Part shown: in pieces, positions 1 through 36,593 of the stretch
How positions within the stretch are numbered: position 1 is the stretch's first letter
Layout: each line of letters starts with the position of its first letter
DNA from: a virus
Direction: 5' to 3' (one strand)
Virus record (IMG/VR): IMGVR_UViG_3300025889_000380
Location: 1-36,593 of that record
Length of the DNA: 36,593 bases
Translations under genes and position numbers: made by a program
The notes under the pieces: model-generated
Database searches by the model: none
What the model was told of the DNA's origin: nothing
The model's input: only the letters and a program-made list of their open reading frames with translations

Positions 1-374
1 AGATGATGGATTTCTATATTAACTTCACACTTGATGAGGAATTTAACGAAACCGTCCAGTCACCTATTCATGAAGATTTCTCCTATGCTTCTTTTAGTGA
101 AGGGGAGAAAATGAGAATTGACCTTGCTCTGCTCTTTACTTGGAGAGAAGTTGCAAGAATGAAGAACTCGGTCAATACAAATCTTCTGATTATGGATGAG
201 GTGTTTGATAGTTCACTTGATGGATTTGGAACAGAAGAGTTCCTTAAGATTATTCGTTATGTGATTAAGGATGCAAATATCTTTGTCATCTCTCACAAGA
301 CTGGACTTGAGGACAGATTTGAAAGTGTCATAAAGTTTGAGAAAGTCAAAGGTTTTTCCCGTATGGTGGTCTGA
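1..374 (+). CDS. gp46: gp46 recombination endonuclease subunit, C-terminal part (partial)
   Basis: This is the 3' end of an SbcC/Rad50-type ATPase that enters from outside the window. In T4 gp46 pairs with the nuclease gp47 to resect DNA ends for recombination-dependent replication. The visible part has the ABC signature (FSEGEKMRIDLAL), the Walker B segment (LLIMDEVFDSSLD) and a following H-loop-like FVISHK. These are the expected elements, in order, of the C-terminal ATPase lobe. The N-terminal Walker A lobe and the coiled coil lie upstream and are not seen. The gene ends with TGA at 372-374 and a small basic ORF starts 14 bases later. The Met codons at 3 and 6 are internal, not starts. The family assignment is firm because the motif set and the neighbourhood agree. 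Confidence 0.9.
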   Translation, partial: MMDFYINFTLDEEFNETVQSPIHEDFSYASFSEGEKMRIDLALLFTWREVARMKNSVNTNLLIMDEVFDSSLDGFGTEEFLKIIRYVIKDANIFVISHKTGLEDRFESVIKFEKVKGFSRMVV

Positions 375-388
375 ACCACTCAAGAACA

Positions 389-526
389 ATGCAAGTCCCA
401 AACTGGAAGCACCATTCCAAGAAAGAACAGAAACGAAAACTTAAACCGCAGGCACTCCGACAAGCAAAGGCACGTCGCCAAGCACTCAAGAAGCGTCTCA
501 ATCAACGAGACGCTTCTTTTCTATAA
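389..526 (+). CDS. small highly basic hypothetical protein (45 aa)
   Basis: A 45-codon ORF begins with ATG (MQVPNWKHHSKK) 14 bases after gp46 and is extremely rich in Lys, Arg and Gln. It could be a small nucleic-acid-binding peptide; I recognise no family. Its last codons are built from the terminator hairpin at 491-519, so the 3' end of the ORF and the terminator share sequence. No strong Shine-Dalgarno is visible. It may be a real short gene co-transcribed with gp46 or a chance ORF; composition and position favour a gene only modestly. Confidence 0.4.
   Translation: MQVPNWKHHSKKEQKRKLKPQALRQAKARRQALKKRLNQRDASFL
491..519 (+). terminator. rho-independent terminator after gp46
   Basis: A perfect 9-bp stem (AAGCGTCTC / GAGACGCTT) with a 7-nt loop is followed by CTTTTC. 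It lies inside the end of the 45-aa ORF and just before a late promoter box. Confidence 0.75.
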
Positions 527-529
527 ATA
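522..529 (+). promoter_or_regulatory. T4-type late promoter box TATAAATA
   Basis: The sequence TATAAATA matches the T4 late promoter consensus recognised through gp55. It sits 20 bases before the start of the 68-aa capsid-targeted-like protein and directly after a terminator. Confidence 0.65.
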
Positions 530-549
530 TCTAAAAAGTATTTGTGTAA

Positions 550-756
550 ATGAAAACCTTCCAAGAGTTTGTTTCTGAAATGTCTTATCAAGGAATGAGT
601 AAAGATAAAGAAAGAAAGATAAAGAAACAAATAACTGCTGCTAAAAAGTTGGAAAAAGAAGCATCTCAAAAAGGTGATTTTGAGACAGCAACAAGGCATA
701 ATGAAAGAAGTAGAGCAATGAAAAATAGGGTAAAGAGAAGTGATTTATCCTTCTAA
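550..756 (+). CDS. small basic protein with capsid-targeting-like N-terminus (68 aa)
   Basis: The protein opens with MKTFQEFVSEM, which closely resembles the capsid-targeting sequence of T4 internal proteins IPI-IPIII (MKTYQEF then a prohead-protease site ending in E). The rest is a short, highly charged, Lys-rich helix (KKQITAAKKLEKEASQ). In T4 such proteins are packed into the prohead core, trimmed by gp21 and injected with the DNA. A late promoter box precedes the gene and a terminator follows it, which fits a late virion component. The inference is packaging into the head; the function after injection is unknown. The similarity to T4 leaders is seen in sequence; the packaging role is inferred. 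Confidence 0.65.
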   Translation: MKTFQEFVSEMSYQGMSKDKERKIKKQITAAKKLEKEASQKGDFETATRHNERSRAMKNRVKRSDLSF

Positions 757-763
757 AACGAAT

Positions 764-784
764 GAGGTCAAAAGACCTCCTTTT
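764..784 (+). terminator. rho-independent terminator
   Basis: The stem GAGGTC / GACCTC with an AAAA loop is followed by CTTTT. It closes the 68-aa gene and runs straight into the late box of the next gene. Confidence 0.75.
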
Positions 785-791
785 ATAAATA
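784..791 (+). promoter_or_regulatory. late promoter box TATAAATA before GIY-YIG endonuclease
   Basis: TATAAATA lies immediately after the terminator and 25 bases before the ATG of the endonuclease. Unlike at four other endonuclease genes in this window, I found no inverted repeat enclosing this box. Confidence 0.6.
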
Positions 792-816
792 ATAGTGTAT
801 AGTGCGTGTCCCAAAA

Positions 817-1485
817 ATGAGTAATCAATATTATACTTATGCTTGGTTAAGAGAAGATAGGACACCTTACTATATTGGAAAGGGGATTGGAAATAGAGCA
901 TATCGTGCTCACAGAAGAGGTGATAGTTATATTTCTGCTCCACCAAGAAATAGAGTAATATTCTTAAAGACAAATCTAACAGAGTTTGATGCTTATAAAC
1001 ACGAAAACTATATCATTAGCGTTCTTGGTATAAAAGAAGATGGTGGAATATTAATCAATCTGTCTTATGGTGGTGAAGGAAGTTCTGGTAGAAAACCAAG
1101 TGAATATTGTATTCAAAGAATAAAAGAAACAAACACTGGAAAAACTCTTACAGAAGAGCACAAGAATAAAGTTTCTCAACAAGTATCACAGAGAAGATGG
1201 TGGAACAATGGTGAAGTTGATAAACATACTATTGAATGTCCCGGTGATGGTTGGGTTCTTGGAAGATTATTCAATACTAAAAGTGAAAAGTATAAAACAA
1301 AAGAGTTTCGTGAAAAGTCAAGGAAAAACAATCTTGGTAAAAATGTTAGTGATGAAACGAGAAAGAAACAAAGTAAAGTAAGAATAGGAAGAAGGTGGTG
1401 GAATGATGGTGAGAAAACGAAGTTATGTTATGAATGTCCTGGTGATGGGTGGGTCTTGGGGAGACCAGGACACTTGATAAACTGA
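817..1485 (+). CDS. free-standing GIY-YIG homing endonuclease with NUMOD3-like and repeated tail modules
   Basis: The N-terminus carries a GIY-YIG nuclease core: YTYAWLRED followed by PYYIGKG and conserved Arg and His, then Glu in YKHENYI. Two NUMOD3-like DNA-binding segments follow (NTGKTLTEEHKNK and NLGKNVSDETRKK). Each leads into a near-identical tail module, RRWWN(N/D)GE followed by ECPGDGWVLGR, at about residues 129-153 and 195-218. Such enzymes cut unoccupied alleles and spread their own gene by recombination; they are common in T4-like phages. I prefer the ATG at 817 over the in-frame GTG at 802 because MSNQYYTY leads directly into the domain. It lies between a small packaged-like protein and the VWA gene. 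The target is not evident. Confidence 0.85.
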   Translation: MSNQYYTYAWLREDRTPYYIGKGIGNRAYRAHRRGDSYISAPPRNRVIFLKTNLTEFDAYKHENYIISVLGIKEDGGILINLSYGGEGSSGRKPSEYCIQRIKETNTGKTLTEEHKNKVSQQVSQRRWWNNGEVDKHTIECPGDGWVLGRLFNTKSEKYKTKEFREKSRKNNLGKNVSDETRKKQSKVRIGRRWWNDGEKTKLCYECPGDGWVLGRPGHLIN

Positions 1486-1518
1486 CCCACCCTACAAACT
1501 TTTAGGGATTTCGTGCTC

Positions 1519-1524
1519 TATAAT
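1519..1524 (+). promoter_or_regulatory. possible -10 box TATAAT before the VWA gene
   Basis: A perfect TATAAT stands 22 bases before the ATG of the VWA-domain gene, but no TTGACA-like -35 stands at 16-18 bases. It could be an activator-dependent (middle-type) promoter or chance. Confidence 0.3.
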
Positions 1525-1546
1525 AAGGACATAACGCACAACCAAA

Positions 1547-3742
1547 ATGCCCGTTAATCACGAAGTTAAAGGAATGCTCGCCAAACTTATGGCGACAGAA
1601 GATATTGTTGTTGAGCACAAGAAAGTGGAGACTGCCTGCTTTAATGTCCACACTCGTGTTCTGACGCTTCCTCTGTGGAAGAAAGCGAGCAATGTTGTCT
1701 ATGATTTGCTTGTCGCACACGAATGTGGTCATAGCATTTTCACACCTGATGAGGATTGGTTGGATACTGTAAAGGTTCCTCATCAGTTTGTGAATGTTGT
1801 TGAGGATGCCCGCATTGAGAAACTGATGAAGCGTAGGTATGCTGGTCTATCTAAGACTTTCTTCAATGGTTATAAAGAACTGAATGAAGATGATTTCTTC
1901 CAGATTGCTGATGAGGATGTTTCTTCTTTCAATCTTGCAGATCGTTCTAACCTTTACTTCAAAATTGGTAACTTCATCACTCTAGATTTCAAACCAGAAG
2001 AACAGGAAATCATTAACCTAATTAATGCCTGTGAGAGTTTTGCTGATACTCTGATTGCTGCAGAAGAACTCTATAAGTATTGTAAGAAAGAGAAGGAACA
2101 ACAGCAGAAAGTTTCTGACTTCGATTCTCACGAAACTCAGGGAAATTCTCAGTCTCCTGCTAATGAAAATGTGGAGACTAATAACTCCTCTTCTGAGCAA
2201 GATGGGGAGAGTGATAACTCTCAGGAACAACAACCTGATTCTGAGCAATCCTATGGCGGAACTGCTCAAGGTGATCAGACACCAGTAAGTTCTACCGAAG
2301 ATAAAGAAGAACTTGAAGTTCGCACTGCGGATTCTTTGGAAGATAAAATTCGTGACCTTGTTGGTAATGCCTTTGAAGAAAACATCTATGTTGAGATTCC
2401 TCAAGTAAATCTTGATACTATTATTGGTAAGAACTCTGAGGTTCATAAAGATATCAATAACTCTTTTGAGCACCAACAAAAGATTCATATTGAACATGCG
2501 ACGGATAAGGGATACACTCCCGCAAATCTCTATAAGGAAACTGATATTGAGTTTAAGAAGTTTAAGGTATCTGCTCAAAAAGAAGTTAACTATCTGGTAA
2601 AAGAGTTTGAGTGCCGCAAGGCAGCAGATCAGTATGCTCGCACATCAACTGCTCGCACTGGTATTCTTGATTGCACCAAACTTCATACCTACAAATACAA
2701 CGAAGACCTCTTCAAAAAGGTTTCTGTGATTCCCGATGGTAAGAATCATGGTCTGGTGTTTGTTCTGGACTGGAGTGGTTCTATGTCTGATGTGATGCTT
2801 GATACTTGTAAGCAACTCTTTAATCTTGTTTGGTTCTGCAAGAAAGTTTCTATTCCTTTTGAAGTGTATGCTTTCACTAATGAGTGGCGTCGTGGTGAAT
2901 ATGATTATGAGAATGATCGTTATTCTGCAGCAGACCGCACTCCTCACTATCAAAAGAAAGATGGGCTTCTGGTCGTTGACGAGACCTTCTCTATGATGAA
3001 TATTCTTACTAGCAAAGTTTCTGGTAAAGAACTGGAGCATCAAATGCTGAACATTTGGCGTCTTGCTTATTGCTTTGGTAGGACCTATCAATGTGCCTTT
3101 ACCTATCCTAATCGTTTGTGTCTTTCTGGAACTCCTCTGAATGAAGCACTGATTACTCTTCATCAGATTCTTCCCAAATTCCAGAAAGAAAATAAACTGC
3201 AGAAAGTTCAGTGTATTGTTCTGACTGATGGTGAAGCAAATCAATTGATTCGTCACAAAGAAGTCCAACGTCCTTATCAGAAAGATTCTTATATTGGCAA
3301 TGGATATATTGCTCCTATGAGTACATTTCTTCGTGACCGTAAGATGGGAACAACCTATCAGTTTGGTTATGGGTATCATGAATTCACTGATGTTCTTCTC
3401 AGGAACCTGAAAGATAAGTTTTCCAATACAAACTTTATTGGTATTCGTGTTCTTGAAAGTCGCAATGCAAGTCGGTTTATCGGACTTTATCACTCTATCA
3501 ATGATGGTAAGGTGTATGATAAAATCCAGAGTGACTGGAAGAAACTGAAGAGTTTCACTATTACTAACTCTGGTTATGACGCATACTTTGGAATGTCAGC
3601 AACCGCACTTTCTCAGGATTCTGAGTTTGAAGTTGCTGAGGATGCTACCAAATCACAAATCAAGTCTGCTTTTGTAAAGTCTCTAAAAACTAAGAAACTG
3701 AATAAAAAAGTTCTTGGTGAGTTCATTTCTCTTGTAGCATAA
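1547..3742 (+). CDS. VWA-domain protein with N-terminal HExxH-like motif, CobT-like partner of the CobS ATPase
   Basis: This 731-aa protein has three parts. Residues 1-150 contain AHECGHS (HECGH at 58-62), an HExxH-type zinc-binding pattern, followed by conserved acidic residues (VVEDARIEKLM) as in gluzincin-like proteases. Residues about 190-265 are an acidic, Gln/Ser-rich low-complexity linker. Residues from about 400 form a von Willebrand A domain with the metal-binding motif DWSGSM (408-413) and later TDGEAN. This layout resembles CobT, the VWA partner of the MoxR-family ATPase CobS, and a CobS-like gene lies 1.6 kb downstream. MoxR-VWA pairs usually act as chaperone or metal-insertion machines. 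Whether the HECGH site is catalytic is unknown. A link to cobalt insertion is only a family-level hypothesis. Confidence 0.75.
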   Translation: MPVNHEVKGMLAKLMATEDIVVEHKKVETACFNVHTRVLTLPLWKKASNVVYDLLVAHECGHSIFTPDEDWLDTVKVPHQFVNVVEDARIEKLMKRRYAGLSKTFFNGYKELNEDDFFQIADEDVSSFNLADRSNLYFKIGNFITLDFKPEEQEIINLINACESFADTLIAAEELYKYCKKEKEQQQKVSDFDSHETQGNSQSPANENVETNNSSSEQDGESDNSQEQQPDSEQSYGGTAQGDQTPVSSTEDKEELEVRTADSLEDKIRDLVGNAFEENIYVEIPQVNLDTIIGKNSEVHKDINNSFEHQQKIHIEHATDKGYTPANLYKETDIEFKKFKVSAQKEVNYLVKEFECRKAADQYARTSTARTGILDCTKLHTYKYNEDLFKKVSVIPDGKNHGLVFVLDWSGSMSDVMLDTCKQLFNLVWFCKKVSIPFEVYAFTNEWRRGEYDYENDRYSAADRTPHYQKKDGLLVVDETFSMMNILTSKVSGKELEHQMLNIWRLAYCFGRTYQCAFTYPNRLCLSGTPLNEALITLHQILPKFQKENKLQKVQCIVLTDGEANQLIRHKEVQRPYQKDSYIGNGYIAPMSTFLRDRKMGTTYQFGYGYHEFTDVLLRNLKDKFSNTNFIGIRVLESRNASRFIGLYHSINDGKVYDKIQSDWKKLKSFTITNSGYDAYFGMSATALSQDSEFEVAEDATKSQIKSAFVKSLKTKKLNKKVLGEFISLVA

Positions 3743-3745
3743 ATA
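3738..3745 (+). promoter_or_regulatory. late promoter box CATAAATA
   Basis: CATAAATA overlaps the stop codon of the VWA gene and lies 21 bases before the ATG of the internal-protein-like gene at 3767. Confidence 0.6.
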
Positions 3746-3766
3746 TTCAAAAAGTGTTTAGTAGAG

Positions 3767-5074
3767 ATGAAGACCTATCAAGAATTTACCACTGAAGCAT
3801 ATGGTCGTCGTGGTCCCCGCCCTGTTCGTGGTAGGGACTATGAGGATTTTAAAGGTCTTCCCAAACCCTCTGGTGATTTGGGTGGAAAGTTTCAGGGTGG
3901 TTGGTTGAAAAAGAAAGAGGAAAAGACTAGAAAGAAGAGTGCTGCGGAGAGAATGGATGCTGCAGGTAAGAGACTTGGATTGCCTGAAGAATTTGAGATT
4001 GAAGAAGGAATGTCCATGAAGGACTTCAAAGCAAACCGTCAGAAGAATAAAAGAAGAGCTGCTTCTGCCGATGCTAAGAAGAGAGGTCATGTAGGTAAAG
4101 AATGGTACAACAGTGGTAGAACCTATTCTCCCGATGAAGCAAAGAGAATGCGTTCAAAACTGGATGATGAAGAAAGAAGCACAAGATATCGTAGTTCTAT
4201 AGACCCTGAGGGTAATGATAGTAACTACTCTGCAGACAAGACAAAGAATCCTAAGAAACTTCGTAAGCAGAAAGCAATGGGAGAACTTGGTGAAGGTATT
4301 GGAATGACTGTGGCAGGTGCTTTAGGAAATCCTCCAACACTTAGTAAGAGAATGAAACTTAAGAGAGTTCTTATTGCTCGTGAGATTGAGAAGAATACTG
4401 AAAAAAATAAAAAGAAAAAGTATAGTGGTAAAGCAAAAGAAGAAGTTAATGAGTTGTTTGTTACTAGAAAATCTCCAGAACAAAGAGCAGATGAAAAGAG
4501 AAAGAAAAAAGTTGCTGAACTTATTCGTTTAATGAAACATGCTAAAGATACTCATTCTGATGTAGCAATAAAACCTATAGCAAAGGAAGAGTATATTGAT
4601 GAAACTTCTTTAAATAGAGTTCGTTCAAAATCAGAAAGGGGTGGTATGGCAATTATGTCTGCTCAAAGAGGAGACAAATCCAAAAAAGAAAATAAGGCAC
4701 GTTCTAGTCAATTAGAAAAAGACATTAGAGGAGCTGGTCTTCCAGGACCCACCAAAGTCTCTGGTCGTTATACTGAAAATCCAGGAACATCGCAAGAGAA
4801 GAAAGTTGGTGAGAAATCACATGTAGTTTCTTCTGGTAAAATGGGTAAGAGAAAGTTTAAGAAAGCAATCACTAAACTTGGTAAAAAGTATAATCAGGAT
4901 TCTGTTCTAATTCAAAAGAAACCAAAAGGTGATGCTCAATTAGTGGGAACTAACAAGTCTTGGCCTGGAGAAGGTAAGCGTGTTAAAGTTGGTAAAATGA
5001 ATCCAGGCAAAACTGGTGAGTTTGATACAAAAGTCAAAAACAAAACATTTACTTATGAGGAATATGAAAACTAA
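3767..5074 (+). CDS. large basic protein with T4 internal-protein-like capsid-targeting leader
   Basis: The protein starts MKTYQEFTTEA, nearly identical to the capsid-targeting leader of T4 internal proteins (MKTYQEFIAEA), in which gp21 cuts after the final Glu. The remaining 420 residues are strongly basic, full of KKK and RKK runs, Gly, Ser and Pro, and look largely disordered. A second candidate gp21 site, EIEE followed by GMS, lies near residue 83. A late promoter precedes it. The likely role is a head-core or internal protein that is packaged, cleaved and perhaps injected; this is inferred from the leader, charge and promoter. I recognise no enzymatic domain. The next small gene overlaps its 3' end by 11 bases. 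Confidence 0.7.
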   Translation: MKTYQEFTTEAYGRRGPRPVRGRDYEDFKGLPKPSGDLGGKFQGGWLKKKEEKTRKKSAAERMDAAGKRLGLPEEFEIEEGMSMKDFKANRQKNKRRAASADAKKRGHVGKEWYNSGRTYSPDEAKRMRSKLDDEERSTRYRSSIDPEGNDSNYSADKTKNPKKLRKQKAMGELGEGIGMTVAGALGNPPTLSKRMKLKRVLIAREIEKNTEKNKKKKYSGKAKEEVNELFVTRKSPEQRADEKRKKKVAELIRLMKHAKDTHSDVAIKPIAKEEYIDETSLNRVRSKSERGGMAIMSAQRGDKSKKENKARSSQLEKDIRGAGLPGPTKVSGRYTENPGTSQEKKVGEKSHVVSSGKMGKRKFKKAITKLGKKYNQDSVLIQKKPKGDAQLVGTNKSWPGEGKRVKVGKMNPGKTGEFDTKVKNKTFTYEEYEN

Positions 5075-5249
5075 ATTTCCGTTTGACCATGTTGTCAAAG
5101 TAGACGCAAAAGAAGTATGGATTAAGTGTAATAGCAGCACAACTGCTATGGGTATTCCTGCCCTAGTGAATAAGTATTATCCAGGTTATACTGGACATAT
5201 TGCTAGTGAAGAGTACCTAAAGGAACTCAAGAACCAGTTGGCGAACTGA
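5064..5249 (+). CDS. hypothetical protein (61 aa)
   Basis: A 61-aa ORF overlaps the end of the preceding gene by 11 bases and has a GAGG-type ribosome site just before its ATG (MKTKFPFDHVVKVDAKE). Earlier in-frame starts at 5016 and 5055 would lengthen the overlap and lack a better ribosome site. The protein is mixed-charge and likely globular; its C-terminal half contains GIPALVNKYYPGYTG and a final helix. No family is recognised. A strong terminator follows directly. Confidence 0.6.
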   Translation: MKTKFPFDHVVKVDAKEVWIKCNSSTTAMGIPALVNKYYPGYTGHIASEEYLKELKNQLAN

Positions 5250-5253
5250 CCAC

Positions 5254-5278
5254 AGGGGTCCCAAGCGGACCCCTTTTT
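5254..5278 (+). terminator. rho-independent terminator
   Basis: The 8-bp stem AGGGGTCC / GGACCCCT with a 5-nt loop is followed by a T-run. It separates the late unit from the cobS unit. Confidence 0.85.
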
Positions 5279-5282
5279 GGTC

Positions 5283-5288
5283 TATAAT
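5283..5288 (+). promoter_or_regulatory. possible -10 box TATAAT before cobS
   Basis: TATAAT lies 25 bases before the chosen cobS start, right after a terminator. There is no recognisable -35 hexamer, so it could be an activator-dependent middle promoter. Confidence 0.35.
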
Positions 5289-5313
5289 AACGGAGTTGAA
5301 ACAAAGCAAACGA

Positions 5314-6417
5314 ATGGCACTCTCCTCCGACTACATCCGCACTTCTCTCCAGAACCTGTATGGTAACAGCGTTACTGGTGCTGATATTCGTGCCTGGTGT
5401 AATCTGAACGATGCTAACTATCAAACTGTTACTAAGAAACTTGACCAGTTTAAAGTTGGCCGTGGTAAGTGGAATCTTGAAGTGACTCAACAAAAAGTAG
5501 AAGAAATCGAACGTACTTTCCAAGCACCTGCTGTGGTTCCTCCTGTAGAGCAAAACCTTATTCCTGAAAAAGATGATACCTTCGTCAAGTTTGGTAACTT
5601 TGCTGATGTTAAAAAAATTATCCAGTCCCGTCTGTTTTATCCGACGTTCATTACGGGTCTGTCGGGTAATGGTAAAACGTTCAGTGTGGAGCAAGCGTGT
5701 GCTCAACTGAAGCGTGAATTGATCCGTGTAAATATTACTATTGAAACTGATGAAGATGACCTTATCGGTGGTTTTAGGCTTGTTGATGGGAACACTGCAT
5801 GGCATAACGGTCCCGTCATCGAAGCACTGGAGCGAGGAGCAATCCTTCTCCTTGATGAGATCGACCTCGCATCTAACAAAATCCTCTGCCTTCAGTCTAT
5901 TCTAGAAGGCAAGGGTGTCTTCCTGAAGAAGATTGGTCGCTGGGTGAAACCTGCCGCTGGTTTCAATGTGATCGCAACAGCTAACACTAAGGGTAAGGGT
6001 TCTGATGATGGTCGTTTCATCGGCACCAACGTGCTCAACGAGGCATTCCTGGAACGCTTCCCTGTGACCTTTGAGCAGTCCTATCCTGCCCCTGCAACCG
6101 AGCAGAAGATCCTGGAAGGGGTTGCTCTGGACCTTGGTGTGGAAGATCGTGATTTCTGCAAGCGTCTGGTGGACTGGGGTGATATCATCCGCAAGACCTT
6201 CTATGATGGTGGTATTGAGGAAATCATCAGCACCCGCCGCCTGGTTCATATTATCCGTGCTTACAGCATCTTCCAAGATAAGGCAAAGGCAATCCAAGTG
6301 TGTGTAAACCGCTTCGATGACGAAACCAAGCAAGCCTTCCTGGAACTGTATGATAAAGTTGATGCCGATTTTCAGATGCCTTCTGAAGAGTCCATTGACA
6401 CATTCCAGTCTGTTTGA
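5314..6417 (+). CDS. cobS: CobS-like MoxR-family AAA+ ATPase
   Basis: This 367-aa protein has an N-terminal region (1-85) followed by a AAA+ core: Walker A GLSGNGKT (115-122), Walker B ILLLDEID (177-184) and a sensor-like IATANTKGKG. It falls in the MoxR/CobS group, whose members pair with VWA proteins; a CobT-like VWA gene lies upstream in this window. In bacteria CobS and CobT help insert cobalt into the corrin ring. The homologue is widespread in cyanomyoviruses, but its real function there is debated. I use ATG 5314 (MALSSDYIRTS) rather than TTG 5296. The second half of the gene uses more G/C-ending codons than its neighbours, which may mark a host-derived or highly expressed gene. Confidence 0.8.
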   Translation: MALSSDYIRTSLQNLYGNSVTGADIRAWCNLNDANYQTVTKKLDQFKVGRGKWNLEVTQQKVEEIERTFQAPAVVPPVEQNLIPEKDDTFVKFGNFADVKKIIQSRLFYPTFITGLSGNGKTFSVEQACAQLKRELIRVNITIETDEDDLIGGFRLVDGNTAWHNGPVIEALERGAILLLDEIDLASNKILCLQSILEGKGVFLKKIGRWVKPAAGFNVIATANTKGKGSDDGRFIGTNVLNEAFLERFPVTFEQSYPAPATEQKILEGVALDLGVEDRDFCKRLVDWGDIIRKTFYDGGIEEIISTRRLVHIIRAYSIFQDKAKAIQVCVNRFDDETKQAFLELYDKVDADFQMPSEESIDTFQSV

Positions 6418-6423
6418 TAGAAT
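6395..6423 (+). promoter_or_regulatory. sigma-70-type promoter for the gp45 operon (TTGACA-17-TAGAAT)
   Basis: TTGACA (6395-6400) and TAGAAT (6418-6423) are separated by exactly 17 bases. The -35 lies in the end of cobS and the -10 overlaps its stop. The next genes are the DUF3310-like gene (6473) and gp45. Confidence 0.6.
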
Positions 6424-6425
6424 GT

Positions 6426-6450
6426 GGGGAGGTCAATGTGCCTCCTCTTT
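6426..6450 (+). terminator. possible weak terminator after cobS
   Basis: GGAGG (6428-6432) and CCTCC (6441-6445) form a short stem with an 8-nt loop followed by TCTTTTG. It is shorter than the other terminators in the window. Confidence 0.45.
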
Positions 6451-6472
6451 TGTTCTTTTACTATGAAATAAA

Positions 6473-6979
6473 ATGTCTGAAAACTTTGAGAGCACTTACG
6501 AAAGTTCAATCGCCAAAACGTTTGGTGATGCAGTAATTACAGGTGGTTCTGGAACTGATACTATTTCATTCTCGGGGGCACAAGATTACTGGGACTATGA
6601 TGGAATTGATCTTGTTGGAAATCCTTACACTGCTCCCGATACTATTACTTTTAACTTGAATATGTCTGAAGATACGAATAAAAATGGTTTCTGGAAATAC
6701 GAAGAAGATAAAACTTTGAAGGAGGTTGAGCAATATCTTTCTAGCACTTATCATTCTCACTATACTTCCGAACAATCTAAAACTCAAACTCTCGATTTGA
6801 TTGAGAGTATTGGCGATGCAGAAGCATTTACTCGTTCAAATGCTATCAAGTATCTTTCTCGATTTGGTAAGAAGAATGGTAAATCTAAGATGGACATTTT
6901 GAAAGCAATCCATTATTGTATTCTTCTGTACCACTTTGCTGGTCTTCACAAAAACACTACTTCCGACTTTCCTTATTGA
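6473..6979 (+). CDS. DUF3310-like protein
   Basis: This 168-aa protein has an unassigned N-terminal half rich in Gly, Asp and Thr, and a C-terminal segment (about 95-160) matching DUF3310: HYTSEQSKTQ, then LDLIESIGD, then a conserved AIKYLSRFGKKNGKS, then DILKAIHYCILLY. DUF3310 is widespread in phages next to nucleotide and replication genes; it is sometimes labelled nucleotide kinase, but I know of no firm activity. It is the first gene downstream of a sigma-70-like promoter and ends 2 bases before the gp45 start, so it is probably co-expressed with the sliding clamp. Confidence 0.65.
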   Translation: MSENFESTYESSIAKTFGDAVITGGSGTDTISFSGAQDYWDYDGIDLVGNPYTAPDTITFNLNMSEDTNKNGFWKYEEDKTLKEVEQYLSSTYHSHYTSEQSKTQTLDLIESIGDAEAFTRSNAIKYLSRFGKKNGKSKMDILKAIHYCILLYHFAGLHKNTTSDFPY

Positions 6980-6981
6980 TT

Positions 6982-7647
6982 ATGAAACTCTCTGACAAAA
7001 CTCTTACTCTGCTGAAGAACTTTTCTTCTATTAATCAGTCCATTCTTTTTAAGGAAGGAAATAATCTTCGCACTATTTCTGTAATGAAGAATATACTGGC
7101 AGAAGCAACAATTGAAGAGGAACTCCCTAAAGACTTTGGTATCTATGATTTGAACCAGTTTTTGAATGGTCTAAATCTCCATCAGAATGCTGAACTTGAT
7201 TTTCAGAATGATGGTTATGTAGTAATTAAAGAAGGTAAGTCTCGTTCAAAGTATTTCTTTGCTGACCCAAATGTAATCATCACCCCCCCAGAAAAAGATA
7301 TTGTTCTTCCGAGTGAAGATGTTTGTTTCCTTCTTGATACCAAAGAACTTGATAAACTCCTTAAGGCTGCTGCTGTTTATCAACTGCCTGACTTGTCTGT
7401 GGTTGGTGAAGCAGGTGTGGTGAAACTGGTGGTTCGTGATAAAAAGAACGATACTTCCAACGATTTCTCTGTGATTGTTGGTGAGACTGGTGAAGTGTTC
7501 ACATTCAACTTCAAGGTAGAAAACATTAAGATTCTTCCTGGAAACTATGAGGTGGTCATTTCACGAAAACTTCTGTCACGATTCAGGAATACTGGATTTA
7601 ATGTGACTTATCATATTGCTCTGGAACCTGATTCTACTTTCGGATGA
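6982..7647 (+). CDS. gp45: gp45 sliding clamp
   Basis: This 221-aa protein matches T4 gp45 in length and in its start (MKLSDKTLTLLKNFSSINQS). The trimeric clamp encircles DNA, tethers gp43 polymerase and in T4 also activates late transcription. The repeated beta/alpha pattern of a PCNA-fold protein is visible, with IYDLNQFLNGL and FLLDTKELDKLLKAA at equivalent helix positions. The start is the ATG at 6982, 2 bases after the preceding stop; an upstream in-frame start at 6916 would lie deep in the previous gene. Its stop overlaps the next ATG in an ATGA junction. It lies in the operon leading to the clamp loader gp44/gp62, as in T4. Confidence 0.9.
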   Translation: MKLSDKTLTLLKNFSSINQSILFKEGNNLRTISVMKNILAEATIEEELPKDFGIYDLNQFLNGLNLHQNAELDFQNDGYVVIKEGKSRSKYFFADPNVIITPPEKDIVLPSEDVCFLLDTKELDKLLKAAAVYQLPDLSVVGEAGVVKLVVRDKKNDTSNDFSVIVGETGEVFTFNFKVENIKILPGNYEVVISRKLLSRFRNTGFNVTYHIALEPDSTFG

Positions 7648-8099
7648 AAAACTGGGATGAACTCTTTGGCAACCTACCAGACACTGAAAAGGATAAGGTT
7701 GCCCTTCTTCGGGTAATGGAATGTGCAAATGGTTGCATTCAATATGCATTCAGAGATGAGAGATCATATGCACTTTCTCTTGATGAAACAAGAAAGGCTA
7801 TGAAGTTTAGTATGTCTTGTATGAAAACAATGACTATTCCTCTTAAGGAAGAAACCATTACTTTCGCACCTGAGACTGAAAAACTTTGTAAAGAAGTTAG
7901 AGAACTCTACATTAGTGGATTCAAGAATGGGAATGAAGAGGATTATAAGGAATTTATGAAAGCTTCCCGTGCTAATGTAAATGCTGTTGGTAAAGACAGA
8001 CTTCTACAGGCAAAAGAAATACTGGCACAGAACATCACTGATATTCCACCTCAGGCATTAGACTGGGGTATACACTATTTGACGCAGTTTTTGGAATGA
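7644..8099 (+). CDS. hypothetical protein between gp45 and gp44 (151 aa)
   Basis: A mainly helical, soluble 151-aa protein (MKNWDELFGNLPDTEKDK) is joined to gp45 by an ATGA overlap and to the next gene by another. It has no motif I recognise; Cys-Met pairs (MSCMKTM) and a C-terminal helix ending HYLTQFLE are visible. I considered clamp-loader subunit gp62 because of position, but the gp62-like sequence is found at 11346. Tight coupling suggests a role in the replisome or its regulation. Confidence 0.65.
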   Translation: MKNWDELFGNLPDTEKDKVALLRVMECANGCIQYAFRDERSYALSLDETRKAMKFSMSCMKTMTIPLKEETITFAPETEKLCKEVRELYISGFKNGNEEDYKEFMKASRANVNAVGKDRLLQAKEILAQNITDIPPQALDWGIHYLTQFLE

Positions 8100-8608
8100 A
8101 CATCTTTGTGACTTCTCCCTGGCCTGCTGAGAGCGCCATCTGCCTTCCAGACAAGCATGTTGTTAAGATGCCTCTAGAGTGCTGTCAGATGCTCTCTATC
8201 GTTGCCTCTGACAAGTGGGGACACGGGTACGGAACCCTCCCCAAGGCGGATGGAACCCCCTACAAGACCGAGAAAGGAGCATTCCGCAATCACCCCTGCA
8301 CCAAGTGGGCACTGGAGAGTATCCATAATGCTTACTGGTTAATCAAGTGGGGACTGAACTTGTCTGATGAATACTGCCTGCGGTATAATAAAACTCATTC
8401 CTGTTACAAAACTCTTGTGGATGCATACTATTTGTTTCCCAAGGGTAAGATTACAGAGGTGACTCCATTTGCTCGTGCTATGCCTGAGGAATGGAAGTTT
8501 GACGACACTATTGATACATTTGAAGCATACAAACGATACATCGCATCCAAACCTTGGGTGAAGGACAACTACCTCCGTATGCCCGAAAGACGCCCAGAGT
8601 GGATTTGA
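8096..8608 (+). CDS. conserved phage protein of unknown function (DKHVVKM family)
   Basis: This 170-aa protein has the N-terminal pattern NIFVTSPWPAESA followed by DKHVVKMPLECCQMLS, which I recall from several phage and bacterial proteins annotated only as hypothetical. Conserved-looking His, Cys and Trp residues (HPCTKWALES, NAYWLIKWG) could form an active or metal site. It starts in an ATGA overlap with the preceding gene. Its codons are more G/C-rich at third positions than those of the flanking genes. It ends 2 bases before an inverted repeat that begins an HNH endonuclease cassette. No function can be stated. Confidence 0.6.
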   Translation: MNIFVTSPWPAESAICLPDKHVVKMPLECCQMLSIVASDKWGHGYGTLPKADGTPYKTEKGAFRNHPCTKWALESIHNAYWLIKWGLNLSDEYCLRYNKTHSCYKTLVDAYYLFPKGKITEVTPFARAMPEEWKFDDTIDTFEAYKRYIASKPWVKDNYLRMPERRPEWI

Positions 8609-8609
8609 T

Positions 8610-8644
8610 TATAACCAAACGACATTTCGTGTAGTTTGGTTATA
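8610..8644 (+). repeat. 11-bp inverted repeat overlapping a late promoter, before HNH endonuclease
   Basis: TATAACCAAAC (8610-8620) and GTTTGGTTATA (8634-8644) are perfect complements with a 13-nt loop. The right arm merges with the late box at 8641-8648. The hairpin begins 2 bases after the upstream stop codon. The endonuclease ATG is 26 bases downstream, so the hairpin would not hide it directly. Confidence 0.8.
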
Positions 8645-8648
8645 AATA
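8641..8648 (+). promoter_or_regulatory. late promoter box TATAAATA
   Basis: TATAAATA lies 22 bases before the HNH start at 8670, overlapping the right arm of the inverted repeat. Transcripts starting here would lack the hairpin. Confidence 0.65.
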
Positions 8649-8669
8649 ATATTATTTACAACTCTTCTA

Positions 8670-9119
8670 ATGGAACTTGACGGAATTATCTACAAACAAT
8701 CAAAAACTTATCCAGACATTTATGTTAGTGCTTGTGGTAAAATTCTAAATGTGAAACCTATTGGAAGAGTTGATAAACGAGATGGGTATGTTGTAGTTCG
8801 TGAAAAACGACTACATCAACTTGTGGTAGAATGTTGGGGGGAACCAAGACCAAAAGGTAGAGATTGGTGTATAGACCATATTGATGAAAACAAAACCAAC
8901 AACAAAGTAGAAAACTTAAGATGGTTACCTCGTTCAGAAAACACAAGAAGGTCTCAAGTGGGAAGAGTAAATCCAAAAAAAGCAGTAGTTCAAATGGAGG
9001 ATAAAGTAAAAGAAGAAATCACCAACCTTTCTCATCAAGGTTTGTCTCAAAGACAAATTGCTGATATTATGGGAAAAAGTCAAAGAAGTATTTGGAATGT
9101 ATTGAATGGAGTTTATTAA
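8670..9119 (+). CDS. free-standing HNH homing endonuclease
   Basis: This 149-aa protein has a NUMOD4/HNH layout. The N-terminal strand segment (DIYVSACGKILNVK) leads to the HNH core CIDHIDENKTNNKVENLRWL, which holds the conserved His-Asp and two Asn, then an Arg-rich stretch. The C-terminus (HQGLSQRQIADIMGKSQRSI) is a helix-turn-helix of the kind used for DNA recognition. It is inserted exactly before gp44: its TAA at 9117-9119 shares the A with the gp44 ATG. Expression is probably late from the box at 8641. The likely target is the gp44 region of related phages lacking the insert; that is inference. Confidence 0.85.
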   Translation: MELDGIIYKQSKTYPDIYVSACGKILNVKPIGRVDKRDGYVVVREKRLHQLVVECWGEPRPKGRDWCIDHIDENKTNNKVENLRWLPRSENTRRSQVGRVNPKKAVVQMEDKVKEEITNLSHQGLSQRQIADIMGKSQRSIWNVLNGVY

Positions 9120-10063
9120 TGAGTGACAATTTTTTGTGGGTGGAAAAGTGGAGACCAAAAAAGGTGGAAGATTGTATCCTTCCAGAGGATACTAAAAAAA
9201 CTTTTTTGGACTTTATCAAAAAAGGCGAAATTCCTAATCTTCTTCTTTCAGGTCCTCCTGGTATTGGTAAAACTACGATTGCGAAAGCACTATGCGAACA
9301 GTTAGGAGCAGATTACTATGTCATCAACGGATCCGACGAAGGGCGTTTCTTGGATACTGTCAGGAACCAAGCAAAGAACTTTGCTTCGACCGTATCACTT
9401 CAAGGAAATGGTAGGCACAAAGTCATTATTGTGGATGAGAGTGACAACACAACCACAGATGTACAACTCCTACTACGGGCGAATATTGAGGCATTTTATA
9501 ACAACTGCCGATTCATCTTCACCTGCAACTACAAGAACAAGATTATTGAACCTCTCCATTCCCGATGTGCCGTCATTGACTTCACTATCAAAGGGAAGCA
9601 AAGAGTTCAACTTGCAGGAAGTTTCTTTCAACGACTTCAATCAATCTTGGATCAAGAAAAGATTGAGTATGATCAAAAAGTCGTTGCGGAGTTGGTATCA
9701 AAACATTTCCCTGATTTCCGAAGAGTTCTGAATGAGATTCAGAGGTACTCTACTGGGGGCAAAATTGATTCTGGTATTCTTGCATCCTTCTCTGATATTT
9801 CTGTAAATGAACTCATTAAAAATCTTAGGGATAAAAACTTTCCTGAAGTCCGAAAGTGGGTGGTCTCCAACTTGGACAACGATGCTAGCAGTCTTCTTCG
9901 CAGGATTTATGACGCCTGTTATGATTGCCTTTCACCCCAATCTATCCCTGCTGCCGTTCTTGTTATTGCTAAGTATCAATACCAATGTGCGTTCGTGGCT
10001 GACCAAGAAATAAATCTTCTGGCAGCATTAACTGAAATTATGGTAGAATGTGAATTCCGTTGA
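9119..10063 (+). CDS. gp44: gp44 clamp loader large subunit
   Basis: This 314-aa AAA+ protein has Walker A GPPGIGKT (45-52), Walker B VIIVDESD (102-109) and the clamp-loader arginine-finger motif SRC (148-150). Four copies with one gp62 load the gp45 clamp onto primer-template in T4. The length matches T4 gp44 (319 aa). The start is the ATG at 9119, giving MSDNFLWVEKWRPKKVEDCI, the usual clamp-loader opening; a start at 9092 would add residues that belong to the HNH frame. In T4 gene 62 follows 44 directly; here three genes (Sm-like, membrane protein, Dam) lie between. Confidence 0.93.
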   Translation: MSDNFLWVEKWRPKKVEDCILPEDTKKTFLDFIKKGEIPNLLLSGPPGIGKTTIAKALCEQLGADYYVINGSDEGRFLDTVRNQAKNFASTVSLQGNGRHKVIIVDESDNTTTDVQLLLRANIEAFYNNCRFIFTCNYKNKIIEPLHSRCAVIDFTIKGKQRVQLAGSFFQRLQSILDQEKIEYDQKVVAELVSKHFPDFRRVLNEIQRYSTGGKIDSGILASFSDISVNELIKNLRDKNFPEVRKWVVSNLDNDASSLLRRIYDACYDCLSPQSIPAAVLVIAKYQYQCAFVADQEINLLAALTEIMVECEFR

Positions 10064-10074
10064 GGTAAATTAAA

Positions 10075-10362
10075 ATGAATGTAAAACTTATTCGTATGTG
10101 GTCTGGTGAAGATGTAATCGCAGATCTTGTTGGAGATCTTGTTGATAATATTGTCATTCGTAATCCTATTGTTGCTGTTCCTGCTGGACAAGGACAAATG
10201 GGATTTGCTCCTTGGTCCCCTCTCCTGAAAGAGAAGAATATTGATCTTGAAGTTTCTAAGAAATACGTTGTTTATATTGCTGAAGCACAGGAACAAATTG
10301 TTGAACAGTATGAGCAAATGTTTTCGATAATTCAAAAACCTTCTAAAAAGTTGGTTCTGTGA
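10075..10362 (+). CDS. Sm-like (Lsm/Hfq-fold) small protein, copy 1
   Basis: This 95-aa protein reads as a series of short beta strands: VKLIRMWSGEDVIADLV, NIVIRNPIVAV, then FAPWSPLL, then KYVVYIAEAQEQIVEQYEQMF. The first two strands around a GE/D turn match the Sm1-type pattern. It is clearly related to the protein at 13190 (shared Pro-Trp, IAE and final YE helix). I recall that a crystal structure of an Sm-like protein of putative cyanophage origin has been reported, which supports the assignment. Sm-fold rings bind RNA, so a role in phage RNA regulation is possible. It follows gp44 by 11 bases in the clamp-loader operon. Confidence 0.55.
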   Translation: MNVKLIRMWSGEDVIADLVGDLVDNIVIRNPIVAVPAGQGQMGFAPWSPLLKEKNIDLEVSKKYVVYIAEAQEQIVEQYEQMFSIIQKPSKKLVL

Positions 10363-10364
10363 TT

Positions 10365-10532
10365 ATGAAAAAGAAACAACTACATCAAGTAAAGTCTAGA
10401 TGGTATTATGTCTTTTGGGGTGTAATTGCAGTTGCTGTAGTCAGCGGACAAATCTATGTTGGTGCTGGTTACAGAGAAATGGCAGATGCAACTAGGTCTG
10501 CTGAAATTTCTGTGAGGTGTATTGCAAAATGA
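10365..10532 (+). CDS. small single-pass membrane protein (55 aa)
   Basis: This 55-aa ORF starts 2 bases after the Sm-like gene and ends in an ATGA overlap with dam. After a basic N-terminus (MKKKQLHQVKSRW) it has one hydrophobic stretch (YYVFWGVIAVAVVSGQIYVG, about residues 14-33), then a short polar tail. The positive-inside rule predicts an inner-membrane protein with its N-terminus in the cytoplasm. Its tight coupling on both sides argues that it is real. A membrane protein inside a clamp-loader operon is unusual; the function is unknown. Confidence 0.6.
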   Translation: MKKKQLHQVKSRWYYVFWGVIAVAVVSGQIYVGAGYREMADATRSAEISVRCIAK

Positions 10533-11377
10533 AATCTCTTAAAACACCTTTGAGGTATCCTGGTGGTAAGTCCCGTGCCTGTGAAAAAATGGGACCTTAT
10601 TTTCCAGACCTTCGCAACTATGATGAGTTTCGTGAACCCTTTCTTGGAGGAGGAAGTGTTGCGATTTATATCACAAAGAAGTATCCCAACCTAGATATTT
10701 GGGTGAATGACCTTTATGAACCTCTGGTAAACTTCTGGCAGCAACTCCAGATGTTTGGAACTGATCTTAAAGATAAACTTATAGATCTTAAGACGACAAA
10801 CAATAATCCAGTCCTGGCAAAAGAACTTTTTCTTAAAGCAAAGGAGCAAGTCAATGACAAAGATTTGCCTAGCATTGATCGTGCTGTGGCTTTCTATGTT
10901 GTCAATAAGTGTAGTTTCAGTGGTCTCACAGAGAGTTCATCATTTTCACAACAGGCGTCCGTTTCCAACTTTTCAATGCGAGGGATCGAAAAGTTGCCTG
11001 AGTATTCTACGCTAATCTCAAAATGGCGTATAACTAATTACTCCTACGATTATCTGATGGATGGAAACAAGGGTGCTTTTATGTATCTCGATCCTCCTTA
11101 TGATATTAAGGATAATCTCTATGGGAACAAAGGATCAATGCACAAAGGATTTGATCACGATAAGTTTGCTGCTGATTGTGATTCTTGTAGTATGGACCAA
11201 CTCATTAGTTACAACTCAGATCAACTAGTAAAGGATAGATTCAAAAATTGGAACACTGGTGAGTTTGATTTGACTTATACTATGCGTTCAGTTGGTGAAT
11301 ATATGCGAGAGCAAAAAGAAAGGAAAGAATTGTTGCTATTTAATTATGGAACTGAAGGACTGGCTCAACTCAATTAA
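10529..11377 (+). CDS. dam: DNA adenine methyltransferase (Dam type)
   Basis: This 282-aa protein has the Dam/DpnM class motifs in order: PLRYPGGKSRA near the N-terminus, the S-adenosylmethionine motif FREPFLGGGSVA, WVNDLYEPLV, and catalytic DPPY in FMYLDPPYD. The class methylates N6 of adenine, usually in GATC. In a phage it may protect against host restriction or mark phage DNA. The start is ATG 10529 in an ATGA overlap with the membrane protein. The end overlaps the gp62 start by 32 bases. Its place between gp44 and gp62 suggests it is made together with the replisome. Confidence 0.9.
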   Translation: MKSLKTPLRYPGGKSRACEKMGPYFPDLRNYDEFREPFLGGGSVAIYITKKYPNLDIWVNDLYEPLVNFWQQLQMFGTDLKDKLIDLKTTNNNPVLAKELFLKAKEQVNDKDLPSIDRAVAFYVVNKCSFSGLTESSSFSQQASVSNFSMRGIEKLPEYSTLISKWRITNYSYDYLMDGNKGAFMYLDPPYDIKDNLYGNKGSMHKGFDHDKFAADCDSCSMDQLISYNSDQLVKDRFKNWNTGEFDLTYTMRSVGEYMREQKERKELLLFNYGTEGLAQLN

Positions 11378-11714
11378 TTTTACAAAAGAAGATCTGTCAG
11401 AAGATATTAGTTCATATCCTCCATTCATTATCAATCGTTGTCTATCTGGTCATATTGATTGTGTGTTATTTGCAAATGAAATGAATATGAATGCACATCT
11501 TCCTAAAGATATGCAATATTCTTTTTATCTAAATACTCTTAGGAAACGGAAGAGATTTTCTCCCTGGCTCCGTAAGGATAAGGTCACAGACTTAGAATGT
11601 GTTAAATCATACTATGGATATAGTAATGAGAAAGCATCTCAAGCACTGAAAATCCTGACAAAAGAACAACTAACTTTCATCAAACAACGACTTGATATTG
11701 GAGGAAAAAAATGA
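11346..11714 (+). CDS. gp62: gp62 clamp loader small subunit
   Basis: The chosen start (MELKDWLNSINFTKEDL) overlaps the end of dam by 32 bases and gives 122 aa, shorter than T4 gp62 (187 aa) as I recall for cyanophage forms. The central pattern PFIINRCLSGHIDCVLFANEMN is characteristic of gp62, followed by basic RKRKRFSPW and two helices. It completes the gp44-gp62 clamp loader. An earlier in-frame start at 11292 would extend much further into dam. The stop overlaps regA in an ATGA junction, which matches the T4 order 62-regA. Confidence 0.85.
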   Translation: MELKDWLNSINFTKEDLSEDISSYPPFIINRCLSGHIDCVLFANEMNMNAHLPKDMQYSFYLNTLRKRKRFSPWLRKDKVTDLECVKSYYGYSNEKASQALKILTKEQLTFIKQRLDIGGKK

Positions 11715-12148
11715 CTACTACGGTAGAACCTACTGTTGAATGGTCTCAAGACCAAATGGTAGAGATAATTCTTAATGAACCTGATGACTTTTTGAAAGTC
11801 CGTGAGACTTTAACCCGTATTGGAGTTGCATCTAGGAAAGAAAAAAAACTTTATCAATCTTGCCACATTCTACATAAGCAGGGTAGATACTATATTGTTC
11901 ACTTTAAGGAATTGTTTGCTCTTGATGGCAAACACGCCAATCTGACAGTGAATGATGTTCAGCGTCGTAACCGTATTGTTCGCCTTCTTGCCGACTGGGG
12001 ATTGATTACAGTCGTTAAGGAAGATGCTGTAATTGATATTGCTCCTCTCAATCAAATCAAAGTTCTTGCTTATAAAGATAAGGAAGGTTGGATTCTTGAG
12101 CAAAAATATAATATTGGAAAAAAAGTAAAAACGCAAGAAGCAGAATAA
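11711..12148 (+). CDS. regA: RegA translational repressor
   Basis: This 145-aa protein has the RegA hallmarks: an N-terminal VEIILNEPDDFLKVRETLTRIGV segment, SCHILHKQGRYYIVHFKELF, and NVQRRNRIVRLLADWGLI-like sequence (here VNDVQRRNRIVRLLADWGL). T4 RegA binds start regions of many early mRNAs, including 44 and 45, and represses them. The gene follows gp62 by an ATGA overlap, as in T4. A terminator lies about 50 bases after its stop, so it closes the clamp/clamp-loader operon. Confidence 0.93.
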   Translation: MTTTVEPTVEWSQDQMVEIILNEPDDFLKVRETLTRIGVASRKEKKLYQSCHILHKQGRYYIVHFKELFALDGKHANLTVNDVQRRNRIVRLLADWGLITVVKEDAVIDIAPLNQIKVLAYKDKEGWILEQKYNIGKKVKTQEAE

Positions 12149-12196
12149 ATAATTCTGTGCCATTCGTGCGGCACTCTACAAAAGTCGGAACACCCG

Positions 12197-12222
12197 AAGG
12201 ATCTGCTTGACAGATCCTTTTT
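12197..12222 (+). terminator. rho-independent terminator after regA
   Basis: The 9-bp stem AAGGATCTG / CAGATCCTT with a 5-nt loop is followed by a T-run. Its loop and right arm also contain the -35 of the promoter at 12207. Confidence 0.8.
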
Positions 12223-12235
12223 TATGCTATATTAT
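12207..12235 (+). promoter_or_regulatory. sigma-70-type promoter nested in terminator (TTGACA-17-TATTAT)
   Basis: TTGACA (12207-12212) sits in the loop and right arm of the regA terminator. TATTAT (12230-12235) follows after 17 bases. The next downstream items are a short zinc-knuckle ORF and hsp20. Confidence 0.55.
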
Positions 12236-12420
12236 ATCTAAATAAATTTGTTCTCCATGAAAAGAACTTAACTGCTTCATTTCTAATTATAAATCAGTTT
12301 CTCTAATTGAGGAATTGTTTTGCCCACATTGTGGTAAAGATATTGCACCATTTGTGCGAAATAAAATTGGCGATGGAACTTTACTTCCATTCTTTGATGA
12401 GTAAAACCGAATAAAAAGGA
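12236..12420. other. gene-poor stretch before hsp20
   Basis: Between regA and hsp20 lie about 370 bases. Apart from the terminator/promoter at 12197-12235, the terminator at 12421 and the possible short ORF at 12315, I see nothing that I can name here. The segment is AT-rich with several stops in all forward frames. Confidence 0.5.
12315..12404 (+). CDS. possible tiny zinc-knuckle ORF (29 aa)
   Basis: An open frame reads LFCPHCGKDIAPFVRNKI and ends with FFDE and TAA. The CPHCG knuckle is a typical half of a zinc ribbon, but no second CxxC follows. The only conventional start is TTG at 12315; the purine-rich GAGGAA before it is very close. Non-standard starts further upstream (ATT 12306) would add IEE. 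It may be a very small protein, or a remnant of a longer zinc-ribbon gene. Confidence 0.3.
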   Translation: MFCPHCGKDIAPFVRNKIGDGTLLPFFDE

Positions 12421-12447
12421 GCGGGTCTCACCACCCGCTTTTTTTTA
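12421..12447 (+). terminator. rho-independent terminator
   Basis: The stem GCGGGT / ACCCGC with a 6-nt loop is followed by a run of eight T. It lies before the hsp20 gene. Confidence 0.85.
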
Positions 12448-12456
12448 TCTTTCTTG

Positions 12457-12462
12457 TATAAT
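12457..12462 (+). promoter_or_regulatory. possible -10 box TATAAT before hsp20
   Basis: TATAAT follows the terminator T-run and lies 60 bases before the preferred hsp20 start. No -35 hexamer is present at the usual distance. Confidence 0.35.
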
Positions 12463-12522
12463 TATTAATGGATGCCGAAAGGGTCCACAAAACACAAACT
12501 CGCTTTTAAAGGAGCTACTATA

Positions 12523-12960
12523 ATGACTAACCTTGCACGTTATACTGCTGCGGATCTTCCTGGATTGATGAGAAGAATCAATGAATATAGTATTGGAATG
12601 GATGAATATTTTGATCGTATTTTTAGTCAATTTCAGGAAACTAATCCAAACTATCCACCATACAATCTTATTGAGGTAAATAATGTAGAGTCGCATTTGG
12701 AAATTGCACTCGCAGGATTTAAGAAAGGAGAGGTTAATGTTTTCACGGAGTATGGAAAACTTTTTGTCGAAGGACAAAAACAAGACACTGAGACTGAGCG
12801 GACGTTTATCCACAAGGGAGTGGCTAGCAGAAGTTTTAAACGAGCGTGGACTTTATCCGACGACACAGAAGTATCAAAGGTCACCTTTGAAGACGGACTT
12901 CTTAGAATAGAACTAAAAAAGATCGTGCCAGACCATCACGCCCGTAAAGATTATCTTTAA
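12523..12960 (+). CDS. hsp20: Hsp20 / alpha-crystallin small heat-shock protein
   Basis: The 145-aa product has an N-terminal arm with amphipathic helices (LMRRINEYSIGMDEYFDRIF) and an alpha-crystallin domain: YNLIEVNNVESHLEIALAGF, then VFTEYGKLFVEGQK, then FIHKGVASRSFKRAWTL, then VTFEDGLLRIELKK. Small heat-shock proteins hold unfolding proteins in soluble form; an hsp20 gene is part of the cyanomyovirus core. I prefer the ATG at 12523 because AAAGGAG stands 8 bases before it. The in-frame ATG at 12472 would add 17 residues (MPKGSTKHKLAF) without a clear ribosome site. The C-terminal IxI motif typical of bacterial forms is not evident. Confidence 0.88.
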   Translation: MTNLARYTAADLPGLMRRINEYSIGMDEYFDRIFSQFQETNPNYPPYNLIEVNNVESHLEIALAGFKKGEVNVFTEYGKLFVEGQKQDTETERTFIHKGVASRSFKRAWTLSDDTEVSKVTFEDGLLRIELKKIVPDHHARKDYL

Positions 12961-12973
12961 TCCAAAACAAAGT

Positions 12974-13093
12974 ATGAGAAAAACTTGTGAAGAGTGTGGA
13001 TTAGACCATAGAACTATGAATAAAAATCTAAAGGGGCAAAGAAACACTCATAAAGGATGGACTGGAAAGATAATACGAAGTTTGACTATATAG
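12974..13093 (+). CDS. possible small CxxC protein (39 aa)
   Basis: A 39-aa ORF begins MRKTCEECGLDHRTMNKN and continues with basic and polar residues to TAG at 13091. The CEECG knuckle plus a nearby His could bind zinc or be a fragment of an HNH or zinc-ribbon protein. No good ribosome site is visible. It sits between hsp20 and a terminator. It may be a real small gene or a decayed remnant. Confidence 0.35.
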   Translation: MRKTCEECGLDHRTMNKNLKGQRNTHKGWTGKIIRSLTI

Positions 13094-13117
13094 TAAGTAT
13101 CGTCGGCGCAATGCCAC

Positions 13118-13158
13118 GGGAGGTAACTGGCACAATCCAGTTGACACCTCCCTTTTTT
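13118..13158 (+). terminator. rho-independent terminator, long bulged hairpin
   Basis: GGGAGGT-AACTGG (13118-13130) pairs with CCAGTT and ACCTCCC (13137-13142 and 13146-13152), with a GAC bulge on the right side and a T-run after it. The right arm includes the -35 of the gp43 promoter. Confidence 0.85.
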
Positions 13159-13169
13159 ATTGTTAGAAT
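13141..13169 (+). promoter_or_regulatory. sigma-70-type promoter for the gp43 unit (TTGACA-17-TAGAAT)
   Basis: A perfect TTGACA (13141-13146) inside the terminator stem is followed after 17 bases by TAGAAT (13164-13169). The Sm-like gene and gp43 start 20 and 271 bases downstream. Confidence 0.7.
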
Positions 13170-13189
13170 AAAGTGTCTATAGGATTGCC

Positions 13190-13444
13190 ATGATTAAGTT
13201 ATTACTTCTTACAAATAATCAAATACTCATTTCAAACATTGAGGAAGTCGGAGTTGATATTGGTGAACCTGATTGTAAACTCATTAAACCATTTTTGGTG
13301 AACCAGTCAAATGAAACTCTATCTCCATGGTTGATTGATTTTTCTGGTCAGGATACTTTTATGATATCCTCAGATAAAATTATTACTATTGCCGAACCAT
13401 CCGAAAAACTCTTGAAAAAATATGAGGACTTGATTAAGGAATGA
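13190..13444 (+). CDS. Sm-like small protein, copy 2, coupled to gp43
   Basis: This 84-aa protein is a divergent relative of the product at 10075. It has the same strand order (IKLLLLTNNQILISNIEEV, then CKLIKPFLV), a Pro-Trp at the same place (LSPWLIDF), then KIITIAEPSEKLLKKYEDL, matching the IAE and final helix of copy 1. It is the first gene after a strong sigma-70-like promoter, and its stop overlaps the gp43 start (ATGA), so it is made with the polymerase. An Sm-like fold suggests RNA binding; a role in controlling phage mRNA is possible but unproven. Confidence 0.55.
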   Translation: MIKLLLLTNNQILISNIEEVGVDIGEPDCKLIKPFLVNQSNETLSPWLIDFSGQDTFMISSDKIITIAEPSEKLLKKYEDLIKE

Positions 13445-15936
13445 AATTTTATACTAATGTTCAATTGATTGGTAATCAGTTTTTGGTTCGTGGTGTAGAA
13501 AATGGAAAAAGATTTGAGATGCGAGATGAGTTCTTTCCAACTCTATTCGTAAAGACTAAAAAAGAATCAAAGTATAGAACATTAGGCGGAGAACTAGTAG
13601 AACCAATTAATCCGGGAACAGTTCGGGATTGTCGAGAGTTTTATAAGAAGTATGATGAAGTAGATGGATTTGAGATCTGTGGAAATGATCGTTATATCTA
13701 TCAATACATTTCCGAAAAGTATCCAGAAGATGAAATTAAGTTCGATATTAGCAAAATCAAACTTGTAACTCTGGATATTGAGGTTGCTTCTGAAGAGGGG
13801 TTCCCTGATGTAGAATCTTGTTCGGAAGAAATTCTTGCGATTACAATTCAAGATTATACGACTAAGAAGATCATTACTTGGGGAGTTAAACCTTTCAAGC
13901 ACAATAGAACTGATCTTACTTATCACTATTGTCCATCTGAGTATGAACTCCTCAATAATTTTATTAACTATTGGATGGTTGATGTTCCCGATGTGATTAC
14001 TGGATGGAATATTCAGATGTATGATATTCCATACATCTGCAAGCGATTGAACCGTGTTCTTGGTGAGAAACTAATGAAACGGTTTTCTAATTGGGGACTT
14101 GTTACTGAAGGCGAAGTTTATATCAATGGACGCAAGCACACTACCTTTGATGTTGGTGGATTAACTCAATTGGATTATCTTGATCTTTATAAGAAATTTA
14201 CTTATAAAGCACAAGAATCATATCGTCTAGATTACATTGCTGAAGTTGAATTGGGCCAGAAAAAACTTGATCACTCTGAGTTTGATACCTTCAAGGACTT
14301 CTACACTCAAGGATGGCAAAAGTTTATTGAATATAACATTGTTGACGTAGAACTTGTTGACCGTCTGGAAGACAAGATGAAACTGATTGAACTTGCACTT
14401 ACGATGGCATATGATGCCAAAGTGAATTATGCTGATGTTTTTTACCAGGTTCGTATGTGGGATAATATCATTTATAATTACCTTAAGAAACGTAATATTG
14501 TCATTCCTCCAAGGAATAAATCTAGGAAGGATGAAAAATATGCGGGGGCATATGTCAAGGAACCGATTCCTGGAAAGTATGACTGGGTTGTTTCTTTTGA
14601 TCTTAATTCTCTCTATCCCCATCTCATTATGCAATATAATATCTCACCAGAGACAATTCTCGAAGAGAAACATCCAACAGCAACTGTTGATAAAATCCTT
14701 AAAGGCGAGATAAACTTTGAACTTTATAAGGACTATGCTGTATGTGCCAACGGTGCCATGTATCGCAAAGACGTTCGTGGATTTCTTCCTGAGTTGATGG
14801 AGAAAATGTATCAGGACCGTGTTATCTTCAAGAAGAAGATGATCGAGGCAAAGAAAGAGTATGAGAAAACCAAGAATAAAGAACTGGTAAAAGAGATTGC
14901 TCGTTGTAATAATATTCAGATGGCAAAAAAGATTTCTCTCAACTCTGCTTATGGTGCCATTGGTAATCAATATTTTCGATACTATAAACTTGAGAATGCT
15001 GAAGCAATCACTCTGAGTGGTCAAGTGTCAATTCGATGGATTGAGGGAAAAATGAACTCTTATCTAAACAAGATTCTTAAAACGGGGGATGTTGATTATG
15101 TTATTGCTTCGGATACTGATTCTATTTACCTTAATATGGGTCCTTTGGTTGAAACTGTATACAAAGGAAGAGAGAAAACTACTGAAAGCATTGTCGCGTT
15201 CCTTGATAAGATCTGTCAGATGGAACTTGAAAAGTATATTGAAGGTTCTTACCAAGAATTGGCTACGTATGTGAATGCATATGATCAGAAGATGCAGATG
15301 AAGCGGGAGAATATTGCTGATCGTGGAATCTGGACTGCTAAGAAGCGATATATTCTTAATGTGTGGGATAGTGAAGGTGTCCGATATGAAGAACCTAAAC
15401 TAAAGATGATGGGAATTGAGGCAGTCAAATCTTCCACTCCTGCTCCTTGCCGCAAGATGATTAAAGATGCTCTTAAGTTGATGATGAGTGGAACTGAGGA
15501 TGATGTGATTGATTTTATTGAAAATGCAAGAAAGCAGTTTAGATCCCTTCCACCAGAGCAAATTTCATTTCCTCGTTCGGCATCTGATGTAGTTAAGTAT
15601 CAATCTTCTTCTGATATTTACATTAAAGGAACACCTATCCACGTTCGTGGAGCACTTCTGTTTAATCATTATATTAAGCAGAACAAACTAACAAACAAAT
15701 ACTCTCTTATTCAAAATGGAGAGAAGATTAAGTTCATCTATCTAAAGAAACCAAATACTATTCACGAGAATGTTATTTCTTTCATTCAGGAGTTTCCAAA
15801 AGAACTCAATCTTGACAAATATATAGATCATGAACTACAATTTGAGAAAGCATTTCTAGAACCACTTAAGATTATCCTTGATGCGATTGGGTGGAGTGTA
15901 GAAAAAACTGTAAACCTAGAATCTTTTTTTGCTTGA
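13441..15936 (+). CDS. gp43: gp43 family-B DNA polymerase
   Basis: This 831-aa protein carries the full family-B layout: the 3'-5' exonuclease motif with DIE (112-114), polymerase motif A DLNSLYP (387-393), motif B KISLNSAYG (497-505) and motif C SDTDSIY with the catalytic Asp pair (558 and 560). It replicates phage DNA with gp45, gp44/62, gp41 and gp61. T4 gp43 is 898 aa; the cyanophage forms are slightly shorter. The gene is intact and, unlike in some relatives, not interrupted. It starts in an ATGA overlap with the Sm-like gene and ends in a TGATG overlap with the next ORF. Confidence 0.96.
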   Translation: MKFYTNVQLIGNQFLVRGVENGKRFEMRDEFFPTLFVKTKKESKYRTLGGELVEPINPGTVRDCREFYKKYDEVDGFEICGNDRYIYQYISEKYPEDEIKFDISKIKLVTLDIEVASEEGFPDVESCSEEILAITIQDYTTKKIITWGVKPFKHNRTDLTYHYCPSEYELLNNFINYWMVDVPDVITGWNIQMYDIPYICKRLNRVLGEKLMKRFSNWGLVTEGEVYINGRKHTTFDVGGLTQLDYLDLYKKFTYKAQESYRLDYIAEVELGQKKLDHSEFDTFKDFYTQGWQKFIEYNIVDVELVDRLEDKMKLIELALTMAYDAKVNYADVFYQVRMWDNIIYNYLKKRNIVIPPRNKSRKDEKYAGAYVKEPIPGKYDWVVSFDLNSLYPHLIMQYNISPETILEEKHPTATVDKILKGEINFELYKDYAVCANGAMYRKDVRGFLPELMEKMYQDRVIFKKKMIEAKKEYEKTKNKELVKEIARCNNIQMAKKISLNSAYGAIGNQYFRYYKLENAEAITLSGQVSIRWIEGKMNSYLNKILKTGDVDYVIASDTDSIYLNMGPLVETVYKGREKTTESIVAFLDKICQMELEKYIEGSYQELATYVNAYDQKMQMKRENIADRGIWTAKKRYILNVWDSEGVRYEEPKLKMMGIEAVKSSTPAPCRKMIKDALKLMMSGTEDDVIDFIENARKQFRSLPPEQISFPRSASDVVKYQSSSDIYIKGTPIHVRGALLFNHYIKQNKLTNKYSLIQNGEKIKFIYLKKPNTIHENVISFIQEFPKELNLDKYIDHELQFEKAFLEPLKIILDAIGWSVEKTVNLESFFA
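15812..15841 (+). promoter_or_regulatory. sigma-70-type promoter inside gp43 end (TTGACA-18-TACAAT)
   Basis: TTGACA (15812-15817) and TACAAT (15836-15841) are spaced by 18 bases within the end of gp43, about 95 bases before the 54-aa ORF and 260 before uvsX. Confidence 0.5.
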
Positions 15937-16100
15937 TGGACTTGCCTATTGACGACAAAGAACTGAATACTATTGTTAATGCAATGACTCTTGGCGGAGA
16001 CACTGCATTGTTTCAAAAACTTAAACTTGTAAAAGAACTTAGAGAACAAGGTTTGCCTTATAAAAAAATACTTCGTGAACAATACGGGATGGTAGCGTGA
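15936..16100 (+). CDS. small conserved-position hypothetical protein (54 aa)
   Basis: This 54-aa ORF (MDLPIDDKELNTIVNAMTLG) overlaps the gp43 stop by one base and the uvsX ATG by one base. It is helical and mildly basic towards the C-terminus (KLVKELREQGLPYKKILREQ), which could bind nucleic acid or a partner. Its place between polymerase and recombinase and the perfect coupling suggest a real replication-linked gene. I recognise no family. Confidence 0.65.
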   Translation: MDLPIDDKELNTIVNAMTLGGDTALFQKLKLVKELREQGLPYKKILREQYGMVA

Positions 16101-17107
16101 TGGATTTTCTTAAAGATATTGTAAAAGAGATTGGTGATGACTTTACTAAGTTAGCATCAGACATTGATGAGACTGAAACATATGTTGATACGGGTTCATA
16201 CATTTTTAATGCACTGGTTTCAGGTAGCATATTTGGTGGTGTATCTGGGAATAAGATTACTGCTATTGCTGGAGAGTCTTCTACTGGAAAGACTTTCTTC
16301 TCTCTCGCTGTGGTTAAGAATTTTCTTGATACTCACCCCGATGGTTATTGCCTCTACTTTGATACTGAAGCCGCTATTACCAAATCACTTGTAGAATCTC
16401 GTGGAATTGATACTACTCGTCTGGTTGTTGTAAATGTTGTTACTATTGAGGAGTTTCGCACAAAAGCACTCAAAGCCGTAGATATATATTTGAAGGCTCC
16501 AGTACAAGAACGCAAACCTTGTATGTTTGTGTTGGATTCTCTGGGAATGCTTTCTACAAGCAAAGAAATCAATGATGCACTGAATGAAAAAGAAGTGAGG
16601 GATATGACTAAATCCCAACTCATCAAAGGTGCATTCCGAATGCTCACACTCAAACTAGGTCAAGCAAATGTCCCGCTCATTGTCACAAATCATACATACG
16701 ATGTCATCGGAGCTTATGTACCAACGAAAGAAATGGGGGGAGGTTCTGGACTCAAATACGCAGCAAGTACGATCATTTATCTCAGCAAAAAGAAAGAAAA
16801 GGATGGAACGGAAGTGGTCGGAAATATTATCAAGGCTAAGACTGCTAAATCGCGTTTAAGTAAGGAGAATAAGGACGTTGAAATCCGTTTATTTTATGAT
16901 GAGCGTGGTCTTGATCGCTATTATGGTCTTTTGGAACTCGGGGAACTCGGCGGACTTTGGAAAAATGTTGCGGGCCGTTATGAGATTGATGGTAAGAAAC
17001 TTTATGCTAAACAGATTCTAAAAGAACCTAAAGTATATTTCACTGAAGAAGTGATGCAACAACTTGATCAAATTGCACGAAAGGAATTTAGTTATGGAGA
17101 AAGTTGA
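16100..17107 (+). CDS. uvsX: UvsX RecA-like recombinase
   Basis: This 335-aa protein is a RecA-fold recombinase with Walker A GESSTGKT (58-65), a Walker B-like MFVLDSLGML and an L2-region segment with GGGSGLKYAAS. In T4 UvsX catalyses strand exchange and starts recombination-dependent replication. I use ATG 16100 (MDFLKDIVKEIGDDF); GTG at 16097 would add one residue. It sits between the small ORF and the helicase gene gp41, whose start it overlaps by 14 bases. Length is somewhat below T4 UvsX (391 aa), as expected for cyanophages. Confidence 0.94.
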   Translation: MDFLKDIVKEIGDDFTKLASDIDETETYVDTGSYIFNALVSGSIFGGVSGNKITAIAGESSTGKTFFSLAVVKNFLDTHPDGYCLYFDTEAAITKSLVESRGIDTTRLVVVNVVTIEEFRTKALKAVDIYLKAPVQERKPCMFVLDSLGMLSTSKEINDALNEKEVRDMTKSQLIKGAFRMLTLKLGQANVPLIVTNHTYDVIGAYVPTKEMGGGSGLKYAASTIIYLSKKKEKDGTEVVGNIIKAKTAKSRLSKENKDVEIRLFYDERGLDRYYGLLELGELGGLWKNVAGRYEIDGKKLYAKQILKEPKVYFTEEVMQQLDQIARKEFSYGES

Positions 17108-18425
17108 GTTTCTAGTTCTTAGAAACCTTTTACACAATGAGCAATATGTGAGGAAAGTAATTCCTTTTATTAAATCTGAATATTTTGAAGATCAAAATCA
17201 AAAGATTGTATTTGAAGAAATCTTAAAATTTGTCCAGCAATATAATCAACCAGCAACAAAAGAAGTTCTTTGCATTGAAGTAGAAAATCGTCAAGACATC
17301 AATGAAACTTCCTTCAAAGAAATCACTCAAATCATTAGTTATCTTGAGGATGAACCATCTGAATTTAACTGGTTAGTTGATACCACTGAAAAGTGGTGTA
17401 GAGATCGTGCCATTTATCTTGCTCTTATGGAATCAATCCATATTGCAGATGGTAAAGATGAAAAGAAAAATCGTGATAGCATTCCTTCTATCCTTTCTGA
17501 TGCTCTTGCTGTAAGTTTTGACACTCACATTGGACACGATTATCTTCTTGATTATGAAAAACGTTACGAATCATATCACAAGAAGGAAGAAAAAATTGAA
17601 TTTGACCTTGAGTATTTTAACAAAATCACAAAAGGTGGTATACCCAATAAAACTCTCAATATTGCTCTTGCTGGTACGGGTGTAGGAAAAAGTCTTTTTA
17701 TGTGCCACGTTGCTTCTTCTGTTCTGTTGCAAGGTAAGAACGTTTTGTACATTACTCTTGAAATGGCAGAAGAACGAATTGCCGAAAGAATTGATGCAAA
17801 CCTCCTGAATGTTCCCATTCAGGACATCGTAGAACTTCCTAAGCAGATGTTTGAAACTAAAGTCAACAATATTGCCAAAAAAACTCAAGGTCAACTAATT
17901 ATTAAAGAGTATCCAACTGCTTCTGCTCATGCAGGACACTTTAAGTCACTTCTTAATGAACTTGCACTTAAGAAGTCATTTAGACCTGATATTATCTTTA
18001 TTGATTATCTCAATATTTGTGCTTCCTCTAGGTATAGGGGAAATAGTAATATCAATTCTTATACTTTCGTCAAGGCAATCGCAGAAGAACTTCGTGGTCT
18101 TGCTGTAGAATTTAATGTTCCTATTGTAAGTGCTACTCAGACAACTCGTTCAGGGTATTGCTTGGATTTGAAAACACAAGTTCAAACACCGCAAGGACTG
18201 AAAGAACTTTCAAATATTCAAGTTGGAGATTTGTTGCTTTCAAATACTGGTTATAATGAAGTTCTAAATGTCTTCCCAAAATCTAAAAAGAAATCTTATA
18301 AGATTACTTTGGAAGATGGTAAAGAAATCATTTGTAGTGAAGAACACTTGTTCCCAACTCAAAATAGTGAAGTGAATATCAAAGGGGGTTTGAAAGAAGG
18401 TATGTGTCTTTATGTGAATGAATAG
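17094..18425 (+). CDS. gp41: gp41 replicative helicase N-part fused to N-half of a split intein
   Basis: Residues 1-355 are the first three quarters of the DnaB-family helicase gp41: an N-terminal helical domain, Walker A GTGVGKS (194-200), Walker B-like FIDY (302-305) and the H3-type VSATQTTRSGY. At Cys356 the protein changes into an 88-aa intein N-half (see 18159-18422) and stops. The rest of the helicase is encoded 1.4 kb downstream at 19802. Splicing in trans would give a 458-aa helicase, close to T4 gp41 (475 aa). The break lies within conserved motor motifs, so the unspliced N-part cannot be an active helicase. The start is ATG 17094 (MEKVEFLVLRNLL), overlapping the uvsX end by 14 bases. 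Confidence 0.95.
   Translation: MEKVEFLVLRNLLHNEQYVRKVIPFIKSEYFEDQNQKIVFEEILKFVQQYNQPATKEVLCIEVENRQDINETSFKEITQIISYLEDEPSEFNWLVDTTEKWCRDRAIYLALMESIHIADGKDEKKNRDSIPSILSDALAVSFDTHIGHDYLLDYEKRYESYHKKEEKIEFDLEYFNKITKGGIPNKTLNIALAGTGVGKSLFMCHVASSVLLQGKNVLYITLEMAEERIAERIDANLLNVPIQDIVELPKQMFETKVNNIAKKTQGQLIIKEYPTASAHAGHFKSLLNELALKKSFRPDIIFIDYLNICASSRYRGNSNINSYTFVKAIAEELRGLAVEFNVPIVSATQTTRSGYCLDLKTQVQTPQGLKELSNIQVGDLLLSNTGYNEVLNVFPKSKKKSYKITLEDGKEIICSEEHLFPTQNSEVNIKGGLKEGMCLYVNE
18159..18422 (+). other. split intein N-half (gp41-1 type IntN, 88 aa)
   Basis: The segment begins with the nucleophile Cys (CLDLKTQVQTPQG, block A) directly after the extein residues SGY and includes a block-B-like CSEEHLFPT with the conserved His. 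It ends at the TAG stop after 88 residues. The start, length and nearly all residues agree with my memory of gp41-1, a very fast split intein first described from marine metagenome data; a few residues differ (for example Leu in PQGLKEL). Splicing activity is inferred from the intact catalytic residues. Confidence 0.92.
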
Positions 18426-18430
18426 TATGT

Positions 18431-18470
18431 GTAAGTTATACTTCTTATAAATAATAGTAGTATAACTTAC
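18431..18470 (+). repeat. 12-bp perfect inverted repeat enclosing a late promoter
   Basis: GTAAGTTATACT (18431-18442) and AGTATAACTTAC (18459-18470) are perfect complements. The 16-nt loop contains the late box. The right arm ends 4 bases before the endonuclease ATG, covering the ribosome-binding region. In read-through RNA the start would be masked; in late RNA starting inside the repeat the left arm is missing. Confidence 0.85.
18446..18453 (+). promoter_or_regulatory. late promoter box TATAAATA within hairpin loop
   Basis: TATAAATA lies in the loop of the 18431-18470 inverted repeat, 21 bases before the endonuclease ATG at 18475. Confidence 0.65.
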
Positions 18471-18474
18471 TGAT

Positions 18475-19239
18475 ATGAAAGTAAAGATTTATCTAATTAC
18501 CAACACAGCAGTCAATCCGCATATGTATTATGTTGGATTGACTAAAAATGAATTGGATAGAAGATTACAAGAACATATTACTCTTGGAAGGCACGAAGGA
18601 AATAAACTTCTATCTGATGCTATTATTGAATATGGTAAAAGAAACTTTACTATTGAGGTGATAGAAGAAGTTGATGAAAGTGAAGCAAGAATGAAAGAAG
18701 ATTATTATATCCGTAAATACAAATCTCATTGTATGGATGGATGTGGATATAATATGAGATATGAAACTTGTAATTATGAGAAACACTATCACGGGGCAAA
18801 TCAAGAACAAATAGAAGAGAATATTAGAAACGGAAGGGCGTGGAACTATGGAATAAGTTTTTCTACACAATCAAAAGAAAAAATGATAAAAACTAAAAAA
18901 CATAGATACTCTCTTGGTTTATACACAAAATTCAATACGAATCATTCACAAGAAACTAAAAATAAAATAGCAGAGAGTAAAAGAGGGAAAAAACTTACAG
19001 AGGAACATAAAAATAAAATAGCAGAATGTTCTTCTGGCAGAACTTGGATACATAAAAAAGATTTAAAAGAAAGAAAATTTATCAAAAAAAAAGAAATTAA
19101 TCTTTACTTATTGAATGGTTGGGAAAGTGGAAAAGGTGTTATTTGGATTAATAATGTGGTAGAATGTTTATGTGTTGATATTTGGGATTATGAAAATTAT
19201 ACTGAAAAAGGATTTGTTTGTGGGAGGATTAAAAAATGA
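18475..19239 (+). CDS. GIY-YIG homing endonuclease inside the split gp41 locus
   Basis: This 254-aa protein has an N-terminal GIY-YIG core (KIYLITNT, then MYYVGLTKNELDRRLQEH, with the conserved Glu in ARMKEDYYIRKY). It is followed by NUMOD3-like repeats (SQETKNKIAESKRGKKLTEE) and a C-terminal tail ending WINNVVECLCVDIW then GFVCGRIKK, a degenerate version of the tail module seen in the 817 and 22896 proteins. It lies between the two halves of gp41, where an endonuclease would be expected to spread the fractured allele. Its TGA overlaps the next ATG. It is very AT-rich, like the other endonuclease genes. Confidence 0.88.
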   Translation: MKVKIYLITNTAVNPHMYYVGLTKNELDRRLQEHITLGRHEGNKLLSDAIIEYGKRNFTIEVIEEVDESEARMKEDYYIRKYKSHCMDGCGYNMRYETCNYEKHYHGANQEQIEENIRNGRAWNYGISFSTQSKEKMIKTKKHRYSLGLYTKFNTNHSQETKNKIAESKRGKKLTEEHKNKIAECSSGRTWIHKKDLKERKFIKKKEINLYLLNGWESGKGVIWINNVVECLCVDIWDYENYTEKGFVCGRIKK

Positions 19240-19799
19240 CTAAAACTTATGAATACAACGAAAACCTTGCGATTACAGATGAAGACACTCATAAGACATT
19301 AGTGTCTCATTTCAATCAAATTCAAGAGTTTGGAGAAAACAAAAAGTTTGAATGGGAAGACGAACCTATTCCAGAAGAAAACTATTGTATCACTTTTGAT
19401 TTTGATGAGTGGTTAGAGAATTCACTTTCCTCTATGAAAAATAATTATGAATATTTTAAAGAAGAGGAACCAGAAAATCTAAAAGAGAATACGATTGGTT
19501 ATGTAAATCAAATCAAAGATTATATTGATGGATTTCTTTTGGGCACAACTGCTCTTTATAACCGAAAAAGTATTGAAGCAAAAACTTATAAAGTTGAGGG
19601 TGAGAACTTTGATGAGATTGTGAAGTTTGTGAAAGAACTCAAAGAAAATAACGAGATGGTGTTTCTTTATGAGGTTTCTTATACTCCTGCAAGAACAGAA
19701 ACATTAGTTGTTGAAAAGAAACACGGAAGTACAAATTATACTGAAACTTATCCTCAATCAGTTGCTTTTTATAAACTTCGTTATGTTATTTTGAATTGA
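19236..19799 (+). CDS. unknown acidic protein in the split gp41 cassette (187 aa)
   Basis: This ORF begins in an ATGA overlap with the GIY-YIG gene and ends 2 bases before the ATG of the gp41 C-part, so translation may be coupled across all three. The protein is acidic in its first half (WEDEPIPEENYCITFDFDEW) and helical in the middle; the C-terminal half has alternating strands (MVFLYEVSYTPARTETLVVE). I recognise no domain. It could be an accessory factor of the endonuclease, a cargo gene, or a phage gene that was once next to gp41. It has no late box of its own. Confidence 0.75.
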   Translation: MTKTYEYNENLAITDEDTHKTLVSHFNQIQEFGENKKFEWEDEPIPEENYCITFDFDEWLENSLSSMKNNYEYFKEEEPENLKENTIGYVNQIKDYIDGFLLGTTALYNRKSIEAKTYKVEGENFDEIVKFVKELKENNEMVFLYEVSYTPARTETLVVEKKHGSTNYTETYPQSVAFYKLRYVILN

Positions 19800-19801
19800 A
19801 A

Positions 19802-19912
19802 ATGTTATTGAAAAAAATTCTAAAAATTGAAGAACTTGACGAAAGAGAACTTATAGATATTGAAGTGTCTGGAAATCATTTGTTTTATGCGAATGATATT
19901 CTCACACATAAT
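19802..19912 (+). other. split intein C-half (gp41-1 type IntC, 37 aa)
   Basis: The segment runs from MLLKKILKIEELDERELI to the C-terminal Asn, with block F (DIEVSGNHLFYANDI) and block G (LTHN) followed by the +1 nucleophile Ser. All catalytic residues needed for trans-splicing are present. Length and sequence match gp41-1 IntC as I recall it, apart from one residue near the N-terminus. Confidence 0.92.
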
Positions 19913-20224
19913 AGTAGTTCTGATGTAGAATTAACAGATACTTCGGAATCATTTGGTTTGCCTGCTACTGCTGACTTGATGTTTGCTTTGATTAGTACCG
20001 AAGAACTTGAAGGACTTGGACAGATTCTTGTAAAACAACTTAAGAATCGTTATAATGACCCTACCATTCATAAACGTTTTGTGATTGGTATTGATAGGGC
20101 TAAAATGCGTCTTTATGATTGTGAACAATCTGCTCAGCAAGACATCCTTGACAATGGAAAGGATGAAGAGTATGATTATGAAGAAAAGAAACCTAAAAAA
20201 ACATTTGAGGGATTTAAATTCTAA
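19802..20224 (+). CDS. gp41: C-half of split intein fused to gp41 helicase C-part
   Basis: The first 37 residues are the intein C-half, ending in the diagnostic THN, followed by extein Ser (SSSDVELTDTSESFGL). The 103 residues after it complete the gp41 motor domain: the DTSESFGLPATADLMF segment, LVKQLKNRYNDP and RFVIGIDRAKMRLYD, then an acidic/basic tail ending FEGFKF. I use ATG 19802; TTG 19796 would add two residues. The start is 2 bases from the preceding stop with a weak ribosome site, so translation may depend on coupling. The stop overlaps the mazG ATG (TAATG). Confidence 0.94.
   Translation: MLLKKILKIEELDERELIDIEVSGNHLFYANDILTHNSSSDVELTDTSESFGLPATADLMFALISTEELEGLGQILVKQLKNRYNDPTIHKRFVIGIDRAKMRLYDCEQSAQQDILDNGKDEEYDYEEKKPKKTFEGFKF
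20148..20176 (+). promoter_or_regulatory. sigma-70-type promoter inside gp41 C-part (TTGACA-17-TATGAT)
   Basis: TTGACA (20148-20153) and TATGAT (20171-20176) with a 17-base spacer lie 48 bases before mazG, in the tail of the gp41 coding region. Confidence 0.55.
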
Positions 20225-20643
20225 TGACTGATAAAAAAGTTATTGATAGTGATAAGTATATTGAGTTTGTTCGTCAAACTACAAGTCCTGCAAGTAGTGA
20301 CTTTCCACAACTTCTTGGAAGGATGACTGAACTTGAAGCAACTTATGATGCTGATGTTCCTCGTTTGCTGACTGCTGCTCTTGGTATGAGTGCTGAATGT
20401 GGAGAACTGGTGGAAATTATCAAGAAAATTCTACTGCAGGGAAAATCATATAATGAAGACAATGTTATCCACATGAAAAAAGAAGCAGGTGATGTACTTT
20501 GGTATATGTCTCAACTTTGTATTGCATTAAACACTACATTTGAGGAATTGATGGAAATTAATTATCAAAAACTGTCTGCAAGATATCCAGAAGGAACTTT
20601 TTCTGTCTATAAGTCAGAAAATAGGGCAGAAGGAGATATTTAA
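20224..20643 (+). CDS. mazG: MazG-like nucleotide pyrophosphohydrolase
   Basis: This 139-aa all-helical protein shows the MazG/dUTPase-like pattern of acidic helices: GMSAECGELVEIIKK (ExxE) and KKEAGDVLWYMSQLC (ExxD), followed by FEELMEINYQKLSARYP. Family members hydrolyse NTPs or dNTPs to monophosphates. In cyanophages MazG has been proposed to lower (p)ppGpp or to recycle nucleotides from host DNA; biochemical support for these ideas is mixed. It overlaps the gp41 stop by one base and has a likely early promoter upstream. Confidence 0.88.
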   Translation: MTDKKVIDSDKYIEFVRQTTSPASSDFPQLLGRMTELEATYDADVPRLLTAALGMSAECGELVEIIKKILLQGKSYNEDNVIHMKKEAGDVLWYMSQLCIALNTTFEELMEINYQKLSARYPEGTFSVYKSENRAEGDI

Positions 20644-20655
20644 TAATAAAAAAAA

Positions 20656-21270
20656 ATGAATACTTGGAAATCCATTTCTTCTTTGGAACATAGATATGAA
20701 CTTTGCTTGGAAACTAAAGAAGTTAGAATTACAAAAAACCATAAACTTCTGAAAATTAACAAACTGGGACATTATAATTCTTCTTGGGGATTGGGAGTTT
20801 CTGGATCAAAATATAAGTGGGGAAGATCAGTAGGATCTTTAATGGATGAAGTATTTCCTTTTTGGTGGATACGCGATTTAAATCCACAAGAAGAATGTAA
20901 AGAAATATATGGATTTCCAGGATATTATATTACAACAGAGGGAAGAGTTTATTCAACTCGTTCACATAGATGGATAGAAGGTAAATACAAATCTCCATAT
21001 TATTATTTTGTAGTTTTATATAAAGATAATAAAAAATGTAAACAACATATTCATTCTCTTGTTGGAAGAAATTTTTTATCTGAATATGAACGAGGAATGT
21101 TCATTTTACATAAAGATGAAACACTACCATATCCAGAAATAAATTATTTACATAATCTTTGGGTTGGGACATGTAAAGATAATAATATTGACAGGTGTAA
21201 AAAAGGGAGAAGTGGTGGTTGGATGGTGGGAAAAATTTATGATGGAGTTTTGCAAACTGGTATTTTATAA
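20656..21270 (+). CDS. NUMOD4/HNH homing endonuclease
   Basis: This 204-aa protein has a central NUMOD4-like segment (EECKEIYGFPGYYITTEGRV) and a compact HNH module (GMFILHKDETLPYPEI, then LHNLWVGTCKDNNIDRCKKG). The histidine in ILHKD and the Asn-Leu-Trp segment match phage HNH proteins. The N-terminal 90 residues repeat a weaker version of the NUMOD4 pattern (HRYELCLETKEVRITKNHKL). It starts 12 bases after mazG; no late box or inverted repeat was found upstream, unlike the other HNH genes here. Confidence 0.75.
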   Translation: MNTWKSISSLEHRYELCLETKEVRITKNHKLLKINKLGHYNSSWGLGVSGSKYKWGRSVGSLMDEVFPFWWIRDLNPQEECKEIYGFPGYYITTEGRVYSTRSHRWIEGKYKSPYYYFVVLYKDNKKCKQHIHSLVGRNFLSEYERGMFILHKDETLPYPEINYLHNLWVGTCKDNNIDRCKKGRSGGWMVGKIYDGVLQTGIL

Positions 21271-21284
21271 AAAGGAGAAAATCT

Positions 21285-21461
21285 ATGAGCAAAAAAGTAA
21301 CTATTGAATTGGATGTGCGTTCTGCAGCCGCAGTTCGCCAAGTACTTTTTGATGCACAAAAAGGATATACAGTGGATATTAACACAACACCCACTCGTAT
21401 TTTTGAAATTCGTGAAGTAATTGCTGACCTTGATGATTCAATCAGTCAAGTAGTTGAGTGA
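21285..21461 (+). CDS. small hypothetical protein (58 aa)
   Basis: This 58-aa ORF starts MSKKVTIELDVRSAAAVRQV with a strong AAAGGAG ribosome site 7 bases upstream. The predicted fold is strand-helix-strand-helix: a beta strand, an Ala-rich helix (VRQVLFDAQKGYTV) and a final helix (REVIADLDDSISQVVE). I recognise no named family; its good start, codon use and terminator argue for a real gene. Confidence 0.7.
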   Translation: MSKKVTIELDVRSAAAVRQVLFDAQKGYTVDINTTPTRIFEIREVIADLDDSISQVVE

Positions 21462-21480
21462 CCCTTCGGGGTCTTTTTTT
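21460..21480 (+). terminator. rho-independent terminator with TTCG loop
   Basis: GACCC / GGGTC closes a TTCG tetraloop and is followed by seven T. It overlaps the stop codon of the 58-aa gene. Confidence 0.88.
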
Positions 21481-21488
21481 TATAAATA
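21481..21488 (+). promoter_or_regulatory. late promoter box TATAAATA
   Basis: TATAAATA comes directly after the terminator T-run, 20 bases before the start of the packaged-like protein at 21509. Confidence 0.65.
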
Positions 21489-21508
21489 ATTGAAAAAGTA
21501 TTTGTAAA

Positions 21509-22645
21509 ATGGATAGCAAGGAACTTAGAGGTTTGATGGAAGCGTATTCTGAAGTATATGCTCCACAAGAGGTTGATGAAGCAACTGCAATGGCAAAGCG
21601 TGGTTATGATGAAACCAAACTCCGCAAACGTGCAGGCGGTGGTGAAGCAGCAGATAGAGCCACTGCACTTGAGAATAAGCCAACTTACGGTGATGCTAAT
21701 AAAGAAAAGCAAAGACAAACTTATGCCAGAAAGCAAAGAGGTGATTTCCGTAAGACCACTTCATCTTCTCCTGGTCTTCATGGTTATGGTCACAAGTCCG
21801 ATGACCCTAAGGTAAAGGCAAAGCAAGCAGCAAGAGGAGCACAAAGAGGTGCTCTAACTCCTGCGGAGAAAAAGCAACTCAACATAGAAGAGTTTGATAT
21901 CTTTGATGTAGTCCTTGAGTTCCTCCAAGTAGAAGGATTTGCAGAAACTCTGGAAGAAGCAGAGTGGATGATGGCAAATCTGATTGATGAAGAAGCGATT
22001 GGTATTATTTTGGGTGAAGAGCAACTTAATGAACTTTCTGATAAAAAAGTTGCAAAAACATTGAAAGCAAGAGAACGTAGATTCGATAGATCTGTTGATT
22101 CTGGTGCTCCAAATAAAGAGTTTCATCAACTTAGGAGAACTGAAAGATTAGTAGCAAGTAGAAATAAAAGAACAGGTTCAAATATTCCTGTTGATGAAGC
22201 ATTTGAACTTTGGGTAAATGAACTTGTAGAAGAGGGTTATGACCTCTCTGATTACACTTGGGATGAGATGTATGAGTTTTACCTTGATGAAGCACTGACT
22301 GGTGATCGTGCTAGAAAGGCAGTCAAGAAACCAGGTGGAACTGCATATACTCGTATGGTAAGTGCAGATCCAAAAAAACGTGCCACCAGAGGTGGTCGTG
22401 GTGGAGAGTCTGATTTTGGTGCAGGTGATAGAGGTGCTGGTAACAAAGCAGCAAGAAGAGCAGGAACTTATCAAGAAGAATATGTAGATGAAGCACAAGT
22501 TGCCAACAGAGACCCTGATAAGTATGAAAGAGAGCAGGCAAAGAAATCTGCTCCTGTTCGTGGAGAAAGAACTCCTATGCCACCAAGAGGTGATAAGCGT
22601 AGAGAGGACTTTGAGAAGTGGTATGCTAAACAGATGGGCCGCTGA
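21509..22645 (+). CDS. putative internal virion protein with repeated prohead-protease-like sites
   Basis: This 378-aa protein starts MDSKELRGLMEAYSEVY, a short amphipathic helix ending in LME-A, which fits a T4 gp21 cleavage site (L/I-x-E before A/G). Further candidate sites occur at YLDEAL, PVDEAF and YVDEAQ. Basic, Gly/Arg-rich disordered stretches (GGGEAADRATALENK; RGGRGGESDFGAGDRG) alternate with acidic helical blocks (FDVVLEFLQVEGFAETL; WDEMYEFYLDEAL). A late promoter precedes it. I infer a head-internal or scaffold-like protein processed in the prohead; no enzymatic domain is visible. A related pattern occurs in the gene at 26045. Confidence 0.6.
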   Translation: MDSKELRGLMEAYSEVYAPQEVDEATAMAKRGYDETKLRKRAGGGEAADRATALENKPTYGDANKEKQRQTYARKQRGDFRKTTSSSPGLHGYGHKSDDPKVKAKQAARGAQRGALTPAEKKQLNIEEFDIFDVVLEFLQVEGFAETLEEAEWMMANLIDEEAIGIILGEEQLNELSDKKVAKTLKARERRFDRSVDSGAPNKEFHQLRRTERLVASRNKRTGSNIPVDEAFELWVNELVEEGYDLSDYTWDEMYEFYLDEALTGDRARKAVKKPGGTAYTRMVSADPKKRATRGGRGGESDFGAGDRGAGNKAARRAGTYQEEYVDEAQVANRDPDKYEREQAKKSAPVRGERTPMPPRGDKRREDFEKWYAKQMGR

Positions 22646-22670
22646 TAAATAACCACGGAAGGTTGCTCCA

Positions 22671-22701
22671 AACCCCTTGACTTTTTAGTTGAGGGGTTTT
22701 A
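22671..22701 (+). terminator. rho-independent terminator after the 21509 gene
   Basis: AACCCCT / AGGGGTT form the stem, with an imperfect upper part, followed by TTATAAT. Its left arm contains the -35 and its T-run the -10 of the tRNA-Ala promoter. Confidence 0.65.
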
Positions 22702-22705
22702 TAAT
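22677..22705 (+). promoter_or_regulatory. sigma-70-type promoter for tRNA-Ala (TTGACT-17-TATAAT)
   Basis: TTGACT (22677-22682) and perfect TATAAT (22700-22705) are 17 bases apart. The tRNA 5' end is 12 bases after the -10. The whole promoter overlaps a terminator hairpin. Confidence 0.65.
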
Positions 22706-22717
22706 TTAAACTATTGT

Positions 22718-22790
22718 GGGGCCGTAGTTCAATTGGTAGAGCATTAGCTTTGCAAGCTAAGAGTTACGAGTTCGAGTCTCGTCGGTTCCA
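22718..22790 (+). tRNA. tRNA-Ala (anticodon TGC)
   Basis: A complete cloverleaf can be drawn. The acceptor GGGGCCG pairs with CGGTTCC (two G-U pairs); the D arm is GTTC/GAGC-like; the anticodon stem TTAGC/GCTAA holds loop TTTGCAA (anticodon TGC); the T arm ACGAG/CTCGT holds TTCGAGT. The discriminator is A and CCA is not encoded. It stands alone, with its own promoter upstream and an HNH endonuclease cassette right after it. A CATAAATA late-like box overlaps its last bases. Confidence 0.95.
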
Positions 22791-22834
22791 TAAATAATAA
22801 TGCCTTAATTGGTTCGCATCTTTAAGGTAGAGGG

Positions 22835-22857
22835 GGAGCAGAGATGCTCCTTTTCTT
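22835..22857 (+). terminator. terminator inside the inverted repeat
   Basis: GGAGCA / TGCTCC with a GAGA loop is followed by TTTTCTT. It would stop tRNA-Ala read-through before the HNH gene. Confidence 0.75.
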
Positions 22858-22858
22858 G

Positions 22859-22866
22859 TATAAATA
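22859..22866 (+). promoter_or_regulatory. late promoter box TATAAATA
   Basis: TATAAATA lies just before the right arm of the inverted repeat, 30 bases before the HNH start. Confidence 0.65.
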
Positions 22867-22895
22867 ATACTGCGAACCAATTTAAGAGCAGAACT

Positions 22896-23384
22896 ATGAA
22901 GAACAAGCATCATATAATACCTTTGTATCGTGGTGGATTGGATATAAAGGAAAATCTTGTTGAAGTTAGTGTAACTCAACACGCTATGTTTCACTATTGC
23001 AATTGGCGTTTGTGGGAAGATGATAGAGATAGATTGGCGTGGAAAGGATTGACTGGTGAAATTGGTAAGGAAGAAATAATAAGAGAGTTGAGAAGTATTG
23101 GCGGTAAGAAAGCAAATAAACAACACATTTATACTGAAGAACATATTGCCTTATTAAAGAAAGTTGGTAAAAAATATCAAAAGATTGCTACTGAAGCTTC
23201 TATGACTTTAGAATCAAAGAGAAAAAGAAAAGAAACTCTTGTTAAAATAAAACATCAACAAGGAAACAAAAATTCTCAATATGGAACTATGTGGATTACT
23301 GATGGAACCAAAGAAGGTTCTTGTAAAATTAAGAGAGGAGAAAAAATACCAGATGGATATAAACCAGGAAGAGTTTTAAAATAA
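22896..23384 (+). CDS. HNH homing endonuclease next to tRNA-Ala
   Basis: This 162-aa protein opens with a compact HNH motif (KHHIIPLYRGGLDIKENLVE, then TQHAMFHY) of the kind in free-standing phage endonucleases. A basic linker follows with TEEHIALLKKVGKK (NUMOD3-like), and the C-terminus is a tail module, GTMWITDGTKEG then IPDGYKPGRVLK. The same tail type ends the GIY-YIG protein at 817, so the tail is shared between nuclease classes. I use ATG 22896, the first Met of the HNH fold; an in-frame start at 22809 would run through the terminator. The neighbouring tRNA gene is a plausible homing site. Confidence 0.85.
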   Translation: MKNKHHIIPLYRGGLDIKENLVEVSVTQHAMFHYCNWRLWEDDRDRLAWKGLTGEIGKEEIIRELRSIGGKKANKQHIYTEEHIALLKKVGKKYQKIATEASMTLESKRKRKETLVKIKHQQGNKNSQYGTMWITDGTKEGSCKIKRGEKIPDGYKPGRVLK

Positions 23385-23387
23385 ATA
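23380..23387 (+). promoter_or_regulatory. late promoter box AATAAATA
   Basis: AATAAATA overlaps the stop of the HNH gene, 15 bases before the TTG start of the 458-aa gene. Confidence 0.5.
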
Positions 23388-23401
23388 CTTGAAAGAGTAT
23401 T

Positions 23402-24778
23402 TTGAGTATTGTGGCTAAAGCATCGACTGAAAAAACTACAAAATTAGAACCATCTGAAATTTTTGCTGCAGTAGGTCTACATATGACCAAAAAGCAAATG
23501 AATGATCTTTGCATAGATCAAACAGGATCTACAATATTATCTTGGTTATCTCAAGGAAGGGTAATTGCTAATGATAATAATAAAGTTCAATATGGATCCA
23601 GTAAATCAACATATTTGACATTTTTTACTATCCCAAATACAGAAAAAAAGAAAGCAGATTTAATTGCTAATGTGGTGGCAGGATTTTCTGCTGCAATCGG
23701 AGTCAAAGATTTTGTAAAAGGTGCTGGAGATTTTAGTGGTGGAGAATTTGTAGCAGAAAAAGTTTTTATGACTGGATCTGCTTGGCCAAGAGAAGTTGAT
23801 AAGTTTAGACTTAAAAGAGAATCTGATGGATTTGATTACAATTCTTCGGATTTGGTTGTTAAAGTTGATTCAGAAACTTATTATGGAATTTCCCTAAAGA
23901 AAAAGAAGAATGTAAAGGGAGCAGATCCAACATTAATTAACAAAGCATTTGATACTTTTCTTCAAGGCAATGAGTTTGAAAATGTAAGAAATTCCCTTAA
24001 ACAAAAAAGACAAGATTACTTTGCTGGACTTGCAAAACAAGCAGCAAAAAATGGCATCATTTATGTTCCTGGTATTGAGAGTATGTCAAATGAAGAAGTT
24101 TGGAATATTAGTTTTAGAAATCCCTTAAAAAATAATCAACTTGTTTATTTGATTAATCTAAAAGGAACAAATACAAATAATAATCCTGTTGAGTTATCTG
24201 AGATAAAAGGAAAACTTGCGGGAACTGGGCCGAATAGTTTATTTGAAGAAGACAAGCAAAATGGATTGAGAGCATTTTTTAACAGAGAACTTGCTAAAGT
24301 TGACAATGAATTGTTTGATGGATTTAAGAAAGTTTTGAATGATAACATTCAAATTTTTGCGGATGGTTTGATTGATATTGTATTAAAGACAAAAATGCAA
24401 GCTGGATTGAGAGCAAAAGATATTGGTGGATATAATTTTGAATTTGCACTTGTAACTGGATACGCAGATTATACTCCAAGTGCTAAGAATCCAAAATTAA
24501 ATTTGAACGCTGCGAAAGTTATTCCTCAGCATTCTATACTATGTGGATTATCAGATCTTCAGGGGAATAACAAACCATATATTCTTGAACTTGATGAACA
24601 AAAAAAATTGGATGCAGATGCGGCGAAGGTTTTCTTTAACTTAAAAAAAGCGGGAGTTACTATTCTTGTTCTTGAACTTAGATATAAGGGTGATTTTAAA
24701 GCACAACCTCAATTTTTCGCTACTCTTGGTGATGATTTTATTACACAAATGTTTGATAGGTGCATAGTTGATCGATAA
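23402..24778 (+). CDS. large protein of unknown function (458 aa), possible PD-(D/E)xK-like nuclease
   Basis: The reading frame opens at TTG 23402 (MSIVAKASTEKTTK), 4 bases after GAAAGAG; GTG 23411 is an alternative. The protein looks globular and well structured. One segment, NSSDLVVKVDSETYYGISLKKKKN (about residues 150-173 in two parts: an Asp in SSDLVVKV, then YYGISLKKKK), resembles the Asp and hydrophobic-x-K strands of PD-(D/E)xK nucleases, but the expected acidic residue before the Lys is Ser, so this is weak. It lacks the capsid-targeting leader of its downstream neighbour. A late-type box precedes it. Its role is unknown; location among packaged-like proteins suggests a late function. 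Confidence 0.65.
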   Translation: MSIVAKASTEKTTKLEPSEIFAAVGLHMTKKQMNDLCIDQTGSTILSWLSQGRVIANDNNKVQYGSSKSTYLTFFTIPNTEKKKADLIANVVAGFSAAIGVKDFVKGAGDFSGGEFVAEKVFMTGSAWPREVDKFRLKRESDGFDYNSSDLVVKVDSETYYGISLKKKKNVKGADPTLINKAFDTFLQGNEFENVRNSLKQKRQDYFAGLAKQAAKNGIIYVPGIESMSNEEVWNISFRNPLKNNQLVYLINLKGTNTNNNPVELSEIKGKLAGTGPNSLFEEDKQNGLRAFFNRELAKVDNELFDGFKKVLNDNIQIFADGLIDIVLKTKMQAGLRAKDIGGYNFEFALVTGYADYTPSAKNPKLNLNAAKVIPQHSILCGLSDLQGNNKPYILELDEQKKLDADAAKVFFNLKKAGVTILVLELRYKGDFKAQPQFFATLGDDFITQMFDRCIVDR

Positions 24779-24784
24779 TAAATA
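24777..24784 (+). promoter_or_regulatory. late promoter box AATAAATA
   Basis: AATAAATA overlaps the stop codon of the 458-aa gene, 20 bases before the ATG of the nucleotidyltransferase fusion. Confidence 0.55.
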
Positions 24785-24804
24785 AAAGTATAAGATTTAT
24801 CAAT

Positions 24805-26034
24805 ATGAAGAGTTTTTTCCAATTTCTAAATGAGGCAACTCAATCGCAAGCATCACTGCAAGCGAAGAAGTTAAACCTCAAGAGTGATGGACACGGCGGT
24901 TGGTTAGACACCCGTGGGGAATTTGTTGCGAAAACAGAAAAAGGAAAACTAGTATTTTATGATAGAGGTAGAGTAGAAGGCGCAAAAGATCGACCAAAAG
25001 GTGCAGTAGGTAAATCACCAGCACCAGAAAAACCAGAAGCAAAAAAACCAACTGCTGCACCTGCACCAAAAACACAAAAGAAAGCAGCACCTGAAACTTC
25101 TGATGTTGATACTGGTAGTGATACTTTAACTGTTGCATTTGGTCGTTTTAATCCCCCAACAGTTGGTCACGAAAAACTTCTTAAGGCAGCAAGAAAAGCA
25201 GCGACTGGTGGAGACCTTAAAATTTATCCTTCAAGAACTCAGGACCCCAAGAAAAATCCTCTTGACCCTGATATGAAGATTTCGTTTATGAAAAAGATGT
25301 TCCCAGATTTTGAAGAGAACATTATTAATGATGCGGAGATGAGGTCAATCTTTAATGTATTGATTGCAGCAGCAGAGGCAGGATATGCAAATGTTAATAT
25401 CATTGTAGGTTCTGATAGGCAAGCAGAGTTTGAAAATCTTGCACAGAAATACAATGGAGACCTTTATGAGTTTGATTTGATTCGTGTAATCTCTGCTGGT
25501 GTGAGAGATGCTGATGCTGAAGGCGTGGAAGGAATGTCAGCATCTAAAATGAGAAAAGCAGTTATTGAAGATGACTTTGAATCATTCCGTAGAGGAACAC
25601 CAAAGACTCTTGATGATGGAGATACTCAAGCACTCTTTGATGCCGTTCGTCAAGGAATGGGTGCAAAGAAAAAGAAAAAGGTTGCAGAACTCTGGCAGAT
25701 TGCTCCAAAATATGATGCAGAAACTCTACGTGAGAACTACATTAGGGGAAATATTTTTAGAATTGGTGATATTGTAGAAAATTTGAATACTGGTCTTGTT
25801 GGTAAGATTATTCGTAGAGGAACAAATCATCTTATTTGTGTAACCCAAGAAAACTATATGTTTAAGTCCTGGATTCGTGATGTTATGGAAGCAGTTGTAA
25901 ACCATCCCGGACCGTCTGGAGTTCCTGCAAATCAAAGAGAAGTTGGAACTGATGCTCATAGAAAATATACAATGAGAATGGCAAGTCTTTACGATATCAG
26001 AAATTTCATAAATAAGTATAAAGTTAAGAATTAA
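24805..26034 (+). CDS. capsid-targeting-like leader fused to a cytidylyltransferase/NMNAT-like nucleotidyltransferase
   Basis: This 409-aa protein has four parts. Residues 1-12 (MKSFFQFLNEAT) resemble a T4 capsid-targeting leader with a gp21-type site LNE-A. Residues 20-56 form a small module (LKSDGHGGWLDTRGEFVAKT) that I associate with cyanophage virion-type proteins. Residues 57-105 are an Ala/Pro/Lys linker. From 107 there is a nucleotidyltransferase domain: FGRFNPPTVGH (112-122; the GxFxPxHxGH-type motif with TVGH) and SASKMRKAV (245-253), matching the ISSTxxR-like site. Such enzymes transfer a nucleotide to a phosphate-bearing substrate. A late promoter precedes it. I infer an enzyme packed in the head and delivered with the DNA, as T4 does with Alt; its substrate is unknown. 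Confidence 0.7.
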   Translation: MKSFFQFLNEATQSQASLQAKKLNLKSDGHGGWLDTRGEFVAKTEKGKLVFYDRGRVEGAKDRPKGAVGKSPAPEKPEAKKPTAAPAPKTQKKAAPETSDVDTGSDTLTVAFGRFNPPTVGHEKLLKAARKAATGGDLKIYPSRTQDPKKNPLDPDMKISFMKKMFPDFEENIINDAEMRSIFNVLIAAAEAGYANVNIIVGSDRQAEFENLAQKYNGDLYEFDLIRVISAGVRDADAEGVEGMSASKMRKAVIEDDFESFRRGTPKTLDDGDTQALFDAVRQGMGAKKKKKVAELWQIAPKYDAETLRENYIRGNIFRIGDIVENLNTGLVGKIIRRGTNHLICVTQENYMFKSWIRDVMEAVVNHPGPSGVPANQREVGTDAHRKYTMRMASLYDIRNFINKYKVKN

Positions 26035-26044
26035 TAGTATCGCA

Positions 26045-27562
26045 ATGTCTCAAAATCCCCTGAATGATATCTCTAGAGTGTATTTGGAGCAGGTTGCTGT
26101 TTTGGAATCACTTGATCCTGTAGGACAAGAAGATGATGATATTGATAATGATCGTAAAAAGAATACTAATGCTGATAAGTATTTGTTGAAGCGTCGCAGG
26201 GCAATTGGTAAGGCAATTGCAAAGAAAAAAGTAGATCGGATTGATGAAATTCACTCTCAGGCACATAAACCACATGAGGTTCCTGATAGAAATTTAAAAG
26301 GTCTTGTTGCAAAAGCAGTCAAGAGAATTGATACTGATGTTGATGGTGATACTGATAGAAATGATAAATCGAAAGGAGAACTTGGTGAGTTTATTCCAGG
26401 TGTAGGTAATAAAAGACTTTATTCAACAACAAGAACTCAAACAGCAAAAGAGTCGTTCTCAAATTGGAGACAAGACCTTGCTGAAGTGATGATTGATATT
26501 GAAGATACTACAAAAATTAAAGAAAAAAAAGTAAACAATAAGATTAAAACTTCTGCGATGGGTGGCGGATTGAAACTTGGCGAAGCAGTAGAAGAGATTG
26601 GTGGCACTCTTCTTGAAATGGTTGAGATTGATGAAGTTGATTATATTATAGAAAGTGTTTATGATGAACTACTTGATGAAGGTTATGATGAGGATGATAT
26701 TGAAGATGCAATTGAGTATGCATTGGTTGAAGCAAAAGTTACTTATGGTCATGATACTGATAAACCATATCAACATCAAAAGAAGACTGGTGCCGGTCAA
26801 CTGGTGAAAGCGGTTGGAAGACTTGCTAGACAAAAACTTGCATCCAAAGTTAGCGGTGCTAAAAAAGCAGCAAAACAAGCAGTAGCAACTGGTGCAAGAA
26901 AAGTTGCTAAAGGTGCATTAGGTGTTGCTCGTAAGATGGAAGGTGGAGATAGCAAACCAAGTCCATCGCATACAAAGACTAGAACCTCTTCAACATATCG
27001 TGGAGCAGGTGTTGGACAAAAAGAAAGAGTAAGCAGTGGTTCTTATACTCCTCCAACCAAAAAGAAAGCAGAAAAACCTGCTGATCCTTGGGAAGGTAGT
27101 GTAACGACTCCAGCAAAACCAAAGGCAAAAACCAAAAAAGCAGCAGCACCAAAACCAAAAGCACCTGCAGCAACTGCACCAAAGAGAAAGAGAAAGTCTA
27201 AGTTAGATTCTTTACTTTCTGATATTAGAAGTGAAGAAGTGCAAATTGATGAAAAGGCACTCAGTAAGCAACAGCAAAAGTTTATGGGAATGGTTTATGC
27301 TGTGAAAAAAGGTGATATGAAAGCACCATCACCCGAAGTTGCAAAAGCTGCATCGGGAATGACCACACAGCAAGCGAAAGACTTTGCTAAGACAAAGCAT
27401 AAAGGTCTTCCTGAAGTTAAAGAGCAAATGGATGATTCTACTGAAATGACCGGAACATCAATGGATGACCAAAATGTTAAAAAACAAAAAGAAAAAATCA
27501 AGATGCAGAAGATTAGGGAACTTACTGTAAGACTTTCTGCTGCAAAAAAGGGTGTATATTAA
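26045..27562 (+). CDS. large basic putative packaged protein with DUF3008-like domain
   Basis: This 505-aa protein starts MSQNPLNDISRVYLEQVAVL. A helical acidic block (VDYIIESVYDELLDEGYDED, about 199-218) resembles the one in the 21509 protein. Next comes an Ala/Lys-rich histone-like stretch (KKAAKQAVATGARKVAKGAL) and a Pro/Lys/Ala linker. Residues about 405-457 match DUF3008: SKQQQKFMGMVYAVKKGD, then AASGMTTQQAKDFAKT, then KHKGLPE. Candidate gp21 sites (LGE-A, LVE-A, LDE-G) are scattered along it. I infer a DNA-binding or core protein of the head. It starts 10 bases after the nucleotidyltransferase gene and probably shares its late transcript. Confidence 0.6.
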   Translation: MSQNPLNDISRVYLEQVAVLESLDPVGQEDDDIDNDRKKNTNADKYLLKRRRAIGKAIAKKKVDRIDEIHSQAHKPHEVPDRNLKGLVAKAVKRIDTDVDGDTDRNDKSKGELGEFIPGVGNKRLYSTTRTQTAKESFSNWRQDLAEVMIDIEDTTKIKEKKVNNKIKTSAMGGGLKLGEAVEEIGGTLLEMVEIDEVDYIIESVYDELLDEGYDEDDIEDAIEYALVEAKVTYGHDTDKPYQHQKKTGAGQLVKAVGRLARQKLASKVSGAKKAAKQAVATGARKVAKGALGVARKMEGGDSKPSPSHTKTRTSSTYRGAGVGQKERVSSGSYTPPTKKKAEKPADPWEGSVTTPAKPKAKTKKAAAPKPKAPAATAPKRKRKSKLDSLLSDIRSEEVQIDEKALSKQQQKFMGMVYAVKKGDMKAPSPEVAKAASGMTTQQAKDFAKTKHKGLPEVKEQMDDSTEMTGTSMDDQNVKKQKEKIKMQKIRELTVRLSAAKKGVY

Positions 27563-27619
27563 TCTTCTATTAACACTATTTTTTCTAAATAACTTAGGAT
27601 ACTCTTATTGGAGGACATC

Positions 27620-27793
27620 ATGGGAGCAGTAGTAGCAGTGGTAAAACCACTTCTGATTCAAATTGCAACACATCCATCAGTTAAAAAGCTTGTTATTGAA
27701 CTTCTTGAGAGGTATGTAAAGTCAACCGACAATACAATTGATGACGTAGTTCTTGTTCTAGTTAAAGAGAAACTCTTTACACCTGAAGCATGA
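27620..27793 (+). CDS. small hypothetical protein (57 aa)
   Basis: This ORF (MGAVVAVVKPLLIQIATHPS) has a strong GGAGG ribosome site 5 bases before its ATG. It is hydrophobic at the N-terminus and ends in a helix (VIELLERYVKSTD) and a polar tail; it is not clearly membrane-spanning because a Lys and Pro interrupt the hydrophobic part. Its stop overlaps the next ATG (ATGA), so the two are made together. No family is recognised. Confidence 0.7.
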   Translation: MGAVVAVVKPLLIQIATHPSVKKLVIELLERYVKSTDNTIDDVVLVLVKEKLFTPEA

Positions 27794-27954
27794 TTACCTG
27801 CTTTGTAACTAACTGGGGAGTAACCATTGCTTTAGGTCTATTGCTAACTCTCTCTGAGTGGTTGGCAAAAACAAAAAGATTTGAAGAAAATGGACTACTT
27901 GATATTATAACTAATTTTTTAAAAATAGTTTTACACAAGAAGACTGAAAAGTAA
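27790..27954 (+). CDS. small single-pass membrane protein (54 aa)
   Basis: The protein MITCFVTNWGVTIALGLLLT has one hydrophobic helix at about residues 8-22 followed by a soluble, basic tail (LHKKTEK). It is translationally coupled to the 57-aa gene upstream. Two coupled small proteins of this type could form a membrane complex; a holin-like role is possible but nothing in the sequence proves it. Its 3' end forms part of a terminator. Confidence 0.65.
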   Translation: MITCFVTNWGVTIALGLLLTLSEWLAKTKRFEENGLLDIITNFLKIVLHKKTEK

Positions 27955-27969
27955 AAGTCTTCTTTTTTT
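27937..27969 (+). terminator. rho-independent terminator
   Basis: AAGAAGACT / AGTCTTCTT form a perfect 9-bp stem with a 10-nt loop, followed by a T-run. It overlaps the end of the 54-aa gene. Confidence 0.8.
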
Positions 27970-27976
27970 ATAAATA
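27969..27976 (+). promoter_or_regulatory. late promoter box TATAAATA
   Basis: TATAAATA follows the terminator T-run and lies 32 bases before the structural gene at 28008. Confidence 0.65.
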
Positions 27977-28007
27977 TTATTAGCAAATAATTTTTAAGGT
28001 AAAGAGA

Positions 28008-28526
28008 ATGGCACTCTGGGGTAATAACGATTCTGTTTATTCTGATGGCACCGTTGAAGTAGATTATAGTGCTCTTACTATAACTGGAACCGGAGCAACT
28101 TTTAACACTGCGGATTTAATCTCTGCTGGTGATGTGATTCAAATTGGTGCTGGTTCAACTTTTGGCGAAGCAGTTATTGCATCTGTTTCATCTGCATCTA
28201 CTATCACCATCGCTTCTACTCAGTTCTTGAGTGGTGAAGCAATTTCTGGTGCTATATATAACATTAACCAACAACCAAAGTATGCTCTTGGCGTTGGGCA
28301 AACTTACAGAGGAACCACAAATCCATCTTTAGTTTATGGTGTTGATTTTGTTGAAGTTGGAGTTGCATCTACCACACTTTATGCAGTAACTCATAGTGGT
28401 TGGGTTGCAGTTGGCGCTACTTACATTGATTGTAATAATAATCTGAGAGTCAAGCACGAAGTTCTAGTTGCTAGTGGTATTCTTTCTACTAGTGATGCTG
28501 AGGATACCATTTTTGCTGATGCGTGA
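28008..28526 (+). CDS. beta-rich putative virion structural protein
   Basis: This 172-aa protein (MALWGNNDSVYSDGTVEVDY) is Gly, Thr, Ser and Val-rich with regular short strands (ALTITGTGATFNTAD; VIASVSSASTITIAS) and no charged clusters, typical of phage decoration or fibre-like structural proteins. I recall cyanomyovirus virion proteins starting with MALWGNND-like sequence. It is under a late promoter. A ribosome site AGGTAAAGAG precedes the ATG. The exact place in the particle is unknown. Confidence 0.65.
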   Translation: MALWGNNDSVYSDGTVEVDYSALTITGTGATFNTADLISAGDVIQIGAGSTFGEAVIASVSSASTITIASTQFLSGEAISGAIYNINQQPKYALGVGQTYRGTTNPSLVYGVDFVEVGVASTTLYAVTHSGWVAVGATYIDCNNNLRVKHEVLVASGILSTSDAEDTIFADA

Positions 28527-28532
28527 TAGAGT

Positions 28533-28919
28533 ATGATATTCAATGAATTGAATGAAGAAAACTTTCTTTTATTTGCTATTAAAAATTACGAAAATCCTCA
28601 AGCAGTAACTAGGAATGATTTTGACAAGGATTTAAGTCATTTTAAATATATCAAAAGATTGTTGAGAAAATATAAAAAAGAAGGTGTATTAAGAACGCAT
28701 CTTCTTTTAAATCATTTTATTATTCTTTATAATATTTTTGGTGAAGCTGCAACACCAATGTTATTTTTTAAAATAGAAAGTGATCTATGGTCTGTAATGA
28801 AAACTTTCATTATTTTTTTGAATAGATTGCCAGAATATCCAAAATGTTATATTCATTCCATACCTATAGATAATAAATGTTTATTAGAACTTCAAAAAAT
28901 TACTGATGGAAGAGAATAA
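28533..28919 (+). CDS. conserved cyanophage protein, DUF7207-like
   Basis: This 128-aa protein (MIFNELNEENFLLFAIKNYE) has the pattern I associate with a small family shared by T4-like cyanophages: FKYIKRLLRKYKKEGV, then LLLNHFIILYNIFGEAATPML, then FIIFLNRLPEYP. It is mostly helical and basic. It starts 6 bases after the structural gene and overlaps the next ORF by 14 bases. No function is known to me. It probably belongs to the late unit starting at 27969. Confidence 0.65.
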   Translation: MIFNELNEENFLLFAIKNYENPQAVTRNDFDKDLSHFKYIKRLLRKYKKEGVLRTHLLLNHFIILYNIFGEAATPMLFFKIESDLWSVMKTFIIFLNRLPEYPKCYIHSIPIDNKCLLELQKITDGRE

Positions 28920-29133
28920 GATTGATCGAATCATAGATATTGTTAAATCATATCTTAATGAAGAAATGCCAACGATGTCTATGGGACATGGAAAAATTGC
29001 TGGGAGTGATGAAGCTGGTGATGACCCTCCTATAAGAAATCGAAAAAAGAAAAGATATGTATATGCTGGTCGTGGTAGTAGAAAATTCTGGATAAACTAT
29101 CTCAAAACCTTTAACAAAAATGGAACAAGTTAG
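28906..29133 (+). CDS. small basic protein, possible packaged protein (75 aa)
   Basis: This 75-aa ORF begins with a helix ending in a gp21-like site (IVKSYLNEEMPTMSMGHGKI), then a Gly/Asp-rich stretch (AGSDEAGDDPP) and a basic C-terminus (NRKKKRYVYAGRGSRKFW). The order leader helix, TMSMGxGxIAG, basic tail recurs in small T4-like cyanophage proteins that I recall near structural genes. It overlaps the preceding gene by 14 bases and the following one by 14. Packaging is a hypothesis only. Confidence 0.6.
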   Translation: MEENKIDRIIDIVKSYLNEEMPTMSMGHGKIAGSDEAGDDPPIRNRKKKRYVYAGRGSRKFWINYLKTFNKNGTS

Positions 29134-29500
29134 GGTTGCAATACTGGAACAAAAGATTGGAGATGTAAAAGATATTATTATTAAAATTGATAATGCAATT
29201 GAAAAACTAAGCGAGGTAAATAGTAATGTGAGTAAGATGCTCGCAGTACATGAAGAAAGGATTACCAAGCAAGAAGAAACTGACAACATACTATTTTTTA
29301 AAATTGACAAACTCCGTGATAAAGTTGACCTCGATTATGACCGTATTGTGTCAAGAGTACAGACCATAGAAAAAAGAGTTTGGGTGGCAATAGGTGCTCT
29401 TGCCTGCCTTACTTTTTTGATGAGTGTTCCCACAGCACTCCAAATCTTGACACCACAACCTCAAAGTGCTATAGTGAAGAGCAGGAACTTTAAGGTTTGA
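29120..29500 (+). CDS. XhlA-like coiled-coil protein with C-terminal membrane helix
   Basis: This 126-aa protein has a long amphipathic coiled coil (VKDIIIKIDNAIEKLSEVNS onward to KLRDKVDLDYDRIVSRVQ) followed by one hydrophobic helix (VWVAIGALACLTFLMSVPTA, about 91-110) and a short tail. This is the layout of haemolysin XhlA-type and DUF7201-like phage proteins, some of which take part in lysis. Its position does not prove a lysis function. The stop comes 2 bases before gp61. Confidence 0.6.
   Translation: MEQVRVAILEQKIGDVKDIIIKIDNAIEKLSEVNSNVSKMLAVHEERITKQEETDNILFFKIDKLRDKVDLDYDRIVSRVQTIEKRVWVAIGALACLTFLMSVPTALQILTPQPQSAIVKSRNFKV
29447..29475 (+). promoter_or_regulatory. sigma-70-type promoter for gp61 (TTGACA-17-TATAGT)
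   Basis: TTGACA (29447-29452) and TATAGT (29470-29475) lie 17 bases apart within the end of the XhlA-like gene, 27 bases before the gp61 start. Confidence 0.55.
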
Positions 29501-29502
29501 TT

Positions 29503-30471
29503 ATGGATTTTGTTGATGTTAAATACATCAATTTGATATCTGCACGGTTTCAAAAGTTTAAGAAAGTTAAGAACAATCTTTATAACTTCAGATGTCCCAT
29601 TTGCGGAGATTCGCAAAAGAACAAGAATAAAGCAAGGGGATATTTGTATCAGGTAAAGAATAATACCAACTTTAAGTGTCACAACTGTGGAATTAATATA
29701 TCCTTTAATAATTTCCTAAAGCAAATTGATTCTGTAATCTACAAACAATATACTTTTGAAAAATTTAAAGATGGAAAGACTGGTAGAAACTTTACTGTAG
29801 AAGAACCAGTATTTAAGTTTAAAGCACCAAAGTTTAAACCTAAACTAAATTTACCAAAAGCATCAGAAAACCCTGACGCAAAGAAATATCTAGAAAGTAG
29901 AAAACTTAATCCGGATAAATTTTATTACACTGATAAATTTAAATCGTGGACAAATTCTTTAAAAGATGTCTTCGATGATACAACTAAAGATGAACCTAGG
30001 ATTATCATTCCTTTGTTCTATCAAGATACCCTCATTGGATTTCAAGGAAGATCACTTGGTCCTAGCAAAGTTAAATATATTACCGTAATGCTTAACGATG
30101 ACGCACCAAAAATCTACGGTCTCGATGAGATTGAAAAAGAAAAAACTGTATATATCACAGAAGGTCCATTCGACTCCACTTTCATTTCAAACGCGATTGC
30201 TCTTTGCGGAGCTGACGGTGATATTAGTAAGTGGGGTATTGGCGATTGTGTTTGGATCTATGATAACGAACCACGTAATGCAGAAATCCACAACAGAATC
30301 TCCTGTGTCATTGACAGAGGTGAGAAGGTTGTGATTTGGCCATCTTCCTTGAGAGAGAAAGACATTAATGATATGGTCCTTTCTGGACTAGATATTCAGT
30401 CTGTGATAGAATTAAATACTTATTCTGGATTAGAAGCAAAACTTAAATTTACTACCTGGAAGAAAATATGA
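29503..30471 (+). CDS. gp61: gp61 DNA primase
   Basis: This 322-aa protein is a DnaG-type primase. A zinc ribbon near the N-terminus has CPICGD and CHNCG; a TOPRIM domain follows with VYITEGPFDSTFISN (the conserved Glu and Asp) and later IYDNEPRN. Within the replisome gp61 rides on the gp41 helicase and lays RNA primers. The start is ATG 29503 (MDFVDVKYINL), 2 bases after the preceding stop; TTG 29497 would add two residues. A sigma-70-like promoter lies just upstream. The stop overlaps nrdA in an ATGA junction. Confidence 0.93.
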   Translation: MDFVDVKYINLISARFQKFKKVKNNLYNFRCPICGDSQKNKNKARGYLYQVKNNTNFKCHNCGINISFNNFLKQIDSVIYKQYTFEKFKDGKTGRNFTVEEPVFKFKAPKFKPKLNLPKASENPDAKKYLESRKLNPDKFYYTDKFKSWTNSLKDVFDDTTKDEPRIIIPLFYQDTLIGFQGRSLGPSKVKYITVMLNDDAPKIYGLDEIEKEKTVYITEGPFDSTFISNAIALCGADGDISKWGIGDCVWIYDNEPRNAEIHNRISCVIDRGEKVVIWPSSLREKDINDMVLSGLDIQSVIELNTYSGLEAKLKFTTWKKI

Positions 30472-32765
30472 GTAACGGCACCAAAGTTAAAAAGCGTGAT
30501 GGAAGAATTGAATCTCTTGACCTAGACAAGATGCATTTGATGGTTGAAGAGGCGTGTAGGGGTCTTGCAGGCGTCTCTGCAAGTCAAGTTGAAATGAAGT
30601 CTGGTATTCAATTTTATGATGGAATTACGACAGCAGAGATTCAGGAAATTCTAATTCGTGCTGCTTCTGATTTGATTGATTTAGATCACCCAAACTATCA
30701 GTTTGTTGCCGCAAGGTTACTTCTCTTTTCTGTTCGTAAGCAACTTTATGGGAAGATGAAGGAACTTCCTACTCTGGAGCAGCATATTGTTGATTGTGTT
30801 TCTGCAGAGGTTTATGATCATGACATCTACAATAAGTATTCTCAAGAAGAGATTGCTCGTGCTGATTCGTATATTGATCATGAGCGTGACATGCTATTCA
30901 CTTATGCGGGTCTACGTCAGGTCGTTGATAAGTACCTCGTGCAAGATCGAAGTAGTGGTGGTGTATATGAAACTCCACAGTTTATGTACATGATGATTGC
31001 TCTGACTATCTTTGCAGAGTATCCAAAAGAAACCAGAATGTCATACGTTAGGAGATACTATGACGCAATCTCAAAGCACAAAATCAACATTCCCACACCT
31101 ATCATGGCGGGAGTGCGAACTCCGCTTAGACAATTTGCTAGCTGTGTCCTTGTTGATGTTGATGACACCCTCGATAGTATCTTTAGTTCTGATATGGCTA
31201 TTGGCCGATACGTTGCACAGAGGGCGGGAATCGGCATCAACGCTGGTAGGATCCGTGGCATCAACAGCAAAATCAGAGGGGGAGAAGTTCAACACACGGG
31301 TGTTGTACCATTTCTCAAGAAGTTTGAAGCGACTGTCAGATGTTGTACGCAAAATGGCATACGAGGTGGATCCGCGACAGTCCACTTCCCAATCTGGCAC
31401 CAAGAAATAGAGGACATTCTTGTTCTTAAGAATAATAAGGGAACGGAAGATAATCGTGTCCGTAAACTTGATTACTCTATTCAGATTTCCAAGTTGTTCT
31501 ATGAAAGATTTATTCAAGACGGTGAAATTTCTCTTTTCTCCCCGCATGATGTACCTGGACTTTATGATTCTTTCGGATTCCCTGAGTTTGATGATCTCTA
31601 CTGTGCATATGAAAAGAATTCGTCCATTCCGAAAAAAACTGTTAAAGCACAAGAACTCATCCTTAACCTTCTTAAGGAACGTGCAGAAACGGGCCGAATC
31701 TATATCATGAACATCGACCACTGTAATTCACACTCTTCCTTCAAGGATAAGGTGAATATGAGTAATCTGTGTCAGGAAATCACTCTGCCTACAGATCCTC
31801 TACAGCACATTGATGATGAAATCGGAGAAATTGCTCTGTGTATTCTTTCTGCTATTAATGTTGGCAAAGTAAAATCTGATGATGAACTTGAGGAACTCTG
31901 TGACCTTTCTGTTCGTGGGTTAGAAGAGTTGATTGACTATCAAAAGTACCCCATAGTAGCGGCAGAAATCGCCACTAAGGCCCGTCGTTCTCTTGGTATA
32001 GGGTTTATTGGTCTAGCACACTATTTGGCAAAACTTGGATATAATTATGATTCACAGGAAGCCTGGGATGCTGTTCACGGACTCTCTGAGTCTTTCCAAT
32101 TCTATCTTCTGAAAGCTTCTAATCGGATTGCCAAAGAAAAAGGTTATTGCGAATACTTTGGGCGCACTAAGTATGCTGATGGCATCCTTCCTATTGATAC
32201 ATACAAAAAGGATGTAGACGAAATTTCATCTATTAAGTATCAACATGATTGGGAAGGTCTTAGAGCATCTATCCTGGAGCACGGTCTCCGACACAGCACA
32301 CTGTCCGCACAGATGCCATCGGAGAGCAGTTCCGTTGTGTCAAACGCAACTAATGGAATCGAACCTCCACGCGGGTTCTTGTCCATTAAGAAAAGTAAGA
32401 AAGGGCCACTCAAACAGATTGTTCCCCAGTATCATACTCTTAAGAATGCTTATACGCTTCTTTGGGATATGCCTAGCAATAATGGGTATATTAATATTGT
32501 CTCTGTTATGCAAAAGTTCTTTGATCAAGCGATTTCTGGAAACTGGTCTTATAATCCAGAGAACTATCCAGACAATGAAGTTCCTGTCTCAGTTATGGCA
32601 AATGACTTTTTGACTACATACAAGTACGGGTGGAAAACTTCTTACTATCAAAACACACATGATATGAAGAGTGATGAGGTAGAAGATGAAAAACCCAATC
32701 TTCAAGATTTGCTAAGTGAGTTAAGTTCAGTAGAGGAGGGAGAGTGTGAATCCTGTGCAGTTTAA
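30468..32765 (+). CDS. nrdA: NrdA ribonucleotide reductase class I, large subunit
   Basis: This 765-aa protein starts with an ATP-cone-like region (KVKKRDGRIESLDLDKMH). It contains the redox Cys in FASCVLVDVDDT, the catalytic NLCQE (Asn, Cys, Glu), the DHCNSH segment and a C-terminal Cys pair (ECESCAV) that recycles the active site. With NrdB it reduces ribonucleotides to supply dNTPs for phage replication. It is translationally coupled to gp61 on one side, and the nrdB start lies inside its final codons. The reading frame is intact with no intron or intein. Confidence 0.95.
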   Translation: MSNGTKVKKRDGRIESLDLDKMHLMVEEACRGLAGVSASQVEMKSGIQFYDGITTAEIQEILIRAASDLIDLDHPNYQFVAARLLLFSVRKQLYGKMKELPTLEQHIVDCVSAEVYDHDIYNKYSQEEIARADSYIDHERDMLFTYAGLRQVVDKYLVQDRSSGGVYETPQFMYMMIALTIFAEYPKETRMSYVRRYYDAISKHKINIPTPIMAGVRTPLRQFASCVLVDVDDTLDSIFSSDMAIGRYVAQRAGIGINAGRIRGINSKIRGGEVQHTGVVPFLKKFEATVRCCTQNGIRGGSATVHFPIWHQEIEDILVLKNNKGTEDNRVRKLDYSIQISKLFYERFIQDGEISLFSPHDVPGLYDSFGFPEFDDLYCAYEKNSSIPKKTVKAQELILNLLKERAETGRIYIMNIDHCNSHSSFKDKVNMSNLCQEITLPTDPLQHIDDEIGEIALCILSAINVGKVKSDDELEELCDLSVRGLEELIDYQKYPIVAAEIATKARRSLGIGFIGLAHYLAKLGYNYDSQEAWDAVHGLSESFQFYLLKASNRIAKEKGYCEYFGRTKYADGILPIDTYKKDVDEISSIKYQHDWEGLRASILEHGLRHSTLSAQMPSESSSVVSNATNGIEPPRGFLSIKKSKKGPLKQIVPQYHTLKNAYTLLWDMPSNNGYINIVSVMQKFFDQAISGNWSYNPENYPDNEVPVSVMANDFLTTYKYGWKTSYYQNTHDMKSDEVEDEKPNLQDLLSELSSVEEGECESCAV

Positions 32766-33936
32766 GATTTCTTCAACAGAAGAACCCCAAACAAATATTA
32801 AAGGAATGACAGTTTTTAATACTGATCAAGTGAATACTAAAAAACAACCAATGTTTTTTGGAAAACCTTTGGGAGTTCAAAGATATGATTCATACAAATA
32901 TCCTGTATTCGATAAACTAACAACTCAGCAATTAGGATACTTCTGGAGACCTGAAGAGGTATCTCTCCAGAAGGATCGTGGAGACTATCAAACACTTCGT
33001 CCTGAGCAGAAGCATATCTATACTTCTAACCTGAAGTATCAGATTATGCTTGATTCTATTCAGGGTCGTGGACCTGGTATGGCATTTATTCCATATTGCT
33101 CACTTCCTGAATTGGAAGCATGTATGGAGGTGTGGGGATTCATGGAAATGATTCACTCACGCTCATATACCTACATTATTAAAAATGTATATTCTGACCC
33201 AAGTGAGGTGTTTGATAAGATTGTGACTGATGAACGCATTCTGGAACGTGCTAAGAGCGTTACGGAATCATATGATGACTTTATTCAATCATCTCAACAG
33301 TATGGTGTATCCGATGCTTGGATGCACAATCTTGAAGGAGTATCATACGCAAAAGAAACACTCAACGATGTCAAACGAAAACTGTACAGAGCAGTCGCCA
33401 ACGTTAACATTCTTGAAGGTATTCGCTTCTACGTTAGTTTTGCTTGTAGTTTCGCCTTTGGCGAACTTAAGCTTATGGAAGGATCCGCTAAAATCATCTC
33501 TCTCATCGCAAGAGACGAAAACCAACATCTAGCCATTACACAGAATATTCTGAATAAGTGGCGTGATGGTGATGATCCAGAAATGAAGCAGATTATGAAA
33601 GAAGAGGAGGAGTGGACGTATGCTATGTTTGATCGTGCTGTAAATGAAGAAAAAAGATGGGCAGATTATCTGTTCAAAGATGGCAGCATGATTGGACTTA
33701 ACGACAAACTTCTTCAACAATACGTAGAGTGGATTGCAAACCGAAGACTTAAAGCAATTGGGTTAAAGCCCCAATACGATATCGCAGCAAACAATAACCC
33801 ACTTCCTTGGACTCAGCACTGGATTTCTTCCAAAGGTCTTCAGGTTGCTCCCCAGGAAACTGAGGTAGAATCATATGTAGTTGGCGGAATCAAACAAGAT
33901 GTTACCAAAAATACTTTCTCAGGATTCAAACTATGA
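32746..33936 (+). CDS. nrdB: NrdB ribonucleotide reductase class I, small subunit
   Basis: This 396-aa protein carries the di-iron/tyrosyl radical site: EMIHSRSYTYI (Glu, His and radical Tyr in the E-x2-H-x3-Y pattern) and later ARDENQHLAITQN (the second ExxH). The conserved core begins at MTVFNTDQVNTKKQPMFFGK. I use the GTG at 32746 because GAGGAGGG stands 6 bases before it; the ATG at 32806 has a purine run too close to act as a ribosome site. If 32806 were used the protein would be 376 aa. The start overlaps the nrdA end by 20 bases, so the two subunits are coupled. Confidence 0.94.
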   Translation: MNPVQFKISSTEEPQTNIKGMTVFNTDQVNTKKQPMFFGKPLGVQRYDSYKYPVFDKLTTQQLGYFWRPEEVSLQKDRGDYQTLRPEQKHIYTSNLKYQIMLDSIQGRGPGMAFIPYCSLPELEACMEVWGFMEMIHSRSYTYIIKNVYSDPSEVFDKIVTDERILERAKSVTESYDDFIQSSQQYGVSDAWMHNLEGVSYAKETLNDVKRKLYRAVANVNILEGIRFYVSFACSFAFGELKLMEGSAKIISLIARDENQHLAITQNILNKWRDGDDPEMKQIMKEEEEWTYAMFDRAVNEEKRWADYLFKDGSMIGLNDKLLQQYVEWIANRRLKAIGLKPQYDIAANNNPLPWTQHWISSKGLQVAPQETEVESYVVGGIKQDVTKNTFSGFKL

Positions 33937-34051
33937 TGAATGGTGCGAACAGGAAATCATGAATGCCTATATTGAGGCAGCAGAGTGTGATGAATATTTG
34001 TTTGGTGATTATGACTATTGTAAAGAATGGGGAGTAGGCATAACTACTTAA
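33899..34051 (+). CDS. small acidic hypothetical protein after nrdB (50 aa)
   Basis: This 50-aa ORF (MLPKILSQDSNYDEWCEQEI) overlaps the nrdB end by 38 bases and is rich in Asp, Glu, Tyr and Cys (AAECDEYLFGDYDYCKEWG). A shorter version from ATG 33959 has 30 residues. It lacks the CPxC site of a glutaredoxin, which otherwise often follows nrdB. A terminator comes right after it. No family is recognised. Confidence 0.45.
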   Translation: MLPKILSQDSNYDEWCEQEIMNAYIEAAECDEYLFGDYDYCKEWGVGITT

Positions 34052-34061
34052 TATTATAGAT

Positions 34062-34087
34062 AGAGGAGGTAACACTCCTCTTTTTTA
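34062..34087 (+). terminator. rho-independent terminator after the nrdB unit
   Basis: GAGGAG / CTCCTC with a 6-nt loop is followed by six T. It ends the gp61-nrdA-nrdB transcript. Confidence 0.85.
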
Positions 34088-34104
34088 TTGTGTCAAAAAA
34101 CCAA

Positions 34105-34248
34105 ATGAGCAAAGACGAATTTAAGATTCGTATTTTAAAATTAAAAGCACAGTTATATGACGATCCAACTTGGCATTCTAATCCCAAAGATCTTGCTAAT
34201 AAATATCTGAACAAGGTTCTTGATATGCTTGATGAGTACAGATATTGA
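34105..34248 (+). CDS. small hypothetical protein (47 aa)
   Basis: This 47-aa ORF (MSKDEFKIRILKLKAQLYDD) is helical and amphipathic, with a second helix near the end (NKYLNKVLDMLDEYRY). An in-frame GTG at 34090 would add five residues. It overlaps the start of the GIY-YIG gene by 17 bases. I recognise no family. Confidence 0.5.
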   Translation: MSKDEFKIRILKLKAQLYDDPTWHSNPKDLANKYLNKVLDMLDEYRY

Positions 34249-34675
34249 CTATGAAAACCCTTGGTTTTATAATGGTAAACCTTTTACCAGCGATGATATT
34301 GGGGACTACTTTGGCTTTGTTTATCTCATTACCAATAAGTCCAACAACAGAAAATACATTGGGAGGAAATATCTGTGGCAGTTCAGAACTCCTAAAGGCA
34401 AAAAAAGAAAAGTAAAATCGGAATCTGATTGGAAAAACTATTATGGGTCTTGTCCGGAACTTAAAGAAGACATTGGTAAATTTGGCAGAGAAAATTTTAG
34501 TAGAACTATCTTATCATTACATAAAACAAAGGGCAAAACAAACTATGAGGAGACCCGACAACTCTTCGTCAACAATGTCCTCACAGAAGCCCTTGACACG
34601 GGAGAACCAGCATTCTACAATTCGAATGTATTGTCCAGATATTTCAGAAAAGACTACTATGGTAATGACGACTGA
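34232..34675 (+). CDS. GIY-YIG nuclease-domain protein
   Basis: The central part of this 147-aa protein has a clear GIY-YIG motif: GFVYLITNKSNNRKYIGRKY, followed by basic residues, Tyr-Gly in WKNYYGSC and the conserved Glu in NYEETRQL. It lacks the NUMOD3 tails of the homing endonucleases at 817 and 18475 and sits in a run of small coupled genes, so it may be a resident phage nuclease (for repair, recombination or host DNA degradation), not a mobile element. The start is ATG 34232; an in-frame TTG at 34220 is less likely. The gene overlaps its neighbours on both sides. Confidence 0.8.
   Translation: MSTDIDYENPWFYNGKPFTSDDIGDYFGFVYLITNKSNNRKYIGRKYLWQFRTPKGKKRKVKSESDWKNYYGSCPELKEDIGKFGRENFSRTILSLHKTKGKTNYEETRQLFVNNVLTEALDTGEPAFYNSNVLSRYFRKDYYGNDD
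34593..34621 (+). promoter_or_regulatory. sigma-70-type promoter (TTGACA-17-TACAAT)
   Basis: TTGACA (34593-34598) and TACAAT (34616-34621) with a 17-base spacer lie inside the GIY-YIG gene, 44 bases before the 55-aa ORF. Confidence 0.5.
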
Positions 34676-34832
34676 GGACATTGTTGGACATGTGCGAGAG
34701 TGGTCTCTTGACCGTGCTGCTGATATGAGTGTTTCAAAAGAGGATGCAAGGTCTATTCTTGCGGAGTTTTATGAGTGGATTGAACCCGAAGGAGATGAAC
34801 TTGAGATTGTTTCTTTAGAATCCGAAGATTAA
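34665..34832 (+). CDS. small acidic hypothetical protein (55 aa)
   Basis: The 55-aa product (MTTEDIVGHVREWSLDRAAD) is helical and acidic at the C-terminus (PEGDELEIVSLESED). It overlaps the GIY-YIG gene by 11 bases; an alternative start at 34659 adds two residues. A sigma-70-like promoter lies within the preceding gene. No family is recognised. Confidence 0.6.
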   Translation: MTTEDIVGHVREWSLDRAADMSVSKEDARSILAEFYEWIEPEGDELEIVSLESED

Positions 34833-34835
34833 TTT

Positions 34836-34843
34836 TATAAATA
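34836..34843 (+). promoter_or_regulatory. late promoter box TATAAATA
   Basis: TATAAATA lies 21 bases before the ATG at 34865. Confidence 0.6.
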
Positions 34844-34864
34844 AGAAGCAAATGTGCAATTATT

Positions 34865-35077
34865 ATGACTGAACAGCAAGAACATCTTACAAATCTTCTT
34901 AAGCAAAGACAAGCACTTAAGGAAGAATATGAACAACTATCTGCTTTATTAACAACAAAAAGAGATTTACTTCTTAGAGTTGATGGTGCTATTGAATATC
35001 TTTCTCAAATCGGAGTGACTGTAGCAGAACCAGTAGATGGGTCTGATGAAGATGAAAAAGAGATCGCAGAAGAATGA
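34865..35077 (+). CDS. small coiled-coil protein (70 aa)
   Basis: The protein (MTEQQEHLTNLLKQRQALKE) is a continuous coiled coil for its first 50 residues with regular Leu spacing (EYEQLSALLTTKRDLLLRVD), then a short strand and a very acidic tail (DGSDEDEKEIAEE). A late promoter precedes it. It may be a virion or assembly accessory protein. No family is recognised. Confidence 0.65.
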   Translation: MTEQQEHLTNLLKQRQALKEEYEQLSALLTTKRDLLLRVDGAIEYLSQIGVTVAEPVDGSDEDEKEIAEE

Positions 35078-35088
35078 TGTGATAAAAT

Positions 35089-35096
35089 AATAAATA
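35089..35096 (+). promoter_or_regulatory. possible late promoter box AATAAATA
   Basis: AATAAATA lies 38 bases before the ORF at 35127, but a terminator hairpin falls between them, so its use is uncertain. Confidence 0.35.
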
Positions 35097-35097
35097 T

Positions 35098-35127
35098 AGG
35101 GGAGTGGTTGCTACTCCTCTTTTTTTA
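35098..35127 (+). terminator. rho-independent terminator
   Basis: AGGGGAGT pairs with ACTCCTCT (one G-U pair) around a 7-nt loop, followed by seven T. Confidence 0.8.
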
Positions 35128-35261
35128 TGTTTAATTTTAACTTTGGAAAGAAGAGACCTGATAAGAAGCAGATAATCCTTATAAGCATCATACTCAGTGG
35201 TATTGTAGTGACCCTCCTCAATGCACAGGAGCGTCACAGGAGCGCCTCTGGGACCTCCTAG
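35127..35261 (+). CDS. small membrane or secreted protein (44 aa)
   Basis: This ORF (MFNFNFGKKRPDKKQIILIS) has a basic N-terminus, one hydrophobic segment (QIILISIILSGIVVTLL, about 15-31) and the sequence NAQERHR after it, which could be a signal-peptide end or a membrane anchor. The start codon directly follows the T-run of a terminator, so it has no normal ribosome site and may rely on another promoter. The next ORF starts inside it in another frame. Confidence 0.5.
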   Translation: MFNFNFGKKRPDKKQIILISIILSGIVVTLLNAQERHRSASGTS

Positions 35262-35514
35262 ACGAGGTTTAGGTCCTCAGACCATAATCAACGATGTTCT
35301 ACTTCAAGATCCTGGTGTTCTGGAGAGGAGAGTTGAGAGAGATGTGGATAAGGCGATTCGTGAGTATGGACGCTTGACAGAGGGTTCTAATGACAGTAGA
35401 CTACCTTTGTCCCGGTTGATAGAGAAATCTCCAGATAACTCTGAGGCTCAAAAACTATTAGGAGGTGAAATGAGGTTATGTGCTCCATGGGTTGACGATT
35501 GCAAAGAGGAGTGA
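35221..35514 (+). CDS. hypothetical protein overlapping the membrane ORF (97 aa)
   Basis: This 97-aa ORF begins 41 bases before the end of the 44-aa membrane ORF, in a different frame. It has a Pro/Gly/Arg-rich start (GAPLGPPRRGLGP), a charged helix (VLERRVERDVDKAIREYGRL) and two Cys near the end (LCAPWVDDCKEE). The nested overlap recalls Rz/Rz1 spanin pairs, but there is no lipobox, so I do not call it a spanin. Its stop is 2 bases before an endonuclease inverted repeat. Confidence 0.55.
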   Translation: MHRSVTGAPLGPPRRGLGPQTIINDVLLQDPGVLERRVERDVDKAIREYGRLTEGSNDSRLPLSRLIEKSPDNSEAQKLLGGEMRLCAPWVDDCKEE

Positions 35515-35516
35515 TA

Positions 35517-35567
35517 ATATTGGAACCTAGTATTATTATAAATAATATTAGTTATATGTTCCAATAT
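35517..35567 (+). repeat. 10-bp perfect inverted repeat enclosing a late promoter and masking the HNH start
   Basis: ATATTGGAAC (35517-35526) pairs perfectly with GTTCCAATAT (35558-35567); the first two bases of the HNH ATG lie in the right arm. The 31-nt loop contains the late box in a nested palindrome (TATTATT / AATAATA). Read-through RNA would hide the start codon; RNA started inside the loop would not. Confidence 0.85.
35537..35544 (+). promoter_or_regulatory. late promoter box TATAAATA within hairpin loop
   Basis: TATAAATA lies in the loop of the 35517-35567 repeat, 21 bases before the HNH start. Confidence 0.65.
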
Positions 35568-36030
35568 GAATGCTTGCTTAAAGTGTGGTAATCCAACTAA
35601 AACTAAATTTTGTGGTAGAAGTTGTGCCAATTCTTATAATAATAGAGTTAGCCCAAAAAGAAAACCAGAACATAAATGTTTAGATTGTGGAAAACTTATT
35701 AACGCACAAAGAGCAAGATGTAAAAAGCATTACCTTGAATGGTTAAAAACCAAAGAGGTAAAGGATATGACATTGACAGAAGCAATCTATGAAAAACATC
35801 ATAGGTCTTCTGCATATGCATTAGTACGCACTAGAGCAAGAGCAATCGCTAAGAAATTGGGGCTTGACACTTGCGAAAAGTGCGGTTATAATAAACATGT
35901 TGAGATTGCTCATAAAAAAGGAATTTCAACTTTTGAAGGAGATACACTTATAAGTGTTATAAACTCCAAAGAAAACCTAATGGCATTATGTCCTAATTGT
36001 CATTGGGAATATGATAATATGCCCCTGTAG
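35566..36030 (+). CDS. HNH endonuclease with zinc knuckles, ending inside tRNA-Arg
   Basis: This 154-aa protein begins with two zinc knuckles (CLKCGNPTKTKFCGRSC and HKCLDCGKLINAQRARC). A basic helix follows (RTRARAIAKKLG), then a Cys-rich HNH module: CEKCGYNKHVEIAHKKG, then NLMALCPNCHWEYDN. Its last ten bases, including the TAG stop, are the first ten bases of tRNA-Arg, so gene and tRNA are fused end to end. This is what precise insertion beside a tRNA target would give. A consensus sigma-70 promoter lies within its coding sequence at 35864. Confidence 0.85.
   Translation: MNACLKCGNPTKTKFCGRSCANSYNNRVSPKRKPEHKCLDCGKLINAQRARCKKHYLEWLKTKEVKDMTLTEAIYEKHHRSSAYALVRTRARAIAKKLGLDTCEKCGYNKHVEIAHKKGISTFEGDTLISVINSKENLMALCPNCHWEYDNMPL
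35864..35892 (+). promoter_or_regulatory. perfect-consensus sigma-70 promoter for the tRNA cluster (TTGACA-17-TATAAT)
   Basis: TTGACA (35864-35869) and TATAAT (35887-35892) match consensus at all twelve positions with a 17-base spacer. It lies inside the HNH gene, 128 bases before tRNA-Arg. Confidence 0.65.
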
Positions 36031-36093
36031 CTCAGGAGATAGAGCATCGCTCTTCTAAAGCGTTGGTCGTGGGTGCAAATCCTACCAGGGGTG
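36021..36093 (+). tRNA. tRNA-Arg (anticodon TCT)
   Basis: The acceptor GCCCCTG pairs with CAGGGGT (terminal G-U). The D arm is GCTC/GAGC; the anticodon arm CGCT/AGCG with a T-T top mismatch holds loop CTTCTAA (anticodon TCT); the T arm GTGGG/CCTAC holds TGCAAAT. The discriminator is G and CCA is not encoded. The T-loop departs from TTC consensus (TGCAAAT). The first ten bases overlap the HNH gene. Confidence 0.93.
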
Positions 36094-36135
36094 TTACCAC
36101 TTGCACTGGAAAGATAAACCAGAATGCCGTGGTAA
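36094..36135 (+). other. extended hairpin directly after tRNA-Arg
   Basis: TTACCAC (36094-36100) pairs with GTGGTAA (36129-36135). Inside, CTGG pairs with CCAG and GCA with TGC across small internal loops. There is no T-run, so it is not a terminator; a processing signal or small structured RNA is more likely. Confidence 0.55.
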
Positions 36136-36192
36136 GATAGAGGGTAAGTCACTGTTATATCCTTATGAGATATATCACACTTGCTCCATCAA

Positions 36193-36274
36193 GTCGATGT
36201 GGCGGAATTGGTAGACGCGCTGGGTTTAGGTTCCAGTAGATTAATCTGTGAAGGTTCAAGTCCTTTCATCGACA
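36193..36274 (+). tRNA. tRNA-Leu (anticodon TAG)
   Basis: This 82-nt class II tRNA has acceptor GTCGATG/CATCGAC with discriminator A. Its D arm begins GGCGGAATTGGTAGACGC, as usual for Leu. The anticodon stem CTGGG/TCCAG holds loop TTTAGGT (anticodon TAG), a short variable arm follows, and the T arm contains GTTCAAGTC. CCA is not encoded. Confidence 0.95.
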
Positions 36275-36275
36275 C

Positions 36276-36304
36276 TTGACAATCAAACCTATATGGTTTA
36301 TGAT
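36276..36304 (+). promoter_or_regulatory. sigma-70-type promoter for tRNA-Gly (TTGACA-17-TATGAT)
   Basis: TTGACA (36276-36281) and TATGAT (36299-36304), spaced by 17 bases, end 10 bases before tRNA-Gly. Both boxes lie in the hairpin at 36278-36308. Confidence 0.5.
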
Positions 36305-36308
36305 TGTC
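36278..36308 (+). other. 12-bp hairpin between tRNA-Leu and tRNA-Gly
   Basis: GACAATCAAACC (36278-36289) pairs with GGTTT and GATTGTC (36295-36308) with an AT bulge and a 5-nt loop. It has no T-run. It could separate the tRNAs for processing. Confidence 0.65.
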
Positions 36309-36314
36309 TCATAT

Positions 36315-36386
36315 GCGGAGTTAGTTCAGCGGTAGAACGCTATCCTTCCAAGTTAGATGTCGTCGGTTCGATTCCGATACTCCGCT
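36315..36386 (+). tRNA. tRNA-Gly (anticodon TCC)
   Basis: The acceptor GCGGAGT pairs with ACTCCGC, with T as discriminator. The anticodon stem CTATC/GTTAG (one T-T mismatch) holds CTTCCAA (anticodon TCC). The T arm CGTCGGTTCGATTCCGAT is standard. CCA is not encoded. Confidence 0.95.
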
Positions 36387-36389
36387 CTT

Positions 36390-36409
36390 GAAACATCGAC
36401 GGATGTTTC
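36390..36409 (+). other. hairpin after tRNA-Gly
   Basis: GAAACATC / GATGTTTC is a perfect 8-bp stem with a GACG loop, followed by ATAGG, not a T-run. It begins 4 bases after the tRNA and resembles the hairpins behind the other two tRNAs. Confidence 0.6.
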
Positions 36410-36593
36410 ATAGGATGTGACAGAATAACCTACGTGGTCAAGCACGGGGTAATGTATATTAGGACAGGGGTGATACCCGCCATGTGACTGGGAGACCAGA
36501 GACATGAGAATCCACTATCAAGGAGTCCGAGAGTGCTAGAGAACGTTACTATCAGTGAGACCCTCTAGTTGTGAGTATGATAGAATCTCACCA
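36410..36593 (+). other. gene-free tail with several stable hairpins, possible structured RNA
   Basis: No ORF with a plausible start and ribosome site is seen in the last 184 bases. Several helices can be drawn: CATGT-GA-CTGG-GAGA-CCAG-AG-ACATG (36481-36506, GNRA loop), GGGT/ACCC near 36466-36475, CTAGAG/CTCTAG (36536-36541 with 36563-36568) and GTGAG/CTCAC (36571-36591). Phage T4 has stable RNAs of unknown function (RNA C and D) in its tRNA cluster, so a similar RNA is possible. The segment is cut by the window end. Confidence 0.4.

Follow-up and report, generated by a model that had tools for sequence, protein, structure and literature searches.

A T4-like capsid-targeting leader on an adenylyltransferase-like enzyme that is probably packaged in cyanophage heads

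Introduction

Does the nucleotidyltransferase encoded at this locus travel in the phage head, and if so, what would address it there and what would it do in the host? The window, meaning the whole 36,593-nucleotide stretch of IMG/VR virus record IMGVR_UViG_3300025889_000380, is a 36.6-kb fragment of a T4-like cyanophage with a gene order like that of Synechococcus phage S-SM2. The original prediction, made from one open reading frame, described a leader with an LNE/A site (the slash marks the cut), a Gly-Trp module, a linker and the motifs FGRFNPPTVGH and SASKMRK. We found all of these elements, each beyond chance, arranged as follows.

24805..26034, + strand: gene of the putatively packaged nucleotidyltransferase, 409 aa, T4-GC190 / phrog_395; ATG start, open reading frame exactly here
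24805..24837, + strand: capsid-targeting-like leader MKSFFQFLNE/A, with a predicted prohead-protease cut after E10, based on positions 4/7/8/10 of the T4 IPIII capsid-targeting sequence, conservation and purifying selection
24847..24978, + strand: Gly-Trp module, residues 15-58, helix and three short strands (AlphaFold pLDDT ~84); recurs on S-CREM2 virion proteins
24979..25116, + strand: disordered Pro/Ala/Lys linker, residues 59-104 (pLDDT < 40 over most of it; dN/dS 0.92)
25117..25674, + strand: HIGH-superfamily nucleotidyltransferase domain, residues 105-290 (pLDDT ~90; Foldseek matches to NadD/PPAT/NadM)
25138..25170, + strand: nucleotide-binding motif FGRFNPPTVGH, residues 112-122 (G113, R114 and H122 unchanged across 37 diverse members)
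25537..25557, + strand: SASKMRK motif, ISSTxxR-type, residues 245-251 (S245 and R250 unchanged across 37 diverse members)
25717..25890, + strand: C-terminal SH3/KOW-like domain, residues ~305-362 (predicted strands 323-356; related to phrog_4808 and phrog_22379)

The SH3/KOW-like domain had gone unmentioned in that prediction, as had a second leader-bearing enzyme at 3767-5074.

Results

A cyanophage enzyme family

The window protein belongs to phrog_395 (E 4.6e-102 over residues 103-404), the T4-GC190 family, which is annotated in cyanophages as 'cytitidyltransferase'. Its relatives comprise 535 phage records, mainly from Synechococcus and Prochlorococcus phages, and over its full length it is 71-76% identical to the S-SCSM1 and S-SM2 orthologues (71% to S-SCSM1 ORF91). 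Cyanophage members such as S-SM1 SSM1_190, S-SM2 SSM2_161 and S-SCSM1 ORF91 ('NMNAT') share family, neighborhood and leader with the window gene; in published reports on the T4-GC190 family we found no mention of a targeting leader or of the shared Gly-Trp module. P-HM1-type members are stand-alone enzymes of 180-190 aa, and jumbo phages that infect Klebsiella, Pectobacterium, Pseudomonas and Salmonella encode distant stand-alone relatives of 178-190 aa. The nucleotidyltransferase has been called a cyanophage core gene in the literature, and its substrate therefore bears on how cyanobacterial infections begin. At one locus (L097:1-1452, ACG-2014f), the orthologue has just upstream of it another 'cytitidyltransferase', which is longer, with an annotated length of 893 aa.

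An intact active site on an adenylyltransferase fold

The domain had been described as a complete-looking nucleotidyltransferase, and its active site is indeed conserved: 37 diverse members all share G113, R114, H122, S143, N151-P152-L153, K158, P167, G202, D204, R205, G232, S245, R250 and F261. GR114, H122, NPL, K158, GxDR, S245 and R250 are kept down to 27-33% identity, including in enterobacterial and Pseudomonas jumbo phages. H122, S245 and R250 lie in the (H/T)xGH and ISSTxxR-type motifs of the HIGH superfamily, and dN/dS for the enzyme is 0.107.

We carried out the structure prediction that had been suggested as a check, building an AlphaFold model with a 36-sequence alignment. The catalytic domain has a Rossmann-like fold that Foldseek matches to NadD, PPAT and NadM, with probability 1.00 and, for most listed matches, TM 0.53-0.69 by target. 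The best 50 matches are all NadD/PPAT/NadM-type adenylyltransferases (E down to 6e-6). The sequence profile has MJ0951 (UPF0348; 1.9e-4) and the NMN adenylyltransferase MJ0541 (0.0039) as best matches, the latter being the closest characterized enzyme by profile, and FMN adenylyltransferase and PPAT also found. A single-sequence phmmer search of the PDB yielded only a low-complexity chance match.

Cytidylyl and adenylyl transfer had both been proposed, and the fold agrees with the second. The GenBank name instead implies a cytidylyltransferase for sugar- or lipid-phosphates, CTP_transf_like is the sole relevant Pfam family (the window protein scores 15.6 bits against a gathering score of 21, and some relatives pass), and one paper likens the enzyme to glycerol-3-phosphate cytidylyltransferase. 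However, no cytidylyltransferase is among the best 50 solved structures in Foldseek, and the profile search retrieves NMNAT, FMN adenylyltransferase and PPAT, so that we regard cytidylyl transfer as very improbable. Judging from the model, adenylyl transfer is the favored chemistry, and we hold it with considerable confidence.

The modeled fold suggests that the enzyme transfers an adenylyl group to a small phosphate ester resembling NMN or NaMN. Of the targets originally listed, a NAD-type cofactor fits such a fold, whereas nothing indicates lipids, sugars or proteins. The protein scores far under the curated NMNAT models (15.3 vs 112 bits for TIGR00482 and 12.1 vs 341 for the nadR model), and by these NCBIfam cut-offs we do not assign it to the NMNAT families. 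Because of this distance the substrate is a guess; NMN or NaMN is our best one, with a chance that we judge to fall a little short of even.

The leader matches the T4 capsid-targeting sequence

The leaders of T4 IPII and IPIII read MKTYQEFIAEA, and mutations in IPIII affect targeting mainly at residues 4 and 7 and processing at residues 8 and 10 (PMC9026906). The window leader has the T4-type combination of an aromatic residue at position 4, F at 7, I/L at 8 and E at 10. In the cyanophage family, F/L at position 4, F at 7, L/I at 8 and E at 10 are held, and position 9 varies. Position 9 is also the free position in the prohead protease consensus. As a control, the leader pattern matches IPII and IPIII only within 49 kb of T4.

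Leader codons vary synonymously with the residues kept (pN 0.087, pS 0.749); at L8, for example, all five codons observed encode Leu. The leader is under strong purifying selection. Leader statistics from our first search for relatives were discarded because the leader was one of that search's patterns, and frequencies were taken from sets retrieved by the catalytic domain alone. In these, the leader is present in 79/79 and 79/80 members of two lineages (~99%) and in 0/79 P-HM1-type members.

Sites of the [LI]xE/A type like the leader's also occur, at the sequence level, in cyanophage gp22 and in S-CREM2 gp23, which has LLTE/A at 56; in S-CREM2 gp22 they are about nine times denser than background. 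Given these sites, the prohead protease of cyanophages plausibly cuts the predicted leader site. The residue after the cut is variable in the P-SSM2 type as well, and we rejected a motif with an obligatory A/S/T at this place, which would lose most S-CREM2 leader proteins. We found no earlier statement of a T4-like targeting leader in cyanophages in the literature searched, the coverage of which was incomplete. Identifying this leader, which explains packaging and predicts further cargo, is apparently what the present analysis contributes.

Leader-bearing orthologues are virion proteins

T4-GC190, represented by SSM1_190, was detected in purified S-SM1 virions (Sullivan et al. 2010, PMC3037559). 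Published mass spectrometry likewise found S-SCSM1 ORF91, annotated 'NMNAT (virion protein)', and the S-SZBM1 and S-CREM2 orthologues in virions. All four proteins (of S-SM1, S-SCSM1, S-SZBM1 and S-CREM2) have the leader, in the forms MKKFSAFLNEA, MKSFLQFLKEA, MRFRQFIIEA and MKNFSSFLTEA. The protein was undetected in S-PM2 virions (PMC3037559), and the S-PM2 copy is a fusion that lacks the leader. The S-SM2 GenBank note 'similar to Synechococcus phage S-SM1 protein' marks gp3, 4, 6, 13-15, 18-21, 23, 25, 53 and GC190, which we used as a consistency check and not as proof.

With a leader that matches the T4 IPII/IPIII signal and orthologues present in the virions of relatives, there is good support for the proposal that the window protein is addressed to the phage head. 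As a claim of novelty, the further suggestion of a new kind of injected enzyme is not supported: detection in virions dates from 2010 (PMC3037559), and papers of 2022-2023 already propose that the protein enters the host and alters NAD there (PMC9602691, PMC10665884). Packaging of the T4-GC190 family is thus already known, and the idea of a packaged enzyme gains support but is not new.

Non-structural enzymes have repeatedly been found in cyanophage virions, and the authors of those studies are undecided between packaged and adhering protein. The S-SCSM1 and S-CREM2 papers propose host entry and an effect on NAD and themselves caution about adhering protein. The orthologue could be a phage enzyme that is abundant inside the cell and clings to virions in CsCl purification, with the leader doing something else, such as anchoring at the assembly site. 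Its abundance in virions is low (emPAI 0.26 vs 27.64 for the capsid protein in S-SZBM1) and unique peptides are few, 3 in S-CREM2 and 2 in S-SZBM1, in data of a kind that registers packaged and adhering protein alike. Against sticking, detection was independent in four phages by several groups, and plentiful replication enzymes (DNA polymerase, RNR) are absent from the S-CREM2 virion list.

The S-CREM2 proteome also bears on the leader as a predictor. Within residues 2-14, 5/219 proteins show the pattern [FYL]..F[ILTMVF].E. All five are among the 52 virion proteins, compared with 0/167 non-virion proteins (Fisher p = 6.5e-4), an outcome that adhering abundant enzymes would not predict. The letter set of this relaxed pattern was widened after the S-CREM2 list had been seen, and the figure for the stricter [ILT] form, which is unaffected (4/4 virion proteins, p = 0.0029), is therefore safer; internal motif frequency gives an expectation of 0.14 hits. 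The five proteins are the SAM hydrolase (SAM lyase), an APH-like kinase, the cytidylyltransferase and two unknowns, gp13 and gp136. The S-CREM2 Cas9-like virion protein has the pattern at about residue 18, and in S-SZBM1 one of two leader-bearing annotated proteins was detected in virions. Taken with the independent detections, we consider sticking during purification an unlikely account of the virion data and retain packaging as the preferred reading.

Accessory modules and further candidate cargo

The Gly-Trp module, which contains GHGGW at residues 29-33, is also found on the S-CREM2 virion kinase (two copies), the Cas9-like virion protein and a leader-bearing MA10 protein. This recurrence suggests, at the level of sequence, a modular cargo system. 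The linker that follows evolves neutrally. In P-HM1, a module resembling the C-terminal SH3/KOW-like domain begins a separate downstream protein.

Two more open reading frames in the window have leaders.

3767..5074, + strand: second leader-bearing protein, MKTYQEFTTEA with a C-terminal S-AdoMet lyase domain (PF23780, E 4e-17)
550..756, + strand: 68-aa open reading frame with the T4-like leader MKTFQEFVSEM

The S-AdoMet lyase domain is 57.7% identical to S-CREM2 gp6, a virion protein (SAM hydrolase), and the product of 3767-5074 is possibly a packaged anti-restriction enzyme. We sought a phage relative of the 68-aa frame and found none. In three cyanophages, a small protein with a leader is encoded between the terminase genes gp16 and gp17: S-SM2 SSM2_108 (L100:41376-41804), S-CREM2 gp136 (L347:43301-44014), which is present in the virion, and S-SZBM1_191 (L351:40312-40629).

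Elsewhere in the window, at 17064-20224, the gp41 helicase is apparently interrupted by an intein in two pieces, whose N part reads CLDLKTQVQTPQG... and whose C part reads ...GNHLFYANDILTHN; a GIY-YIG homing endonuclease frame and another frame separate the halves, an arrangement that resembles known gp41 split inteins.

Gene neighborhood and DUF6267

Around the enzyme gene in S-SCSM1, ORFs 89-93 and 95 carry virion-protein annotations; the window has counterparts to this region, including ORF 28008, a relative of S-SCSM1 ORF 95.

21509..22645, + strand: relative of S-SCSM1 ORF89, annotated virion protein
23402..24778, + strand: upstream protein, phrog_3060, in the position of S-SCSM1 ORF90 (virion protein), without sequence match to ORF90
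26045..27562, + strand: downstream low-complexity protein with an EF-hand-like DDDIDN motif, corresponding to S-SCSM1 ORFs 92 and 93 (each an annotated virion protein) fused into one

In other lineages the neighbor is different and raises an alternative function: the packaged enzyme, paired with a ligase-like protein, could act in assembly or on nucleic acid, end repair and modification being examples, and not on NAD-type cofactors. Among loci with enough upstream sequence, DUF6267 (T4-GC71) lies directly upstream of the enzyme in 67/67 S-SM1-type and 71/71 P-HM1-type cases, the two genes overlapping or lying at most 1 nt apart, and in S-PM2 part of DUF6267 is fused to the enzyme. Its invariant motifs KxDG, EGxV and KxVxR are like those of covalent nucleotidyltransferases of the ligase/capping type. 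Yet DUF6267 adjoins the enzyme in 0/75 loci of the window's own clade, the DUF6267 model (pLDDT 90) has no significant PDB match, ligases included, and the catalytic domain resembles small-molecule adenylyltransferases. We therefore think a nucleic-acid role rather unlikely and favor a cofactor-type substrate. An identification of DUF6267 as an RNA ligase fits the motifs and was not adopted; since the structure search gave nothing significant, we keep the ligase idea as a lead only. Examples of DUF6267 are at L083:27296-28270 and L087:1784-2989 and in loci L103-L342.

Discussion

Our results make it reasonably likely that the T4-like cyanophage packages the adenylyltransferase-like product of this gene in its head, and that this enzyme is targeted by its leader, cut by gp21, injected, and serves to support a cofactor. 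We infer the following course. The nucleotidyltransferase would be made with the late proteins, and its leader MKSFFQFLNE would bind the prohead core in the manner of the T4 capsid-targeting sequence. Cleavage after Glu10 (consensus [LI]xE/) by the prohead protease gp21 would follow, and the freed enzyme, present in few copies, would remain beside the DNA of the mature head and enter the cyanobacterium along with the genome. There, the HIGH-superfamily domain may take AMP from ATP and attach it to a small phosphate ester, most likely one of nicotinamide-nucleotide type, and so may support NAD or a related cofactor early in infection.

More broadly, we lean toward a general modular head-loading system in Kyanoviridae, in which a T4-IP-like leader, often with a Gly-Trp module, is placed on varied enzymes that are packed, released by gp21 and injected as a cocktail. 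The cargo would include the adenylyltransferase, a SAM lyase, a protein kinase and a Cas9-like nuclease. If this is true, the injected enzymes of each cyanophage can be predicted from the leader alone. By matching a T4 signal mapped by mutation and singling out virion proteins in an independent proteome, the leader offers both a mechanism and a simple sequence test, and the injected enzymes of very common ocean viruses could be listed from genomes.

Among known enzymes, the closest in kind are NadM/NadD and PPAT, which share the fold and the (H/T)xGH and S..R motifs with the window enzyme; its NPL segment resembles the NPF/NPW of NadM. Structural alignments to these enzymes reach only 11-18% identity, however, and the window enzyme has no Nudix or kinase partner domain. 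Among packaged proteins, the original parallel was T4 Alt, which is apt in that Alt is also a host-acting enzyme packed in a T4-like head. Alt is an ADP-ribosyltransferase whose fold and chemistry are unrelated to those of the adenylyltransferase-like enzyme, and we dropped it as the main parallel for its unrelated fold and because the internal-protein leader is the closer match. T4 IPII and IPIII likewise have an N-terminal leader, in which positions 4, 7, 8 and 10 carry residues of the same types, and an [LI]xE/ cut site. The T4 cargo is a small basic internal protein, whereas in cyanophages the cargo is a conserved enzyme and the cut site is a predicted one.
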